From a virus, in IMG/VR virus record IMGVR_UViG_3300020201_000027, positions 1-54,496 of that record: a stretch of DNA of 54,496 nt, one strand, 5' to 3'. The notes beneath the pieces are model-generated. The model was not told the DNA's origin. It searched no databases and saw only the letters and a program-made list of their open reading frames with translations. The translations under genes were made by a program, and so were the position numbers. Below, piece after piece: positions 1 to 54,496 of this stretch; position 1 is the stretch's first letter, and each line of letters opens with the position of its first letter.

Positions 1-163
1 TGGAGCGGCCGCAACTTCCGCTGCTTCGGCCGCTGCCGGCGGCAACCCTGCAGAGGGCACTTCTGCGGTGGTTTCCAAGGGCAAGAGCAAGGGCAAGGCC
101 AAGCCGCCCGCTGGCTCACCAGAAGCCACAGGCGTCCCAGCGGAGGAAGACACCGCCTTCTGA
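1..163 (+). CDS. C-terminal end of the junction-spanning Ala/Lys-rich protein
   Basis: This is the tail end of the gene that starts at 53885. Frame 2 is open from the first base and stops with TGA at 161-163. The same frame runs off the right end, and because bases 1-127 repeat 54370-54496 the two parts join without a shift into a 215-residue protein. The residues here are rich in Ala, Gly, Ser, Lys and Pro, with a Lys/Gly alternating stretch and an acidic end (EEDTAF), so this is probably a disordered tail. The one mismatch between the overlap copies (base 3) changes an Ala codon to Gly. A strong terminator follows 15 bases after the stop. Function is discussed at the 53885 entry. Confidence 0.85.
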   Translation, partial: GAAATSAASAAAGGNPAEGTSAVVSKGKSKGKAKPPAGSPEATGVPAEEDTAF

Positions 164-178
164 TCACGACAAGTTCAG

Positions 179-212
179 CCGCCGCGCTCCGTTGGGGCGC
201 GGCGGTTTTTTT
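179..212 (+). terminator. Rho-independent terminator
   Basis: A 9-bp perfect GC-rich stem (CCGCCGCGC at 179-187 with GCGCGGCGG at 197-205), a 9-base loop and a run of seven T (206-212). It lies 15 bases after the stop of the junction-spanning gene and should end the rightmost plus-strand operon. Confidence 0.93.
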
Positions 213-227
213 GCGCCTATTAGGCAC

Positions 228-316
228 GCTCTAGGAGCTTGGATACCAGCCTCCTCCGCCCGGCTAACCCAGGGATAGCCGGGGACTTTCAGCCTTGGCT
301 ACCAAGCTCCTAGAGC
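228..316. ncRNA. Large hairpin or branched element of unknown role
   Basis: A 15-bp perfect inverted repeat (228-242 with 302-316, GCTCTAGGAGCTTGG and its complement) encloses 59 bases. These hold a second 7-bp stem (CCGGCTA 260-266 with TAGCCGG 276-282) and a short AGCC/GGCT stem, so the RNA could fold into a branched structure. The right arm overlaps the last bases of the minus-strand HNH-like gene. It may be that gene's 3' end or terminator, a site left by a mobile element, or a structured RNA. It resembles no family I can name. The fold is read directly from the sequence; the role is unknown. Confidence 0.5.
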
Positions 317-660
317 CTTCTTTTTGGAGAAACCCGGAAAGCTGACCGGCGGGTGATTGTCATGTGGTGTGGGTTGACGCAGTTTTGTATGCCGCAATTC
401 ATCTGAACTTGAATGCCTTCAGGAATTATCCAGAACAGCGCAGCAATGTGCCGACGCATTGAGAAGCCGCGCTGCTTTGATTTGTCGCGGTATTGTGGAC
501 GCCCCATTCCATCACAAGGCCCAATCCAGACCCAGCACGGTAGATATGGCCCTCGAATGATGTGAGGCTCAACATGTCTCAGCCATCCTTCTGGAATTTC
601 TTTTAGCATGCTTTCCAACGTCAGAAGCGGCATCAGCAGGGTAAATTCGTCATTTGCCAT
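310..660 (-). CDS. HNH endonuclease-like protein, probably degenerate
   Basis: This 116-residue protein has the layout of zinc-binding HNH (HNH_3-type) nucleases found as free-standing homing genes in phages: CWVWIG near residues 42-47, an Arg-His pair (70-71) before a hydrophobic stretch, and CGIQNCVNPHH at 89-99 with Cys89, Cys94 and His98/99. In most relatives the first Cys of that block sits in an H-x-C motif. Here it reads M-N-C, so the expected catalytic or metal-binding His is missing and activity is doubtful. It is the only minus-strand gene in the first 7 kb, and its 3' end runs into the large inverted repeat at 228-316, which suits an inserted mobile gene. The family call is fairly safe; loss of activity is inferred. 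Confidence 0.72.
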   Translation of the reverse strand: MANDEFTLLMPLLTLESMLKEIPEGWLRHVEPHIIRGPYLPCWVWIGPCDGMGRPQYRDKSKQRGFSMRRHIAALFWIIPEGIQVQMNCGIQNCVNPHHMTITRRSAFRVSPKRRL

Positions 661-704
661 CCAGTGATTATACTGAATATATTATGAGATTCAAAGAAAG
701 GACT

Positions 705-732
705 TTCTGATTAATATGGGTAGGTCTATTCT
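705..732 (+). promoter_or_regulatory. Promoter, TTCTGA-N16-TATTCT
   Basis: TTCTGA at 705-710 and TATTCT at 727-732, separated by 16 bases. This is a weaker member of the TTCTG-type promoter family seen at five other places in the genome. It lies between the minus-strand HNH-like gene and the plus-strand gene at 771 and fits the start of the first early operon. Confidence 0.5.
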
Positions 733-770
733 ATTTTAGTAAGAACTCCGCACCTGAACGGAAACATCTG

Positions 771-1436
771 ATGAATGTTTTTTATCTGGACCTAAATCCG
801 ACTGTTTCTGCAAGTTGGTTGGTAGACAAGCACGTCCTCAAGATGGTCCTGGAATACACCCAGCTTCTAGCCAATGCATTCCACATGCCAGGGGCACCAG
901 CGCCACCAAAAACTAGGGCTGGCACCACATATGCAAAGTCGCACTGGGATCATCCTTGTGCTGTGTGGGTGCGTCAGGATTTCAAGCACTGGCACTGGGT
1001 AAAGATGGGGGCATTTGAGTTGTGCCGTCAGTATCAGACGCGCTTTCCAGGAGCCCTTATCAAGCAGCATGCCTGCTATGACGCTCTCGCATACATGGAT
1101 GGGATCAACAAGCTCACCTGGATGCCGCGTAAAAATTGGGTCGATCCTCCGCAGTGCATGCCTGTGGAATTTCAAATTCGCAACGATACAGTTGGTGCTT
1201 ACCGGGCATACTACAAGACCGGCAAAAAGCATCTTCATCAATGGACAGGCGTCAACCCACCGGAGTGGATCGTGCCAAGAAAAAAGACAATTCGTGAACT
1301 CGCAGCTGACCTGATCGACCAGGCAGAGTTGATCATCCCGCACCCGGACAGGTTCCGGCCGGCGGACTTGACCAATGAGGAATGGGGCGAAGTCACACGC
1401 GTCGCACTTGACGTGATCAACGGAAGGATGGAATAA
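771..1436 (+). CDS. Conserved phage protein with DKHVxKM motif
   Basis: A 221-residue soluble protein. Its start (MNVFYLDLNP, then VDKHVLKMVLEYTQLL) matches a widespread phage family recognised by an N-terminal 'F.LD..P...A....DKHV.KM..E..QLL' signature. I know no proven function for it. It is rich in His and Trp, including HWDHPCAVWV and HWHWVK near residues 58-87, which could bind metal or nucleotide. The start has GGAA nine bases upstream and lies about 40 bases after a TTCTG-type promoter. The stop overlaps the next start (TAATG), so the two are probably co-translated. That it is a real gene is nearly certain; its role is open. Confidence 0.85.
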   Translation: MNVFYLDLNPTVSASWLVDKHVLKMVLEYTQLLANAFHMPGAPAPPKTRAGTTYAKSHWDHPCAVWVRQDFKHWHWVKMGAFELCRQYQTRFPGALIKQHACYDALAYMDGINKLTWMPRKNWVDPPQCMPVEFQIRNDTVGAYRAYYKTGKKHLHQWTGVNPPEWIVPRKKTIRELAADLIDQAELIIPHPDRFRPADLTNEEWGEVTRVALDVINGRME

Positions 1437-1948
1437 TGCCAAAAAACATTCGGTTTCTGCCAATGGTGAGCGATCTGGCCAGCCTGATGACTGCGACCAG
1501 GAAGGTTAAGCTTGATGAAGATGATGTGCTTCACATTGATCGCGAGCTTTGGTTGATCCTGCTCAGCGAGATGGATGATATCCTTAATGTGATAAGACAC
1601 AACAAAGGCCCTGCTGGGATGTGGGTGTCAACCATGATGAACGTGGTTCCTTTCTGCATGAAAGAAAAAATTCCACCGGCAGAGGCTCAGGAATTGGTGC
1701 AATGCCATTGGGCAGATGGCAAGCGCATCTATCCAACATTTCCTGGCTTTGTTGAGCGATGGGACATGCGCTACAATAACTTGGCCTGGCGCTGCCTATG
1801 CAATGAGGACGGCCTGATGCTGCAAAGTCCCAAAAATCCTCTGGTCAGCCACATGCGCAGCTTAATGGCGACTGAGGATGTGCACAGATTTGGTTACGGC
1901 CCCATATTTGGGGACGCTCTCATCCTCAACAAAAATTGCGGCTGGTAG
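1436..1948 (+). CDS. Hypothetical protein
   Basis: A 170-residue protein of no recognised family. It shares the TAATG overlap with the gene before it, which sets the start. The composition is that of a folded soluble protein: Trp and Met scattered, alternating charged and hydrophobic stretches, no signal peptide or membrane segment. A Cys pair (WRCLCNED, near residue 118) stands out but makes no clear zinc motif. It belongs to the first early operon (771-3297), whose other readable members suggest nucleotide metabolism or host take-over, so an accessory early role is possible but unproven. Confidence 0.75.
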   Translation: MPKNIRFLPMVSDLASLMTATRKVKLDEDDVLHIDRELWLILLSEMDDILNVIRHNKGPAGMWVSTMMNVVPFCMKEKIPPAEAQELVQCHWADGKRIYPTFPGFVERWDMRYNNLAWRCLCNEDGLMLQSPKNPLVSHMRSLMATEDVHRFGYGPIFGDALILNKNCGW

Positions 1949-1952
1949 AGTC

Positions 1953-2093
1953 ATGCAATACGGAAATGGGCCTTTCGATCCTGATGAGCTTCCTCCTGCT
2001 GGCTATCGGTGGATTTGGACCTCGTGGGACGGAAAAATATGGCGCATGAAAGAGGAAATTCCTGTTATGCCAATCAAGGAGACTGAAACATGA
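1953..2093 (+). CDS. Small Trp-rich hypothetical protein
   Basis: A 46-residue protein starting MQYGNGPFDPDELPPAGYRW and continuing with a second Trp-rich stretch (WTSWDGKIW). The ATG is four bases after the previous stop, and its own stop overlaps the next gene's ATG by four bases (ATGA), which argues for a real coupled gene. The Shine-Dalgarno is weak (GTAGAG), consistent with coupling. A longer reading from 1878 would overlap the previous gene by 70 bases and is less likely. No family recognised. Confidence 0.62.
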   Translation: MQYGNGPFDPDELPPAGYRWIWTSWDGKIWRMKEEIPVMPIKETET

Positions 2094-2575
2094 AGCTCGC
2101 CGAAAATACCATTCGCCGCATATATCTCGCAAGCAGCTGGCGCAACACGGAGCAACCAGATATGGTGTTGACGCTTCGCAAATGGGGGCATGAGGTATAT
2201 GACTTTCGCAACCCGGCACCGGATGACCAGGGGTTCAGCTGGGCGCAAATTGACGCTCATTGGATGGCCTGGACGCCGGAGTGTTACACCAAGCTTGTCC
2301 GCACCCATCCGATGGCGCGCGCCGGTTTCAGGATGGACCATCAGGCGCTGGACTGGTGCGACACGTGCGTGCTGCTGTTGCCCTCTGGCCGCTCGGCCCA
2401 CCTGGAAGCTGGCTACGCTGCTGGACAGGGCAAGCGCGTGATCGTCTATCTCCAGCCTGAAAAATTCGAGCCAGAACTAATGTATCTGCTGTGTGCCGCG
2501 ATAGTCACCACCAAAGCGCAGCTTAAGCACGCTCTCTTTGCTGGTGACCAGGATTTGTCCGGTGGCTGCGCTTGA
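2090..2575 (+). CDS. Nucleoside 2-deoxyribosyltransferase-like protein
   Basis: The 161-residue sequence has the features of the nucleoside 2-deoxyribosyltransferase / DUF4406 fold: an N-terminal strand ending in YLASSWRN (12-19, the sugar/base-binding loop), a central helix, then a hydrophobic strand ending in LLPSGRSAHLEAGYA (96-110) followed by GKRVIVYL. Glu106 sits where the catalytic nucleophile of the family lies. Known members cleave or exchange the N-glycosidic bond of deoxynucleosides or deoxynucleotides, so a role in nucleotide salvage or clearing modified or host nucleotides is reasonable, though many phage homologues are untested. The start has a strong AAGGAG, and the same 14-base leader (AAGGAGACTGAAAC) is repeated before the next gene. 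Confidence 0.8.
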   Translation: MKLAENTIRRIYLASSWRNTEQPDMVLTLRKWGHEVYDFRNPAPDDQGFSWAQIDAHWMAWTPECYTKLVRTHPMARAGFRMDHQALDWCDTCVLLLPSGRSAHLEAGYAAGQGKRVIVYLQPEKFEPELMYLLCAAIVTTKAQLKHALFAGDQDLSGGCA

Positions 2576-2612
2576 ATTGAGGCGGCGCAGCACCAAGCAA
2601 GGAGACTGAAAC

Positions 2613-3050
2613 GTGACAATCCTCCGTCTCTGTAACAGTTGTGGCGGCGAAGGCTGGTATAGACCATTAGACCCAGCAGGCAATGCGCCTTCTGAGCGAT
2701 GCCCTCACTGCAACACGGCAGCAGTTGCTGAACAGACGCCAGCTGCTGAACTGATAGCTTCAGACAACAGCATCGAAGAATGGTCGTGGACGTGGGTTAG
2801 ATACAAAGATGGCCCAGTGTTCCCGATGCGCGGCAACAACCCAAATGTGAAAGGCGGCTACTCAATTCACTCACCAGTCATGCATCCAGATGAGGTGCTT
2901 GCCTTAAAGGCAAAGATTTTTAAGCTGTGGACTGCTCTGGATGATTTGATTGGTGATGAATACCGCGGATTTGCAGATGGCTCGCACAATGACAAAAGCA
3001 TCAGGGCGCGAGCATGCGTAGTAAGAGATGAAACGTGCAACAAGGACTAA
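2613..3050 (+). CDS. Small zinc-ribbon-like protein
   Basis: A 145-residue protein starting with GTG; the AAGGAGACTGAAAC leader, identical to that of the previous gene, decides this start. The N-terminus holds two Cys pairs, CNSCGGEGW (residues 7-15) and CPHC (30-33), resembling half of a DnaJ-type zinc ribbon. The rest is a soluble domain with WSWTWV and a C-terminal helix. Zinc binding is inferred from the spacing; a nucleic-acid or protein partner cannot be named. It belongs to the operon that includes the deoxyribosyltransferase-like gene. Confidence 0.72.
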   Translation: MTILRLCNSCGGEGWYRPLDPAGNAPSERCPHCNTAAVAEQTPAAELIASDNSIEEWSWTWVRYKDGPVFPMRGNNPNVKGGYSIHSPVMHPDEVLALKAKIFKLWTALDDLIGDEYRGFADGSHNDKSIRARACVVRDETCNKD

Positions 3051-3054
3051 ATGC

Positions 3055-3297
3055 ATGAGCGAAGATATCATCGTCAAAGTTCAACTGCCTTTGGCCCCAT
3101 TCCTACCATCAAATAGGTGGTTGGCGATGATTTACGATCAACAGCGAAGTCTTATGGAGCAGCGCATGCTGACCCACCAAGAGAAGCTGATGATCAAGTT
3201 CAAGGGAGTCAAGATTTACTGTAATGCCACAAAGAACAAGGCAGGAAATAGCTGGGTGTTGACATCAATTTCTCGCAACCAGCTAAGAAAATGGTAG
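3055..3297 (+). CDS. Hypothetical protein
   Basis: An 80-residue basic protein beginning MSEDIIVKVQLP. The ATG at 3055 is preferred over one at 3028 because AAGGA lies eight bases before it and because it just follows the previous stop. Two beta-like stretches flank a Met/Gln-rich helix. No family recognised. It is the last gene before the promoter at 3323 and probably closes the first early operon. Confidence 0.7.
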   Translation: MSEDIIVKVQLPLAPFLPSNRWLAMIYDQQRSLMEQRMLTHQEKLMIKFKGVKIYCNATKNKAGNSWVLTSISRNQLRKW

Positions 3298-3322
3298 AGG
3301 CACCAACCATCAAATAAACCTC

Positions 3323-3351
3323 TTCTGGAGCTACTGATTCCTCTCTATTAT
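3323..3351 (+). promoter_or_regulatory. Promoter, TTCTGG-N17-TATTAT
   Basis: TTCTGG at 3323-3328, 17-base spacer, TATTAT at 3346-3351. The upstream and spacer bases (CTTCTGGAGC, CTGATTCC) match the promoters at 4818 and 5886. A small GCGG/CCGC hairpin (3358-3370) lies where the mRNA should begin. It serves the genes from 3389. Confidence 0.72.
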
Positions 3352-3388
3352 ATATAGGCGGAACTACCGCAAACAAACGGAGAGATCA

Positions 3389-3607
3389 ATGTCTGAAAAC
3401 ATTCGCATGAGCTACTATGCTGCCGGGTCAGGGGACTTGATCGTGGAATGCGGCTTCCAGGACGTTGCTACGGCCAAGATAGAGGGGGCACGCCGTGTGA
3501 AGCTCGGCGTGGTTGATATGTCAGGCTTCGGCATCCTGATTGACGAGGATGATGCCCATTCCATATACTCGTGGAGGCCATACACGGGCGGGTGGATGGA
3601 TCGATGA
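3389..3607 (+). CDS. Hypothetical protein
   Basis: A 72-residue protein with an alternating beta-like pattern (LIVECGFQDV, VKLGVVDMSG) and a C-terminal WRPYTGGW. It has a clear GGAGA Shine-Dalgarno and is the first gene after the promoter at 3323. Its stop overlaps the next ATG (ATGA). No domain recognised; probably a small early protein. Confidence 0.75.
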   Translation: MSENIRMSYYAAGSGDLIVECGFQDVATAKIEGARRVKLGVVDMSGFGILIDEDDAHSIYSWRPYTGGWMDR

Positions 3608-3879
3608 GCGCATACGTGTTGGGAAGTCGCGCATTGGCTGGTCGCTACAAACTTGACGTCATTAGTCACAACAAGCGCATTGCTGTTACTATTGGCGTCG
3701 TCGGCAGTTTTTGGTATGCCCGCATCGAGAATGCATCAACCCCGTTCAATGTAGTCATGTCAGCTCTGACAGCGGTCCACGTGTGGATGACTGAGAACAA
3801 GTTCAACCCCGGCAACCACAACGCTCACCCTCCCTGCGTCATCAGCAGCGCCATTATCAAGAACTGGGAAATGGGGTGA
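3604..3879 (+). CDS. Hypothetical protein
   Basis: A 91-residue protein starting MSAYVLGSRALAG at the ATGA overlap with the previous gene; this is chosen over an upstream ATG at 3571 that would overlap by 37 bases. The middle is a beta-rich stretch (KRIAVTIGVVGSFWYARI) followed by a helix and a His/Asn-rich tail (NPGNHNAHPP). Family unknown. Its end overlaps the next gene's GTG by four bases. Confidence 0.7.
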   Translation: MSAYVLGSRALAGRYKLDVISHNKRIAVTIGVVGSFWYARIENASTPFNVVMSALTAVHVWMTENKFNPGNHNAHPPCVISSAIIKNWEMG

Positions 3880-4127
3880 ATGACAGGGAGCGCGCAATTT
3901 TGCTGTATGTCGCGAGGTTCGGTGCTAGCCGGGTCTCTGACATCTGTCTGCCTGGCAACGGCAATCCGCCAAGCAAATCTGAAATTGATGCCCTTGTCAG
4001 ATCAGGATGGCTGTATCAGGCAAGTCAGACGCCCATAAGTCGGCGCTCAAGCCTGAGAGATGTTGATCAAATCTACTGGGGGCTCACAGAATATGGTGTG
4101 ATGCAGGCAAAGAAGCTGATGAGATAG
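3876..4127 (+). CDS. Possible winged-helix protein
   Basis: An 83-residue protein starting with GTG inside the previous stop (GTGA). The order helix (RAILLYVARFG), helix (SKSEIDALVRSGWLYQ), basic loop, then WGLTEYGVMQAKKL is the pattern of small winged-helix proteins in which a 'LT.yG..' strand follows the recognition helix. It could bind DNA as an early regulator. It is immediately followed by another putative DNA-binding gene. The assignment is by eye from pattern only. Confidence 0.6.
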   Translation: MNDRERAILLYVARFGASRVSDICLPGNGNPPSKSEIDALVRSGWLYQASQTPISRRSSLRDVDQIYWGLTEYGVMQAKKLMR

Positions 4128-4531
4128 TGATAGCAACGATCGTGAAGATCAAATCGGACAAGGAAGCTAAAGTGAAAGATACAATCACTCCGAAGAATAT
4201 CGCCAAGGCAGAACTCAGCAAAATGCTTGACGACATCTGGATAAAATACAGGAAGGAGTGGGTTGCCAATGGCGCTCGTGGTGCCATGGAGTCAATCTAT
4301 CAGAAAATTGCGGCAGATGTTGCTGATGGCAAGACCAATGAGGAATTGCGCGATCACATCAGGGAGACTGTAAAGGAGATAGGGACTGTGAATTGGTGCC
4401 GCGATAACGGAATCACAGTGAACTACCTCTATCAAGTCTTGTCAGGGCGCAAGCCAATAACAGATCGCATCAGCAGGCTGGCGCGATACAAGCGAACCAT
4501 AACCTTTGTTAGGATGGATGACGATGAGTGA
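4127..4531 (+). CDS. HTH protein, possible phage regulator
   Basis: A 134-residue protein starting with GTG overlapping the previous stop by one base. The N-terminal two thirds are charged and helical. The C-terminal 45 residues carry a Cro/XRE-like helix-turn-helix: WCRDNGITVNYLYQVLSGRK, in which the 'G-I-T/S ... Y-L-x-x-V/I-L-x-G-x-x' pattern is typical of the turn and recognition helix. It is encoded just upstream of two promoters overlapped by a 10-bp inverted repeat (4798-4830, 5866-5898), which makes it a natural candidate to bind them. That link is inferred from position. Confidence 0.65.
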   Translation: MIATIVKIKSDKEAKVKDTITPKNIAKAELSKMLDDIWIKYRKEWVANGARGAMESIYQKIAADVADGKTNEELRDHIRETVKEIGTVNWCRDNGITVNYLYQVLSGRKPITDRISRLARYKRTITFVRMDDDE

Positions 4532-4787
4532 CGCCCCAATTGCCAGAGTTCGGAACCTGGCTGTTATGTCATATGCTTCCGGTTTCACCCAGTGGCACTA
4601 CAAGTTGCCGAATGATCACGCCCCTGAAAACGTCCAAAATGCGCTCTACTGGGATGTCGTCCGAGATATGATCAACGCCGGGGACAGCATCTGCGTGTCG
4701 AACGATGTCTATTCCGCGATGGTTGCGGTCATGGCACATGGGGCGGACTTCCATTATCGCATTTTGATGGAGGCAAAATTCATCTGA
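4524..4787 (+). CDS. Hypothetical protein
   Basis: An 87-residue protein. The ATG at 4524 (MSDAPIARVRNLA) lies eight bases before the end of the previous gene, with AGGATGG upstream. It contains a Trp/Tyr/His-rich middle and ends HYRILMEAKFI. No family recognised. It is the last gene of the 3389-4787 operon, followed directly by the operator hairpin. Confidence 0.68.
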   Translation: MSDAPIARVRNLAVMSYASGFTQWHYKLPNDHAPENVQNALYWDVVRDMINAGDSICVSNDVYSAMVAVMAHGADFHYRILMEAKFI

Positions 4788-4797
4788 TGATCGTGGT

Positions 4798-4846
4798 AGG
4801 CGCTCCAATATAGTCGCTTCTGGAGCGCCTGATTCCGGTCTATACT
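4798..4846 (+). promoter_or_regulatory. Promoter with overlapping inverted-repeat operator, copy 1
   Basis: AGGCGCTCCA (4798-4807) and TGGAGCGCCT (4821-4830) form a 10-bp perfect inverted repeat. TTCTGG (4818-4823) overlaps the right arm and, 17 bases on, TATACT (4841-4846) completes the promoter. A protein bound to the repeat would cover the -35 region. From 4798 to the next start the leader is almost identical to that at 5866-5958, including a 5' mRNA hairpin (GGTCGG/CCGATC) and the Shine-Dalgarno segment ACCAACAGGAGA. Confidence 0.8.
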
Positions 4847-4891
4847 AGGTTTCGGTCGGAAAGGCCGATCAGACCAACAGGAGAAGACATA

Positions 4892-5122
4892 ATGGCCAGG
4901 ATCGACAGAGTCAACCCCATGGACGTTCGCATCAAGAACAAGATCAAGGAGCGTTTGGAGAGGTGTATCCATCTCAGGGAGATAGGAGCGCCAGAATTCA
5001 TCCTCAAGAACGAGCAGGCGATGCTCTTCGTTCACCGGCTGGGACATCTGTTCGCGCCAGACATTCGGCGCAGAGTATTTGCTGCGTGGTTCGACCGTCA
5101 GCCGCCTATCACCAGCGAATAA
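4892..5122 (+). CDS. Small basic helical protein
   Basis: A 76-residue, Arg-rich, largely helical protein (RIKNKIKERLERCIHLREIG; RRRVFAAWFDRQ). It is expressed from the operator-controlled promoter just upstream and has a strong AGGAG Shine-Dalgarno. The charge would suit nucleic-acid or polymerase binding, but no family is recognised. Confidence 0.75.
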   Translation: MARIDRVNPMDVRIKNKIKERLERCIHLREIGAPEFILKNEQAMLFVHRLGHLFAPDIRRRVFAAWFDRQPPITSE

Positions 5123-5161
5123 TGAGAGTCAGCCTACCCATCAGACCAACAGGAGAGTGCC

Positions 5162-5419
5162 GTGGTTCTCAATCTTATTCCCACCCCAATCGACAAAATC
5201 ATCAAGGACCGAACTGACCGTCATATTGTCGTTGCCAGGTTTGCGCCTCTCGTGGATGCGATGCGCGGCATCGTCAACGAGATCATCACAGATATGTCTG
5301 ATCTCAAGGTTGGCCCTGAGGTTCTGGCTCCCTGGCAGGACGCGATCAGAGAACTCATCGTCCATCGGCTCACCCAGTCAACCTCCCGGTTCATCCGCAT
5401 TGTTGATTTGGAGGACTAG
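5162..5419 (+). CDS. Small helical hypothetical protein
   Basis: An 85-residue protein with GTG start, chosen because ACCAACAGGAGA, the same leader seen before 4892 and 5959, precedes it. It is helical and amphipathic (DKIIKDRTDRHIVVARFAPLV; IRELIVHRLTQST) with an acidic end. No domain recognised. Co-transcribed with 4892. Confidence 0.72.
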   Translation: MVLNLIPTPIDKIIKDRTDRHIVVARFAPLVDAMRGIVNEIITDMSDLKVGPEVLAPWQDAIRELIVHRLTQSTSRFIRIVDLED

Positions 5420-5423
5420 CCTT

Positions 5424-5588
5424 GTGGTCGCTCTGGACATCTGCGTCTATGCTATTCTGGCATATGGCGTATATTCATATGCAAAGTCCCAGGCACCGAT
5501 AGCCGGGGTTGACCATCTCGGGCTTGACCCGGCTATCAAGATCACCATCAACTCCAGCGATGAATGCGGCAACAAGACTGAGTGGTAA
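5424..5588 (+). CDS. Small protein with N-terminal hydrophobic segment
   Basis: A 54-residue protein starting GTG with GGAGG about eight bases upstream. Residues 2-18 (VALDICVYAILAYGVYSY) form a short, mostly hydrophobic segment that may insert in the membrane; the rest is polar and ends NKTEW. It sits between two well-supported small genes in the same operon with a 4-base gap before it. A longer reading from 5079 would overlap the previous gene fully in another frame and is rejected. Confidence 0.6.
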   Translation: MVALDICVYAILAYGVYSYAKSQAPIAGVDHLGLDPAIKITINSSDECGNKTEW

Positions 5589-5614
5589 CTCTCCCCAAAT
5601 CAAAGGATGCTAAC

Positions 5615-5851
5615 ATGCCCTACATCTGGATCCCGCGCCTCGTAACATATTATGACCAGGTCAACCGGGTCTTGGTGTTTGAGACCATTGATTCATTCAT
5701 CAAGTCTGTCGATACGGCCTATGATAAGTCACCTGTCAAACCAGTCATCTACAGGACAAAAACAGTAGTGATGGTGGAGCACGAGAGCAATTTGGTGGGT
5801 CACCTGGTCTATCGCCCGATCATCCCAAGTGATGCCATCGCCTATCTCTGA
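5615..5851 (+). CDS. Hypothetical protein
   Basis: A 78-residue protein beginning MPYIWIPRLVTYYDQ. The ATG at 5615 has AAAGGA eight bases upstream and is preferred to a GTG at 5582 inside the previous gene. It has a beta-rich pattern with a central helix. No family recognised. It is last in the 4892-5851 operon, just before the second operator copy. Confidence 0.68.
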   Translation: MPYIWIPRLVTYYDQVNRVLVFETIDSFIKSVDTAYDKSPVKPVIYRTKTVVMVEHESNLVGHLVYRPIIPSDAIAYL

Positions 5852-5865
5852 ATGTCTGGAGGAGC

Positions 5866-5914
5866 AGGCGCTCCAATATAGTCGCTTCTGGAGCGCCTGA
5901 TTCCGGTCTATACT
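5866..5914 (+). promoter_or_regulatory. Promoter with overlapping inverted-repeat operator, copy 2
   Basis: Near-perfect repeat of the 4798 site: arms AGGCGCTCCA (5866-5875) and TGGAGCGCCT (5889-5898), TTCTGG at 5886-5891, 17-base spacer, TATACT at 5909-5914. The 93-base leader to the ATG at 5959 differs from copy 1 at only a few positions. The pair should respond together to one regulator. Confidence 0.8.
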
Positions 5915-5958
5915 AGGATTAGGTCGTAAAGGCCGATCAAACCAACAGGAGACGACAG

Positions 5959-6375
5959 ATGACCCATACAGAAGATGCCCAAAAAATGTTTGATATCTCC
6001 ACCGTCCATATGATCCGCCAGGGTGAGCGAGCAGTCGATGAATCTGGCGCCTGCAAATACCGGACTGCCAACGGCCTGAAGTGTGCGGTGGGAGTCCTGA
6101 TCCCGGATGCTGAATACTCGAAATGGATGGACAGGGCCGGCAGTCTCCACGAGGTTATTCGGACGGCGCATCGCAACAATCTTATGACTCCGACCATTCA
6201 GCTGATGCACGAGCACCGTCTTTTGTTGACCAGTCTGCAGGAGGCGCACGACTATGCCGCTCTGTGGGAAGATGGTATGGTGGCGTTGGTGCATAACCTC
6301 CGCGACACTGCCGCATCATTCAATCTGAATTGTGATGCGTTGGATGCTGCGGTGGCGGCCAGGTCGATCTCCTAA
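5959..6375 (+). CDS. Conserved phage protein
   Basis: A 138-residue protein. The central block 'MIRQGERAVDESGACKYRTANGLKCAVGVLIPD' recalls a family seen in many phages, with the pattern 'L..QG..S.d..G.C.YR...G.KCAvG.LI.D..Y' and unknown function. Two Cys (near residues 32 and 42) fall in that block. The remainder is helical. It is controlled by operator copy 2 and has AGGAGA nine bases before ATG. It is followed by a strong hairpin at 6387-6418. Confidence 0.82.
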   Translation: MTHTEDAQKMFDISTVHMIRQGERAVDESGACKYRTANGLKCAVGVLIPDAEYSKWMDRAGSLHEVIRTAHRNNLMTPTIQLMHEHRLLLTSLQEAHDYAALWEDGMVALVHNLRDTAASFNLNCDALDAAVAARSIS

Positions 6376-6386
6376 GCATTCTCACC

Positions 6387-6418
6387 GGTGGTGCATATGC
6401 TAGCGCATAGGCACCACC
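6387..6418 (+). terminator. Hairpin after 5959-6375, possible terminator
   Basis: GGTGGTGC (6387-6394) pairs with GCACCACC (6411-6418), and TATGC/GCATA extends the stem inside with one mismatch and a 4-base loop. There is no T run, so termination, mRNA protection or a pause are all possible. Confidence 0.5.
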
Positions 6419-6452
6419 ATCCTGCATCCTCACACTCTGGAACCCACCCCCC

Positions 6453-6860
6453 ATGGCCAAAAATAACTATCAAGAAACTGCTAGGCAGTATCAGATGGAT
6501 GGCAATGTTGCCGTGCGCATATCTACTGGCGAGAGATTGAGCGTTGACGAGAGCCGGGGCATCCGACGCATGGCTGATTGGAGGTCTCGCGCCTCGGATG
6601 GCCTTCCTCACGAATATAGTGATACGGATTGCGTGATCCTCAAAAAGCCATACAAGTTGAAATGCACCTCTGGATGTCAGGAGGCGATCCAGCCCGATAC
6701 TGAGCACGTCCAGTCATTCGAGTATAATAAAAGCGACGATGTTTTGGTAGGTCAGGGAAGGATCACTAGGCATGAGATCGTCTGTGAGGCCTGCTGGAAT
6801 ATAGTTACAGGCAAGCGTATTTCGCAGCAGAGGTTTAGGGAGGAAGGTCCGGGCTGGTAG
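6453..6860 (+). CDS. Hypothetical protein with Cys pairs
   Basis: A 135-residue charged protein with four Cys in two groups (KCTSGCQE near 72-77 and CEACW near 113-117), separated by about 36 residues, which may bind one zinc ion. The start has no good Shine-Dalgarno (C-rich leader), so the true start is less certain. No family recognised. It is the last plus-strand gene before the non-coding island. Confidence 0.65.
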   Translation: MAKNNYQETARQYQMDGNVAVRISTGERLSVDESRGIRRMADWRSRASDGLPHEYSDTDCVILKKPYKLKCTSGCQEAIQPDTEHVQSFEYNKSDDVLVGQGRITRHEIVCEACWNIVTGKRISQQRFREEGPGW

Positions 6861-6984
6861 GTCGAATGGTAGGGCGCCTAGGAGCGTGGTAGGGCTTGAT
6901 CAGGGGAGGGGGGAGCTAGGGCTACCGCGGAAAGTGGTAAAGGCTGGTTAGCAAGGCGTAGGGGGGTGTAGCGGGCTTTGAAAG
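6861..6984. other. G-rich non-coding stretch
   Basis: Between the last early gene and the inverted-repeat element. The plus strand is strongly G-rich and C-poor, with repeated GGTAGGG and GGGGAGGGG tracts that could form G-quadruplex-like structures. No open frame with a ribosome site was seen. Confidence 0.5.
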
Positions 6985-7372
6985 TGACTACGCGCGCGCG
7001 CTGGCGCTCCCCCGCGCGTAAGATGACCCTACGCCGGAATTTTTAGCATGAAACATTTTTTGTTCGATGCTATTCGTTTTAACTGGCGTAGACGTAGACT
7101 GAAAAAAGAGACTAGGATTAATGTTTTATTATCAGGTAGTTATATACTGTTATGAGCAGTATTGAGGTCTACTCCATATAATGGATGGCGTAGACCTTTG
7201 CTGAGTATATTATTTAGACTGGGGGTAGTTTGCGGCTATATGTAGGTATTAGTGAAATATGTTGCGGGAAATTCGATGATGGTGCCACCGTGTTCTATGC
7301 TACAGATATTTCGAGCCGTAGGGTCATCTTAGGCGCGCGATATGCGCGAGCGCGCCTACGCGCGCGTAGTCA
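6985..7372. mobile_element. Non-coding element with terminal inverted repeats, copy A
   Basis: The left end (from TGACTACGCGCGCG at 6985) and right end (to CGCGCGCGTAGTCA at 7372) are inverted repeats of about 60 bp with matching blocks: outer TGACTACGCGCGCG, inner AAGATGACCCTACG (about 7020 and 7317), and a weaker AGCAT..AACA beyond. The inside has a hairpin AGGTCTAC/GTAGACCT (7165-7172 with 7190-7197) and GTAGACGTAGAC. The element at 36815-37058 shares the ends and several internal blocks. No credible gene lies inside. It resembles a MITE or a very large structured RNA; I see no clear target duplication. Confidence 0.6.
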
Positions 7373-7684
7373 AGTGATGAAGCTTGTATTCATGGCGTTT
7401 GTTAGTGTATGCTGTTGGTGGTGCGTTGAATGTTGTGTGGCGTGTTGCCCGGCTATTAGTGTCATTGGGTGTTTTTTGTGGTAATTGGCTGGTTGGTGTG
7501 TGGTTGTTCACAACAACTTGACGCTGAAAAACACACACATGAAACTCGTATGCACACATACAAAAATAAGCAATAATATCAGGCACTTATCACAAATAAA
7601 GCTCCGGCAAATTAACACAGCGTTCAGAGTTTCAGTTGCCCCGCAATCTATTCTGGCGACCTCTGGCTGAGTTTCAACAGCCAA
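7373..7684. other. Non-coding stretch with CA/TG-rich imperfect repeats
   Basis: No credible gene. The first 120 bases are T/G-rich (GTGTGTGG, TTGTGTGG), followed by a GTTGT/ACAAC hairpin near 7503-7515 and an A/C-rich stretch (ACACACAC). The strand asymmetry switches about 7510. The area leads into the direct and inverted repeats from 7685. Confidence 0.4.
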
Positions 7685-7930
7685 TCATGTGAAACTCAAA
7701 CTCAACTAGCTGCATGACGACCTAGAAAAGAGTCATGTGAAGCTCAAACTCAATCCCACTCAACACCTAGACCAAACCGACCCTGTGCATGACGACCCTG
7801 TGCATGACGACCCTGAGTTTGAGTTTCACACATGTTTCACCCAGACCAGACCAGACCAGACCAGACCAGACCAATGCATGACGACCCTGAGTTTGGAACT
7901 CACATTCACAACCTGAGTTTGAGTTTCACA
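7685..7930. repeat. Cluster of direct, inverted and tandem repeats
   Basis: Three repeat types are interleaved. (A) A 21-mer, TCATGTGAAACTCAAACTCAA in two copies (7685, 7733; one mismatch), and its reverse complement core TGAGTTTGAGTTTCACA at 7814 and 7914. (B) TGCATGACGACC in four direct copies at 7711, 7786, 7801 and 7875. (C) CCAGA six times in tandem at 7841-7870. The layout (iteron-like direct repeats plus inverted repeats next to a terminator, in a gene-free gap) would suit a replication origin, a partition-like site or a multi-site operator. The repeats are plain to see; the role is inferred. Confidence 0.7.
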
Positions 7931-7942
7931 CACGCCCCCCAC

Positions 7943-7974
7943 AAAAAATAGCCGAGGCTCATTGCCCCGGCTAT
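7943..7974 (-). terminator. Rho-independent terminator of the minus-strand operon
   Basis: Read on the minus strand, an 11-bp stem (ATAGCCGGGGC with GCCTCGGCTAT, one G-U pair), a 5-base loop, then six T (7948-7943). It begins six bases after the stop of the 64-residue gene and should end the minus-strand operon. Confidence 0.9.
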
Positions 7975-7979
7975 CCCCT

Positions 7980-8174
7980 TCACTTCCCCAAATTGGTCAC
8001 CGCCTCATTGAGGAATGATCCGCAGCCGACAAATTCCCCAGGCGGGTCTTTCATAGCCACCTTCACCTTCACAGCAGCATCAGACATCACATTGTTTATT
8101 TCAATCTCTACGCTACCGCCTCCATTGTTTTGGACCCACCATACCAGCTCACGCACGCTACGGAAAGACCGCAT
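7980..8174 (-). CDS. Small hypothetical protein
   Basis: A 64-residue protein (MRSFRSVRELVWWVQNNGGG...). An amphipathic helix with a Trp pair is followed by two beta-like stretches (SVEIEINNV; AVKVKVAMKD). Its ATG overlaps the stop of the upstream small membrane protein (TGATG), so the pair should be translated together. It is last in the minus-strand operon, directly before the terminator. No family recognised. Confidence 0.7.
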   Translation of the reverse strand: MRSFRSVRELVWWVQNNGGGSVEIEINNVMSDAAVKVKVAMKDPPGEFVGCGSFLNEAVTNLGK

Positions 8175-8275
8175 CAGAAGTTTCGCTCAATGAAGCGATA
8201 CAGCGGGCCAACCACCATCAGCCTCAGGCCAATCCCAAGGCCCAGGATCCAGAACAAGATCACGCTCTCAACCAT
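8174..8275 (-). CDS. 33-residue single-pass membrane protein
   Basis: A short gene starting MVESVILFWILGLGIGLRLM and ending YRFIERNF. Residues 4-26 form a clear transmembrane segment followed by a basic tail. GGAG lies nine bases before the ATG (GGAGCGAAAAGAG), and its TGA overlaps the next ATG. A TATATA box lies just upstream on the minus strand (about 8290-8295), so this pair may have its own promoter. Possible roles are a membrane toxin, superinfection exclusion or a lysis accessory; none is shown by the sequence. Confidence 0.7.
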   Translation of the reverse strand: MVESVILFWILGLGIGLRLMVVGPLYRFIERNF

Positions 8276-8308
8276 CTCTTTTCGCTCCTATATAGAAGAA
8301 AGGGTAGC

Positions 8309-8335
8309 GGGGAGGGGGGTATCACCCCCCCCTCA
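8309..8335 (-). terminator. G/C-tract hairpin after the 167-residue gene
   Basis: GAGGGGGGT and ACCCCCCCCTC form a stem of about 9 bp around ATC. It lies between the stop of the gene at 8344 and the 33-residue gene downstream. There is no T run, so it may act as a partial terminator or RNA barrier. Confidence 0.4.
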
Positions 8336-8343
8336 CCCTTAGC

Positions 8344-8847
8344 CTAGACGCGCGCCACCAGCTTACCTTTCCGGGGAGCGGCCACCAGCTTCCGCCCGAT
8401 GATGGCGATGGCGGTGGACTCCGCCTTGGCCTCGGCGGGGATGACAACGTCTCCCGCCTTGAGACCCTTGGGGAACCCGATCGCATTGGGAACCTCATTA
8501 GCCGAGACGAAAGCCCCATCCGCCCGGCGTTTGAGCTCGAAGTAAACGGCCGGCTTCGAGTTGCGGTGGAGGTAGAGCCCGGCCCGGACAGAAGCCGGAT
8601 CGTATCCGATACCCAACTCGGCATCGACCACCTTCGCCGCGAGGTCGATCCAGTCCGAGAGCGGGACCGGCGCCTTGGAGACCGCGAGAGCCTTGAGGGA
8701 GTTGGAGCGGAGGCTTTCCTTCCTCGCGTTATAGAACTCCCCAGTCCAGTAGATATAACGCCCGCTTTCCTCATAGCGCGCCTTAGCCGCTTTAAGGGCG
8801 TCAGGAGACACCGTTTCCGGGCGGCGGAAACCTTTAAATCCACGCAT
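8344..8847 (-). CDS. Hypothetical protein at the edge of the CA/TG-free block
   Basis: A 167-residue basic protein. The N-terminal half is helical (DALKAAKARYEESGRYIYWT), the middle reads SDWIDLAAKVVDAELGIGYDP, and the C-terminus is a small beta-rich Lys/Ala-rich domain (GDVVIPAEAKAESTAIAIIGRK). It has a normal ATG with GGAGAG nine bases before it, unlike its three upstream neighbours. CA/TG dinucleotides occur here but below the usual level (roughly 37 by my count in about 500 bp). GC is higher than in the phage core. No family recognised. Transfer from another replicon is suggested by composition. Confidence 0.75.
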   Translation of the reverse strand: MRGFKGFRRPETVSPDALKAAKARYEESGRYIYWTGEFYNARKESLRSNSLKALAVSKAPVPLSDWIDLAAKVVDAELGIGYDPASVRAGLYLHRNSKPAVYFELKRRADGAFVSANEVPNAIGFPKGLKAGDVVIPAEAKAESTAIAIIGRKLVAAPRKGKLVARV

Positions 8848-8872
8848 CGTTACTCTCCATTGTTTGGCCTTT

Positions 8873-8922
8873 CCGAAAGGAAACCTTTCGGATAGTCGAG
8901 CCGAAACTCGACTATCCGAAAG
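8873..8922 (-). promoter_or_regulatory. Overlapping alternative hairpins (possible attenuator)
   Basis: A 16-bp perfect stem, 8885-8900 with 8907-8922, loop CCGAAA on the plus strand. A second stem, CCGAAAGG (8873-8880) with CCTTTCGG (8884-8891), shares bases 8885-8891 with the first, so the two cannot form together. They lie between the stop of the last CA/TG-free ORF and the ATG of the 167-residue gene, where they could control read-through or ribosome access. Confidence 0.6.
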
Positions 8923-8925
8923 AGG

Positions 8926-9231
8926 CTAGGAAAGGGGCGGAGGTAGCCTCCCCGTAGAGATATAGACGGGGAGAAGTATAGATAGGCTCCTAGGGTAGGT
9001 ATTAGAAGCCGCTTCTAGGACGTTACGGCCGTATCCGTAGAGGGTAGGAGTAACGAAGGTCGTATATCCGGTCGCTACTCCGCTCTTACCCTTATCTATT
9101 ACGAAATAACTACCCTTCTCTAACCCGCGCCCGAATACCCGGACTAGGATCGTTCCGATAGTAACTCTTTCGCCTTCGCGGAGGGGTAGACCCTCCGCTA
9201 CTAGCGCGCGCTCTATTAGGGACTTAGGAAT
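8926..9231 (-). CDS. CA/TG-free ORF 3, ATT start, 101 residues
   Basis: The frame opens at ATT (9231-9229), five bases after AGGAGG in the leader TAGGAGGCTACT, and closes at TAG. The protein reads IPKSLIERALVAEGLPLREG at the start, then a beta-rich stretch (RVTIGTILVRVFGRGLEKG, YFVIDKGKSGVATGYTTFV), then a Pro-rich end. It contains no Met, Cys, Trp, His or Gln. AUU is a known rare start codon (infC). An N-terminal LRE(G)ERVTIG segment hints at a small beta-barrel, but no family is recognised. That it is a gene rests on the Shine-Dalgarno, the open length in a stop-prone TA-rich sequence, and the shared leader with two neighbours. Confidence 0.72.
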   Translation of the reverse strand: MPKSLIERALVAEGLPLREGERVTIGTILVRVFGRGLEKGSYFVIDKGKSGVATGYTTFVTPTLYGYGRNVLEAASNTYPRSLSILLPVYISTGRLPPPLS

Positions 9232-9256
9232 AGTAGCCTCCTATCTTTAGGAAGTA

Positions 9257-9637
9257 TTAAAGGCCGAACCGTTCCGAAAAGGCTCTATCCGCGGCGCGAG
9301 TTTCCGCCGCCGCGTAGACCTCGTAAGTAACTCCGGCTTCTTTCGCGCGGGCTTTATCTTCCGCGAGAATAAAATCGGCGACCGCTACTTCCGCTTCCGT
9401 ATAGGCGAGTAGGGCGATACTAGCCTCGCGGTATCTTTTCGCGTATTCTTTAGCCGCTTCCGTAACGCGACGAGTAGCCTTTTCCTCGATAAGGATAGCC
9501 TTACTATAGGCTTCCCTAGCTAGGGTATAGGCGAAACTCTTTACTTCCCCTATCGCCCTTTCCGTAGCGTCTCGCGCGAGAATATACTTAGCGCGCGCCT
9601 CTATTTCGTTAAGCCGTAGACGATTTAGCGTTTCGAT
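9257..9637 (-). CDS. CA/TG-free ORF 2, ATC start, 126 residues
   Basis: The frame opens at ATC (9637-9635), five bases after AGGAGG in the same TAGGAGGCTACT leader, and closes at TAA. The product is almost entirely alpha-helical and charged (IETLNRLRLNEIEARAKYIL at the start; later AYTEAEVAVADFILAEDKAR), rich in Ala, Glu, Arg and Lys, and looks like a coiled coil or helical bundle. It has no Met, Cys, Trp, His or Gln. A random TA-rich sequence would be expected to hit TAA or TAG often, so a 127-codon open frame following a perfect ribosome site is good evidence of coding. Function unknown. Confidence 0.75.
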   Translation of the reverse strand: METLNRLRLNEIEARAKYILARDATERAIGEVKSFAYTLAREAYSKAILIEEKATRRVTEAAKEYAKRYREASIALLAYTEAEVAVADFILAEDKARAKEAGVTYEVYAAAETRAADRAFSERFGL

Positions 9638-9652
9638 AGTAGCCTCCTATCT

Positions 9653-9862
9653 CTAAAGAGCGCGAAGGGCGGATCGGGCGGAAATTCGCGCGCGCCGGGC
9701 GGAGTAGGTAGCCTTATCCGCGCGCTCTATAGCGTCCCTCTCCCCGTTAAGAGAGGCTAAGGCGTTAAGGCGCCCCGCCTCGTAAGAGAGGGTAGTAAGA
9801 GCGTCTATAGCGTAGAGAGCTCGCTTCTTAAGCGAGGAAGGGGAAGCGGGAGATTTAGGAAT
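9653..9862 (-). CDS. CA/TG-free ORF 1, ATT start, 69 residues
   Basis: The frame opens at ATT (9862-9860) after the leader AAAGATAGGAGGCTACT, identical to that of ORF 3, and closes at TAG. The N-termini of ORFs 1 and 3 match as well (I-P-K-S). The product is basic and helical (LKKRALYAIDALTTLSYEAG; ERDAIERADKATYSARRARI), with no Met, Cys, Trp, His or Gln. It is first in the minus-strand operon. The shared leader and start peptide suggest duplication or strong constraint on initiation. No family recognised. Confidence 0.7.
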   Translation of the reverse strand: MPKSPASPSSLKKRALYAIDALTTLSYEAGRLNALASLNGERDAIERADKATYSARRARISARSALRAL

Positions 9863-9961
9863 AGTAGCCTCCTATCTTTAAGGTTAGAGAGGCTAAGGGC
9901 CCTTCCCTCTCTCTCTATTTAGGAGTCTATACCCTACCCCCCCCTAGGTCTAGTTACGACT

Positions 9962-10189
9962 TGTTAATATAGGGCTTGTGTTTTTCGGCTCGCTTCCGGG
10001 CTCGCGTAGAGGTAGTTGTAGCCTCCCACAAGTTGCATCGCGCACCAACATCGCGCACGCCGACAATCTCACACCAACACCCGCACAAAAAATTTTGCAA
10101 AATTTTTCACCAACAGCAAACACAAACACCATTTCACACAATGTCACAAAAATATAACTAGCCCCGGCAATCTCCATCATATAGGATAA
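9962..10189. promoter_or_regulatory. Divergent intergenic region with A/T palindrome and CA-rich strand
   Basis: Separates the minus-strand operon from the late genes. On the plus strand 10025-10160 is strikingly CA-rich (CACACCAACACC, ACACAAACACC). It contains a 20-bp perfect palindrome, AAAAATTTTGCAAAATTTTT, at 10088-10107. A fourth copy of the leader core GGAGGCTAC is on the minus strand at 10018-10026. The position directly before the terminase genes would suit a packaging site (cos/pac), a late promoter/operator or an origin. No single role can be proven by reading. Confidence 0.55.
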
Positions 10190-10840
10190 ATGCCGTTAAC
10201 CCCAATCAACCCAAGCCAACAGAATATCATGTCTCGCAAGAAAGTGCCAAGTCCAAAAGAGCCCACCAGACAGGATGAGTATCTGGTCAAGCGTTCAATA
10301 ACGCAAGCAATGAAACATGACATGGCAGGCGGCGTGCTGCCACTAGTCGTTGATTCAAAGCAGCGTGCCATGGCGATTGCGAGAGCCCGGCCAGCACCGA
10401 CCATCAATTTGAAAGAGAACCTGCTTAGGATAGTTGAGGAAGCAGACCCTCTTGGGTTCCTGATAAGCGTTCAGCGAGGAGACCTTCAGCCAGTCAGCCA
10501 CGTGAACGGAATTGGGGAAATTGAGGTGCGGTATGTGCAACCTGACCTGGGCATACGGGTTGGAGTGGCTGAGTTCCTGGTCCATAAGATATTGCCAACG
10601 ATCAGCTTGAAGATGCAGAACCCATTTCAGGATGGAGCAGAATCAGAAAAGGAAGCGCCTGTCCGCCCCGGCCAACCCGGTGCTCCAACTTTCAGCGAAA
10701 TGGTTAGCCGGGCGGCGGTGATGGCGCGTGCACAAGCAGCTGGACATGACAAGTTGCCTGGGGCCAGATTTGAACCGGTGAAAGATGAAGGACAAACATA
10801 TGGGGGACAAATCATTGAACCGAACGATGATGACGAATGA
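10190..10840 (+). CDS. terS: Putative terminase small subunit
   Basis: A 216-residue protein in the terminase small-subunit position, two short genes upstream of the large subunit. The N-terminal third is basic and disordered (SRKKVPSPKEPTRQDEYLVK). The middle (NLKENLLRIVEEADPLGFLI, then GVAEFLVHKILP) is helical like the oligomerisation part of small terminases. The C-terminus is Pro/Gly-rich and acidic (EPNDDDE). I cannot see a confident family motif, so the call rests on position and layout. The ATG at 10190 has AGGATA just upstream; an internal ATG at 10229 is a weaker alternative. Confidence 0.6.
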   Translation: MPLTPINPSQQNIMSRKKVPSPKEPTRQDEYLVKRSITQAMKHDMAGGVLPLVVDSKQRAMAIARARPAPTINLKENLLRIVEEADPLGFLISVQRGDLQPVSHVNGIGEIEVRYVQPDLGIRVGVAEFLVHKILPTISLKMQNPFQDGAESEKEAPVRPGQPGAPTFSEMVSRAAVMARAQAAGHDKLPGARFEPVKDEGQTYGGQIIEPNDDDE

Positions 10841-10961
10841 GTTGAAGCAGGAGGCGTATGCTGAGAAGCGTCGTCTACAGACTACTCACAATCTGGACAG
10901 GCATTTCCTCATTTACTTTGTGGAGCCTCCGCCAAAAGGGGAAAGGGCAGTCCGTGAATGA
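10830..10961 (+). CDS. Small charged hypothetical protein
   Basis: A 43-residue frame, MTNELKQEAYAEKRRLQTTH then HFLIYFVEPPPKGERAVRE, overlapping the terS-like end by 11 bases and the next start by 8. The codons give a plausible hydrophilic helical peptide, and the frame fills what would otherwise be a 110-base gap in a tightly overlapped operon. It has no good ribosome site of its own, so it would depend on coupling. An alternative is that the following gene starts at ATG 10858, in another frame, with AGGAGG before it. Confidence 0.42.
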   Translation: MTNELKQEAYAEKRRLQTTHNLDRHFLIYFVEPPPKGERAVRE

Positions 10962-11175
10962 GTCTGGGGATCGAAGGTTCTGGGCAGCGGTCTTTGTCAC
11001 AGTTGTGATCCTGGGGCTGTATGCCATGGTGATCGCTGGGGTGGCTCCGGTGCCGGTGGATGACCTGAAGGAGACGTTGAAGATGAGCGTGGTTGCTGTC
11101 ATCAGCTATTGGATTGGTTCCAGCAGCGGCAGCGCGGCCAAAGATGCACCCCGAGCCCCGGTCATCAAAGAATGA
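10954..11175 (+). CDS. Holin-like two-pass membrane protein
   Basis: With the GTG at 10954 this is a 73-residue protein: short charged N-terminus (MNESGDRR), membrane segment at about 9-30 (FWAAVFVTVVILGLYAMVIAG), a linker with DDLKETLK, then a second segment (MSVVAVISYWIGSSSGS) and a charged tail. The 'YW(I/L)GSSSGS..K' ending is common in small phage holin-type proteins. It should sit in the inner membrane and time lysis. An alternative start at ATG 10858, with AGGAGG upstream, would add 32 residues with another hydrophobic stretch. The stop overlaps the terminase ATG. Confidence 0.68.
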   Translation: MNESGDRRFWAAVFVTVVILGLYAMVIAGVAPVPVDDLKETLKMSVVAVISYWIGSSSGSAAKDAPRAPVIKE

Positions 11176-12686
11176 GCCTGATTGATGCCATGGCATATTG
11201 GCGCAACAACCCAGTCGAGGCCGTCAAGGACTGGTTTGGGGTGACGCCTGAAGACTATCAAGGTGATGTTATCAATTCCTTGATGGGGCCAACAGGCATG
11301 GACCGCGTTACGGTGAAGAGCGCGCATGGCGTCGGCAAGACCAGCGTGGAGGCCTGGACTGGTTGGATTTATCTCATGACCCGTCCAGTTAGCCGCGTTG
11401 TGGCAACTGCACCAACTCAGAGCCAGCTAAAGGACATCCTGTGGTCTGAGTATGCTAAGTGGCACCAGAAGATGCCAGAAGAATTTCAGGGAATGTGGGA
11501 CATAAGTGAGACGCACATTCGCCACAAAGAGCTGCCCAAGACCTGGTTTGCTGTGGCGCGCACAAGCAATAAGCAGGAGAACCTGCAGGGGTTCCACGGC
11601 GACAATATCTTCGTCCAAATTGACGAGGCATCTGGCGTCCCAAACAACGTGTTTGAGGTGATCGAGGGCATTCTCACCTCTGCTGACGAGCATGGATTGG
11701 AGGCAAAGTTGCTCATGGCCGGGAACCCAACGCAGCTTGGCGGCGAGTTCTACAATAGCTTCAACCGCAACAAGCTCTTGTATTCCCGGTTCACTGTCTC
11801 GGGAGACAGAACCCTCCCAACTGACAAAAACGGCGGCAAAATATACCTATCCAGGCGCGTGACTGAGAAATATCGCAGCACGATGGGCGCCAAGTATGGC
11901 TACCAATCAGCAGTATATGACGTGCGTGTTCGCGGCCTGTTCCCCACTGTTGGCGATGGCGTTGTGGTTCCATTCGATTGGGCAGAGAGGGCGCAGTATA
12001 TTGAGCTGCCAAGGTTCGACTATGTGGCTGATGGCATCACCCTGGTCATGGACGTTGCGCGGTCTGGCGGCAATGAGACGGTCCTGGGCGCATTCCGGCG
12101 CGGGCACTGTCTCTGGCTCCAGGCCAGGCCGCAGACCATGACCAATGAGTGCGTGAACATGATCATTGAGGCCAAGACCAGCCTGGAGGCCAATCAGCTT
12201 CGAGTCATACGCATAATTGTGGATGAGCCAGGAGTTGGCGGCGGAGTCATTGATGTGGGACGCAATGCCGGCCTGGCCATAACTGCCTACAATGGCGGCT
12301 CTGGCCTTTCTGCTGAGAACGGCGATAACCCTGATGAAATTCGGATGTTTGCGACACGTCGCTCGCGGGATTGGTGGGTGGTTCGCAGGATGATGGAAAG
12401 CGGAGCTATGAAGATACCTGAGGACGAGGAGTTGGTCAATCAACTTGCCTCTCTCAAGTATGAATACAGCGACCGTGACAAAATAATGGTCGAAACCAAG
12501 AGAAAGCTGCGCGAGCGTCTTGGTGGTGATGCCACAATTGACCGGGCTGACGTCATTGTTATGGGCTGCGCTCCGTGGAAGAGCCTTATCAATGCAACCC
12601 CGGTTCTCACGCCTGAGCAGCTGGCTGACTTGGATTATGCTGCATTGCGCCCCACCTCTGAGCACAACTTGAGCGAGTTCTCCTGA
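11172..12686 (+). CDS. terL: Terminase large subunit
   Basis: A 504-residue DNA-packaging motor protein. The ATPase domain shows Walker A SAHGVGKTS (50-58), Walker B IFVQIDEA (146-153) and the coupling motif LMAGNPTQ (181-188). The C-terminal nuclease domain (RNase H fold) shows acidic strands LVMDVARSGG (Asp294) and IIVDEPGVGGG (Asp351), with a further Asp in RADVIVMG. It cuts concatemers and drives DNA into the procapsid. The start at 11172 overlaps the holin-like stop (ATGA). The length is normal for the family. Which packaging mode it belongs to (cos or headful) would need phylogeny. Confidence 0.95.
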   Translation: MSLIDAMAYWRNNPVEAVKDWFGVTPEDYQGDVINSLMGPTGMDRVTVKSAHGVGKTSVEAWTGWIYLMTRPVSRVVATAPTQSQLKDILWSEYAKWHQKMPEEFQGMWDISETHIRHKELPKTWFAVARTSNKQENLQGFHGDNIFVQIDEASGVPNNVFEVIEGILTSADEHGLEAKLLMAGNPTQLGGEFYNSFNRNKLLYSRFTVSGDRTLPTDKNGGKIYLSRRVTEKYRSTMGAKYGYQSAVYDVRVRGLFPTVGDGVVVPFDWAERAQYIELPRFDYVADGITLVMDVARSGGNETVLGAFRRGHCLWLQARPQTMTNECVNMIIEAKTSLEANQLRVIRIIVDEPGVGGGVIDVGRNAGLAITAYNGGSGLSAENGDNPDEIRMFATRRSRDWWVVRRMMESGAMKIPEDEELVNQLASLKYEYSDRDKIMVETKRKLRERLGGDATIDRADVIVMGCAPWKSLINATPVLTPEQLADLDYAALRPTSEHNLSEFS

Positions 12687-13114
12687 TGCAAATGAGAATG
12701 GTTCGCACTGGCTTCTACAGGAATGAGACTGTTGGCGACCTATATATTGATGGGCACCATTTCTGCTATACCCTGGAGGATACTGTCCGTGCGCCAGGAA
12801 TCAAGGTAGCGGGCAAAACTGCCATTCCTTATGGGAAATATACTGTCAGGGTGACTTGGTCACCTCGCTTCAGGATCAATATGCCGTTGCTGATTGGCGA
12901 CGATACATTCAACAAAGATTGGTCAGGGGTGCGCATCCACGCTGGCAACTCCCACACAGACACAGAAGGCTGCATTCTGGTCGGCAGGACTCTGATTCAG
13001 TGTGGGCTCGGATATGAGTTGCGCGCCAGCCGACTTGTTTATCTGGACCTGCTTGAGAGACTGGTCTACCACAGAAAAGATGTCTATTTGGAGATTTGCA
13101 ATGGCGTGGTATGA
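12686..13114 (+). CDS. DUF5675-family protein, lysis or cell-wall enzyme candidate
   Basis: A 142-residue protein with the DUF5675 hallmark GVRIHAGNSHTDTEGCILVG at 81-100: His85, His90 and Cys96 in an arrangement like that of L,D-transpeptidase (YkuD) active sites. The N-terminus is a beta-rich fold (RTGFYRNETVGDLYIDGHHF, YTLEDTVR). Members of this family occur widely in phages and prophages near lysis and head genes and may act on peptidoglycan, though activity is not well documented. It is next to the holin-like gene, so a lysis role is reasonable. There is no signal peptide. The ATG shares a base with the terminase stop. Confidence 0.75.
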   Translation: MQMRMVRTGFYRNETVGDLYIDGHHFCYTLEDTVRAPGIKVAGKTAIPYGKYTVRVTWSPRFRINMPLLIGDDTFNKDWSGVRIHAGNSHTDTEGCILVGRTLIQCGLGYELRASRLVYLDLLERLVYHRKDVYLEICNGVV

Positions 13115-14522
13115 TGGTCTGACTACAGCCTTCCGTTCTGCCGTTGGTCGCCCTCGCAATATTGAGAGTGAGGTTACTGTCCATGAGGGCGCATCACTAT
13201 CTATGTGGCCAAAATTGGAGAGCAATCGCAAAGATGCGCTCTACACTCTCACCAATACTGATGAATTGCTTCGGCGCCAAGGATTCAAGGTATATCGAGA
13301 CATGCTGGCAGATGACACCGTCAAGGCATGCCTTTCATTCAAGAAGATTTTGGTCCACGGCCGCAAATGGACTGTATCTCCAGCTGGCGGCAATAATTCC
13401 AGCGAGCAGCAGCAAAAGCACGCTGACTTTGTTCTGGACGCAATGCAGGGCATTGCAATGAACCGGATCATCCGCGAGATGTTGACGGCATTCAATTTCG
13501 GCTTCAGCATGGGAGAGATCATCTGGGAGGTCAAGCCGCTCGGGGATGATTCTGAGCTCAAGGTTTTGCTCAAGGATATCAAATTCCGTGCTCCTGATTA
13601 CATCTGGATTGACATGGATATGCACGGCAATATCGTTCGCTTCCGTCAGGAACCTGGAGTGGCGCCTGGCGTTGTCCTCTTGAATCCGAACAAGGTGATC
13701 CATTACGCCTATGGCGGCGAACATGGCAATCACTATGGGGTGAGCGATCTGCGCGCTTGCTATGCTGCGTGGTGGTCCAAAAAGTTCATCACCCAGTTCT
13801 GGAATGTGTTCCTAGAACGGTTCGGACAGCCTCTGATGATGATGAAATATCCGCAGGGCGCTGACCAAAACCTCAAAGACTCACTCAAGTCTATTCTCAC
13901 CAGCCTGTCCAGTCGGTCAGACATTCTTGTGCCAGAAGGCGTTGAGATCAACTTGATTGAGGCCACGCGCGCTGGCAGCGCAGGATACTCAGAGGCTTTG
14001 AATTATTGCGATGTCCGCATCTCTCGGGGCATCCTAGTCCCGGCTCTCCTTGGGATGGGCACAGATGTGAAGCGAGGCGCAGACAGCCAGAGCAGACTTC
14101 ATCTCCGCATTCTCATGAAACTTGCCAATGATTCCTGCGAGGACATCTCTGCAGAAATGAAGAAAAAGATCATTGAGCCTCTCATCATGATGAATTTCTC
14201 GGACTACAAGCCTGGCATGGAGCTTCCTGACTTCGTATTCCTGGATTATGGGGAGTATGAGGGCATTGAGATCGTGGACAGCGCCATCAACATGTTCAAC
14301 TCTGGCATGCTGGATGTAGACCAAAAAGACATCAACTTCCTGCGGTCAGCAGTAGGTCTGCCGCTTCGTGAGGAAGGAGATGAGGACGAGGTTATGAGGG
14401 CTCCGCCACCGCCGACAGGAACCAGCCCAAATGACCCGAATGCAACAGGAGCAGGAGGGTCCAAGAACAACAACCGAGCAACCAAAGGACCAGCAGACAA
14501 GGTAGCGTCTGGCGGCGCCTGA
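13101..14522 (+). CDS. Portal protein, DUF935/Mu gp29-like
   Basis: A 473-residue protein that should form the dodecameric portal at the capsid vertex. It follows the pattern of Mu gp29/DUF935 portals: LTNTDELLRRQGFKVYRDMLADDTVKACLSF near 47-77, a long KxxLVHGRKWTVSP section, FNFGFSMGEIIWEV around 133, the AWWSKKFITQFWNVFLERFGQPLMMMKYP block near 230, and the GVEINLIEATRAGSAGYSEALNYCD block. The C-terminus is a disordered Pro/Gly/Asn tail. The ATG at 13101 has GGAG eight bases upstream and overlaps the previous gene by 14 bases. Confidence 0.9.
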   Translation: MAWYDGLTTAFRSAVGRPRNIESEVTVHEGASLSMWPKLESNRKDALYTLTNTDELLRRQGFKVYRDMLADDTVKACLSFKKILVHGRKWTVSPAGGNNSSEQQQKHADFVLDAMQGIAMNRIIREMLTAFNFGFSMGEIIWEVKPLGDDSELKVLLKDIKFRAPDYIWIDMDMHGNIVRFRQEPGVAPGVVLLNPNKVIHYAYGGEHGNHYGVSDLRACYAAWWSKKFITQFWNVFLERFGQPLMMMKYPQGADQNLKDSLKSILTSLSSRSDILVPEGVEINLIEATRAGSAGYSEALNYCDVRISRGILVPALLGMGTDVKRGADSQSRLHLRILMKLANDSCEDISAEMKKKIIEPLIMMNFSDYKPGMELPDFVFLDYGEYEGIEIVDSAINMFNSGMLDVDQKDINFLRSAVGLPLREEGDEDEVMRAPPPPTGTSPNDPNATGAGGSKNNNRATKGPADKVASGGA

Positions 14523-14543
14523 GCACAAAATTGGATAGGGCAC

Positions 14544-15458
14544 ATGAACATTGCATTCACTACCTGGGTGACGCCTGGGACGCTTCGCTGGCACACTCGT
14601 TTCTTTGTGCCAAGCTTTATTCGTTGCCTATCCAGCACGCCGGTGATTCCTGGCGCAAAGATCAGTGTGCATATCGCGTTATATGACTTGCCAGATCACA
14701 TCTGCGACTATATTGCAGATGCCTGGAAAAATTGCCCTATTCCTGTGTCTTTTCGCAGAGAGAGCCACCCTGGTATGCGCCGGCACCATCTGATGTTCCG
14801 CGCGTTCAATCGGATTGCCGGGCTTGAGCCTGACAGCGCTCACATTTACGACTATATTATCTCTCTGATGCCGACCACCATCTTTGAGAAAGATGCCGTC
14901 CGAGACTATTTGGACAGTGCTGTGCGTATGGAGATGATGCCAGAAGCAGGAGCGGTGGTCCACATTCGCGGCACCGCAAAAATAATGACGCACGACAGGA
15001 ACGCCATCACCCCAAAGAACTCCTGGTGGCTTCGGTGCCATGAGGGCATAACATTCAGAAATATTGGCAAGAACAGCGCAATATATGATTTCTTCATTCA
15101 TCGCAGTATCAACGTCAAGAGCAAGATGTATCTTGAAGACACTGCAATCCTCTATGGCTTGATGATGGAAGGTCACGGTCTATATGTACGACATTACCAT
15201 CAGGCAACCACATTCGATCCTATGTATGCTCGGTCAGCCCACAGGCACATGCTGAACCCATATGGGCGTGTTCGCGGAGACAACTGGGACTGTAATTTGA
15301 ACAATGGATGGACTGGCGCACATGACAAGACGTTCTTTGATCAGTTTCTAGAAGTTGGCTCTTGGATGAAGAAATATGACTTCATCAAAGGATTGAGCTA
15401 CAAAATAGGGTTCCTGGGACAATTTTATTCAAAAAACGAAACATTAAAAAAACAGTAG
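14544..15458 (+). CDS. Unrecognised 304-residue protein within the head genes
   Basis: A soluble, aromatic-rich protein starting MNIAFTTWVTPGTLRWHTRF. It has a short beta strand followed by a charged helix-rich body, a Met-rich middle (VRMEMMPEAG), and late motifs RGDNWDCNLNNGWTG. The opening 'MNIAFTTWVTPG' resembles the first strand of a Rossmann or glycosyltransferase-A fold, and the phage carries a large glycosyltransferase fusion nearby, but no catalytic DxD is clear. A fold related to glycan enzymes is a guess. It lies between portal and protease, an unusual place for a non-structural gene. RBS-like GGATAGGGCAC precedes the ATG. Confidence 0.78.
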   Translation: MNIAFTTWVTPGTLRWHTRFFVPSFIRCLSSTPVIPGAKISVHIALYDLPDHICDYIADAWKNCPIPVSFRRESHPGMRRHHLMFRAFNRIAGLEPDSAHIYDYIISLMPTTIFEKDAVRDYLDSAVRMEMMPEAGAVVHIRGTAKIMTHDRNAITPKNSWWLRCHEGITFRNIGKNSAIYDFFIHRSINVKSKMYLEDTAILYGLMMEGHGLYVRHYHQATTFDPMYARSAHRHMLNPYGRVRGDNWDCNLNNGWTGAHDKTFFDQFLEVGSWMKKYDFIKGLSYKIGFLGQFYSKNETLKKQ

Positions 15459-15491
15459 CGCATCCAGAAAACTGACGATATAGTCCTGCTT

Positions 15492-16559
15492 ATGGCTGGA
15501 ACGATCAACCGTTTGGAGATTTTTGCCGCAGGAACGTGGTCTCCCGCCAATGGCGGAAAGATCACAGTGGCAGAAAGTGATCTTGATGAGATGGTTGCTC
15601 ACTTCTCTGAGCTGAGCGGATCAAACATTGTTAAGCCTCACCTGAAGCTCGGACACGGTGATGCTCAGCGTTGGTTCGGCCAAAAGACTGGCATCCCAAC
15701 TCTGGGATGGGTTGACAATGTTTGGCGCGAAGGGCAGAAGCTGTTCGCGAATATTGTGGATGTGCCTGAGGCGCTTCTGGATATGATTCGCCAACGTCGA
15801 TACCACAATGTCTCGGTCGAAGTTTTCAGGCCAGGTGAAGTTGAGTTCAATGGCAGGAAGCTCGGGCATGTGCTCTCTGCCATTGCTATCTTGGGCACTG
15901 AAATGCCAGCGGTCACAGACCTGGCAGGATTGGCCAGCGCCCTGTTTGCGTCGCAATTCTCATCTGGCCTAGCCCAAAAGCCTACTGAGTTCACCGCTGA
16001 GAAGGATCGCCCAGCAATGTTCACCCAGCCACAGGTTGATGCCCTCATTGACGCTGCGGTCCACGCAGCCGCTGGTGTCGCATCTGCCAAATTCGCCTCA
16101 GCCGTTGATGCCCATCGGGTTGAGCTCCAGGTGATGACGGCTCGCGCCGACACGGCTGAGCGCGCGCTGGCTGTCAATGCAGCGGAGTTCGCCCAGCGCG
16201 AGGCTGCCACCATTGTCGATCAAGCCATCAAGGATGGCAAGCTCATGCCCGCGCAGAAGGACATGGCCCTGGCCTTCATGGGCAGCATCTCCGGCAAGAT
16301 CAGCTTTGGCGGAACCGAGAAGCCGGCCAAGGTTCTGTTCAGCGAGTTCATCGCCAGCTTTGGCAAGCAGGTGTCGCTCGGGGAATTTGGCTCAGGTAAG
16401 AGCAATACTGAATTCGCCAATGCTGCGGCAGAGGTGGATTATCTCGTGAAGCAGCGCATGTCCGATGACAAGTCCGGCAAGACGGACTATTCAATGGCGT
16501 TTGCTGCGGTCCGCTATGAAAATCCAACCCTCATGTCCCGCTACGCTGCGGGGGAGTAA
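15492..16559 (+). CDS. Head maturation protease/scaffold, Mu gpI-like
   Basis: A 355-residue protein like Mu gpI and related capsid proteases with a scaffold tail. The N-terminal half starts NRLEIFAAGTWSPANGGKIT and has the family block VKPHLKLGHGDAQRWFGQKTGIPTLGW (near 44-72), VDVPEALLDMIRQRRYHNVSVEVF and SAIAILGTEMPAV. The His and Ser positions in 'HLKLGH' and 'HNVSVE' suit a serine protease. After about residue 165 it becomes Ala-rich and helical, as expected for scaffold. It is followed by decoration and capsid genes, the canonical order. Confidence 0.85.
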   Translation: MAGTINRLEIFAAGTWSPANGGKITVAESDLDEMVAHFSELSGSNIVKPHLKLGHGDAQRWFGQKTGIPTLGWVDNVWREGQKLFANIVDVPEALLDMIRQRRYHNVSVEVFRPGEVEFNGRKLGHVLSAIAILGTEMPAVTDLAGLASALFASQFSSGLAQKPTEFTAEKDRPAMFTQPQVDALIDAAVHAAAGVASAKFASAVDAHRVELQVMTARADTAERALAVNAAEFAQREAATIVDQAIKDGKLMPAQKDMALAFMGSISGKISFGGTEKPAKVLFSEFIASFGKQVSLGEFGSGKSNTEFANAAAEVDYLVKQRMSDDKSGKTDYSMAFAAVRYENPTLMSRYAAGE

Positions 16560-16565
16560 ACACCA

Positions 16566-16991
16566 ATGTCATGGAATGAGGACTATCACGCACGTCCGAT
16601 GAAGGCGCTATACAGCTTTGACGGCCTTCAGGGCCGCGCTGCTGATTTCGCCACTTCAGAGGACAATGCCATCACGGCAGCCGCTGGCGGCACGGGATAT
16701 GGCATCGTGATGAATGATCCGCGCACTGGCGAGCACGCCACTGTCGCCGTTCGTGGCGTGGTCCGTGCTCGGGCTGCTGCCTCCATCACTCGTGGCGCAT
16801 TCATCACCGTGGCAGTGTCCGCTACCGGCGGCCCAGGATGGCTTCGCTCTGTGGTGTCAGGAGACACTGCGCCGATGACCATAATGGGCCGCGCAATGAG
16901 CTCAGTCGCCAGCGGATCGCTCTTTGCCCTGGAACTGAATGTGCAACGCGCGTTTGTTGCCGGCTCGGGCAACACCCTGCTGGCTGTGTAA
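16566..16991 (+). CDS. Head decoration protein candidate (DUF2190-like)
   Basis: A 141-residue Ala/Gly/Thr/Val-rich beta protein between the protease/scaffold and the capsid gene. The order of short beta strands, with GYGIVMNDPRTGEHATVAVRGVVRARA and TRGAFITVAVSATG, and a Met-rich hydrophobic end fit the DUF2190/decoration or stabilising proteins found at this position in Mu-like and lambda-like heads. It probably binds the outside of the mature capsid. The function is inferred from place and composition. Confidence 0.72.
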   Translation: MSWNEDYHARPMKALYSFDGLQGRAADFATSEDNAITAAAGGTGYGIVMNDPRTGEHATVAVRGVVRARAAASITRGAFITVAVSATGGPGWLRSVVSGDTAPMTIMGRAMSSVASGSLFALELNVQRAFVAGSGNTLLAV

Positions 16992-17004
16992 AGGAGAATT
17001 TCGT

Positions 17005-17961
17005 ATGCCCACCGGCGGTCGCGGCCTTCACGTTGATGTGCCTCTTTCAAACATCCTGATCAATCGTCGGGTGTCGGGGTTCATCGCTGACCAATTCATC
17101 CCTGTGACGCCGGTCAGCAAGCAGTCTGATCTGTATTACAAATTCTACCACGGTGAGTGGGCCCGCGTTCAGCCGGGTCTGACCCTTCGTGCGCCTCGCA
17201 CCATCCCCAAGAAGGTGCACTTCAGCGTGTCGTCTGACAACTATTATGCCCCAAACTATGCGCTGGGGACAGACTGGTCGGCAGAGGACTCAGTGAATGC
17301 TGACAGCATTCTGAACTGGGCAAATGCCCACAGCGGCCTTCTGATGGATCGCCTGATGCTGGACTATGAGTGGCGCATCGCCAATCTCGCCATCAACAGC
17401 AGCAACGTGAATACCGTCACTCAGGTGGGCTGCGCCTGGACGCTGGGCAATGCGCCCATTGTGACCCAGATGCTGAGCTATGTGGAGGACTTCCGGCGAT
17501 TGACCGGCATGCTCCCGAATACGCTTGTCATCCCTCAGGCAATCCGTCGCCACCTCATCACCAACTCCCAGATTTGCGGGATGCTGTTTGGTGACCGCGG
17601 CGGCATCGCCAGCGAGCAACAGTTGGCTGCCCTTCTCAACATTGAGAAGGTGCTGATGCCAACAATCCAGGTCAACACCTTTGGCGAGCAAGAGACGCTG
17701 AACGGAAGTTGGTCCTATACCGATGTCTGGGGCGGCGACAGCATCTGGATGTCCCACACCAAGACCCTTGCTGGCATGGAAACCGATACCTGGATCAATG
17801 CCTTCCGCTGGACCGATCCTGAGCTGGGCGTGCCGATGGCGGTGGAGCGTCTGCCATATGATCCGCGCCGCAAGTCCTATGACATGCAGGTGGGATACTA
17901 CCAGGGCGAGAAGGTCGTGTCGAAAGACTTGGCCATGCGGATCATCGTCACCAGCGCATAA
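17005..17961 (+). CDS. Major capsid protein
   Basis: A 318-residue protein with a strong AAGGAGAATTTCGT ribosome site, the best in the head operon, which fits high expression. Key stretches: VPLSNILINRRVSGFIADQFIPVTPVSKQSDLYYKF at the start, RAPRTIPKKVHFSVSSDNYYAPNYALGTDWSAEDSVNADS, a helix ending LMLDYEWRIANLA, and a C-terminal FRWTDPELGVPMAVERLPYDPRRKSYDMQVGYYQGEKVVSKDLAMRI typical of HK97-fold capsid proteins of this group. It builds the icosahedral head. An upstream GTG-type extension to 16939 would overlap the decoration gene and is rejected. Confidence 0.9.
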   Translation: MPTGGRGLHVDVPLSNILINRRVSGFIADQFIPVTPVSKQSDLYYKFYHGEWARVQPGLTLRAPRTIPKKVHFSVSSDNYYAPNYALGTDWSAEDSVNADSILNWANAHSGLLMDRLMLDYEWRIANLAINSSNVNTVTQVGCAWTLGNAPIVTQMLSYVEDFRRLTGMLPNTLVIPQAIRRHLITNSQICGMLFGDRGGIASEQQLAALLNIEKVLMPTIQVNTFGEQETLNGSWSYTDVWGGDSIWMSHTKTLAGMETDTWINAFRWTDPELGVPMAVERLPYDPRRKSYDMQVGYYQGEKVVSKDLAMRIIVTSA

Positions 17962-17967
17962 CAAACT

Positions 17968-17997
17968 CACATCCAGAGGGGGCACACTCTGGATGTG
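17968..17997 (+). terminator. Hairpin after the capsid gene
   Basis: An 11-bp perfect stem, CACATCCAGAG (17968-17978) with CTCTGGATGTG (17987-17997), loop GGGGCACA. It begins six bases after the capsid stop. With no T run it may be a weak terminator or an mRNA-end stabiliser that sets capsid expression apart from the genes after it. Confidence 0.6.
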
Positions 17998-18028
17998 ATC
18001 TACTTCTCAGCTGCAAAGTTGAGAACCT

Positions 18029-18072
18029 TGACGGCGTTTGACGCCTAGTGCCCTGGGCGTTAAGCGCCGTCA
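18029..18072 (+). promoter_or_regulatory. Structured leader before the glycosyltransferase fusion
   Basis: TGACGGCG (18029-18036) pairs with CGCCGTCA (18065-18072). Inside are competing small stems (GGCGTTTGACGCC and GGGCGTTAAGCGCC). It ends 20 bases before the ATG at 18093 and could regulate translation or act as a terminator/antiterminator switch. Confidence 0.5.
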
Positions 18073-18092
18073 TTGCACAAGGGCACAATACA

Positions 18093-20984
18093 ATGGAAAT
18101 CATCATTGCTTCTCCTGGGATGAAATTCGGTCCAGCAACGCTGGATCACAAATCTCTTGGCGGAAGCGAAACAGCAGCACTATCTCTCGCCAAGGCCCTC
18201 AAGACCAGGGGTCACATGGTGACGATGTTCTGTGACCTTCCTGCCCCTGGCCAACCAGATTATATTCAATCTGGCGCCATTGGCGATGATGGCGTCAGAT
18301 ATCTGAGCTTGGATGGGTATCAGCCATTCATTACGACGACTGAAGTGGATTTGCTGATCGCGTCACGGTCTGCGGAGCTTCTCCACCTCAATCACCAGGC
18401 CCGGTATGCTGTCTTGTGGACGCATGATCTGGCAACGATCAAAGGCACCATGCCGACCCTCCAGGGCTCTGGCTGGAACTTCAATGAAATCTGGTGCGTA
18501 TCTGATTGGCATCGTCGGCAGTATGCCGAGGTCACGGGATATCCCATTGACTTCATCAAGGTGCTGCAGAATGGCGTCAACGAATATTCTACGTGCACCA
18601 CCAGGCGCGATCCAAATACTCTGCTGTATGCTGCGCGCCCAGAGCGCGGCCTGGAGGCTCTGGTCCGTCCTGGCGGCATCATGGACTATCTCGGCGGAGA
18701 CTGGAAGCTGGAAGTCTGCATGTATGACAACCATCCTCCCCATATGAAGAGCTACTACAGTTGGCTGTTCTCCATGTGCGATCATAACCCGCGCGTCAAA
18801 TTCATTGGGTCGCTTCGTCAGGACCAACTTCGTGATCGGATGAATTCTGTCGGCGCATATGTCTATCCAACCGCCTTTGAAGAGACCAGCTGCATCATGG
18901 CCCAGGAGGCCATGTCCGTTGGAACGCCATTCATCACCACCCGCGAAGGCGCTCTGCCTGAGACGTTGGGAGGCTATGGCAATTTCTATGATGGGACAGC
19001 TTGTTGGAATTCTGATGAGTTCTGCAAAGAGTTTGCATCGCTGATCTCTGAAAGCATTTTTGGTGATAGCACCGCCGCGCAACAGCCTCAGCATCACCTG
19101 TGGGAAGAGATAGCCGGGCGGGTGGAGACGCTGTTTAACAATCTCTCTAGCGCCCCGCAATCGCTGTTCTCGCGCCTCTGGGGGCTGGTTGAGACCAGTG
19201 ATGTCATCCCTGCTATCTCTCTGTGGCAGCACACAAAAGACAAAGAACAGCACCCTTGGGCATCCCGCCTCATGGCGCGCGTGGAGGTGCTGTATCCCTA
19301 TCTCTTTGGTCGTGAGACATTTGCGGAATACTATGAACGCTATTTCGTGAATGAAGATTTCAAGGGCGCTCGCGTGCGCCGATCCCAAATTGGCAGCCAG
19401 CGGTTTGAACAGATCGCTGATGAGATCGCCAAACTGCCTGCCGGGTCTAGCGTCATGGACTATGGTTGCGCTGAGGGCGTGATCATTCTTGATCTTGCGG
19501 CCCGGTTCCCTGACAAGTCGTTCATGGGCGTGGACTTTGCACAGAGCAACGTTGAGCTCTGTCGTAAATATGCCATTGATCTGGGTCTAACCAATGCACT
19601 ATTCTGCGTCGGCAATACAGAGAGCTTCCTGCCCAAGCCGCAGAAAATATATGATGCGGTGATCTGCACCGAAGTGCTTGAGCACGTCCTCAAGCCGTGG
19701 ACAGTCGTCTCCATACTTGAGGACAATGTGCGTATCGGCGGCAGAGTGATCATCACTGTGCCGATGGGCAACTGGGAGGCGATTGGGCTATACAACAAGA
19801 CTCAATATTGGTGGCGAGCCCATATCTGGAGCATTGACAAGTGGATGCTCCGTGAAATGTTTGCTGACAAGGAAGGCGCTCGAATGCTGGCTATGCCGCA
19901 TGGCGCAACGCATGAAGGTCGCTCTCTTGGCCATCTTTTGTTCTGCTATGATGCAGACCGCAATCCGGCCCATCCCATCAAGGCAATGGATAAAGCAAAC
20001 CGTCTGCGATCTGTCCAGACTGCCACGGCGTGCATCATCACCAACCAATATGAGAGCTTGGCCAAGACGCTGAACAGTCTGAGCCGCAATGTCCAATGCG
20101 TCAATGTCTGCATCCAACCCTCTGAATGCTACTCAATCATCTGCACAATCCTGGAAGACTACAAGATTGCCAATCCATGGATTGATTTGGAATATTCCCT
20201 GGCCCCACACATTCGCGTCGGTCACTATGGGTTCGATGATGCCAGGAATGACAGCACCAAGGATGTGGAGACGGATTGGGTGCTGTGGATCGACAGCGAT
20301 GAATATCTCTCTGGTGATCTTCCGCGATATCTCAGGCCGAATGCATTTGATGCATACTCCATCCATCAGCACCATTTCACGGTTGATCCCCGTGGAGCGC
20401 CAGCGATGCTTGATAAGCCTGCGCGTCTATTCCGCACCGACCGCGGATTCAAATTCTATGGCAAGGTCCACGAGCACGCTGAAAAGGGCATAAATGGCGG
20501 GCCAGGGTTCTGCATGATCCTGGCAGATGTGGATATTGGCCACACTGGCTATGTGAATGAGTCTGTGCGTCGCGCTCGATTTGACCGCAACTTCCCGCTC
20601 CTGGAATGGGATCACCGTGTCAACCCTGAGCGTCGCCTGGGCAAGTTTCTTTGGCTACGGGACATTCTGCACCGTATGCGGTATTCCATTGACAAGCGTT
20701 CTCCAGTCGATGCCAAGCTTCTTGCTGAAGAGGCAGTGGCATACTACAAGGAGCACTGGCAGGGCGACATGATTCCTGGTATGGGAGGCGAGAACGCATA
20801 CCATTATTACAGCGAGGCAATCCAACATCTCGGGCGCGGACAGAGCGTCACGCTTTCATTCAAGATTGATGATGATGTGATTGATGTGAGCGGCGCATTT
20901 GAGAGTGCTGATGACTTGGCTGATGCCGTCCGATCTGCCGCCAAAGGACGCTTTGTGAAACTGGCCAGCAAATATCTCAGGTGA
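18093..20984 (+). CDS. Glycosyltransferase-methyltransferase-glycosyltransferase fusion
   Basis: A 963-residue protein with three recognisable parts. (1) Residues 1 to about 380: GT-B/GT4-like glycosyltransferase with LGGSETAALSLAKAL near 21-35, LQNGVNE, and the E-x7-E-like EETSCIMAQEAMSVGTPFI near 263. (2) About 430-620: class I SAM-dependent methyltransferase with motif I VMDYGCAEG at 454 and later VICTEVLEHV. (3) About 650-870: GT2-like domain with WVLWIDSDE at 729 (DxD) and KFYGKVHEHAE. The whole could build a methylated glycan on a phage or host target. It sits between the capsid and connector genes, so a virion protein is the likeliest acceptor, but DNA or host surface cannot be excluded. 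Start: ATG with AAGGGCAC upstream. Confidence 0.88.
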   Translation: MEIIIASPGMKFGPATLDHKSLGGSETAALSLAKALKTRGHMVTMFCDLPAPGQPDYIQSGAIGDDGVRYLSLDGYQPFITTTEVDLLIASRSAELLHLNHQARYAVLWTHDLATIKGTMPTLQGSGWNFNEIWCVSDWHRRQYAEVTGYPIDFIKVLQNGVNEYSTCTTRRDPNTLLYAARPERGLEALVRPGGIMDYLGGDWKLEVCMYDNHPPHMKSYYSWLFSMCDHNPRVKFIGSLRQDQLRDRMNSVGAYVYPTAFEETSCIMAQEAMSVGTPFITTREGALPETLGGYGNFYDGTACWNSDEFCKEFASLISESIFGDSTAAQQPQHHLWEEIAGRVETLFNNLSSAPQSLFSRLWGLVETSDVIPAISLWQHTKDKEQHPWASRLMARVEVLYPYLFGRETFAEYYERYFVNEDFKGARVRRSQIGSQRFEQIADEIAKLPAGSSVMDYGCAEGVIILDLAARFPDKSFMGVDFAQSNVELCRKYAIDLGLTNALFCVGNTESFLPKPQKIYDAVICTEVLEHVLKPWTVVSILEDNVRIGGRVIITVPMGNWEAIGLYNKTQYWWRAHIWSIDKWMLREMFADKEGARMLAMPHGATHEGRSLGHLLFCYDADRNPAHPIKAMDKANRLRSVQTATACIITNQYESLAKTLNSLSRNVQCVNVCIQPSECYSIICTILEDYKIANPWIDLEYSLAPHIRVGHYGFDDARNDSTKDVETDWVLWIDSDEYLSGDLPRYLRPNAFDAYSIHQHHFTVDPRGAPAMLDKPARLFRTDRGFKFYGKVHEHAEKGINGGPGFCMILADVDIGHTGYVNESVRRARFDRNFPLLEWDHRVNPERRLGKFLWLRDILHRMRYSIDKRSPVDAKLLAEEAVAYYKEHWQGDMIPGMGGENAYHYYSEAIQHLGRGQSVTLSFKIDDDVIDVSGAFESADDLADAVRSAAKGRFVKLASKYLR

Positions 20985-20987
20985 TCC

Positions 20988-21479
20988 ATGCCATACGCTG
21001 ACATCTCTGACATTTTGGCGCGCTATCGTCCGCTGACCACAATGGTCGGATCAGGTCAATATGATGTGTCGTCAGTTGAGGTCAGCTCAATCTTCCTCAG
21101 AGATGCTGAGTCATATATTGATGCGAGACTGGCGGTGCGATACATTGTGCCGTTGACCTCAGCCAACCCACTTATCACTCGGATTGCCTGCGATCTTGCC
21201 ACGCACGAAATGTTGGCAGAGAAGATGCCAAGCGTCCCAGAATTTATGGAGATAAGATTCAGGCGAGCCAATGACATGCTTGACCAACTCATCAAGGGTG
21301 ATCTGCGCCTAAGTTCTGAATCTCTGGTTGGCAGTTCCGGCAACAGCTTTGCTTGGTCGTCCACCATGGGCCACCACCCGATCTTTGCCCCGGTTATCAA
21401 TGAATTGGATCAAGCTCCTGCCTCTACAAGAGTTCAAGAAGAGTTGCTGGCTCGCCGTAACGAAGACAATTTTCCATGA
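20988..21479 (+). CDS. Head completion / connector protein, DUF1320-like
   Basis: A 163-residue protein resembling Mu gp36/DUF1320 and gp6-type connectors: YADISDILARYRPL at the start, then a helix-turn pattern FLRDAESYIDARLAVRYIVPL, a hydrophobic helix RIACDLATHEML and a second helix IRFRRANDMLDQLIKGD. It should bind under the portal and close the head for tail joining. It overlaps the next gene by four bases. Confidence 0.82.
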   Translation: MPYADISDILARYRPLTTMVGSGQYDVSSVEVSSIFLRDAESYIDARLAVRYIVPLTSANPLITRIACDLATHEMLAEKMPSVPEFMEIRFRRANDMLDQLIKGDLRLSSESLVGSSGNSFAWSSTMGHHPIFAPVINELDQAPASTRVQEELLARRNEDNFP

Positions 21480-22051
21480 TCACAATCAAATTTGGTGACC
21501 GGGGGATTGCTGCGGCTCTGAAAGAAATTCAGGAGCAAGTCACCGACCGCATGGAGCTGATGGACAAAGCCGGTCGCACAATTCGAGACTACGCGCGCGA
21601 GACCGTCATAATGCAAGGTCGCCGCAAGCCGTATCCTCCTATGACGCGGAGCAGCAAGCAGACTTCCGGCAGAAACAAGCTGTTCTCTGGTGTGCCGAGA
21701 GACATCATCCACGTCGCTCACAATGATCGCTTTATTGTTTATTTCAATAGAGTGACTGTTGGCTGGAGCCTTGAGATGCACACCAAGGGCATCAACATTC
21801 CTTCTTCTCGCGGCATCACAATGATGATACCAAATGGCCTAGGCAAAGCGAGAAGCTCACAAGGTCAATTCCTTGGCGGAAGCTTGGGCCCAAAATTCTT
21901 TCGTTTCCGACGTGCATACAAAATTCCTGCCCGAGAGATTTGGCCAAGCCGTCCTGAGGTCATTCACCAAATCAATGAAGTTTTACGCCAATGGCTTGCG
22001 GACCTCAAGCGCGCAGTCCATACAAAGTATAAGCAGAATGGAGGAACGTGA
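21476..22051 (+). CDS. Head-tail joining / virion morphogenesis protein
   Basis: A 191-residue protein like the Mu gpG or HK97 gp10 type of neck/tail-completion proteins: IAAALKEIQEQVTDRMELMDKAGRTIRDYARETV near 10-42, RRKPYPPMTRSSKQ, a beta stretch, and a C-terminal RAYKIPAREIWPSRPEVIHQINEVLRQWL. The 'IPAR.iwp' block is typical of this family. It acts at the head-tail junction. The gene position between the DUF1320-like and DUF3168-like genes fits. Confidence 0.8.
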   Translation: MITIKFGDRGIAAALKEIQEQVTDRMELMDKAGRTIRDYARETVIMQGRRKPYPPMTRSSKQTSGRNKLFSGVPRDIIHVAHNDRFIVYFNRVTVGWSLEMHTKGINIPSSRGITMMIPNGLGKARSSQGQFLGGSLGPKFFRFRRAYKIPAREIWPSRPEVIHQINEVLRQWLADLKRAVHTKYKQNGGT

Positions 22052-22509
22052 TGTCGCGCATCAGCATTGATCTGGTTCACCAGGCCATGGTTGATTTGAT
22101 CGCTGGCAGCGCTGCTATTATTGCTCTGGGATTTAAGGCCAACCACATCTTTTATGAGGGCGATGAGCTAGAAGTGGGGAACATTGCTCATATGCCGCTC
22201 ATCAATGTTCGACTCATTATGTCAGAAGAAGATGTTACCAGCATACCGAACGGGACGTATGAGAAAATAACATTTTCTGTCGACGTGTTCGTATTCGACT
22301 TTACTTCTTTTCGATCAGCCGCTAAACTACGTGCTGCTGCTCTGAGCGCTCTGAAAATTCTCTTGAGCGAAAATCGCCAATTCCAAGCATCGCTACAAAC
22401 ATCAAGCGTAGCACTGCAAACAGGATTTGGCCAAGGGACTGTTGACGGGCAAAGAGGCCACATAGCCGTCGCAACTGTGCAGATCGTCTGCGAAGCCTAC
22501 AACGATTGA
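22051..22509 (+). CDS. Tail terminator-like protein (DUF3168-type)
   Basis: A 152-residue protein beginning MSRISIDLVHQAMVDLIAGS. The order of helix, strand (MPLINVRLIMSEED), beta hairpin (YEKITFSVDVFVFD) and helix (AAKLRAAALSALKILL) matches tail terminator proteins of the DUF3168/gpU class, which cap the tail tube. ATG 22051 has GGAGG seven bases upstream. It lies just before the tail tube gene. Confidence 0.75.
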   Translation: MSRISIDLVHQAMVDLIAGSAAIIALGFKANHIFYEGDELEVGNIAHMPLINVRLIMSEEDVTSIPNGTYEKITFSVDVFVFDFTSFRSAAKLRAAALSALKILLSENRQFQASLQTSSVALQTGFGQGTVDGQRGHIAVATVQIVCEAYND

Positions 22510-22521
22510 TGGAGTTGTAAA

Positions 22522-23607
22522 ATGGCAAATGGCACCGGCGGACAAATGGCGGTGATGGCAGTAACCAGCCTCAATCACTCGGTCACTTCCAGTGAGCTGT
22601 CAGTGAATGCTCGCTGGACCAATTTCGTGTCAGAAGATATCTCGCACTCCATCGAGCCTTTGATGGAAAGTGCCATCACTGGCAACCGCCATCGTCCACC
22701 AACGCACGAGGGTCTGTCCACAGCAGGAGGCAATATCCAGTTTGAGCCCAATCCAAATGCAATCGGCATGTTTATGCGATCTGCATTCGGCCAGTCCAGC
22801 GGAACGGTTCTGACGCAGGCTGGCAGCTGGGGAATTGGGTCTGCTTCTGCTCAATGGAGCGCCACCCGCGGAGTGGTCCGTCACACATTTCTGCCCAACC
22901 AGACTGAGTTCAGCACAGTCAGCTTTCTTCCGCCGATTGCGTTGATGGTCTACAAGGATGTGGGATCAGCCTTCTTGTTTGAAGGAACGGTTGTCCCTTC
23001 CATTGAGTTTCAAGTTGATGCAAAAATGCTGGTCAAATCCACAGTCAATGTTATGGTCCGCAACCCTACGCGCATCAGCCGCAGCACCTCCGTGGCCGCA
23101 CTTCGCAGCCCAGGTGGCGCGCCATGGGTGTGGGATATGGCCTCGATCCAGACTGGCCCTGGTCTCTCAAGTCTCTCAGCCAATGTGAATTTCGAGAGCC
23201 TGAGCATCAAATATAGCACCCCCATAGAGGGCGTTGTTCTGCTGGACGGGACCAAAAGAACCTCTGAATTCCTGGCCAATGGATATCAGAATGCAGAGTT
23301 TTCCGGCACCCTCAGTTTCCGGGATCACAACGATTATGATGCATTCGTTGCCTGGCAAGCCTTTGCGCTGCGAGTGACAATGTCCAACCGACGCGCGGAC
23401 ATGATCCTCGGCAATCCTGCCTCTGCCTTCTACTACACCATGGATATAATCTGTCCTTCTCTGAAGGTTCTCACCTGGACAGCCCCAGTTCGCGGACCCA
23501 ACCGACTCACCAACCAATTCACTGGTGTGGCCGAATTGGACGCTACCAGCAACTATGTCATTCAAATTGATTTGACAAATATCACTTCCAACTATCTGGG
23601 AGTGTGA
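22522..23607 (+). CDS. Major tail tube protein
   Basis: A 361-residue beta-rich protein. It starts MANGTGGQMAVMAVTSLNH, has VSEDISHSIEPLMESAITGNRHRPPTHEGLSTAGGNIQFEPN near 33-75 and a late NRLTNQFTGVAELDATSNYVIQIDLTN, like phage and gene-transfer-agent tail tube proteins. It should polymerise into the tail. GGAG precedes the ATG. It is followed by the chaperone and tape-measure genes in the usual order. Confidence 0.82.
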   Translation: MANGTGGQMAVMAVTSLNHSVTSSELSVNARWTNFVSEDISHSIEPLMESAITGNRHRPPTHEGLSTAGGNIQFEPNPNAIGMFMRSAFGQSSGTVLTQAGSWGIGSASAQWSATRGVVRHTFLPNQTEFSTVSFLPPIALMVYKDVGSAFLFEGTVVPSIEFQVDAKMLVKSTVNVMVRNPTRISRSTSVAALRSPGGAPWVWDMASIQTGPGLSSLSANVNFESLSIKYSTPIEGVVLLDGTKRTSEFLANGYQNAEFSGTLSFRDHNDYDAFVAWQAFALRVTMSNRRADMILGNPASAFYYTMDIICPSLKVLTWTAPVRGPNRLTNQFTGVAELDATSNYVIQIDLTNITSNYLGV

Positions 23608-23670
23608 TATCAGGAGGATATCCTGAACAGGGCACAACGTCGCTTCACCAAATCTTCAAGGGCACAAAAA

Positions 23671-24051
23671 ATGAAAGTCAAGTTTTCTCGTTCAGTGGAA
23701 TACATCCCGGATTGGAATGGCAACAAGAGCCTTCCAGCAGAGGATCAAATCAGGTGCATCATCAAGCCAATGGTCCTGGGCGATCTTGTCATCTTGCTTG
23801 ATGTTCTTGGAGGCTCCAAAAGCGATGATGGCACAAACGTGGAGATGACTGCTGCGTCTGCCTCCAAAATGATCGAGGCAACGAAGGACATCCTTCCCAA
23901 GTATGTGACGGTGTCCGGGCTTGAGGATGATGACGGTCCCGTCAACACTCAGCAACTGACGATGTATGCCCAATACATGCCGCTGGCCTCTGAAATCATC
24001 ATGGCCTGCGCCAATATATCGTCTCCGTCAGAAACCACGGAGGGAAACTAG
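23671..24051 (+). CDS. Tail assembly chaperone, short form (lambda gpG-like)
   Basis: A 126-residue protein directly before the tape measure reading frame, the normal place for tail assembly chaperones. It has a small beta sheet followed by helices and ends EGN-stop. The last codons are GGA AAC TAG, containing the slippery heptamer GGGAAAC (24042-24048) in the right phase for a -1 shift. Ribosomes that slip read on to 24308 (next entry). The short form should bind the tape measure. AAGGGCAC precedes the ATG. Confidence 0.82.
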   Translation: MKVKFSRSVEYIPDWNGNKSLPAEDQIRCIIKPMVLGDLVILLDVLGGSKSDDGTNVEMTAASASKMIEATKDILPKYVTVSGLEDDDGPVNTQQLTMYAQYMPLASEIIMACANISSPSETTEGN

Positions 24052-24308
24052 AACGCGCTGCCAGAGTAGGGGGGGCAGGTCCATCTTTTGAATGGACCTA
24101 TCAAGTCCTTACTGAACAGCGCAAAACTGGATTTTACTTGGCTTGGTTTTTCCGTCTGTATCAGATTTCAGAGCACGGGTGGAAGCAAGTCCACACTGCA
24201 GATGGAAAGTCTATAAGCCAGCAAGATGCATACTTCTGGAGATGCCTAGAGATAGTCTGTAGGGTTCAGAACCAGATGTTCAGCGAAGAGCAAGCAAGGA
24301 ACCGCTGA
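24048..24308 (+). CDS. Frameshift extension of the tail chaperone (gpGT-like)
   Basis: The -1 frame is open for 86 codons after the slip at GGGAAAC (24042-24048), reading KLERAARVGGAGPSFEWTYQ then a helical, Trp/Cys-containing body and ending SEEQARNR. It has no start codon or ribosome site of its own, and its stop overlaps the tape measure ATG. The joint product would be 212 residues. The arrangement (slip just before the G stop, second frame ending at the tape measure) is the classic G/GT scheme. Confidence 0.8.
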   Translation, partial: LERAARVGGAGPSFEWTYQVLTEQRKTGFYLAWFFRLYQISEHGWKQVHTADGKSISQQDAYFWRCLEIVCRVQNQMFSEEQARNR

Positions 24309-27300
24309 TGTCCGGCGCAATGAATGCTCCTATCAACATCAATATCCAGGCTAACAACCTGGCTATTCTTGGTGCAATTCGAGCTTCAGTTGATTCCCTG
24401 CGGACTGCACTGAACAATCTGGAACGGACAGCCGCTGGGGCTGGCCGTGCAATGACGGGCTTTGAGAACAGCATCCGCGGTCTAGACCGCACTATGAAGT
24501 ATATCCTGGCCGGATCAGTCGTTGGTCTGTCAGGCGGCTTCATAAAGATGGCTTCTGATCTTGAGCGATTGCAAATCACTCTCGCCACAATTGAAAATTC
24601 ATTTGAGAAGGCAGATGTTGCGCTAGACCGAATGCTGGTCTTGACGCAGAAGGCACCATTTTCTCTAACAGCAATTCACGAAGCCTTTGTCAAGCTGCGG
24701 TCATCAGGCATCGAGCCAATCATTGATGATGCCGGAAATGGCCCTCTCAAGAACCTGCTTGATGCTGTAGCTGCCTTTGGCGGCACAGATGAACAAGTCA
24801 AGCGCGTGTCTCTGGCCATCGAGCAGATGGCCGGCAAGGGCGTCATATCGATGGAAGAACTCCGTCGTCAAATGGGCCAGCAAATTCCCACTGCCATTAG
24901 ATTGATGGCTGAAGGAATGGGCATATCTGTTGCCAAACTTATATCAGACATCAGCCGAGGCACCGTTGCCTTCAACGATGCTGTTCCGCCCATGCTGGAT
25001 AAATTCAAAGAGAAATATGGCGGCGCTGGAGATTTGCTTGCCAATACATTCAGCGGCTCACTTCGTCTTGCCACTGCAGAGGTCAACAAATTTGCTGTTA
25101 CACTAAACAAGTCTGGCGCTCTTGATGTTTTGACTTCTGCAGTCCTAGCAGCCGTCAAAGCCATGCGCTATCTGAATTCTGCTGCAACTGTGACTGCTGT
25201 CCAGGAATGGATGGCCAGCCTTTTGAGATTTGCTGACCGTAATGCTGATGCATTTGTGCGAGCAGTCGCCACCATCCAAGACTTTGGAACAGCATTTGTA
25301 ACAATAGTCAGCGCGATCTTTGGAGCAGTATCCCAGCTTCCTGCAGAGGCAGTTGCTGGCGGCGTCATTGGTTGGCTGATCTTTGGTCGCGCTGGACTTG
25401 TTGTAGGAGCCATACTAGGCCCATCCACTGAAGTGGTCATGGGAGTTACCTCTGCAATTTCATCTTTGTTCGGCGCGGTGGTTTCAATCATAGGAGCCTC
25501 AGGAATTGAAACCACCTCTATTGCCACCTATGGCGTAATTGGTTGGCTCCTGTTCGGTCGGACAGGTCTGCTGGCCGGGGTTCTGCTGAGTCTTGTGGAC
25601 CGCTTCTTTGGTGCCATCCGCACCAACCTGGCCACCATGTTTGCTGACCTTGCAGGAATTGCCGCTGGAGTGGCAGACCCGCTCAACTTTGGTAAAGCAT
25701 TCACAGGAGCCAAGGAAGAATTTCGCAAGAACAACACAAGCACCCCGGCCAACCCAGATGGCGGCAAAGGGTTCTTTGGGTTTGGAGACATAACCAAAAA
25801 TCCGTTCGAGGAACTGTTCAGCAAAAATGCCAAAGCAGATGCTGCTGATGCAGCTCAAGGCATATCCCGCATCTCTGAGGTCATGCAAGAACTGCGCGCT
25901 AACATCGCAAAGACGCGCGAAGAATTTGACGGCAAATTTGGCCAACCCAACGACATCCCTGGACTGTCCACCAATGCAACGCGCGGCATTGAGAAGTTTG
26001 GACAGGCTTTTGGGCAGGTCGAGGATCGTCTAAAGGCAGCAAAAGGCAGCCCGCTTGACTCTTGGGTAAGTCGTCAAAAAAGAGCGGCCGATAGATTTGA
26101 GACTGATGTCATCAAGCCAATGGAGGACTCATGGCGCAAATTTAACGAACAGGGCAAGACCAGAGACGCTGACTTGGTAATGAAGAGCCTAACTGATGCC
26201 CGGGAACAACTCGACACATTTCGCAAAAATGTTGAAAGCGTTGAGGCTCTTGAAAGACGTAAGACGAATTTGCCTCGCACCAGAGGTTTTCGTTCAGGGG
26301 CATCGTCTGGTGACTCCCTGGAAAATCTCACCTCATTCGGTGGAGACCCTGATGGTGATACATCTGCTTGGAGGAGAGGGGCTTCAGGCCGTCTGGGCCG
26401 CCCAGGAAGCGTGCGTTCAACTGGGGCACTTGGTCGATATGAAACTGCGCTTGAGACCCTCAATACACAGCTGACTGCATTTGAAGAACGGTTTACTCAC
26501 GGCAGCGTTTCAGCTGAGTCTGAGGCAGCAAAAATTGAATCTCAATTTGCCCCGATGGTTCGGCAGATTGGTAACATGCGCGATGCACTTGTCACTCTCA
26601 AAGGCTCTGAATCTGACCGAGCAATAGTGCTTGAAGAGTTGTCTTTTGTTGAAGAGCGTTTGAACCATATACGAGCCCAGGGCATTGCTATTGCTGAGCG
26701 TAAGTCAGCGAGAGAGAAATCAGATGCAATTCAAGATGCCGCCAGAAGCGTTCGCACGCTTGGATCACAGGCAAGCGTGGCTGAACTTGGCCAGTCAATG
26801 TTCGGTGCGGACCAGGCTGATATTATCAGCAGAAAAGAGGCAGCGCAGGCTCAGGTTGATGGGATCACCGACAAAGTCACAGAGTTGCGGCGTCGATTGG
26901 AAGACACCCCAGGAGACACCTGGCTGCCTCAATTCATCGACAAGCTTGAGCAAATTCGCGGACGCTTCATCGCGCTGCGCGACAATGTTGGAACGACCCA
27001 GGAAGCTCTGAACAAGATTTCTCGTGATCTTGGAGACAACGTTGGCAAAGCTCTGGAGGATGGCCTGGGCTCTAGCATTGAGGCCATGATTACCCGCACA
27101 AAGTCGCTGGGCGACGTGGTCAAATCGATGTATGCAGAAATCACTCGTGCTGCAATCCAATACTTGATGAAGCAGGCCCTAATAGCGGCAGGATCATCTG
27201 ACGGAACAGTTGGCTCACTACTCAAATCATTGATTGGGGTAGGCGCTGGCGCTGGCGCTGCTGCTGGCGCTGCTGCCTCTTCTGTGCCAGTATTCACTGA

Positions 27301-27622
27301 TGCAAACATACCATCAGCCAGAGGAAATGTGTTCTCCAAATTTGCTGGCGGTGGCACGTTCACCAACTCTATTGTTCGCGGACCCACTCAATTTCCAATT
27401 GGACTTATGGGGGAAGCCGGGCCTGAGGCAGTTATGCCGCTTACCAATGTAAATGGAAAACTCGGCGTTGCTGCCAGCAGAGGCGGTGGAGATAATTACA
27501 GCATCAACATCACCGCAGTAGACGCGGCAAGCGTAGCAAGGCTATTCTCGGATCATGGTGGCGCGCTAGTTGAAACCATGAGGCAGCGAGACCGTTTGAA
27601 CCGCGGATACGGGAAAAGATAG
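24308..27622 (+). CDS. Tape measure protein
   Basis: A 1104-residue protein that sets tail length. The N-terminus has the tape-measure domain pattern (ASDLERLQITLATIENSFEKAD near 78-99, then APFSLTAIHEAFVKL and MEELRRQMGQQIPTAIRLMAEGMG). Two similar hydrophobic segments, GVIGWLIFGRAGL near 351 and GVIGWLLFGRTGL near 411, look like an internal duplication and may contact the host membrane. A long coiled-coil, charged central part follows, then a Gly/Ala-rich C-terminus with GEAGPEAVMPLT, the motif usual at tape measure ends. The length predicts a tail of roughly 160-170 nm by the usual 1.5 Å per residue rule. Confidence 0.93.
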   Translation: MSGAMNAPININIQANNLAILGAIRASVDSLRTALNNLERTAAGAGRAMTGFENSIRGLDRTMKYILAGSVVGLSGGFIKMASDLERLQITLATIENSFEKADVALDRMLVLTQKAPFSLTAIHEAFVKLRSSGIEPIIDDAGNGPLKNLLDAVAAFGGTDEQVKRVSLAIEQMAGKGVISMEELRRQMGQQIPTAIRLMAEGMGISVAKLISDISRGTVAFNDAVPPMLDKFKEKYGGAGDLLANTFSGSLRLATAEVNKFAVTLNKSGALDVLTSAVLAAVKAMRYLNSAATVTAVQEWMASLLRFADRNADAFVRAVATIQDFGTAFVTIVSAIFGAVSQLPAEAVAGGVIGWLIFGRAGLVVGAILGPSTEVVMGVTSAISSLFGAVVSIIGASGIETTSIATYGVIGWLLFGRTGLLAGVLLSLVDRFFGAIRTNLATMFADLAGIAAGVADPLNFGKAFTGAKEEFRKNNTSTPANPDGGKGFFGFGDITKNPFEELFSKNAKADAADAAQGISRISEVMQELRANIAKTREEFDGKFGQPNDIPGLSTNATRGIEKFGQAFGQVEDRLKAAKGSPLDSWVSRQKRAADRFETDVIKPMEDSWRKFNEQGKTRDADLVMKSLTDAREQLDTFRKNVESVEALERRKTNLPRTRGFRSGASSGDSLENLTSFGGDPDGDTSAWRRGASGRLGRPGSVRSTGALGRYETALETLNTQLTAFEERFTHGSVSAESEAAKIESQFAPMVRQIGNMRDALVTLKGSESDRAIVLEELSFVEERLNHIRAQGIAIAERKSAREKSDAIQDAARSVRTLGSQASVAELGQSMFGADQADIISRKEAAQAQVDGITDKVTELRRRLEDTPGDTWLPQFIDKLEQIRGRFIALRDNVGTTQEALNKISRDLGDNVGKALEDGLGSSIEAMITRTKSLGDVVKSMYAEITRAAIQYLMKQALIAAGSSDGTVGSLLKSLIGVGAGAGAAAGAAASSVPVFTDANIPSARGNVFSKFAGGGTFTNSIVRGPTQFPIGLMGEAGPEAVMPLTNVNGKLGVAASRGGGDNYSINITAVDAASVARLFSDHGGALVETMRQRDRLNRGYGKR

Positions 27623-28200
27623 TGTCTTTTTCAATTCTTGTCATGAGCCCGCTGCCGGCAGACCTGACTCGTGACCCGCAATGGGGCGAGTCAGCAATCC
27701 GATATGACACGGGCGCAAGGCAGGCATCCTCCCCGTATGTGAAACCTCTCTACCGATACACAGTAAACTTTTCCAACATTCCTCGTTCCAAGCAATCCTC
27801 GCTTGAGGCATTTTACAATGCTCGGCGCGGCAAAGTTGAGCCTTTCCTGATGCAAGACCCTTACGACTTCTCAGGTCAAGGCGCTATAATTGTGCGGACC
27901 GGAACAAACCCAAGCTCTTTTTGGGCTGTGACTGCACAGGGATACCCGGTCATCGCAAGATCGGGATTTTTGCGGATCGTCAGCGCGCTGTCCGGGACTT
28001 TGACACAAGGCAGCCACTATATTCTGGACCAAAGCACGGGAATAATCGTTGCTTCGATGCGGCCCACAAGTGCAGATTACTGGACTACTGCATCTCTGGA
28101 GTTCTACAAAAAAGTGGCATTCTCATCCTATACTGAGCAAAGCCGCTCGTGGAATGTTTTCGGAGGCAACTTTGTCATCGAAGAAATTGCACTGTCATGA
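27622..28200 (+). CDS. Distal tail protein, DUF2460
   Basis: A 192-residue protein with GTG start overlapping the previous stop. It carries the DUF2460 pattern: RYDTGARQASSPYVKPLYRYTVNFSNIPRSKQSSLEAFYNARRGKVEPFLMQDPYDF near 27-85, which is typical of the distal tail protein in gene-transfer-agent-like tails. It should form a ring at the tail end. First of the four-gene baseplate set. Confidence 0.88.
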   Translation: MSFSILVMSPLPADLTRDPQWGESAIRYDTGARQASSPYVKPLYRYTVNFSNIPRSKQSSLEAFYNARRGKVEPFLMQDPYDFSGQGAIIVRTGTNPSSFWAVTAQGYPVIARSGFLRIVSALSGTLTQGSHYILDQSTGIIVASMRPTSADYWTTASLEFYKKVAFSSYTEQSRSWNVFGGNFVIEEIALS

Positions 28201-29033
28201 GGTCTGTAAGCTCCGCATTCTGGCTGGCTCTCCAGCAGGACGCAATTCAAATTGCGGAACTAATCGAATTGAATGTGCCTTCTGGCACGTTACGATGGAC
28301 AACTGCAAATCACGAGATTGTGTCTTCAGGGAGCAATTTCAAACCGTTGCCAGGATCAACAGGGCGCGGCGCGGAGGAAAGCACAGACCTAAGCGTGGGC
28401 ACAATTGAATTCAGCGTTGTAAACTCTGGCGATTTTCGCACTTTGGTGTTTGGTGACTCTCTGCTGAATGCAGCTTTGTCTGTATCTCGCGTAATAATCA
28501 ACTCTCCTGATATTGGTCGTATTTGGATGTTCCGCGGCAAACTAGGGGATATCACCTACAACCGCGATGAGATATCCGGGCAAGCTCGGAATAGGTTCAA
28601 TGGCATAGCAGAGTCATTTCCTAACCAGACCTACCAAGACCATTGCGTTTGGCGGTTTGGGTCAGTGGGGTGCGGATTTGATACTGCCAACATTACCGTC
28701 TCAGCTGCCTTTAATGCAGGCGCTAGCACGCCTCTAGTCGTTGTAGCATCCGCTGGAACGATCTCTGGCTCCTACTCCCCCAGCTACCTAGAGAGGGGTC
28801 GCCTTACTGTGCTAACTGGCGCGAACAGCGGACAGGTGCGGACGATCAGAACGCAGACCGGCGATATGATGGGGCTATCACACTCTCTACCAAATGCCGT
28901 CGCATCCGGGGACACCTTCCGTGTATTTCCAGGCTGCCGCAAAAGATGGATCGAGGACTGCGCAAGCAAATATAACAACACTGCCAATTTCCTAGGGTTT
29001 CCTTGGATACCGAAGCGCGAGCAGGCATACTGA
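28197..29033 (+). CDS. Baseplate protein, DUF2163
   Basis: A 278-residue protein. DUF2163-type features: an N-terminal sandwich (IELNVPSGTLRWTTANHEIVSSG), TDLSVGTIEFSVVN, and a Cys-containing C-terminal block QTYQDHCVWRFGSVGCGFDT with a final FPGCRKRWIEDCASKYNNTANFLGFPWIP. Those conserved Cys residues (four in all) may bind an iron-sulphur cluster or zinc at the tail tip, as in tail tip protein L of lambda-like phages. ATGA overlap decides the start. Confidence 0.9.
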   Translation: MRSVSSAFWLALQQDAIQIAELIELNVPSGTLRWTTANHEIVSSGSNFKPLPGSTGRGAEESTDLSVGTIEFSVVNSGDFRTLVFGDSLLNAALSVSRVIINSPDIGRIWMFRGKLGDITYNRDEISGQARNRFNGIAESFPNQTYQDHCVWRFGSVGCGFDTANITVSAAFNAGASTPLVVVASAGTISGSYSPSYLERGRLTVLTGANSGQVRTIRTQTGDMMGLSHSLPNAVASGDTFRVFPGCRKRWIEDCASKYNNTANFLGFPWIPKREQAY

Positions 29034-29034
29034 G

Positions 29035-29466
29035 ATGGACCAGGCACTAAGTCTAGCAATTATAGAAGAAGCACGATCCTGGGTTGGCACTCCCTATCAT
29101 CACAAAGGGAGGGTCAAAAGAGTTGGCGTGGATTGTGGCGGTCTCATCTATGAATTGTTCTCTCCGCACCGGGCTCTGCGTCCATTTCCCAGTGACTATC
29201 CGCAAGATTGGGCGCTTCACAATTCAGATGAACTGTATCTTTCGTTCATTTCAGAATATGTAAAAGAAGTTGACTCACCATCCATTGGAGGGCTTGTGGT
29301 GTTCCAATTTGGAAGATGTTTCTCGCACGGAGGTCTGGTGACCGAGCGGAACACTGTGATCCATTCATGGGGAAGAACCGCTAATGGATCAGTCATGGAA
29401 AGCAACTGGAACTTCTTCTTGCGCGGACAGCCTGGTCGTCCATGCAAGCTCTATGAGGTAACGTAA
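29035..29466 (+). CDS. NlpC/P60 cell-wall peptidase of the tail
   Basis: A 143-residue NlpC/P60 (CHAP-like) cysteine peptidase. The likely catalytic set is Cys34 (VGVDCGG), His98 (FSHGG) and His110 (VIHSWG), the C-H-H order of the family. Virion-bound members cut peptidoglycan cross-bridges during DNA entry. Length matches tail-associated single-domain versions. It is translated directly before the giant tail-tip gene. Confidence 0.9.
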   Translation: MDQALSLAIIEEARSWVGTPYHHKGRVKRVGVDCGGLIYELFSPHRALRPFPSDYPQDWALHNSDELYLSFISEYVKEVDSPSIGGLVVFQFGRCFSHGGLVTERNTVIHSWGRTANGSVMESNWNFFLRGQPGRPCKLYEVT

Positions 29467-32400
29467 TGTCTCGCCTAGCAGGGCCCATTGGAGCATTAGT
29501 TGGCGGAGGCATTGGCTTCGCAGTCGGCGGCGGCTGGGCCGGGGCTCGCCTTGGTGCATCAGTTGGCTGGATTGTTGGATCGTGGGTCGGATCAGCCCTG
29601 ACTGATGAGAAGAAGGATAATTTCAAGCCTGAGAATATGCCTAAATTCAACACTGCTATCCGTGGTGCAACCATACCAATTCTGTTCGGGACGAACAGAG
29701 TAGCAGCGCAGATTGCATGGCAAGGCAATTTTCAGGCAACAAGAAACGCTGATGCTGGCGGCAAGGCCGGAGGATCAGGCGGGCCAGGCGGAGGCGGCAA
29801 GGGCGGAGCATCAGGCGGGCCATCATACAGCTACAAGATCAGCCTGGTTTATCATCTTGGTCAGGTGCCATCTCCTGTCTCTTTGATTAGAGTTTGGAAT
29901 AACGGCCATGCGATAAGCGCAGCGTCGTTGCGGGAAATCAGCACTAGTCATGCAGCGACATTTCTTGGCCCTCAGCCAGCCACAGAAGAGCAAGCAAGCA
30001 ATCTGGAGTCTGATGGGTCCATATTCTTCGACGGATCAGCCCCGGCTATCAGCAATTGGTCTGTGATTCAAGCAGCAGCTGGCCGAGCAGTTACCTGGCC
30101 CGGCACCGTCTGGCTTGGGTTTGATTCCCTTGTTCTTGGTGGCTCTCCAAGCATTCCTCAACTGTCTTTTGAAATTGGAACGTCAAACTTTCGCTGGGAT
30201 TATTCTTCAACGCCTTTGGGCAAATCAGTAGACCTGGGAACTGGCTCCCACTTTGTCAGTCGCAAGCCTGATGTCTTCAACAATGTTTGGACAATGGAAT
30301 CATCTGACCCTGGTGTTGGCGGGTTGATGAAATGCTACTCTGCGGCTACCGGGGCGCTTCTGAGCACCTATTACATGGAGACTGTTGCTCGCGAAAGCTG
30401 GATAACCGGAAATGCTAATGGTTTTAGTTATGTGTTTCAAGACTCACATCGAGCCGTTATTACGAATGATGGCACAACAATTGCATATTTGACTACCTTC
30501 CTAATCAATGATTCTGGTGCGGGGGATGTCAACGGAAAGAAGATTGCCTATATTATGATTGGCAAGCCTAACAATGTAGGCACAATAAGCTGGATTGGCT
30601 CCTGCTATACTGAGGTTCCGCTCCTATATAGCGGCAATAACATATTTGCCATCACGGGCTCTGGAGGGGAACGCGACAACTTCCTGTTTGACAACAACTC
30701 TAGCACAAACACTGACACGACCTTCCACTATGCCCCTTCAATTTCTGTGATTGGGGGCCAAAACAACCTTATGTTTGCCACCAATGCCTATAGGTTCACC
30801 ACCGCTTCATATCGCAAAAACTGGCTGAGCACATTCACCACATCTCAGCAGGGCCCAGGAACTCTTGCTGCTGCCCTTCCGGTCTATAATGTTGGAGGAA
30901 CTTTAACAGCCAATCGAATTGTATATTATTTTGGAAAGGGATATGCGGCAGGTAACGGGAAGAATGGACAAGCATCATTTGACAATCTATGGGTTGATGC
31001 TTGGCGCCCAAGCCATACCAACGGAGGCATGGTATATCTTCTAATAACTGCAGCGCCCGCATTTAACTATTCATCAATTGAATTTTCATATGTCAACATG
31101 GCTGACCCTGTCGCAGATGACAGTAATTTCTTTGATGAATCACATGTTGCATTCAGTTCCTTTTCTGATGATTGGCTTGATATAACTAATGCCTCTGCTA
31201 ACTCAAATCATTACTATCAATCCGATCCATTTGTCTATGCAATGGATACTGGGACATTCCTTGTAATCTGGCCAAGCATCAGCTCAACAGATTCAAGCTA
31301 TGGATCGGACTATCGCCCAAAGTCAAACGTCAGGCTATTTATTTATGATGGCAAAACAAACAAATTTTATGCCATCAAAAACCTTCAAACGGTCAGCTTT
31401 GGGCGAATGATCACAGAATATGGAGGAACAGATTCAGGCGTAGTTGCAGCAGGGCATCTTGCCCTCAAGATTGTGAACAATCGCCTATATATTTATCTTC
31501 GCATCAACAACTCCAATGACAGCCCCAAAAATGTCTATATTTGGATTGATGCAGGTGCATTCAATCCATCAGACGCCGATGTGTATCCCCCATACATCAT
31601 TCGTGAGATATTGACCAACACAAGGTGGGGTCTATATCCTGACGGCGGCATCATAGATGAAACCAGCTATGATAAGGCAATCAAATATTGCACTGACAAT
31701 GATATCAAAATATCTACCGTAATAAACCAGCAAGAGAGCGCCACCCAAATATTCTCCATGCTTCTGGCGGTCTATGACGGATGGCTGAGCATTGATGCTG
31801 CCTCCAACCGGATCAAATTTGGAGTCATGGACCTATCGCCGTCCCCGGTTCGCACCATTGACAACAAAAGGTTGGTTAGGCAATCATCCTCTCCGCCTGT
31901 GACTAGCACCAAGGGAGCCAGGCAGGATACGTATAATTTGATCAAAGTCAATTACTTTGATCGTAATTTGAACTATGAACAGAATCAAATTCAGGAAGGC
32001 GATGAGGTAGACCAAGACCTTAATGGAATTCGAGTCAGAGAATTTCCGCTCAGATTTGTGATGCAGGAACTAACTGCTCGGCGCCTGGCAGTCCGCACCC
32101 TATGGTCAAATCTATACGGCAAAGATACGCACTCATTTCAGCTGGGCTGGAGAGACGCTGACTTGGAGCCTGGCGATCTCATAACGCTTGTGGATAGCTT
32201 CTCTGGCTTGAATCAAGTTGTCCAAATTACTCGGATGGCAGAAAAGGAGCGCGGCATATTTGATGTGAGCGCCCAGCAGCAACTTCAATATGTTCCTGGT
32301 CTCGCACCATCCCAGGTATCCAGCGCGCAATGGGACTACATAAACACAGGGGGCATTTCCTCATATACTTCTGCAGCAAGTCCATATGAGTTCAATGTAA

Positions 32401-33428
32401 TTCAAGGCGTATATGGTCCGCGCGAGTCAACTGCGTTCGAGCTTCCCAAGGAATTTGAAATTTCAGGGACTTCGCACGTTTTTGTTTCTTGGGCGGCGCT
32501 GGGCAGGCCTGCCGGGGCAACCCTATATGTAAGCGCAGATGGTTTGACGTATGGCCCTGTAAAATCAATCACCCCATATCAAGTTGCTGGCACGCTTCTC
32601 ACCAACCTTCCTAATAATTCCAATTTTTCAGAAGGCATGGAACTGTTTCTTGCGCCTTCAAGCAACTATACTACCAGCTCAAATTATTGGGATTACATGG
32701 ACTACCTGACTGATGTGTCTCAGGAAGCCATGCATGCCGGGGCAGGCCTGATATGGGTTGGCTCTGAGATGATCTCGTTTGCGTCTCTTACCCTTGTTGC
32801 CCAGAACAAATATCGCGCAGCACGCGCATATCGAGGATGGGGCGGCACACCAGTTGGCGCTCACGGCAGCGGAGACACGTTCTATCGTCAAGGCGCTGGC
32901 ATGTTTGTGCTCCCTTACATCGCTAACCAAATTGGGAATACGCTATACTACAAGGTTGCTCCATTCGGGTTCAATGGGGTCGAATATCCAGTATCTTCAA
33001 TCGCAGCGAAGCAGTATAGTATTCAGGGCTTGTTCTATCGCCCCAGATTACCTGCACAAATCCAATATGAGGGGCGCCGTGGTGAGACCAGGTTCAATGT
33101 TGGCGCTGCCGTAGAAGCGACAATTATCTGGGAAGAATGCGCACAACAATCAGGATTTGGAGCCGGCGGTAATGGAAAGAATGGCGGCGGATATGGCGCT
33201 TTTGCTGGTGATGTCGCTAGTCTTGGCTATCATGTTTCAGTTGTGGGTAGCGGGTCTATTGTTGTGCGGTCCAGCTACGTCAGCACTGGTTATTTTTCGT
33301 ATACATCAGCACAAAATGCGGCAGACAACGGAGCATGGCGCGGAAACATCGCCATAAAAGTGACTCCGGCCAACCCCTATGGCTTAGCCAATGGGTTCTC
33401 AGTCCTTAGCCTGGAGTTGTTCGTGTAA
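29466..33428 (+). CDS. Giant tail tip (baseplate hub) protein
   Basis: A 1320-residue protein. The first 50 residues are Gly/Ala-rich and hydrophobic (GALVGGGIGFAVGGGW), followed by RGATIPILFGTNRVAAQIAW, a block shared by gene-transfer-agent and lambda J-type tip proteins. A Gly-rich linker (about 97-118) follows. About 170-720 is a large beta-rich insertion rich in Asn/Ser/Tyr that may bind receptor or sugar. The C-terminal third has RRLAVRTLWSNLYGKDTHSFQLGWRDADLEPGDLITL, the hub-domain signature. It should form the central tip and help in host recognition. Confidence 0.85.
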   Translation: MSRLAGPIGALVGGGIGFAVGGGWAGARLGASVGWIVGSWVGSALTDEKKDNFKPENMPKFNTAIRGATIPILFGTNRVAAQIAWQGNFQATRNADAGGKAGGSGGPGGGGKGGASGGPSYSYKISLVYHLGQVPSPVSLIRVWNNGHAISAASLREISTSHAATFLGPQPATEEQASNLESDGSIFFDGSAPAISNWSVIQAAAGRAVTWPGTVWLGFDSLVLGGSPSIPQLSFEIGTSNFRWDYSSTPLGKSVDLGTGSHFVSRKPDVFNNVWTMESSDPGVGGLMKCYSAATGALLSTYYMETVARESWITGNANGFSYVFQDSHRAVITNDGTTIAYLTTFLINDSGAGDVNGKKIAYIMIGKPNNVGTISWIGSCYTEVPLLYSGNNIFAITGSGGERDNFLFDNNSSTNTDTTFHYAPSISVIGGQNNLMFATNAYRFTTASYRKNWLSTFTTSQQGPGTLAAALPVYNVGGTLTANRIVYYFGKGYAAGNGKNGQASFDNLWVDAWRPSHTNGGMVYLLITAAPAFNYSSIEFSYVNMADPVADDSNFFDESHVAFSSFSDDWLDITNASANSNHYYQSDPFVYAMDTGTFLVIWPSISSTDSSYGSDYRPKSNVRLFIYDGKTNKFYAIKNLQTVSFGRMITEYGGTDSGVVAAGHLALKIVNNRLYIYLRINNSNDSPKNVYIWIDAGAFNPSDADVYPPYIIREILTNTRWGLYPDGGIIDETSYDKAIKYCTDNDIKISTVINQQESATQIFSMLLAVYDGWLSIDAASNRIKFGVMDLSPSPVRTIDNKRLVRQSSSPPVTSTKGARQDTYNLIKVNYFDRNLNYEQNQIQEGDEVDQDLNGIRVREFPLRFVMQELTARRLAVRTLWSNLYGKDTHSFQLGWRDADLEPGDLITLVDSFSGLNQVVQITRMAEKERGIFDVSAQQQLQYVPGLAPSQVSSAQWDYINTGGISSYTSAASPYEFNVIQGVYGPRESTAFELPKEFEISGTSHVFVSWAALGRPAGATLYVSADGLTYGPVKSITPYQVAGTLLTNLPNNSNFSEGMELFLAPSSNYTTSSNYWDYMDYLTDVSQEAMHAGAGLIWVGSEMISFASLTLVAQNKYRAARAYRGWGGTPVGAHGSGDTFYRQGAGMFVLPYIANQIGNTLYYKVAPFGFNGVEYPVSSIAAKQYSIQGLFYRPRLPAQIQYEGRRGETRFNVGAAVEATIIWEECAQQSGFGAGGNGKNGGGYGAFAGDVASLGYHVSVVGSGSIVVRSSYVSTGYFSYTSAQNAADNGAWRGNIAIKVTPANPYGLANGFSVLSLELFV

Positions 33429-34249
33429 TGCCATTTACCTCAGACCAACAGCTTGAGACGCAGGCTGCAGGCCAGGCAGATTGGGACACTGCTCTAAATT
33501 CCAATTTCTCCATATTGGAAAGAGGTCGCCATCTTATGGCGGTTGCCGGGGCAGCCATCGGATCAGGCCAGGTCTGTGTTGTTTCCAGCGGCGGATTTGT
33601 CATGCCAATGAACGCTGCGTCAACTTTCCTGACCCCTAATCTTATTTCCTACAAGTCAGTTAGCAGCGGAGACCAAACGCAGTTCTTACTACATGGCGCC
33701 ATCCGCTCCATGACAGTTTGGAGCGGTCACATCACATCTGGAAGACCAGTCCACGTATCTGCTAGGTCTATTGGCTTTCCAGTCAACAGCTTCGCAGGAT
33801 GCGGAGAGTCAGCTGGTCTGGCAATTGGCAATGATGCCATCCTATTCATGCCCGGCCATCACCGGACTTTGCCCTGCATCGACACAAACGTCAATACCGT
33901 CGGGCCTGTTCTCGTAAACACATTCGCTGACTTTGCGGTTCCTGTGGGTCGATTTGCTACCATACGCGATCTCACCTATGTTGGCAGCCACAACCGCCTA
34001 AAAATACAGTTTTGGAGCGGGTCATCTCGCGTCAGCAGCGAGCTGATCTATGAGACGCTGACTTCATCTGCTTCTCCTGGCTCTGCGGACATCACCTCAA
34101 CATTCTTCAAAGATCGCGCTCTGTTCCCTCACGAGAACACAGATGCCAATTCTGGCTGGTATATGTATGGTCGCATCACTGCTCAAAGCGGCAGCGGAGT
34201 GGGCAGCGCATATGCCAACTTCACGATTGTTTCTGAGAGGGTGCGGTAA
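33428..34249 (+). CDS. Tail tip-associated beta protein
   Basis: A 273-residue Ser/Thr/Gly-rich beta protein with a DWDTALNSNFSILERGRHL start like the attachment segment of phage fibres. The C-terminal half (about 160-273) looks like a jelly-roll domain (VGRFATIRDLTYVGSHNRLKIQFWSGSSRV). Probably an adhesin or an adaptor for the following fibre. It shares TAATG joins with both neighbours. Confidence 0.7.
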   Translation: MPFTSDQQLETQAAGQADWDTALNSNFSILERGRHLMAVAGAAIGSGQVCVVSSGGFVMPMNAASTFLTPNLISYKSVSSGDQTQFLLHGAIRSMTVWSGHITSGRPVHVSARSIGFPVNSFAGCGESAGLAIGNDAILFMPGHHRTLPCIDTNVNTVGPVLVNTFADFAVPVGRFATIRDLTYVGSHNRLKIQFWSGSSRVSSELIYETLTSSASPGSADITSTFFKDRALFPHENTDANSGWYMYGRITAQSGSGVGSAYANFTIVSERVR

Positions 34250-35601
34250 TGGCTGATTGGTTTTTTGATCCTGGGGCTGTTGGGACTGCCAGCGGCTCCA
34301 GCGCAGCCAATGCCTTTTTGAACTGCAACTCATGGTTTGCTCTTCAAAACTCAGCCACAGGTCTACTCACAACTGACCGGGTGTGGTTTCGTCGCACATC
34401 ACAGGCCAGCATGGTCCCATCAAGCGCGCAATGGGGGCGCCAGGGATGGGACCTGAACCAAAACATTGGTTGGTTGATTGGTTGGCCCAAGAGCGGAGAG
34501 CCATTCTATGAGGCAAGGCCGGGCGATGCGCGCAGCGCAGGATGGGATGCTGACGTCAACACGTATGTGAACACTGACATCAACATGGCAGTGTGGGCGC
34601 ACAGCGGCGATCCACATCCATCAGCGCCATTGATGGGCGTTGGCATGTCAAATTTCTGCATCAATCAATTGGGCGGGGTGAGTCGTCTCAGGGCAAATTC
34701 CTCTCAATATATTCCAAAGAGGAACATCCACTATCTGAACACCGGCCAGACTGGCATGCATAACTTTGATGACATATCCATAACCACCAGCATCCACATT
34801 GTGCTGCAAACTCCAGTCCAGGGAGGCCGCATTACCCTTACCGCATCAACTGTTGTGAACACTTCTCTGTTCAATGAAGGTGTGGTGTATGCAATCAATG
34901 AACTTGTGACAACGACAAATTCATATCGGGCGCTGCACGCCCAAAACATCAACGGCACTGATGAGGCCAAGAGGTCAGAGATCAATGTTTGGCGCGGAAA
35001 TCCTCCAAATACTGGCCTGATAAATACTGCGCAGGCAAGATGGAATTCCGTTCCTGTGATTGTGTATGATTGCTTCAGCAATGGGCCTGCTCTGCTGCAG
35101 GGCGCCGGCTGGTCAATCAATGTGAACCTTGCAACATCTGCTGAAGCAAGGGTGAATTCTGCCCCTATGCTTTCCACCCTTGATATCACCTCGCAGGCAG
35201 GCACCGGCTGGCGGTCTCATGCGGCTCGTTTCTATGGGGCTCAGGCCCAACTCAATGCTGATGCTCGTGCATTCATATCTGTGACCAGTGGCATTCCTGT
35301 TCACGTTCGTTGGCCTTTCATGACCACAAACAGCATCGTGGCGAACCCGGCTACCACTGGTGTGCCAATTGAAATGATTGTTCAAGGCCCTGGAGGTCGC
35401 ACAGTCTATGCCAACAGTTTGAAAGCCGGGGCAGTTAGCAGCTGGTCTGGAAACTCTGTGTCAGCAGGATCGGCGTGGTTGGCAGAGTTCAATTGGACGC
35501 CTCCTGACACCAGGACGCATTTCATTAATCTGTTGGTTGGTCTGGTGCCAGGATCAGTTGGCAAGGTATATATTGGAAACCCGCTGGTGAGTTCGTCATG
35601 A
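34249..35601 (+). CDS. Tail fibre / receptor-binding protein candidate
   Basis: A 450-residue protein rich in Asn, Ser, Thr, Ala and Trp with many short beta strands. It opens with MADWFFDPGAVGTASGSSAANAFLN, the '..yV.p.a.Gt..G.s..nA.....' opening found in pectate-lyase-like beta-helix proteins and tail spikes. No catalytic triad can be assigned. The final 100 residues (VHVRWPFMTTN... FINLLVGLVPGSVGKVYIG) look like a carbohydrate-binding module. Its place at the end of the tail genes supports host binding. Confidence 0.7.
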   Translation: MADWFFDPGAVGTASGSSAANAFLNCNSWFALQNSATGLLTTDRVWFRRTSQASMVPSSAQWGRQGWDLNQNIGWLIGWPKSGEPFYEARPGDARSAGWDADVNTYVNTDINMAVWAHSGDPHPSAPLMGVGMSNFCINQLGGVSRLRANSSQYIPKRNIHYLNTGQTGMHNFDDISITTSIHIVLQTPVQGGRITLTASTVVNTSLFNEGVVYAINELVTTTNSYRALHAQNINGTDEAKRSEINVWRGNPPNTGLINTAQARWNSVPVIVYDCFSNGPALLQGAGWSINVNLATSAEARVNSAPMLSTLDITSQAGTGWRSHAARFYGAQAQLNADARAFISVTSGIPVHVRWPFMTTNSIVANPATTGVPIEMIVQGPGGRTVYANSLKAGAVSSWSGNSVSAGSAWLAEFNWTPPDTRTHFINLLVGLVPGSVGKVYIGNPLVSSS

Positions 35602-36047
35602 GCAACAAGGGCAAAGCATTTGCTGTTGCTTTCTTGGAGACGATCTTTCGCAACCGCGCGGATACTGCGGGGTATGAGCTCATTCCGCCGAGCCCCGCAA
35701 TAAACACGCGCTATTTTGCGCTTCACACTGGAGCGCCAGACACTGCCATCAGCAATAGTCAAGTTCGACTTGAATGCGCATATACGGGATATACCAGAAT
35801 TGCTCTGGACGTATCAGCAGGCAACACAGATACCCAGGACAACGGGACAAATGTTGTCACCCTTAATGTGGACAAATTGTTTCCGCGATCAACAGGCGTG
35901 CCACAAGTTGCTACGCACTGGAGTCTTGGCACCGCGAGCAGCGGAGTGAGCAGGATCATGTATCAAGGGGCTCTGCCAGCTCCCATGAACATTGATCCTG
36001 GCGTTCAGCCAACAATCAAGGCCGGATCAACGTTGACGGAAACCTGA
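35598..36047 (+). CDS. Tail-associated structural protein
   Basis: A 149-residue beta-rich protein (RYFALHTGAPDTAISNSQVRLECAYTGYTRIALDVSAG near 35-75, then VTLNVDKLFPRSTGVPQVATHWSLG). The 'LHT..P' start and 'YTRI.L' pattern match small structural proteins often seen near the tail fibre in siphophages. It overlaps the fibre stop by four bases and is probably a fibre accessory. Confidence 0.68.
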   Translation: MSNKGKAFAVAFLETIFRNRADTAGYELIPPSPAINTRYFALHTGAPDTAISNSQVRLECAYTGYTRIALDVSAGNTDTQDNGTNVVTLNVDKLFPRSTGVPQVATHWSLGTASSGVSRIMYQGALPAPMNIDPGVQPTIKAGSTLTET

Positions 36048-36048
36048 C

Positions 36049-36306
36049 ATGCCAACTGTAATTCAGGGTCTGACAGTAGAGATTTACTATCCAAAATCTA
36101 TTGTCCAACAGGGCCTTATCGTCAGAGATTTGCTGCCAGTCTTCACAAGCGACAATGCGACGCTTTCTGCAACTGGTATCACAACAGCAGAATTCACCTT
36201 TGTGGCTGATGCTCTTGCTTCTGGTGAGATTTTTCGGCGCGATAAGCCAACCCAGGCCAAAAGATTGCTTCCTGTGCAGAGCAGGAGAAATTTTCCGCGA
36301 AGCTGA
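36049..36306 (+). CDS. Small hypothetical protein
   Basis: An 85-residue protein, MPTVIQGLTVEIYYPKSIVQ then a short beta stretch and a basic end (RDKPTQAKRLLPVQSRRNF). It starts one base after the previous stop. No family recognised. Perhaps a fibre-tip or chaperone part; the evidence is position only. Confidence 0.62.
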   Translation: MPTVIQGLTVEIYYPKSIVQQGLIVRDLLPVFTSDNATLSATGITTAEFTFVADALASGEIFRRDKPTQAKRLLPVQSRRNFPRS

Positions 36307-36385
36307 AGTTTGATAGTCATAACGAGGCAATAGACTGCCGCAGTATTTTCATATAGACTATTTTTGCTTTTCGCAGAGGGTTATC

Positions 36386-36670
36386 ATGTCCAGTTCTCAA
36401 GGTGGCGGCGCCCCTGGGTGGTCAATCAACAAAGCCATTCCAGTGGCATACATAGGTGCCATTTTCTTTCAAACCGTAGTGTTCCTGATAGTTGGAACTG
36501 CTTGGGTGACCCAAACCAATTTAAGGCTGGGCCGATTGGAGGAATTCATGGTGTCATCTGTGGCAATCCATGCACGTCTGGCAGTCATTGATAGTCGGCT
36601 GGCCACGCTTGATCGAATTGATAATGACCTGAGACAACTTATACTACGCAACCAAATTCCTCGCCAATAA
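36386..36670 (+). CDS. Membrane protein with C-terminal coiled coil
   Basis: A 94-residue protein with a Gly-rich start, one membrane segment at about 19-42 (IPVAYIGAIFFQTVVFLIVGTAW) and a heptad-like helix behind it (LGRLEEFMVSSVAIHARLAVIDSRLATLDRID). This is the architecture of inner-membrane spanins and of some holin-like proteins in phage lysis cassettes. It is the last late gene. AGAGGG precedes the ATG. Spanin or holin remains a guess. Confidence 0.7.
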   Translation: MSSSQGGGAPGWSINKAIPVAYIGAIFFQTVVFLIVGTAWVTQTNLRLGRLEEFMVSSVAIHARLAVIDSRLATLDRIDNDLRQLILRNQIPRQ

Positions 36671-36814
36671 CCCAGGCAGCAACCATCTTTTCGACGGTCT
36701 CAGACCTACCCTAGCTTAGACCCTCCCCTATCGACGTGCGCATCTTGCTAGGTCGTGGCGCAGGGGTGATTAGAAACGCTGCGATAGCCGGGCTGGCCCT
36801 AGTTCCTTTCACTG
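36671..36814. other. Non-coding stretch after the late operon
   Basis: No gene seen. It contains a short GGTCTCAGACC hairpin near 36698, pyrimidine-rich CTACCC and CCCTCCCC tracts, and one copy of TAGCCGGG at 36785. It leads into the second inverted-repeat element. Confidence 0.4.
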
Positions 36815-37058
36815 CTTGGCTACGCGGGCGCGCGCTCCCGCGCGCTAAGATGAGTCTACGGCTCGAAATAAATCGTTGGAACATTTTTTGTTCTTCGAAA
36901 ATAATTTTAAGGCGTAGACGTAGAATTCTGATCTGGAGCTCCTCTGTTAGTGAGAATTAGTGAAATATGTTGCGGGAAATTTGTGATTGGAAGTCCGGTG
37001 TTCTACAACAGGCGTTTTCGAGCCGTAGGGTCATCTTACGCGCGCGCGTATAGCCAAG
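36815..37058. mobile_element. Non-coding element with terminal inverted repeats, copy B
   Basis: Left end CTTGGCTACGCG... and right end ...CGCGTATAGCCAAG are inverted repeats of about 60 bp: blocks CTTGGCTA, CGCG-rich, TAAGATGA..CTACGGCTCGAAA (two base differences) and GTTG..GAACA. Blocks shared with copy A (6985-7372): ACATTTTTTGTTC, GGCGTAGACGTAGA, TTAGTGAAATATGTTGCGGGAAATT (here 36957-36981), TTCGAGCCGTAGGGTCATCTTA. The similarity is at base level across a non-coding region. It lies about 145 bases after the last late gene, as copy A lies 125 bases after the last early gene. Confidence 0.6.
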
Positions 37059-37105
37059 TTCAGCGAATAGGTGAAGGGGCTATATCTCCTCAGGTCCGCC
37101 CCGGC

Positions 37106-37111
37106 TATAAT
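37106..37111 (+). promoter_or_regulatory. Putative -10 box before the SNF2 helicase
   Basis: TATAAT, 26 bases before the ATG at 37137, overlapping a CCCGGCTA word. No matching TTCTG -35 was found, so this may be a different promoter class. Confidence 0.4.
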
Positions 37112-37136
37112 CGTCTTATCATAGAAAGGGCAAAAA

Positions 37137-38915
37137 ATGAAAGTGACTACATGGGGAAGTGACATGGCAATACAGGGGTTGCCGGAAAACCACTTTTACC
37201 ACGAAATAATCCGTAAGCTCGGCAAGCGTCGTTGGTTTCCATCCCAAAAGGTATGGGTTATGCCTGCTTGGCTATCCATAATGGAGGATGTGAAACGCTG
37301 GCTTCCTTCCTTGGTGTGGGACGACGACATCAACCAAATATACTACAAGGCAGCATCAGAAGAGCAACGCCGCCAAGAAATGGCAGTCGGCAACCATTCT
37401 GTTCCTGATGATGCCTTTGACGGAGTAAATTTCAAGACAGTCCCATACCAACATCAAAAGGTGGCTCTATATCTCGCGCGCGATCTACCTGAATTTGCAT
37501 ATCTCATGGATCAGGGGACTGGCAAGACCAAGACGATCATCGACGATGTTGCCCACAATTACCGGAATGGGCGCATCAATGCATTTCTGATCATCTCGCC
37601 AAATTCAGTTAAGACCAACTGGGTGGATTGTGATGAGAGCGAGAAGAACCCAGATCAAATCACAGTCCATATGCCAGATGATGTTCCGCTCATCAAGGCT
37701 TCATTTTTCTCAAATCCAAGCCAATCACAGCAAAAAGCCATTGACAGGTTGCTCAAGGCAATCAACCTTGAAAGCAAGACGCTGTTGATCCTCTCCATCA
37801 ATGTTGAGAGTTTATATTTGGAGCGTATGCAGAAGATGCTTCAAAATTTCTGTAATCGACGTGACGTTTTTTGTGCAATTGATGAGAGCACGCGCATCGG
37901 CAGACATTCTGCCAAGCGCAGCAAGGTCGCTCACAACCTGCGCAAAGTAACCAAAATCAGGCGCATTGCATCGGGAACCCCGGTTATCAAGTCCCCACTC
38001 AAGGCATACAGCCAGTTCTATTTCCTCAATCCAGACATTATGGGCAAGGCCACCTTCACAGAATTCCAGGCGAGATATGCCATTGTCAGAGGGCTATACA
38101 ACACGCCTGTGAGCTTTACAAATCTGGATGAGCTGAAGCAGAAGATAGCCGGGTGTAGCTACAGAGTGACCAAAGATCAATGTCTTGATCTACCGCCAAA
38201 AGTATATCAGAAGCGGCTCATACCGTTGACTCCTGAGCAGAACCGCCTATATCAGCAAATGCGCAAAGATGCAATTGTTGCAATTCAAAAGACAGAGCGC
38301 GTCGTTGATGGCCACGTCTTTATTGAGGCAACAAATGTCATGGTCCAGATGCTTAGGCTACAGCAAATTGTTGCTGGTTATCTTCCACAGATTGATGAAT
38401 TGACCGGAAAGCAATCCGGCGTAATCAAAATTGGGAACTCCACACCTCCAAAAATTGAGGAAACCATAAATTTGATGGAGACGTGCGAGGATGAAAAAGT
38501 CATCATCTGGTGCAAATTCAAATTTGAAGTCCGTGAGATGTGCCAGGCTCTGAAAGATGCTGGCATTACATACGTCAAGTTTGATGGGGATACCACAGAA
38601 CAGGAGCGAATACACGCCCGGCAATCCTTCCAATCTGATCCTGAGCTTAGATGCTTTGTTGGTCAAATTCAAACTGGTGGGATCGGTCTCAATCTGTATG
38701 CAGCCAGCCAAGTTGTATATCTGTCCAACCCATTCTCAACAGAGGATAGGGTCCAATCAGAGGACAGGGCCCATCGCATTGGGCAAACTCGGTCTGTGAC
38801 ATACACAGACTTGATATCGCCAAAAACTATTGATGAGCGCGTTCTGGATGTGCTTCGAGCAAACAAGCGCGTATCTGAAATGGTGCTCGGTGATACATAC
38901 CAGGAATGGATTTGA
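37137..38915 (+). CDS. SNF2-family helicase
   Basis: A 592-residue superfamily-2 DEAD-like helicase. Walker A region YLMDQGTGKTKT (near 122), motif II as AIDESTRIG (near 246, DEST in place of DEAH), SGTP motif III (IASGTPVIKSP), then the C-terminal RecA domain with VIIWCKFKFE, FDGDTT, FVGQIQTGGIGLNL (near 507) and the SNF2 motif VI block SEDRAHRIGQTRSV (near 540). An N-terminal HARP-like or substrate-binding segment precedes it. Phage versions probably remodel replication forks or displace proteins. AAAGGGCAAAAA before the ATG at 37137 supports this start over an internal one. Confidence 0.92.
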   Translation: MKVTTWGSDMAIQGLPENHFYHEIIRKLGKRRWFPSQKVWVMPAWLSIMEDVKRWLPSLVWDDDINQIYYKAASEEQRRQEMAVGNHSVPDDAFDGVNFKTVPYQHQKVALYLARDLPEFAYLMDQGTGKTKTIIDDVAHNYRNGRINAFLIISPNSVKTNWVDCDESEKNPDQITVHMPDDVPLIKASFFSNPSQSQQKAIDRLLKAINLESKTLLILSINVESLYLERMQKMLQNFCNRRDVFCAIDESTRIGRHSAKRSKVAHNLRKVTKIRRIASGTPVIKSPLKAYSQFYFLNPDIMGKATFTEFQARYAIVRGLYNTPVSFTNLDELKQKIAGCSYRVTKDQCLDLPPKVYQKRLIPLTPEQNRLYQQMRKDAIVAIQKTERVVDGHVFIEATNVMVQMLRLQQIVAGYLPQIDELTGKQSGVIKIGNSTPPKIEETINLMETCEDEKVIIWCKFKFEVREMCQALKDAGITYVKFDGDTTEQERIHARQSFQSDPELRCFVGQIQTGGIGLNLYAASQVVYLSNPFSTEDRVQSEDRAHRIGQTRSVTYTDLISPKTIDERVLDVLRANKRVSEMVLGDTYQEWI

Positions 38916-38985
38916 AACTTCATCTTTTCTCAATAGCGTCCCAATTATAGTCGGGCTAGTCTACTTGAGAGGAAAAGGGCACCCA

Positions 38986-39411
38986 ATGAGTGAAACTGCT
39001 AAAGATACCGTTGTCGGCAAAGCGAAAAGAATGCGCTGGCTGATGGATGAAAAGGACCGCCTGGAGGCAAGTCTGAAGACGGTAAATGGAGAATTAGAAC
39101 CTCTCCGCAAGTTTGAGCTCCCCAAGTTAATGAGTGACGCCGAGATCGAGAAGATCACGGTGGCCGGGGCTGGGACGCTCTACACCAAGCCTGATGTCTT
39201 TGCGTCGATGATCAAAGATGAAAGTGACCCTTCGGCAGAGGCACCATTCTATGATTGGGCCAGGAATAATGCCCCTGATCTCATCACACCATACATCCAC
39301 CCAGCAAGGCTCAAGTCTTGGGCCAAGGAGAAACTTGAAAGCGGCAATCCCTTGCCAAATTCACTCCATGCGACCATCGTGATCAATGCAACACTTCTGA
39401 GGAAAGGTTAA
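38986..39411 (+). CDS. Hypothetical replication-associated protein
   Basis: A 141-residue protein. The first 45 residues form a coiled coil (RWLMDEKDRLEASLKTVNGE). Then SDAEIEKITVAGAGTLYTKPDVFASMIKD, FYDWARNNAPDLITPYIHPARLKSWAKEKLESG and a C-terminal strand follow. Such proteins often lie beside phage ssDNA-binding proteins, with the 'W.....gd...i...v....L...vke.l..G..lP' pattern. AAAAGGGCACCC precedes ATG 38986. A role in replication or recombination is inferred from context. Confidence 0.72.
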   Translation: MSETAKDTVVGKAKRMRWLMDEKDRLEASLKTVNGELEPLRKFELPKLMSDAEIEKITVAGAGTLYTKPDVFASMIKDESDPSAEAPFYDWARNNAPDLITPYIHPARLKSWAKEKLESGNPLPNSLHATIVINATLLRKG

Positions 39412-39418
39412 CGCTACC

Positions 39419-40303
39419 ATGGCCAAAAACGCACAAGTTGCCGCTGCTGATACTGGGACGGCTGTTGCTGTCCAGATTGGCGGGGGCGCAGTGGCTCTGC
39501 CTGATTATCTCTCTGGATATTCTGGCCCAACCGGCACAGAAAACATCGACAGCGGTGACGTCAATATCCCTCGACTCAAGCTTGCCCAGGGGTTGACGCC
39601 TGAGGTCAAGGACGGCCTGGTGAAAGACGGAGACATGTTCCACTCCATCACCAAGCAGGTTCTGATTGAGAAGGGGAAGGCTGGCATCGTCATCCCAATT
39701 GCCTACGTGAAGGAATACATCCTGTGGCGTGACATGGCAGACGGCGGCGGCATCTTTGCTCGTGCCCGTCGTGTCATGGAGAAAGGCGAGGTCCGATATA
39801 AATGGGACCACCCAAATGAGACCTTCGAGCACAAGGTGAAGGGCGTCGTCAAGGTCAAATGGAGCACCAAAGGCTACATTGACGAAGATGGCCTGGACAA
39901 GTTCGGATCATCTGTTGCTTCAGAGCCAGACAGCGTGCCTGCTGCCAATGAGCATCTCAATTACATCTTCCTGATGCCCGATGCTGACGAGCAACTGGTG
40001 GCAGTGTCATTTTCTCGCACTGCAGCCTCCAAGGCCAAGGACTTGAACGCAATGCTCAAGATGGGTGTTGCGCCAATGTTCGCGCGCCAGTTCACCCTGG
40101 CAGCAATGCCACAGACCAATGACGCTGGTCAGGAGTTCTACAACTACATCATCCGTCCTGCTGGATTTGTCCCTGGTGCGGGCATGTTCAAGCGGGCACA
40201 GGCCCTCCATCTGGAGATGCGCGATAAAGTCCAGGTGGACTTCTCGGATGAGACCAAGGCCAGCTCTGGCGATGGCAACAAAGAAGAAAAAGGACAATGG
40301 TAA
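39419..40303 (+). CDS. Putative ssDNA-binding or recombination-associated protein
   Basis: A 294-residue protein with an Ala-rich start, then IDSGDVNIPRLKLAQGLTPEVKDGLVKDGDMFHSITKQVL near 41-80, a strand-rich middle (VIPIAYVKEYILWRDMADGGGIFARAR), LNYIFLMPDADEQLVAVSFSRTAASKAKDLNAML, and an acidic/Lys C-terminus. The pattern is that of a phage family often found between helicases and primases, thought to bind single-stranded DNA. The tail with EEKGQW resembles acidic SSB tips only loosely. Confidence 0.65.
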   Translation: MAKNAQVAAADTGTAVAVQIGGGAVALPDYLSGYSGPTGTENIDSGDVNIPRLKLAQGLTPEVKDGLVKDGDMFHSITKQVLIEKGKAGIVIPIAYVKEYILWRDMADGGGIFARARRVMEKGEVRYKWDHPNETFEHKVKGVVKVKWSTKGYIDEDGLDKFGSSVASEPDSVPAANEHLNYIFLMPDADEQLVAVSFSRTAASKAKDLNAMLKMGVAPMFARQFTLAAMPQTNDAGQEFYNYIIRPAGFVPGAGMFKRAQALHLEMRDKVQVDFSDETKASSGDGNKEEKGQW

Positions 40304-40306
40304 GAA

Positions 40307-41785
40307 ATGTGGTTCCAGCAACTCTTTGCTGGTAACCCAAATGCATACGGCCTCTACTCCTCCACTGCAATTCGTGAGAAAGACGGAAAGCACAAGGGAG
40401 TAGGCAGGACAGTAATTGCTCCGCTCCACGACAATTTGTGGGCGGAGCACTTGTCTGGAGTCACACGACTTGGGATAATACCCATTCGTCTTGACGGGAC
40501 GGTGCGATGGTTCGCTGGCGACGTTGACGATTACAGCATCGACCTTGCCAAACTAGAGCAAAAAGTTCAGAAAGAGGAACTGCCTCTAGTCGTCATCAGA
40601 TCAAAGTCGGGCGGCGCACATCTGTTTTGCTTTCTGACGGAGGATATTGCTGCGTCTGAGGCCATTGCTCTGATGAGGGCCTGGGTGGCAAAGCTGGGTC
40701 TTGCAAAAGTTGAAATCTTCCCAAAGCAAAACTCGCTTGAGTCAGATGGCATCGGGAATTGGATCCACATACCATACTTCAACGTAAGCAGTCCAGATTC
40801 ATGGGCCGTTGGATTGAGCGGCGAGGCTCTAGACCTTGATCAATTCAGGCAGATGACTCAAGCCCGGTCAGCGAGCCGGGCCGACCTCAAGATAAAGTCC
40901 AAGCCAAAAGGCAAATTCGATGGGCCTCCATGCATCGAGAAAATGTTTGCTGATGGCATAAGCATAGGAGGCCGCAACAACTCTCTGACGCACATCAGCG
41001 TAATGCTTAGAATGAGCAACCCTGATGATGGGTGGGAGAGAATTCAAGAGATCAACGAAAATCACGTTGATCCGCCGGTTCCTGAGGAAGACCTCAGAGT
41101 TGTGTTCCTAAATGGCCAAAAGACCAACTATCAATATATGTGCACCACAGAGCCTATGTGCTCTCTGTGCGATAAGGATTTATGCACAACCAGAAAATGG
41201 GGAGTTGGGCCGCAGCGAGGCATAGAATATGGGGATGCTGCAATAGACCGGATCATAAAAATCAAGACTGATCCTCCCATATACTATGTCACATTCAAGG
41301 GACAGGTCGTCAAAATGGCATCAATGGAGCTTCTGAGCCCGGCAAAATTCCGAACCAGGGTGTATGAAATCACTGGAGAGCTAATTGCTGTCCAAAAGCC
41401 TAGAGCCCACGAAGCAATGATCTTGGCATCCAAGACTGATGAGGAGGAAGCCCCAGAGGAGGTAAGTGAAGATGGGCAGATTTTTGACCTATTCAAAGAG
41501 TGGTGTGAGATCAATGTTCCGCATGCCACATCAAAAGCGCACATCCTCCGTAGTTCTCCATTTTATGATCAAAACTACCAATCAGTTTCGTTCAAGGGTG
41601 AAGCCTTCATATCATTCATATCCAGGAAAAGGCGCCAGGGCTTTCCAGACAACACAGTATGGGCAGCGCTCAGGAAAGCAGGGTGCGAAAACCACAATAT
41701 TCTGATCGATGGAAAGCAAATAAGGGTTTGGGTTTTCAAAGTTGAAGAGCCCTGGTTCAATTTGCCATCTCAGGAGCAATTCTAG
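40307..41785 (+). CDS. Archaeo-eukaryotic-type primase (TOTE/PrimPol-like)
   Basis: A 492-residue protein whose first 200 residues read as an AEP primase: FAGDVDD (69-75; paired acidic metal ligands), a helix, SKSGGAHLFCF (99-109; the sxH motif) and GNWIHIPYF (150-158). This matches the primase domain of TOTE-type systems and phage PrimPols. A Cys-rich block (CTTEPMCSLCDKDLC near 280-294) may bind zinc. The C-terminal part may be a winged-helix or PriCT-like region. It should lay primers for the DnaE-type polymerase below. Sequence support is good; the exact subfamily is less so. Confidence 0.82.
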   Translation: MWFQQLFAGNPNAYGLYSSTAIREKDGKHKGVGRTVIAPLHDNLWAEHLSGVTRLGIIPIRLDGTVRWFAGDVDDYSIDLAKLEQKVQKEELPLVVIRSKSGGAHLFCFLTEDIAASEAIALMRAWVAKLGLAKVEIFPKQNSLESDGIGNWIHIPYFNVSSPDSWAVGLSGEALDLDQFRQMTQARSASRADLKIKSKPKGKFDGPPCIEKMFADGISIGGRNNSLTHISVMLRMSNPDDGWERIQEINENHVDPPVPEEDLRVVFLNGQKTNYQYMCTTEPMCSLCDKDLCTTRKWGVGPQRGIEYGDAAIDRIIKIKTDPPIYYVTFKGQVVKMASMELLSPAKFRTRVYEITGELIAVQKPRAHEAMILASKTDEEEAPEEVSEDGQIFDLFKEWCEINVPHATSKAHILRSSPFYDQNYQSVSFKGEAFISFISRKRRQGFPDNTVWAALRKAGCENHNILIDGKQIRVWVFKVEEPWFNLPSQEQF

Positions 41786-43347
41786 TGGCTGCACACATTA
41801 CCAAGATATTTGGGCCTCCTGGGACGGGAAAAACCACCTGGCTGCTAAACAAACTTGAGGAAGTTATCAATTCAGGAGTGGATGTGGCCCGGATTGCATA
41901 TTTGACTTTCTCAGTTTCTGCTCGCGAGGAAGCCACGAACCGCGCCGTATCACGGCTACAGCACATCAATCCTGAAAAATTCAAATACTTCAAGACCATC
42001 CACGGCATCTGCTTCAGCGAGTTGGAACTTGGCCGCGGACATGTCATGCAAACTGATGACTATTTGGAATTTGCGAAGTTTTGCGGCATCCAATTTTCTA
42101 GTGACTATGCTGATGACTTGGATGCCAGCGGCTCCCCAAGGGGGTGGTCATCGTCTCTGGGGAGCCAATATCTGAATGTTCGCCAGCTTGCGGCAGCAAC
42201 AATGCTTGATGCAAACAGCAACAAATTTTTTGAAGAATATTGGCCAGCAGACCTGTCAGTTGAAATATACCAATATGTGATGGCCAAGTATAGAGAATTC
42301 AAAATGGAGAAGATCAAGTTTGATTTCGTGGATATGCTTGAAATGTATCTGCGAACTGGCGAACCTCTGCCTGTCTCTCATATTTTCGTGGACGAGGCCC
42401 AGGACTTGTCAGAGATTCAATGGCAATTGATCAAATTATTATCAGCCAAATCGAAATATCTCTATCTTGCTGGTGATGATGACCAGGCAATATATTCTTT
42501 CATCGGAGCTTCGCAGTATGGTTTTCTTGATCACCGAGCGGATGAAACCGTCATCCTAAGTCGATCCTATCGGCTGCCATCAGTTATTTGGAAATTTGCC
42601 AACGGGATCATTCAGCAGGTCGGCAGACGACAGAATAAGGAGATTGACACAAGAGGCGATGGCGGCACTATCAACTGGTGGGGAATGGGAGCATCAGAGC
42701 TTATTGACCGCATCACCCTTGAGGATGTTCTCATCATCTGCCCGACCAACCTGCAACTATCTGGCATACAGGCCAGGCTACATGATCGCGGCATAAGCCA
42801 CACATACAAGGGATTGTCGGTATCAGAATATGCCATAACGGAGTCATTCTATTGGTATCACAAGGCCAGGAAAGACGTTAGCATTCCAATTAACGCAGCA
42901 GCCAAAATCCTGCGCATTCTCAAGTTGGAGGGCTCCAAGGCAATGGCAGATCAGGCCCGGCTAACCCCTGATGATACAATTGGCAAGCCAGAGCTAACTA
43001 ATCTGGGCGTGTTGTGGATGGCCGGGCGGGAAAGCTGCGATTATGTGTCAAATAGAAAAAAGCACAGTCGCATAAACCATCAATCCTTCGACATTGCGCT
43101 CAAGTCTCAGAACATTGAAAATATGATCCAAAAACCGAGGGTGAGATTGACTACCTACCACGGAAGCAAGGGTCTTGAGGCAAAACGGGTTGTCCTCGTA
43201 ACAGATTGTTCAAAGCCAGCTGTAGACTACGCAGACCGAAACCCCGATTATGAGCGTAGGCTCGCATACGTTGGGGTGACTAGAGCTAAAGAAGAAGTGC
43301 ACATAAGCCGACCACAAACCAACGATTACATGAAGGCATACAGATGA
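41785..43347 (+). CDS. UvrD/PcrA-like superfamily-1 helicase
   Basis: A 520-residue SF1A helicase with GTG start. Motifs in order: Walker A IFGPPGTGKTTW (8-19), Ia YLTFSVSAREEA, II FVDEAQDLS (near 201), III LAGDDDQAIYSFIGA (near 229), IV RSYRLP, V TYHGSKGLEAKRVVLV (near 457) and VI YVGVTRAKEEVHI (near 495). It unwinds 3'-tailed DNA in replication or recombination. Compact for the family, lacking large 1B/2B insertions. Confidence 0.93.
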   Translation: MAAHITKIFGPPGTGKTTWLLNKLEEVINSGVDVARIAYLTFSVSAREEATNRAVSRLQHINPEKFKYFKTIHGICFSELELGRGHVMQTDDYLEFAKFCGIQFSSDYADDLDASGSPRGWSSSLGSQYLNVRQLAAATMLDANSNKFFEEYWPADLSVEIYQYVMAKYREFKMEKIKFDFVDMLEMYLRTGEPLPVSHIFVDEAQDLSEIQWQLIKLLSAKSKYLYLAGDDDQAIYSFIGASQYGFLDHRADETVILSRSYRLPSVIWKFANGIIQQVGRRQNKEIDTRGDGGTINWWGMGASELIDRITLEDVLIICPTNLQLSGIQARLHDRGISHTYKGLSVSEYAITESFYWYHKARKDVSIPINAAAKILRILKLEGSKAMADQARLTPDDTIGKPELTNLGVLWMAGRESCDYVSNRKKHSRINHQSFDIALKSQNIENMIQKPRVRLTTYHGSKGLEAKRVVLVTDCSKPAVDYADRNPDYERRLAYVGVTRAKEEVHISRPQTNDYMKAYR

Positions 43348-44291
43348 TCATAATTGGCGCCGGAATGTCAGGTCTCATTGCAGGGCACTACTTCCGTGCT
43401 CGCCGTCCAATGATTGTTGAGCAGCAGGGTGAGCTGCCTAATAATCATGAGGCTCTGCTGCGGTTTCGATCAACGGAGGTCTCCAAAACAACCGGAATCA
43501 ACTTCCGTAAGATGCGCGTTCGCAAGAGCATCATGTTCAAGGGAGCCTATGCTGACAAGGCCAATCCGTTCCTGGCCAATATGTATTCATTCAAGGTGAC
43601 CGGGCAGGTAGTTGGTCGATCCATCTGGGACATGGAGGATGCAGACCGTTATATTGCGCCTCCTGATTTCATTTCGCAGGCAGCCGCAGGTCTTTCCATC
43701 CTATATGGGAAAAATTTCGATTATCGAGAGATTGCATCACGGACTGAAATCCCCTTGATCTCGACAATTCCAATGCCAGCGATGATGCGTCTTGTGGGAT
43801 GGCCGAATGTGCCCAAATTCAACTATCAGAGCATTTGGTCGGCTCAGCTTGAGTTCCAAAGTCCTGGCGTTGATGTGGCCCAGACCATTTACTACCCTGA
43901 TCTTGAGGCGGAATACTATCGCGCCTCTATCAGCGGCAAAAAGATGATCATCGAGTTCATGACTGAGCCGACTGGAGAAGATGGTCTGGCCAAGATCATC
44001 GAAAGCATTTGCATGGACTTTGGAATTCCTGATCCACAATTTGTTGGGCGTCCCACCTTCAAAAGTCATCGCTACGGCAAAATCATCGGCATTGACGAGG
44101 ATCACCGTAAGGATTTCATGTATCATCTGACCAGGGACCACAACATTTATTCCCTGGGAAGGTTTGCAACGTGGCGGCAAATTCTTTTGGATGATGTCGT
44201 CAATGACTGCTCGGTCATCGGGAAGATGATTAGCGCAGAAGACAGTCGCAGTCTATACAATCAACGACTACACCAGGCGAGGGCAAGCTAA
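43344..44291 (+). CDS. FAD/NAD(P)-binding oxidoreductase-like protein
   Basis: A 315-residue protein beginning MIIIGAGMSGLIAGHYFRAR. GAGMSGLIAG (5-14) is the classic dinucleotide-binding loop of flavoproteins such as amine oxidases, UDP-galactopyranose mutases and FAD-dependent lyases, followed by IVEQQGELP (a Glu at the end of strand 2). A late hydrophobic SLGRFATWR resembles the second flavin-binding motif (G-R-f). Its substrate is unknown. It is rare in phage replication clusters; proximity to the ThyX-like and DUF1599-like genes suggests nucleotide or base chemistry. Overlaps the helicase stop by four bases. Confidence 0.75.
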   Translation: MIIIGAGMSGLIAGHYFRARRPMIVEQQGELPNNHEALLRFRSTEVSKTTGINFRKMRVRKSIMFKGAYADKANPFLANMYSFKVTGQVVGRSIWDMEDADRYIAPPDFISQAAAGLSILYGKNFDYREIASRTEIPLISTIPMPAMMRLVGWPNVPKFNYQSIWSAQLEFQSPGVDVAQTIYYPDLEAEYYRASISGKKMIIEFMTEPTGEDGLAKIIESICMDFGIPDPQFVGRPTFKSHRYGKIIGIDEDHRKDFMYHLTRDHNIYSLGRFATWRQILLDDVVNDCSVIGKMISAEDSRSLYNQRLHQARAS

Positions 44292-44710
44292 TGTCGCTTA
44301 TGACAATCGGCGGATACACCAAGAAAGAGATAACCGGGGCGGTCGAGATACTGAGGGACCAGGCAAAGCTGAGTCGCCATCAAGAGGCTGTGGCGAGGCG
44401 CAAATGTGCTGTGGCAGACAGTAAGCAGCGCCAGCAGAAGAGGAGGTCTGCCTCTCCCATCCAGGCCATCGCTGTTGATTTCTGGCGCCAATATGGTCTA
44501 GCCAAGCAGGCCATTATCATTTCGTGCGGGCCAAATTGGCATCTGCATAAGAATGAATATCGCTGGGCAACTGTCCCCAAGAAATACACCTTCATCAAGG
44601 GCAAATCGGTGGCAAGGCACAGCATGCCTTCTGACATCAAGGTGCCGCACGCCAAATACTGGTCAGAGGAGCGCATCCCCCCGGTCGGACTGATATTTGC
44701 GATAAGATAA
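44291..44710 (+). CDS. Basic hypothetical protein
   Basis: A 139-residue protein, strongly basic in the first half (RRKCAVADSKQRQQKRRSAS), then an alpha/beta-like stretch (QAIIISCGPNWHLHKNEYRWATVP) and a basic end. It follows the flavoprotein with a TAATG join, so they are probably coupled. A nucleic-acid-binding role would suit the charge. Nothing recognised. Confidence 0.68.
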   Translation: MSLMTIGGYTKKEITGAVEILRDQAKLSRHQEAVARRKCAVADSKQRQQKRRSASPIQAIAVDFWRQYGLAKQAIIISCGPNWHLHKNEYRWATVPKKYTFIKGKSVARHSMPSDIKVPHAKYWSEERIPPVGLIFAIR

Positions 44711-44778
44711 TATCCAATCAGCGCCGTATCACGAACCTAGCCGTAGATAGGGACAGCGACCGATCTCTAACTGCGTGC

Positions 44779-44804
44779 TAGGGGGCTTGCTGCAGCCCCT
44801 ATTT
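44779..44804 (+). terminator. Putative terminator before the ThyX-like operon
   Basis: TAGGGG/CCCCTA with CT/AG inside after one bulged G (44779-44801), six-base loop, then TTTC. The T tract is short, so strength is uncertain. It separates the helicase-flavoprotein operon from the next promoter. Confidence 0.5.
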
Positions 44805-44841
44805 CGTTGAAATGGGGGTTTGTGAAGGTAATCTTCTCGTC

Positions 44842-44847
44842 TATACT
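44842..44847 (+). promoter_or_regulatory. Putative -10 box (TATACT) of the ThyX-like operon
   Basis: TCTATACT matches the -10 of the early promoters exactly, but the corresponding -35 position reads TTTGTG rather than TTCTGG. It lies 27 bases before the GTG start. Confidence 0.5.
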
Positions 44848-44873
44848 CGTTATCCTTACCATGGAGGAATAAA

Positions 44874-45653
44874 GTGCAGGTTTCGCTCGTCTCTTACACC
44901 CAAAATGCCGTGGAGTTGCTCATCTTCACCAAGGCTACTCGTCTCAAGATGAGCCCTGCCTTGCTGACGGAAATCACCGCGATGACTCCTGAGCAGAAGC
45001 AGGCTGAGCTGGACTATATGCGCGGAACGATCCAGTCCAGCTGGGAGTTCGTGGACTTTGTGTTTTTGCTCGAAGGCGTTAGCCGGGCCTTCACGCACCA
45101 ACTGGTTCGCCACCGCCACAACTCCTATGCCCAGCAGGCCCAACGCGCAGTGGACATGACTGGCTTCGATTATGTGACCGGGCCGAGCATTGAACGCGAC
45201 GAAAGCAACAAGATCGTCTATGATGATGCAATGGCAGATATCAGCGAAATATATCAAACCCTTATTGCTATGGGGGCAAACAAGCAAGATGCCCGCGGCG
45301 TGCTTCCCACCAACATCTCGACCAACATCATTGTCAAAGCCAATCTGCGCTCGCTGCATGACATGGCGCTCAAGCGTCTGTGCGTGAAGGCTCAGGGCGA
45401 GGCACAAGATGTGTTCCGTGCCATGGTGGCTGAGGTGCTGAAGGTATATCCGCAGTTCAAGGACTGGCTCAAGGTTTGGTGCGCCACCTATGGCACCTGC
45501 TGCTTCCCCACCTTCCCTGTGGCTGACTGCCCGGTCAAGACAGTTGTGTATGACCCGGTGACCCAGCAAGCATATGGCGGTGGCAAACCCGGCCCACTAT
45601 CAATGATCGAATTTATCCACGGCCAAAGGCGTGCAGAGGCGCAGCCTGGGTGA
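44874..45653 (+). CDS. thyX: ThyX-like flavin-dependent thymidylate synthase, altered motif
   Basis: A 259-residue protein with ThyX architecture. The signature is RHRHNSYAQQAQRAV at 79-93. Family members read RHRxxSxxxxSxRY, and phage relatives commonly have 'SYAQQSQRY'. Here the second Ser is Ala89 and the Tyr is Ala92. The rest is typical: helical N-terminus, GVSRAFTHQLVRH before the signature, ARGVLPTNISTNIIVKANLRSL (cofactor/dUMP-binding) and HDMALKRLCVKAQGEAQDV. It methylates dUMP using methylene-tetrahydrofolate, FAD and NADPH, or might make hydroxymethyl-dUMP. The GTG start has GGAGG eight bases upstream. Confidence 0.88.
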   Translation: MQVSLVSYTQNAVELLIFTKATRLKMSPALLTEITAMTPEQKQAELDYMRGTIQSSWEFVDFVFLLEGVSRAFTHQLVRHRHNSYAQQAQRAVDMTGFDYVTGPSIERDESNKIVYDDAMADISEIYQTLIAMGANKQDARGVLPTNISTNIIVKANLRSLHDMALKRLCVKAQGEAQDVFRAMVAEVLKVYPQFKDWLKVWCATYGTCCFPTFPVADCPVKTVVYDPVTQQAYGGGKPGPLSMIEFIHGQRRAEAQPG

Positions 45654-45874
45654 AGGCTGGCCCTTTCATCGATACACAGCGCGTGCTGCGGAAGGTGCTT
45701 ATTGAAGGGCATCCAACGCGGCGCGCAGAGGTGTGGGAAGATTGGGTTGAATTCTGGCCTATAAGCGCCAAAGAGCTAGGCCAACACACCTGGGCGTCCA
45801 GGCTTCTTGGATGGGAGACGAAAGATGGCAAGGAAAGAGCTCATGGAACAACTTTTGTTTCTAGCGGGAGTTGA
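45650..45874 (+). CDS. Small hypothetical protein
   Basis: A 74-residue frame with GTG start overlapping the ThyX-like stop (GTGA). It reads as a plausible amphipathic helical protein with several Trp (VWEDWVEFW, HTWASRLLGW). It overlaps the next gene by 50 bases. The frame fills the 170-base gap between two good genes. Moderate support; no family recognised. Confidence 0.55.
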   Translation: MKAGPFIDTQRVLRKVLIEGHPTRRAEVWEDWVEFWPISAKELGQHTWASRLLGWETKDGKERAHGTTFVSSGS

Positions 45875-46319
45875 TCTGGATCGAGCAAAAGATGACCTGC
45901 TCAATATTTTGAGCGTTAAAGGGCAGGCTGAAGTGTTCAAGCAGATGCAGCAGGTGCTGCTTGCTGCAGAATACACCTTTGCCTCCAAGACGCAGCAATA
46001 TGGGCTGTTCACCGACAATCGCGATGATGAACCAGCCATGGGTTTCTTTGAGCAATTCACAGACCTCAACCGGAAATATACTAGACTGCGGCATTTCGCT
46101 CGCGCTAAAATCGGAGGCGCCCTAAAAAACGGCAAGCCCGTTCCGTTCAAAGACGTTCTGGATACCTGCTTTGATTTGACTATCTATGCCATGATGATGA
46201 CCGTCCTGGCACACCGCTACACGGAGAAGTTTGATGAGCCTACAGGAAGCAGCCCTAGCACTGGAGATGGAGATTGGTCACGGAGAGTTGACCAGTCTAA
46301 TCCTGATTGCAGAGGGTGA
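45825..46319 (+). CDS. DUF1599 / nucleotide-modification-associated domain-like protein
   Basis: A 164-residue helical protein. ASKTQQYGLFTDN, FFEQFTDLNRKYTRLRHF and the C-terminal FKDVLDTCFDLTIYAMM match the order 'K...YG ... K..RL ... D...DL..Ya' of the DUF1599 family, also named nucleotide modification associated domain 1, which is found in phages with or without modified bases. It may act on a nucleotide or shape a metabolic enzyme; the biochemistry is not established. GGGAGACGAAAG precedes the ATG. The C-terminal 28 residues overlap the next gene in another frame. Confidence 0.72.
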   Translation: MARKELMEQLLFLAGVDLDRAKDDLLNILSVKGQAEVFKQMQQVLLAAEYTFASKTQQYGLFTDNRDDEPAMGFFEQFTDLNRKYTRLRHFARAKIGGALKNGKPVPFKDVLDTCFDLTIYAMMMTVLAHRYTEKFDEPTGSSPSTGDGDWSRRVDQSNPDCRG

Positions 46320-46500
46320 TGATCTGCACGTCTATACCAGCGGAGGCCCAGCCAATCTCGTTGGCACTGTATCAGCAATGCTTGATCACTCTCCAGTGAT
46401 AATTGACCTGTTCGTGGATGCGTTGCTGATCTTGAAGCGGGCTGGGCGCGATTACCCTGAGTTGAATCGTATTACCATAGCAGGGGAACGCGACCATTGA
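46234..46500 (+). CDS. Small hypothetical protein
   Basis: An 88-residue protein starting MSLQEAALALEMEIGHGELT, with an alternating strand-helix pattern (LILIAEGDDLHVYTSGG; AMLDHSPVIIDLFVDALLIL). CGGAGAAG lies just before the ATG, so the start is well supported even though it sits 86 bases inside the previous gene. The length of this overlap is unusual. Function unknown. Confidence 0.7.
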   Translation: MSLQEAALALEMEIGHGELTSLILIAEGDDLHVYTSGGPANLVGTVSAMLDHSPVIIDLFVDALLILKRAGRDYPELNRITIAGERDH

Positions 46501-47051
46501 TGCTCTTGGCAGATTTTGAGACGACAGGGCTACTCAGGTCTACTCTTGACCCAAAAGAGCAACCTGGCATAATCCAAATTGCTGCTCTGCAGCTGGATGA
46601 GTCGTGGGAGGTTGTCTCAGAATATGAGACCATTGTTGACCCTGAGACGTTCATGGAGGAAGAAGCATTCAAAGCCCACGGCATCAGCCTGGAGAAAGCC
46701 CGGCCATTCGGACCTCTCCCTGCGCACTTTTATGACTTTGCCAACTTCGCTCTCGACAGCACCCACTGGGTTGGATTCAACATTGGGTTTGATAAGCGCA
46801 TTCTCTGGTGGCAGCTTCTGCGCTACAATCTTGAGATGAAATTCCCCTGGCCGCCATATGAGACGGATATTATGATTGTGGGCCGCGACGTGGCAAATAT
46901 TCAAGGCAAGTCTGACGTCAAATTCCCCAAATTGATCGAACTTCACAAATTCCTGTTTGGAGAAGGCTTCTCAGGGGCACATGATGCTCTTGAGGATTGC
47001 CGGGCTACTGCGCGATGCGGCAAGGAACTTTGGAAAAAAGGGCTGTTGTGA
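46500..47051 (+). CDS. DEDDh 3'-5' exonuclease (DnaQ-like)
   Basis: A 183-residue exonuclease. ExoI LADFETTGL (3-11; D-x-E), exoII HWVGFNIGFDKRILWW (near 88-103; Asp) and exoIII HDALEDCRAT (near 161-170; His and Asp) give the DEDDh set. It is just upstream of the DnaE-type polymerase gene, so it most likely proofreads for it as the epsilon subunit does in bacteria. The ATG at 46500 is preferred to a TTG three bases before. Confidence 0.9.
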   Translation: MLLADFETTGLLRSTLDPKEQPGIIQIAALQLDESWEVVSEYETIVDPETFMEEEAFKAHGISLEKARPFGPLPAHFYDFANFALDSTHWVGFNIGFDKRILWWQLLRYNLEMKFPWPPYETDIMIVGRDVANIQGKSDVKFPKLIELHKFLFGEGFSGAHDALEDCRATARCGKELWKKGLL

Positions 47052-47269
47052 TGGCTAAGCAAAAGATCAATTGGCAGACAATCGACAGCGCCCCTTTCAA
47101 TCGAGAATGTCTGGTCAAAGGACCAAGCGGATACAGGCAGCACCCAATTTTTGTCATGCTGGCACACCGCGACTATGAAAGGGGCGAAGATTGGCTCGAT
47201 CCAGAAGGAGAAAGCCTTTCTGACGGTGGCTTGTATCCAACCCATTGGGCGGATTTTGACCCTGAATGA
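47051..47269 (+). CDS. Small conserved phage protein
   Basis: A 72-residue protein, MAKQKINWQTIDSAPFNREC... ending PTHWADFDPE. The pattern 'W..I.sAP.n....v......... HW.....' is common in small phage proteins (DUF551-like), of unknown role. It is joined to the exonuclease and polymerase genes by short overlaps, so it is translated with the replisome. Confidence 0.7.
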   Translation: MAKQKINWQTIDSAPFNRECLVKGPSGYRQHPIFVMLAHRDYERGEDWLDPEGESLSDGGLYPTHWADFDPE

Positions 47270-50157
47270 TCCCATACCTTGACATCCGCACGGGCTACAG
47301 CTTCCTCAAGGCATACGGCAGCCCAGACCAGATTATCAATCGCGCAAAGCTGATTGGTTCAGACACAATTGGCATCGCTGATGTGTCTGGGACCTGGGGC
47401 CACATCCCGTTCTACAAGGCTGCCAAGAAGGCTGGCCTGCACATGACCTTTGGTGTGCAACTGCCGGTCGTCACAAGTCTTGAGGGCAAGGACCCAAGAC
47501 ACGATCTTGTGACCCTCATTGCTCGCGACAGGGATGGGCTGAGGGCCCAATATGAGGCTGTAACCCTGGCCACCCAACAATTCTATTACAGACCCCGGCT
47601 AACCTGGGATCAGGTCTCAGACATCTGCCATTCCAATGTTGTTATCGCCAACAGAATTTCGCCAGATACCTTCCAGAATTTCCAGGCCCTAGGCACGGGA
47701 TATATCGGCGCGGCGCCTATCCCTGGGCTCCTATTGGCTAAGGCGCGGGCAGGCTTCCCTCGCGTGGCTATAGCCTGCTCCCCGCTCTATCCTAGCGCGC
47801 CCGATCTTGAGGCGTATCGCCTAGCAGTCTCCATTGGGTCGGCGCGGAAAACCAGTGAAGTGGATGCAGTCAATCAATATATGTTCCATGATTCTGAATT
47901 GAAGGCATTGTTTGCTCCTCATAGCGTGGATCGGAACATCATCACCAAATGGGTAGCAGAGACGCAAAAAATAGCTTGGTCGTGCAATGCAAGCATACCA
48001 CAGGCTAAAAATGTTCGTCCGCAAATCAATCTGACAATTGAGCAGTGGTCTGATATCGGCGCCAAAGAGCGCGGCATTGATTTGTCCGCAGAGCCATGGA
48101 AGTCGAGATATGAATATGAGATCAGACTCATTTATGAAAAAGGCTTCCAGGATTATTTTCTACTCATTGCAGACCTTGTTCAGTGGGCAAAAGAAAGGAT
48201 GTTTGTTGGTCCTGCGCGCGGCAGTTCTGCTGGCTCTCTGGTTTGCTATCTCATGGGTATTGTGGAAGTTGATCCTATCCGCCACAAACTTATGTTTGAG
48301 CGTTTCATCGACATTACCAGAACAGATTTGCCTGACGTTGATATTGATTTCCCTGATGATGATCGTGATTTGGTTTATGGCTATCTTGCTGGCAAGTATG
48401 GCCCTGAAAGAGTTGCTCGCCTGGGGACGGTATCTCTGTTCAAAGCAAAATCATCCATAGGAGATGTTGCTAAGTCATACAATGTCCCGAAATGGGAGGT
48501 TGAGGAATTGTCCTCGCTTTTGATTGAGCGAAGCGGCGGCGATGCCCGAGCCAATATGACTGTTCTGGATACAATTCAGCAATTCCCAAAAGCCCAAGAA
48601 TTGATAGCCAAATATCCTAAATTGCTTATGGCAGGACAACTGGAGGGCCACCCAAGGCACACAGGTAAGCACGCTGCTGGTGTCTGCATATCAGATGATG
48701 CCATCTCCAATTACTGCTCTGTGGATCATTTCAAGGGCGGCATTGGGATGCTAACCAAGTATGATGCTGAGGCAGTTGGTTTGATGAAGATTGACGCTCT
48801 TGGCCTAAAGACTTTGAGCGTCATTGAAGATTGCTGCCGGATGGCCGGGGCTGATCCGCGTGATCTGTATACTGTTGATCTTGATTACCGTCCGGCATTC
48901 AAGTTCTTCAACGAAGACAAGGTAGCAGGCATATTCCAATTTGAGGGCTATGCTGTTCGATCGTTGATGCGTCAAATGGGAGTGGAGCACTTTGATGATA
49001 TTGTGGCTCTTACTAGCCTGGCTCGTCCTGGACCTCTGCATAGTGGGTCTGCTAATGAATTCATCGAACGACGAACAGGACAGAAGGATTGGGCATACGC
49101 TCACCCAAGTATGCATGCTCATACTGGTCACACTTTTGGCACAATTGTTTATCAGGAGCAGGTAATGTCCATTACCCGCGATCTTGGGGACATGGACTGG
49201 CAGGATGTCAACTCTTTGCGCAGGGCAATGAGCAAGTCGCTCGGTGAGGAGTTTTTTAACAAATACAAAGAAAAGTTTCTTGTTGGAACGCGCAAAAAGG
49301 AAATACCAGATGCCATTGCCATCCGAATATGGGACGACATGTGCACCTTCGGCTCATGGGCCTTCAACCTCAGCCATGCTGTCTCGTATGCTATGGTTAG
49401 CTATTGGTGCGCATACATCAAGGCACGTTATCCCTTGGAGTTTGCAGTCGCCCATCTGCGACGTGCGGCATCCGACGACCATGTGCTGCGGCTACTCCGT
49501 GAGCTTGAGAAGGAAGGTCTCACGGTCATTCCGTTTGATCTGCACAAGTCCGAAGTCAATTGGTCGTCTCAGGATGGTGCAGTTGTTGGAGGGTTCAATT
49601 CAGTCAAAGGAGTGGGTGATAAGACAGCAGAGGGGTTCATTTCCAAGCGCAATGCTGACCCTGAGAACTGGATCGCCCGGCTCACCCTCTCGCAGCGATC
49701 CAGGCTGCTTGCTCCAAATAATACTCCATGGCATAACCTTAAACGACTACAGAAAGCCTATGGTGCATTCTATGAGACTCCAGAAAGCATCAAGTCTGAG
49801 GCGTTTCCAGCGGGAATTAGAGGCCCAATCATAAAGATCGAGGACATACCTGAGAAGAAAGGCGAGTATCTATTCATTGCCACTCTCAAGAACAGAAACT
49901 TGCGCGATCTGAATGAGACGCAGAGCCTAGCCAAGAGGGGGGGCAAGGTGATGCACCACAATAACCTGTTTTTGAACCTACAGGTGGAAGATGATACTGG
50001 TTCTATCCTCGCAACAGTCAATCGGTTTCGCTTCATCAAACTGGGCAAGGCTCTGATGGAAGAAGATAGTGATGGTCATGACTTCCTCATCAGGGGCGAG
50101 ATCAGAGAAGATGGGCGACGCAAGATCGACATACACAAGATGGTGAAACTGTCATGA
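47266..50157 (+). CDS. dnaE: DNA polymerase III alpha subunit-like (DnaE) polymerase
   Basis: A 963-residue C-family polymerase. A PHP-like domain opens the protein (PYLDIRTGYSFLKAYGSPDQI), but the first metal ligands, usually H-x-H, are replaced (D-I-R), so PHP nuclease activity is probably lost. The palm has GPARGSSAGSLVCYL (near 317) and the catalytic PDVDIDFPDD (near 356). Finger and thumb motifs follow: DALGLKTLSVIEDC, FQFEGYAVRSLM, IVYQEQVM, SLRRAMSK and HAVSYAMVSYWCAYIKARYPLEF. An OB-like end (GPIIKIEDIPEKKGEYLF) is present. It is shorter than bacterial DnaE (about 1,160). It should copy the phage genome with the primase and exonuclease nearby. Confidence 0.95.
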   Translation: MIPYLDIRTGYSFLKAYGSPDQIINRAKLIGSDTIGIADVSGTWGHIPFYKAAKKAGLHMTFGVQLPVVTSLEGKDPRHDLVTLIARDRDGLRAQYEAVTLATQQFYYRPRLTWDQVSDICHSNVVIANRISPDTFQNFQALGTGYIGAAPIPGLLLAKARAGFPRVAIACSPLYPSAPDLEAYRLAVSIGSARKTSEVDAVNQYMFHDSELKALFAPHSVDRNIITKWVAETQKIAWSCNASIPQAKNVRPQINLTIEQWSDIGAKERGIDLSAEPWKSRYEYEIRLIYEKGFQDYFLLIADLVQWAKERMFVGPARGSSAGSLVCYLMGIVEVDPIRHKLMFERFIDITRTDLPDVDIDFPDDDRDLVYGYLAGKYGPERVARLGTVSLFKAKSSIGDVAKSYNVPKWEVEELSSLLIERSGGDARANMTVLDTIQQFPKAQELIAKYPKLLMAGQLEGHPRHTGKHAAGVCISDDAISNYCSVDHFKGGIGMLTKYDAEAVGLMKIDALGLKTLSVIEDCCRMAGADPRDLYTVDLDYRPAFKFFNEDKVAGIFQFEGYAVRSLMRQMGVEHFDDIVALTSLARPGPLHSGSANEFIERRTGQKDWAYAHPSMHAHTGHTFGTIVYQEQVMSITRDLGDMDWQDVNSLRRAMSKSLGEEFFNKYKEKFLVGTRKKEIPDAIAIRIWDDMCTFGSWAFNLSHAVSYAMVSYWCAYIKARYPLEFAVAHLRRAASDDHVLRLLRELEKEGLTVIPFDLHKSEVNWSSQDGAVVGGFNSVKGVGDKTAEGFISKRNADPENWIARLTLSQRSRLLAPNNTPWHNLKRLQKAYGAFYETPESIKSEAFPAGIRGPIIKIEDIPEKKGEYLFIATLKNRNLRDLNETQSLAKRGGKVMHHNNLFLNLQVEDDTGSILATVNRFRFIKLGKALMEEDSDGHDFLIRGEIREDGRRKIDIHKMVKLS

Positions 50158-50429
50158 GCGATTTACCACAAATTTTCTACATTGATCCTGACGACTGGAA
50201 GGCTCTCATCAAGGCAGGGGAGGAAATGAAGGCTACCCAGCAAGTGATTGATTCGTTTGTGGAACGAGCCAGCACAAGGATTGAAGGTTCCAATCGAATG
50301 GCTCGCGCTATCTGGAGACGCATCAAGGAGACGAACCCGAACATTGACTTGGACAACATCAACTATATGCCGCACGAACATGATGCTGGGGTTCTGGTTC
50401 CAGTCAGCATGAAGCTCCCAATCAAATAA
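50154..50429 (+). CDS. Small hypothetical protein
   Basis: A 91-residue protein starting MSDLPQIFYIDPDDWKALIK, helical in the middle (GEEMKATQQVIDSFVERAST) and ending in a Pro-rich strand. It overlaps the polymerase stop by four bases. It might be a polymerase accessory factor, but nothing is recognised. Confidence 0.72.
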   Translation: MSDLPQIFYIDPDDWKALIKAGEEMKATQQVIDSFVERASTRIEGSNRMARAIWRRIKETNPNIDLDNINYMPHEHDAGVLVPVSMKLPIK

Positions 50430-50434
50430 AGAGC

Positions 50435-50476
50435 TTCTGTAATATCCCGGCCGCGCTATAATAAGGACGCGGCCGG
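50435..50476 (+). promoter_or_regulatory. Promoter with inverted repeat around the -10
   Basis: TTCTGT (50435-50440), 16-base spacer, TATAAT (50457-50462). CCGGCCGCG (50447-50455) and CGCGGCCGG (50468-50476) form a 9-bp inverted repeat that brackets the -10 box, so a bound protein would block it. This operator differs from the AGGCGCTCCA type at 4798 and 5866. Confidence 0.72.
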
Positions 50477-50518
50477 AAGGAGCAAAGTTGTGACGGCACT
50501 GCTCCAATAGGGAAGAAG

Positions 50519-50611
50519 ATGATGAAGGCAATTGTTGACTTAGCTTTTGCGGGATGTATTTTTTTGGCGACCCTGTTGGTAATTATGTTCAGTCTTTTGG
50601 CATGCATGTAG
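50519..50611 (+). CDS. 30-residue membrane peptide
   Basis: A tiny gene, MMKAIVDLAFAGCIFLATLL then VIMFSLLACM, hydrophobic almost throughout. GGAAGAAG precedes the ATG pair, and it is the first frame after the promoter at 50435. It could be a small inner-membrane regulator or a lysis/exclusion peptide. Too short for family recognition. Confidence 0.58.
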   Translation: MMKAIVDLAFAGCIFLATLLVIMFSLLACM

Positions 50612-50637
50612 ACTCAAACCAGGCAGGGAAGAAAGCG

Positions 50638-50865
50638 ATGAGATTGTTTGACTGGGCGTTGATTATTTTTGTGGTGATTCTCACCGTTGCCATGATGACC
50701 TATGGGGCGCACAGCAAGGAGCGCCAAAATCCCCCGCAGCGAGCTCAATTGTATGACAGCAAGGGGAACTATAAGGGGTATGTGAAAGAATCACCATATT
50801 CTGGGCGTTGCTGCAACATCTATGACAGCCAAGGGAGGCTGACCGGTGCTGTTCGCCAGAGATAA
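50638..50865 (+). CDS. Small membrane-anchored protein with tandem YDSxG repeats
   Basis: A 75-residue protein with an N-terminal membrane anchor (LIIFVVILTVAMMTYGA, about 8-24) followed by a polar part in which QLYDSKGNYKGYV and NIYDSQGRLTGAV form two copies of a 'YDSxGxxxGxV' repeat around a Cys pair (CC). Such repeats are known in small periplasmic beta proteins. GGGAAGAAAG precedes the ATG at 50638. Probably exported; role unknown, possibly superinfection exclusion. Confidence 0.68.
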   Translation: MRLFDWALIIFVVILTVAMMTYGAHSKERQNPPQRAQLYDSKGNYKGYVKESPYSGRCCNIYDSQGRLTGAVRQR

Positions 50866-51037
50866 TGGAGAATTGGAATTCAACCACGAAGGGCGCCAAT
50901 GGGCTGTAGTCTTTGCGGGAGGTTTTCTGGATGTCTTTCGCATAGGCGCCCAGCCTCTGTGCGATGATGGCTGGGCAGCTGCCAGAAAATGGTTCATCGA
51001 TCACCAACTTGAGTTCAACCTGGAAGGATACAGCTGA
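50846..51037 (+). CDS. Small hypothetical protein
   Basis: A 63-residue protein with GTG start and GGGAGG eight bases upstream, overlapping the previous gene by 20 bases. It reads MLFARDNGELEFNHEGRQWAV, then AARKWFIDHQLEFN. A soluble alpha/beta protein; no family recognised. Coupled to both neighbours. Confidence 0.65.
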   Translation: MLFARDNGELEFNHEGRQWAVVFAGGFLDVFRIGAQPLCDDGWAAARKWFIDHQLEFNLEGYS

Positions 51038-51549
51038 TGCCCAAATTCGGCCAAATTATTTCAATGTGCGCTCTCCCTGCTAAAGTGGGACACGTTGCCC
51101 TCCTGGTATATCAAATTGTCAGCGATGGCCCTATTAGCCGGGATGAAATGTTGAGCCTTATCAAAGAGGAAAGCAGCGTAGAGGTAACGCGCGAAATTGT
51201 CATACCAATGGGCAGTCTATTTGAGGATGTTTATGGATTTACCGCACTGAAGATTTTCTGCTCTGATCCACATCCATGGCCTGATCGTGTTGATGTGCTC
51301 AGCATCATCTATGCCAGAAAGCTCTACACCCAAGGGTTGCTCTGGGTGTGCCTCGCAGATGATAGCGGAAACCTATTCAGTTTTCAAAGCAAAGAGGCAA
51401 TAGATGCGGTGAGCCGATGGCTCATCCAAAGTCAGATAATTTGGAGGGACAGATATCACTCGCACACCAATCCAGAAGAGGACCAAATTCGCGTGATATC
51501 TGGAGAGAGCCTGGGTGAATTGATTGGGCGTATCAAAAATGCCACGTGA
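51037..51549 (+). CDS. Hypothetical protein
   Basis: A 170-residue protein. The first half looks winged-helix-like (VGHVALLVYQIVSDGPISRDEMLSLIK near 18-44) and could bind DNA. The second half is mixed with many aromatic residues. It shares a TGATG join with the previous gene. Not otherwise recognised. Confidence 0.72.
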   Translation: MPKFGQIISMCALPAKVGHVALLVYQIVSDGPISRDEMLSLIKEESSVEVTREIVIPMGSLFEDVYGFTALKIFCSDPHPWPDRVDVLSIIYARKLYTQGLLWVCLADDSGNLFSFQSKEAIDAVSRWLIQSQIIWRDRYHSHTNPEEDQIRVISGESLGELIGRIKNAT

Positions 51550-52150
51550 AATGGCTATGCTGAGCATACTGAAGCAGCGCATCACTTATACTGAGTCTGA
51601 TTTGAGCACTCACATTCGCAAGGCAATTGAAAGAGCTGACCTCAAGACCTACAAGATCAAGACTGATGCGGTGCTTGGCATGCCAGACATCTATACAACT
51701 GGCGGGAATTGGCTGGAAAGCAAGATTGAGCGTCGCATCCCAAGCCCAAGATTCAGCCCATTGAAATTGTTTACTGGCTCCCAAAGACGCGAGCTTGACC
51801 AACTCACGAACGCTGGAGATGGGACGTGGGCTTGTGTGGCCTGGGCATATGATGCACTGGATCAGAGAATTGGCATCATGCCGTGGTTTTATTTTCGGCG
51901 CATTCGTTTATGGCCCTTAAAAACAGTCCACCATTTCACAGAGCCATACCATGACAGAAAAAGCATTAATGGATATGTTCGGAACCATCTCATAGTCAAT
52001 CGAAAGCTCTCAATGAAGCCATTTATGGAAAAATTTGACATCTGGCCTGATCGCGAGGACAAGTCATACTTCAAACAAGAAATAAGCCCGATCTACGGCG
52101 ATGAAGATTTCAATGACTACCTGACGATGCACAAGAGGAACCAGATATGA
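51539..52150 (+). CDS. PD-(D/E)XK nuclease (VRR-NUC/resolvase-like)
   Basis: A 203-residue protein. Its N-terminal half has the nuclease core: DLSTHIRKAIERADLKTYKI, then GMPDIYTTGGNWLESKIE giving Asp50, Glu60 and Lys62 in the PD-x(n)-E-x-K order, then a helix with SQRRELDQLTNAG (a family pattern 'q..wl..l...G') and a closing strand CVAWAY. Phage relatives are thought to resolve branched DNA or process ends during replication and packaging. The C-terminus (about 110-203) is extra and basic. The start could be 51539 or a second ATG at 51551. Confidence 0.78.
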   Translation: MPREMAMLSILKQRITYTESDLSTHIRKAIERADLKTYKIKTDAVLGMPDIYTTGGNWLESKIERRIPSPRFSPLKLFTGSQRRELDQLTNAGDGTWACVAWAYDALDQRIGIMPWFYFRRIRLWPLKTVHHFTEPYHDRKSINGYVRNHLIVNRKLSMKPFMEKFDIWPDREDKSYFKQEISPIYGDEDFNDYLTMHKRNQI

Positions 52151-52677
52151 ATGACCGAGAAATTCTAGACATCCTTAGGTCGGTCTGCGAAGACACGGCA
52201 CCAAGAGGCAACCTAGCCCCGGCTATCCATGAGCTGGAGGACAGACTTGCTGCCATGCAGACTATGCCAGATCGCAAAATGGTTTTGGTTGATTTTGACG
52301 GGGTGCTGCACAGCTACAAGTCGGGGTGGGCCGGGGCGAACATCATACTTGATGGCCCTTTGCCTGGGGCAATTGCCTGGCTTGAGAGCCTGCTGGAGAA
52401 CCCTGATCTGGATGTGCGCATCTTCTCAGCGCGCTGCAACGACCCAAATGCTATCAGGGCAATGATAGCGTGGTTCTGTGAGCACAGGATCAACCAAAAT
52501 CTTCTTGACAGGCTCCGCTTCCAGCCGGGCAAGCCAAAGGCCCATCTGATCATCGATGACCGGGCAGTGCAATTCCGCTATGTGTCTCCAAACGTCACCT
52601 ATGCAACGCTCAACACAAACTGGGTGGCATATTTTGAGCCGTGGTATTACCAGCAAAACGAGTGGAAACGCAAATAA
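52147..52677 (+). CDS. HAD-superfamily phosphatase-like protein
   Basis: A 176-residue protein. Motif I is VLVDFDGVLHSY (47-58; Asp49 nucleophile and Asp51), motif II lies in RIFSARCND (Ser), and the metal-binding motif is LIIDDRAVQF near 134. The helical N-terminus may be a lid or dimer part. Phage HAD proteins include 5'-nucleotidases and polynucleotide 3'-phosphatases; here a nucleotide or DNA-end substrate is likely from the neighbourhood. Start overlaps the nuclease stop. Confidence 0.8.
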   Translation: MNDREILDILRSVCEDTAPRGNLAPAIHELEDRLAAMQTMPDRKMVLVDFDGVLHSYKSGWAGANIILDGPLPGAIAWLESLLENPDLDVRIFSARCNDPNAIRAMIAWFCEHRINQNLLDRLRFQPGKPKAHLIIDDRAVQFRYVSPNVTYATLNTNWVAYFEPWYYQQNEWKRK

Positions 52678-52679
52678 CA

Positions 52680-52937
52680 ATGAGCCATTCACAGAAGCTG
52701 AATGAACTGATCGCATTCGTCAAATCAAAGTTTGGCGACAACGTTGATGATTTTGAGATGCATTGTGCAATCTACTGGTATGCCTCAGAATTTCACTCCG
52801 GCCAAAACTCAGAATTGTATGAGGTGTTGAGTTGCACATCATACCGGCCTGGTGCCTATGAATGCGGGCCAGAAGAGGACATTGCTTCAAGCATATATGA
52901 TGCCTTGGTCGAAGAATATGAAGATGTGAGTTGTTAG
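52680..52937 (+). CDS. Small acidic hypothetical protein
   Basis: An 85-residue acidic protein (MSHSQKLNELIAFVKSKFGD ... EEDIASSIYDALVEEYEDV). Helical start, aromatic middle with AIYWYASEF, acidic end. Weak ribosome site; begins two bases after the previous stop. An acidic DNA-mimic-like charge pattern is noted only as a possibility. Confidence 0.68.
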   Translation: MSHSQKLNELIAFVKSKFGDNVDDFEMHCAIYWYASEFHSGQNSELYEVLSCTSYRPGAYECGPEEDIASSIYDALVEEYEDVSC

Positions 52938-52953
52938 CGGTCAAATAATTCGC

Positions 52954-52982
52954 TTCTGACCTGGGTGCCTCTCGCGTAAGAT
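52954..52982 (+). promoter_or_regulatory. Promoter, TTCTGA-N17-TAAGAT
   Basis: TTCTGA at 52954-52959, 17-base spacer, TAAGAT at 52977-52982. It is part of the TTCTG promoter family. Transcription would start near 52989, leaving a leader of under 20 bases before the next gene. Confidence 0.62.
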
Positions 52983-52996
52983 AAGATCGTAAACCG

Positions 52997-53761
52997 ATGG
53001 AGAATGTGGTGGACGATACAAAAGAAAATGCCAACGTGAGACGCCAATCGGTAATTCGGCGGGTCATTGGCTTGATGGCCAAGACTACTCAGGCAGGATG
53101 CACTGAAGAGGAAGCCATGGCTGCTGCCAATCTTGCAAGCAAATTGATGGCAGAATATGAACTTGGATTGTCCGACATTCAGCTCAAAGAGCAGGCAAAT
53201 TGCCAAGAGGGCTCCGTCAATACCGGGTTCAAGTCGGATGGACAGAACTCTCTTTTGACCGTCAAAGCAATCGGATATTTGACTGATACCAAAGTCTGGT
53301 CGGCTTTGCGCGGAAATCATCTGCACGTGGTGTTCTTTGGCTTTGAGACTGATGTCATCATCGCCAAGTATATCTTTGCCATCATTGATCGGGCAATGAA
53401 TTATGCAACTGTGCGACATGCGCACTTCTATGAGGGGTTCAACTCCCTGCCTCGGGCTCGTCAGCATCAGCTGAATGACTCCTTCCAGGCTGGGATGGTA
53501 TCGCGGATTTGTGATCGGCTGCTCCAAATGAAGCATGATCGCAATAAGGAGGCTTCTGACAGTGGCCGCAGTCTTGTCGTGGTCAAGGCTTCCATGGTTG
53601 AGGAGGAATTTCGCAAGACCAGCATTTGCCTGATTAACAAGAAGGCGCCAAGATCGAAGAACATGGATGGTGAGGCATTTGCTTCTGGCTTGATTGCAGG
53701 AGACAAGGTTGAATTCAACTCTGGCATTGCCGCACCAAAGGCACCAGAAAAAATCAACTGA
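52997..53761 (+). CDS. DUF2786-like protein
   Basis: A 254-residue protein (from ATG 52997). The N-terminal 60 residues have the DUF2786 pattern: VIRRVIGLMAKTTQAGCTEEEAMAAANLASKLMAEYEL, a helical domain found in phage and bacterial proteins of unknown function. The rest has SALRGNHLHVVFFGFETDVIIAKYIF and a long helical stretch, similar to the C-terminal domain often attached to DUF2786. The first ATG is only about eight bases from the predicted transcript start; GGAG inside it suggests GTG 53009 as the real start. Confidence 0.78.
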   Translation: MENVVDDTKENANVRRQSVIRRVIGLMAKTTQAGCTEEEAMAAANLASKLMAEYELGLSDIQLKEQANCQEGSVNTGFKSDGQNSLLTVKAIGYLTDTKVWSALRGNHLHVVFFGFETDVIIAKYIFAIIDRAMNYATVRHAHFYEGFNSLPRARQHQLNDSFQAGMVSRICDRLLQMKHDRNKEASDSGRSLVVVKASMVEEEFRKTSICLINKKAPRSKNMDGEAFASGLIAGDKVEFNSGIAAPKAPEKIN

Positions 53762-53790
53762 ACCGACAAGTTTCCTGTTTACTGACGGAA

Positions 53791-53796
53791 TATAAT
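53791..53796 (+). promoter_or_regulatory. Putative -10 box before the junction-spanning gene
   Basis: TATAAT in a gene-free stretch (53762-53884), about 90 bases before the ATG at 53885. No TTCTG -35 at the right distance; AAGTTT lies 17 bases upstream. Weak support. Confidence 0.4.
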
Positions 53797-53884
53797 GGGA
53801 TAGACTTCCTTTGTTACCGCAGTAATCAGGTAGGGGCAAGATGGCAGCCCTTTGATGTCATCAAGAATGTAAGGGCACTTTGAT

Positions 53885-54496
53885 ATGCGATATCGTATGG
53901 CGAATGATGAGTCGATCGAGGCAAAGCCGACAAAGTTCGATGACTGCACCCTGGCTGCCACGGGCAAGCCCTACAAGTTCCAGAAAGGCAGCGGCCGCAG
54001 CATGGTTATTGCGCTGGCGGTGGATGGCATGCCCCTGGGCACCCTGGCCGCCATGGCTGGCAAGCTCGGCTTCACCTCCGATTTTGCAGTGGACTGCGCC
54101 TGGAAGCAGCACACCACCGCCGACGGCGCCTGGAAGGTGGAGCCCCCCAGTGGGATGACCATGGCCGAGGTGAAGGCGCGCAAGAACGTCTACATCCTGA
54201 CGCCGGAGCAGGAGCAGGCTGCAAAGGATCGTGAGGATGACAAGGCCAAGGCCAAGTCAGCTCGTGAGCTGGCAAAGACGCAGAAGGCCGAGGCTGCCGC
54301 TGCCAGTCGGGCAGCCAAGGCCGACGCAGCCATTGCTACCCGGCTGAAAGCACGGCAAGACGCAGCGGATGCAGCGGCCGCAACTTCCGCTGCTTCGGCC
54401 GCTGCCGGCGGCAACCCTGCAGAGGGCACTTCTGCGGTGGTTTCCAAGGGCAAGAGCAAGGGCAAGGCCAAGCCGCCCGCTGGCTCACCAGAAGCC
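53885..54496 (+). CDS. Junction-spanning Ala/Lys-rich protein, N-terminal part
   Basis: The first 204 residues of a 215-residue protein that continues at 128-163 when the ends are joined. Residues 1-100 look like a small folded domain (KPTKFDDCTLAATGKPYKFQ, MVIALAVDGMPLGTLAAMAG). A long, highly charged helix rich in Ala, Lys, Glu and Arg (about 110-165) and a Gly/Ser/Pro-rich disordered tail follow. AAGGGCAC precedes the ATG at the same spacing as in other genes here. No family recognised. A DNA-binding or scaffold-like role would suit the tail but is not shown. The frame runs off the window. Confidence 0.82.
   Translation, partial: MRYRMANDESIEAKPTKFDDCTLAATGKPYKFQKGSGRSMVIALAVDGMPLGTLAAMAGKLGFTSDFAVDCAWKQHTTADGAWKVEPPSGMTMAEVKARKNVYILTPEQEQAAKDREDDKAKAKSARELAKTQKAEAAAASRAAKADAAIATRLKARQDAADAAAATSAASAAAGGNPAEGTSAVVSKGKSKGKAKPPAGSPEA
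54370..54496. repeat. Terminal overlap, same as 1-127
   Basis: These 127 bases match positions 1-127 with one difference (54372 C against 3 G). A length of 127 is a usual assembly k-mer size, so the simplest reading is a circular contig with an assembler overlap. A true direct terminal repeat in mid-gene is much less likely. Confidence 0.85.

Follow-up and report, generated by a model that had tools for sequence, protein, structure and literature searches.

A predicted phage transcription unit without CA and TG dinucleotides, and sense-strand CA depletion linked to a gene shared with related phages

We find that an uncultured bacterial virus (IMG/VR record IMGVR_UViG_3300020201_000027, 54,496 bp, analysed over its whole length and called the window below) holds a tract at 8866–9962 in which no CA or TG step occurs on either strand. 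The tract is a minus-strand transcription unit of three small genes, with predicted ends, and purges of the same kind recur in related phages at the locus of a neighbouring gene, which we call D. The common denominator of the depletion at the D-linked predicted units is the loss of CA from the sense strand.

RESULTS

Extent of the CA/TG-free tract

CA and TG are absent from all 1,096 steps of the tract, and the steps that bound it start at 8865 and 9962; the gap is slightly longer than the 8867–9961 reported in a first-pass annotation made from the letters of the sequence. The annotation had expected about 135 CA and TG steps in this stretch, a number that rises to about 175 when recounted at the rate of the whole window (0.159 per step), and the naive probability of finding none is ∼10^-83. 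The second-longest CA/TG gap within the 54.5-kb record is 50 bp, and the longest gap for the other dinucleotide classes is 414 bp (TA). In simulated windows (first-order Markov, n = 200, whole window), the largest gap had a mean of 46 bp and a maximum of at most 62 bp. TC/GA is plentiful inside the tract, and we agree with the annotation that GC bias does not account for the gap.

To place the tract among its relatives, we used a comparison set of this record (G000) and five D-bearing records from related phages (G001 to G005), together with relatives that lack D, including G006 and G007; a D homologue led to L009/G001, and terminase searches led to further related phages.

The flanks of the tract are normal or rich in CA/TG, as the annotation had stated, and elsewhere in the phage these steps are in excess (1.34 times expectation at 10190–36000). 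The CA-rich block that it had noticed near 10025–10160 is densest at 10021–10140 (plus strand, 26 CA in 120 bp), just upstream of the unit, and ties with a TG-rich block that lies beyond D (7401–7520, plus strand, 26 TG in 120 bp) as the densest 120-bp single-dinucleotide window of the record. Where the flank of another D-bearing record is long enough, blocks dense in CA or TG likewise lie near D: in G004 and G005 and, more weakly, in G001. In L029, a dense CA-only tandem array that is free of TG (5476–5660; (CAACCAGG)/(GCAA), with CAGGCAAC/GCAA units) stands directly upstream of the purged D unit. The orientation of the blocks varies among phages, and no blocks of such density were found in the D-less G006 and G007. 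The blocks may act as a decoy or a loading site, or belong to the packaging region. Other repeats in the window include perfect short tandem repeats downstream of D at 7778–7815 (CGACCCTGTGCATGA, 2.5 copies) and 7841–7873 (CCAGA, 6.6 copies), and a stretch ISEICCGKF...VFY that is common to two ORFs at distant sites (7230–7330 and 36950–37060).

Genes and signals inside the tract

Genes A (9653–9862, 69 aa, pI 10.6) and C (8926–9231, 101 aa, pI 9.8), both on the minus strand, encode basic proteins and start with ATT, while gene B (9257–9637, minus strand, 126 aa) starts with ATC; the three intact ORFs of the first-pass annotation are confirmed, and none has an NTG start. Each start (ATT at 9862, ATC at 9637 and ATT at 9231) is 5 nt after AGGAGG and abuts a copy of the Shine-Dalgarno block AGATAGGAGGCTACT, located on the minus strand at 9863–9877 before A, 9638–9652 before B and 9232–9246 before C. 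Since ATG, GTG, TTG and CTG are all impossible in the tract, ATT and ATC are likely the starts of these genes. After the start codons, the 296 residues of the three proteins together include no His, Gln, Met, Cys or Trp, residues that make up 10% of the large proteins of the same phage. The annotation had listed deliberate loss of NTG starts among the possible causes; this loss looks like a by-product, because CA disappears too, the leaders and terminators fall under the same ban and an ATG survives in one relative.

Both edges of the tract lie close to predicted or possible transcription signals. A terminator-like hairpin on the minus strand (8885–8922), with a perfect 16-bp inverted repeat and a U-containing tail, sits after C and just upstream of D, and the tract stops ∼20 nt past it. 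At the 5' end, the tract begins 5 nt downstream of TATATT (9966–9971, minus strand), a possible −10 element; a start site 6–8 nt downstream of TATATT would fall at the edge of the tract. A sigma-70 consensus scan reported no consensus promoter at this edge and did not pick out the TATATT site, and the promoter there is therefore putative.

Homologues of B and C were found neither in viral_contigs nor, by tblastn, in phage records, the tract DNA gave no match in a search of phage records, and no homologues of A, B or C were found at the related loci. None of A, B, C or D has a significant match among Pfam or PHROG profiles; the best is that of B, with an E value of 0.016 in PHROG and of 0.073 for Pfam Mrr_cat, the latter below the cut-off of the profile. 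The Shine-Dalgarno motif, used as a search pattern, led to six unrelated contigs, and a single-sequence structure model of C (pLDDT 44) was too poor to use.

The divergent neighbour, gene E (10190–10840, plus strand), is normal in CA/TG and stands directly before the terminase gene. Phage genes in the record encode terminase and portal homologues, helicases, a primase, ThyX and a DNA polymerase III alpha homologue. The window also carries a gene for an FAD-type enzyme (phrog_4828, 43344–44291) and thyX (44874–45653), and both recur in two other long records with D, G001 and G002. The structural region includes a gene for a 978-aa protein with glycosyltransferase-like and methyltransferase domains (18048–20984), homologues of which occur in nearly all relatives, and a nucleoside deoxyribosyltransferase-like gene (phrog_12607) at 2090–2575 has no counterpart in the relatives examined.

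Gene D and its family

Gene D (8344–8847, minus strand) starts with ATG and encodes a basic protein of 167 aa (pI 10.0) from an unclassified family. In this record, D has 0.54 of the expected CA and 0.64 of the expected TG, each below the values of all 44 other genes compared. D has no match of note in NCBIfam, and no PDB sequence match better than E 0.31. Its predicted structure has a pLDDT of 82, and a fold search of PDB and BFVD with this model gave no match at E ≤0.001. We recognised no nuclease or transferase motif in D and, considering the UDG superfamily and Brig1-type glycosylases, found no UDG domain match in the phage D proteins. D represents a new family of proteins with a probable role in anti-defence or take-over.

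Outside these phages, D is rare in bacteria (3 of 397 genomes in the family of Roseomonas AR75), and searches of a phage record collection and a plasmid record collection found none. In Roseomonas fusion proteins (L032:5926–7185 and L033:5608–7146), a D domain is followed on its C-terminal side by a UDG-superfamily domain (PF03167, E 5e-6 for L032), and the L032 fusion gene adjoins serine recombinase and repressor-like genes, surroundings that appear phage-like in our reading of the ORFs. The fusion could be a base-excision enzyme that belongs to a mobile element. The Roseomonas D-domain genes have no CA/TG depletion, and the D homologues are a weak lead to Acetobacteraceae such as Roseomonas as hosts. 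Six phage D genes are known, a number that may omit relatives since the IMG/VR searches were seeded by patterns.

Recurrence of the purge at D loci

At the homologous locus, two further IMG/VR contigs, which carry different sample numbers, show a matching CA/TG gap, so that the tract is not a lone assembly artefact. In L021, CA and TG are absent from the first base to 1,182, the D homologue included; the contig end truncates this tract, which is at least 1,182 bp long. L021 D starts with ATT where the 53%-identical protein of L023 has ATG. In L029, the tract (5850 to 6511, 661 bp) has two CA/TG steps only, the ATG of D and the CAT of a His codon, which belongs to the motif GLxLH..AKPAVY and is present as His in seven of nine D homologues. 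A Trp (TGG) of seven other aligned D homologues is replaced by Phe or Tyr in both L021 and L029, and the purge is kept between these two although their D proteins are only ∼45% identical.

The edges of the tracts recur as well. The L029 tract stops just past a terminator-like hairpin and that of L021 stops 14 nt past a hairpin with eight T, so that in all three tracts the 3' edge lies just beyond a predicted terminator. The purge reaches coding parts, leaders and terminators, and the stems of the hairpins are also free of CA/TG.

In the remaining D-bearing phages, the depletion is weaker. Of the 300-bp windows examined, the one lowest in CA/TG again lies at or beside D (0.43 in G005, 0.76 in G004 and 0.81 in G001); the depletion is mild in G001 and G004, where the D genes have lost little CA/TG. 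No comparably low site was found in the D-less relatives. The annotation had held that homologues with normal CA/TG would make the gap a chance product; such homologues do exist, but chance does not follow, since two further lineages show the purge and it goes with D.

Bias to the sense strand

Counts on each strand were taken at explicit D coordinates, as antisense ORFs overlap D in G001 and G005. In all six phages, CA on the mRNA strand of D is the lowest of all genes compared (0 of 44, 0 of 50, 0 of 45, 0 of 27, 0 of 22 and 0 of 2 genes fall as low). In five of the six D genes, none of the 16 dinucleotides is depleted more strongly than CA; for the sixth, that of G003, the comparison comprises two genes only. 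Depletion of TG is confined to three of the six (G000, G002 and G003), while in G005, G004 and G001 sense-strand CA is depleted without comparable loss of TG. The clearest case is G005, the D gene of which has 7 CA versus 25.7 ± 3.9 expected from the codon usage of the window phage, and 31 TG versus 24.6, and the 686-bp unit of G005 has 12 CA, compared to a record mean of 52.9 (SD 7.4).

The conclusion of the first-pass annotation, a pressure that necessarily falls on double-stranded DNA or on both steps in RNA, is too strong, since in these three relatives mRNA-strand CA alone is clearly depleted. This bias would not be expected from a double-strand DNA motif alone and points to the RNA or the template strand. 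The purged hairpins, in turn, fit action at the DNA level or during transcription somewhat better than attack on single-stranded RNA only.

Selection against the dinucleotide step

A CA/TG ban of matched composition nearly reproduces the TA content of the tracts (observed/expected 1.13, 1.06 and 0.75); if CA had been converted fully to TA, we would see far more TA than we do. At sites where orthologues have CA/TG, the purged D genes have CG, GG, TA, AG, TT and others, with TA in the minority; the CA/TG steps were not simply replaced by TA. Reading frames are not broken, as A, B, C and the D homologues are all open. The evidence supports purifying selection against the CA/TG step itself, on an expressed unit, and the loss of five amino acids (His, Gln, Met, Cys and Trp) together with the forced ATT and ATC starts indicates that this selection is strong and specific.

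Avoidance of CRISPR PAMs, restriction sites or primase sites was considered and rejected, as purging 2% of the genome would leave the rest unprotected, and such avoidance would leave the terminator edges and the sense-strand bias unexplained. A shortage of tRNAs or codons was likewise rejected, since steps across codon boundaries and non-coding parts are purged too.

DISCUSSION

Selection thus keeps the predicted unit A–C, and to varying degrees the other D-linked units, free of a dinucleotide step that in the window phage is in excess elsewhere, which suggests that they must be expressed while something attacks or blocks the CA/TG step in all other messages. We propose, with a probability of roughly 0.4, that a CpA-directed agent, in some lineages also UpG-directed, disables mRNA, and that a target-free unit stays expressible. 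This agent would cleave or modify mRNA at CpA, and in some lineages also at UpG, and could be a host defence effector; a target-free RNA would let D and its companions A–C be made first, during the attack, which these proteins would then stop. We propose this last step because the rest of the genome is not purged. More specifically, and more tentatively, the unit may be an attack-proof counter-defence operon of the phage, the whole transcript of which, with its start codons, ribosome-binding sites and terminator, is without CpA and UpG while a dinucleotide-specific effector disables other messages until the products of the operon stop it.

We rank an RNA-acting agent first based on the sense-strand bias, the terminator edges and the established dinucleotide-specific attack on mRNA by CmdT. 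If messages are the target, the dinucleotide should be absent from the whole transcription unit, as it is within the predicted transcript ends, and the depletion should be biased to the RNA strand, as it is for CA in six of six and for TG in three of six D genes; a template-strand effect on DNA is also compatible with this bias. In the part of the CmdTAC report drawn on here, the anti-phage effector CmdT, an mRNA ADP-ribosyltransferase, modifies adenine in GA dinucleotides of single-stranded RNA (PMC11618068). It is a defence effector that acts on mRNA with dinucleotide specificity, the type of agent that our preferred model needs, but its dinucleotide is a different one, and that part describes no purged phage unit. 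A second likeness is to MazF-type interferases, of which MazF recognises ACA (PMC9102682). In the single-protein-production system, engineered ACA-less mRNAs are stripped of this target and can be translated while others are cut. The purged unit looks like a natural counterpart of such an mRNA, with the differences that it excludes the dinucleotides CA and UG, that it is a natural phage operon and that its start codons are altered.

Several observations count against the RNA model. Perfect hairpins are free of CA/TG, which would be needless if only single-stranded RNA were attacked; D of this record is only half purged, and the effect is mild in G001 and G004; the scan gave no consensus promoter at the 5' edge of the tract; and the CA- or TG-rich blocks nearby are left unexplained. 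We also know of no RNA-acting enzyme with joint specificity for CpA and UpG that spares UpA and CpG.

A close cousin of this model is self-immunity. Here the CA/UG-directed nuclease, modifier or binder, serving for instance in host shut-off, would be encoded within the unit, by D or by another of its genes, and the message for it would be target-free. The purge is strictly tied to D in six phages, D is strongly basic (pI ∼10), and in Roseomonas its domain is fused to a nucleic-acid enzyme of the UDG superfamily, all of which would suit such an activity. We nevertheless consider this version unlikely: no motif of a nuclease or transferase is recognisable in D, the fold search gave nothing at the threshold used, G001 and G004 have D genes with little purging, D of this record is less purged than A–C, and the remaining genes of the phage would be struck too.

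We give still less weight to a block that acts on DNA. In this version, the virion DNA would carry hypermodified thymine in TG contexts, an obstacle to RNA polymerase above all on the template strand, and a site-free D unit would be read first by the naive polymerase of the host. A single DNA motif would here cover both CA and TG and, via the template strand, the bias to sense-strand CA, and the purged hairpin stems are as expected for DNA. The three long D-bearing records compared (G000, G001 and G002) have genes for ThyX and the FAD-type enzyme, neither of which was found in G006 or G007, both without D, and the UDG-superfamily domain of the Roseomonas fusion would also fit. Against this version, ThyX is common in phages. 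Moreover, no match to the 5hmdU DNA kinase family HMUDK_hel (PF18723) or to ADDT (PF18724) was found in any of the seven records; the HMUDK_hel search is aimed at a helical domain, and a P-loop kinase that lacks it would lie beyond its reach, while ADDT belongs to the thymidine hypermodification pathway that is derived from 5hmdU. The other genes, which need transcription too, are unpurged, and CA/TG steps are present just upstream of the tract. Thymine hypermodification in TG (and TC) context is known (PMC6449724), and CA/TG-free DNA would escape a TG-only version of it, but TC/GA is plentiful in the tract.

It is less probable again that a TG/CA-preferring DNA-binding protein nucleates on the CA/TG-rich blocks and coats the genome, leaving the purged unit uncovered and expressed. 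The basic D protein is in keeping with such a model, as are the dense blocks, which accompany D in the D-bearing records of sufficient flank length (weakly in G001) and were not found in G006 and G007. However, a double-strand binder should ignore strand, yet G005, G004 and G001 lose sense-strand CA without comparable TG loss, and the orientation of the blocks differs among phages.

Mutation from CA to TA, by a RIP-like process or a deaminase, run to completion with stops weeded out, was suggested by the first-pass annotation as a deaminase acting under coding selection, and is very improbable. TA is moderately raised, and fungal repeat-induced point mutation does leave CA/TG-poor DNA, but TA is far below the level of full conversion, the starts are ATT or ATC and never ATA, the edges lie at terminators, the genes are intact and the host domain is the wrong one for a fungal process; the mixed replacements lead us to reject it. 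Chance, or an assembly or database artefact, has a negligible probability, given that simulated gaps never exceed 62 bp, that independent contigs share the feature despite diverged proteins and that ORFs and ribosome-binding sites are intact. The remaining cause named by the annotation, escape from a CA/TG-directed agent, was correctly put forward as a possibility and is the one to which the RNA model belongs.

Phages are known to avoid restriction or toxin sites, and there, as in the purge, a short sequence is selected against. The known examples extend over whole genomes and involve longer sites, whereas here one operon is without a dinucleotide that is in excess (1.3 times expectation) in the rest of the genome. 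In the open-access literature, we found no natural coding DNA that is wholly without one dinucleotide class across a transcription unit amid a genome-wide excess, and to our knowledge no such case has been described.

The purge may be read as the fossil print of an agent with dinucleotide specificity. Such a print makes the agent findable, by asking what acts at CpA, and sometimes at UpG, in the hosts of these phages, and the bias to the sense strand provides a direct handle to separate RNA-level from DNA-level mechanisms.
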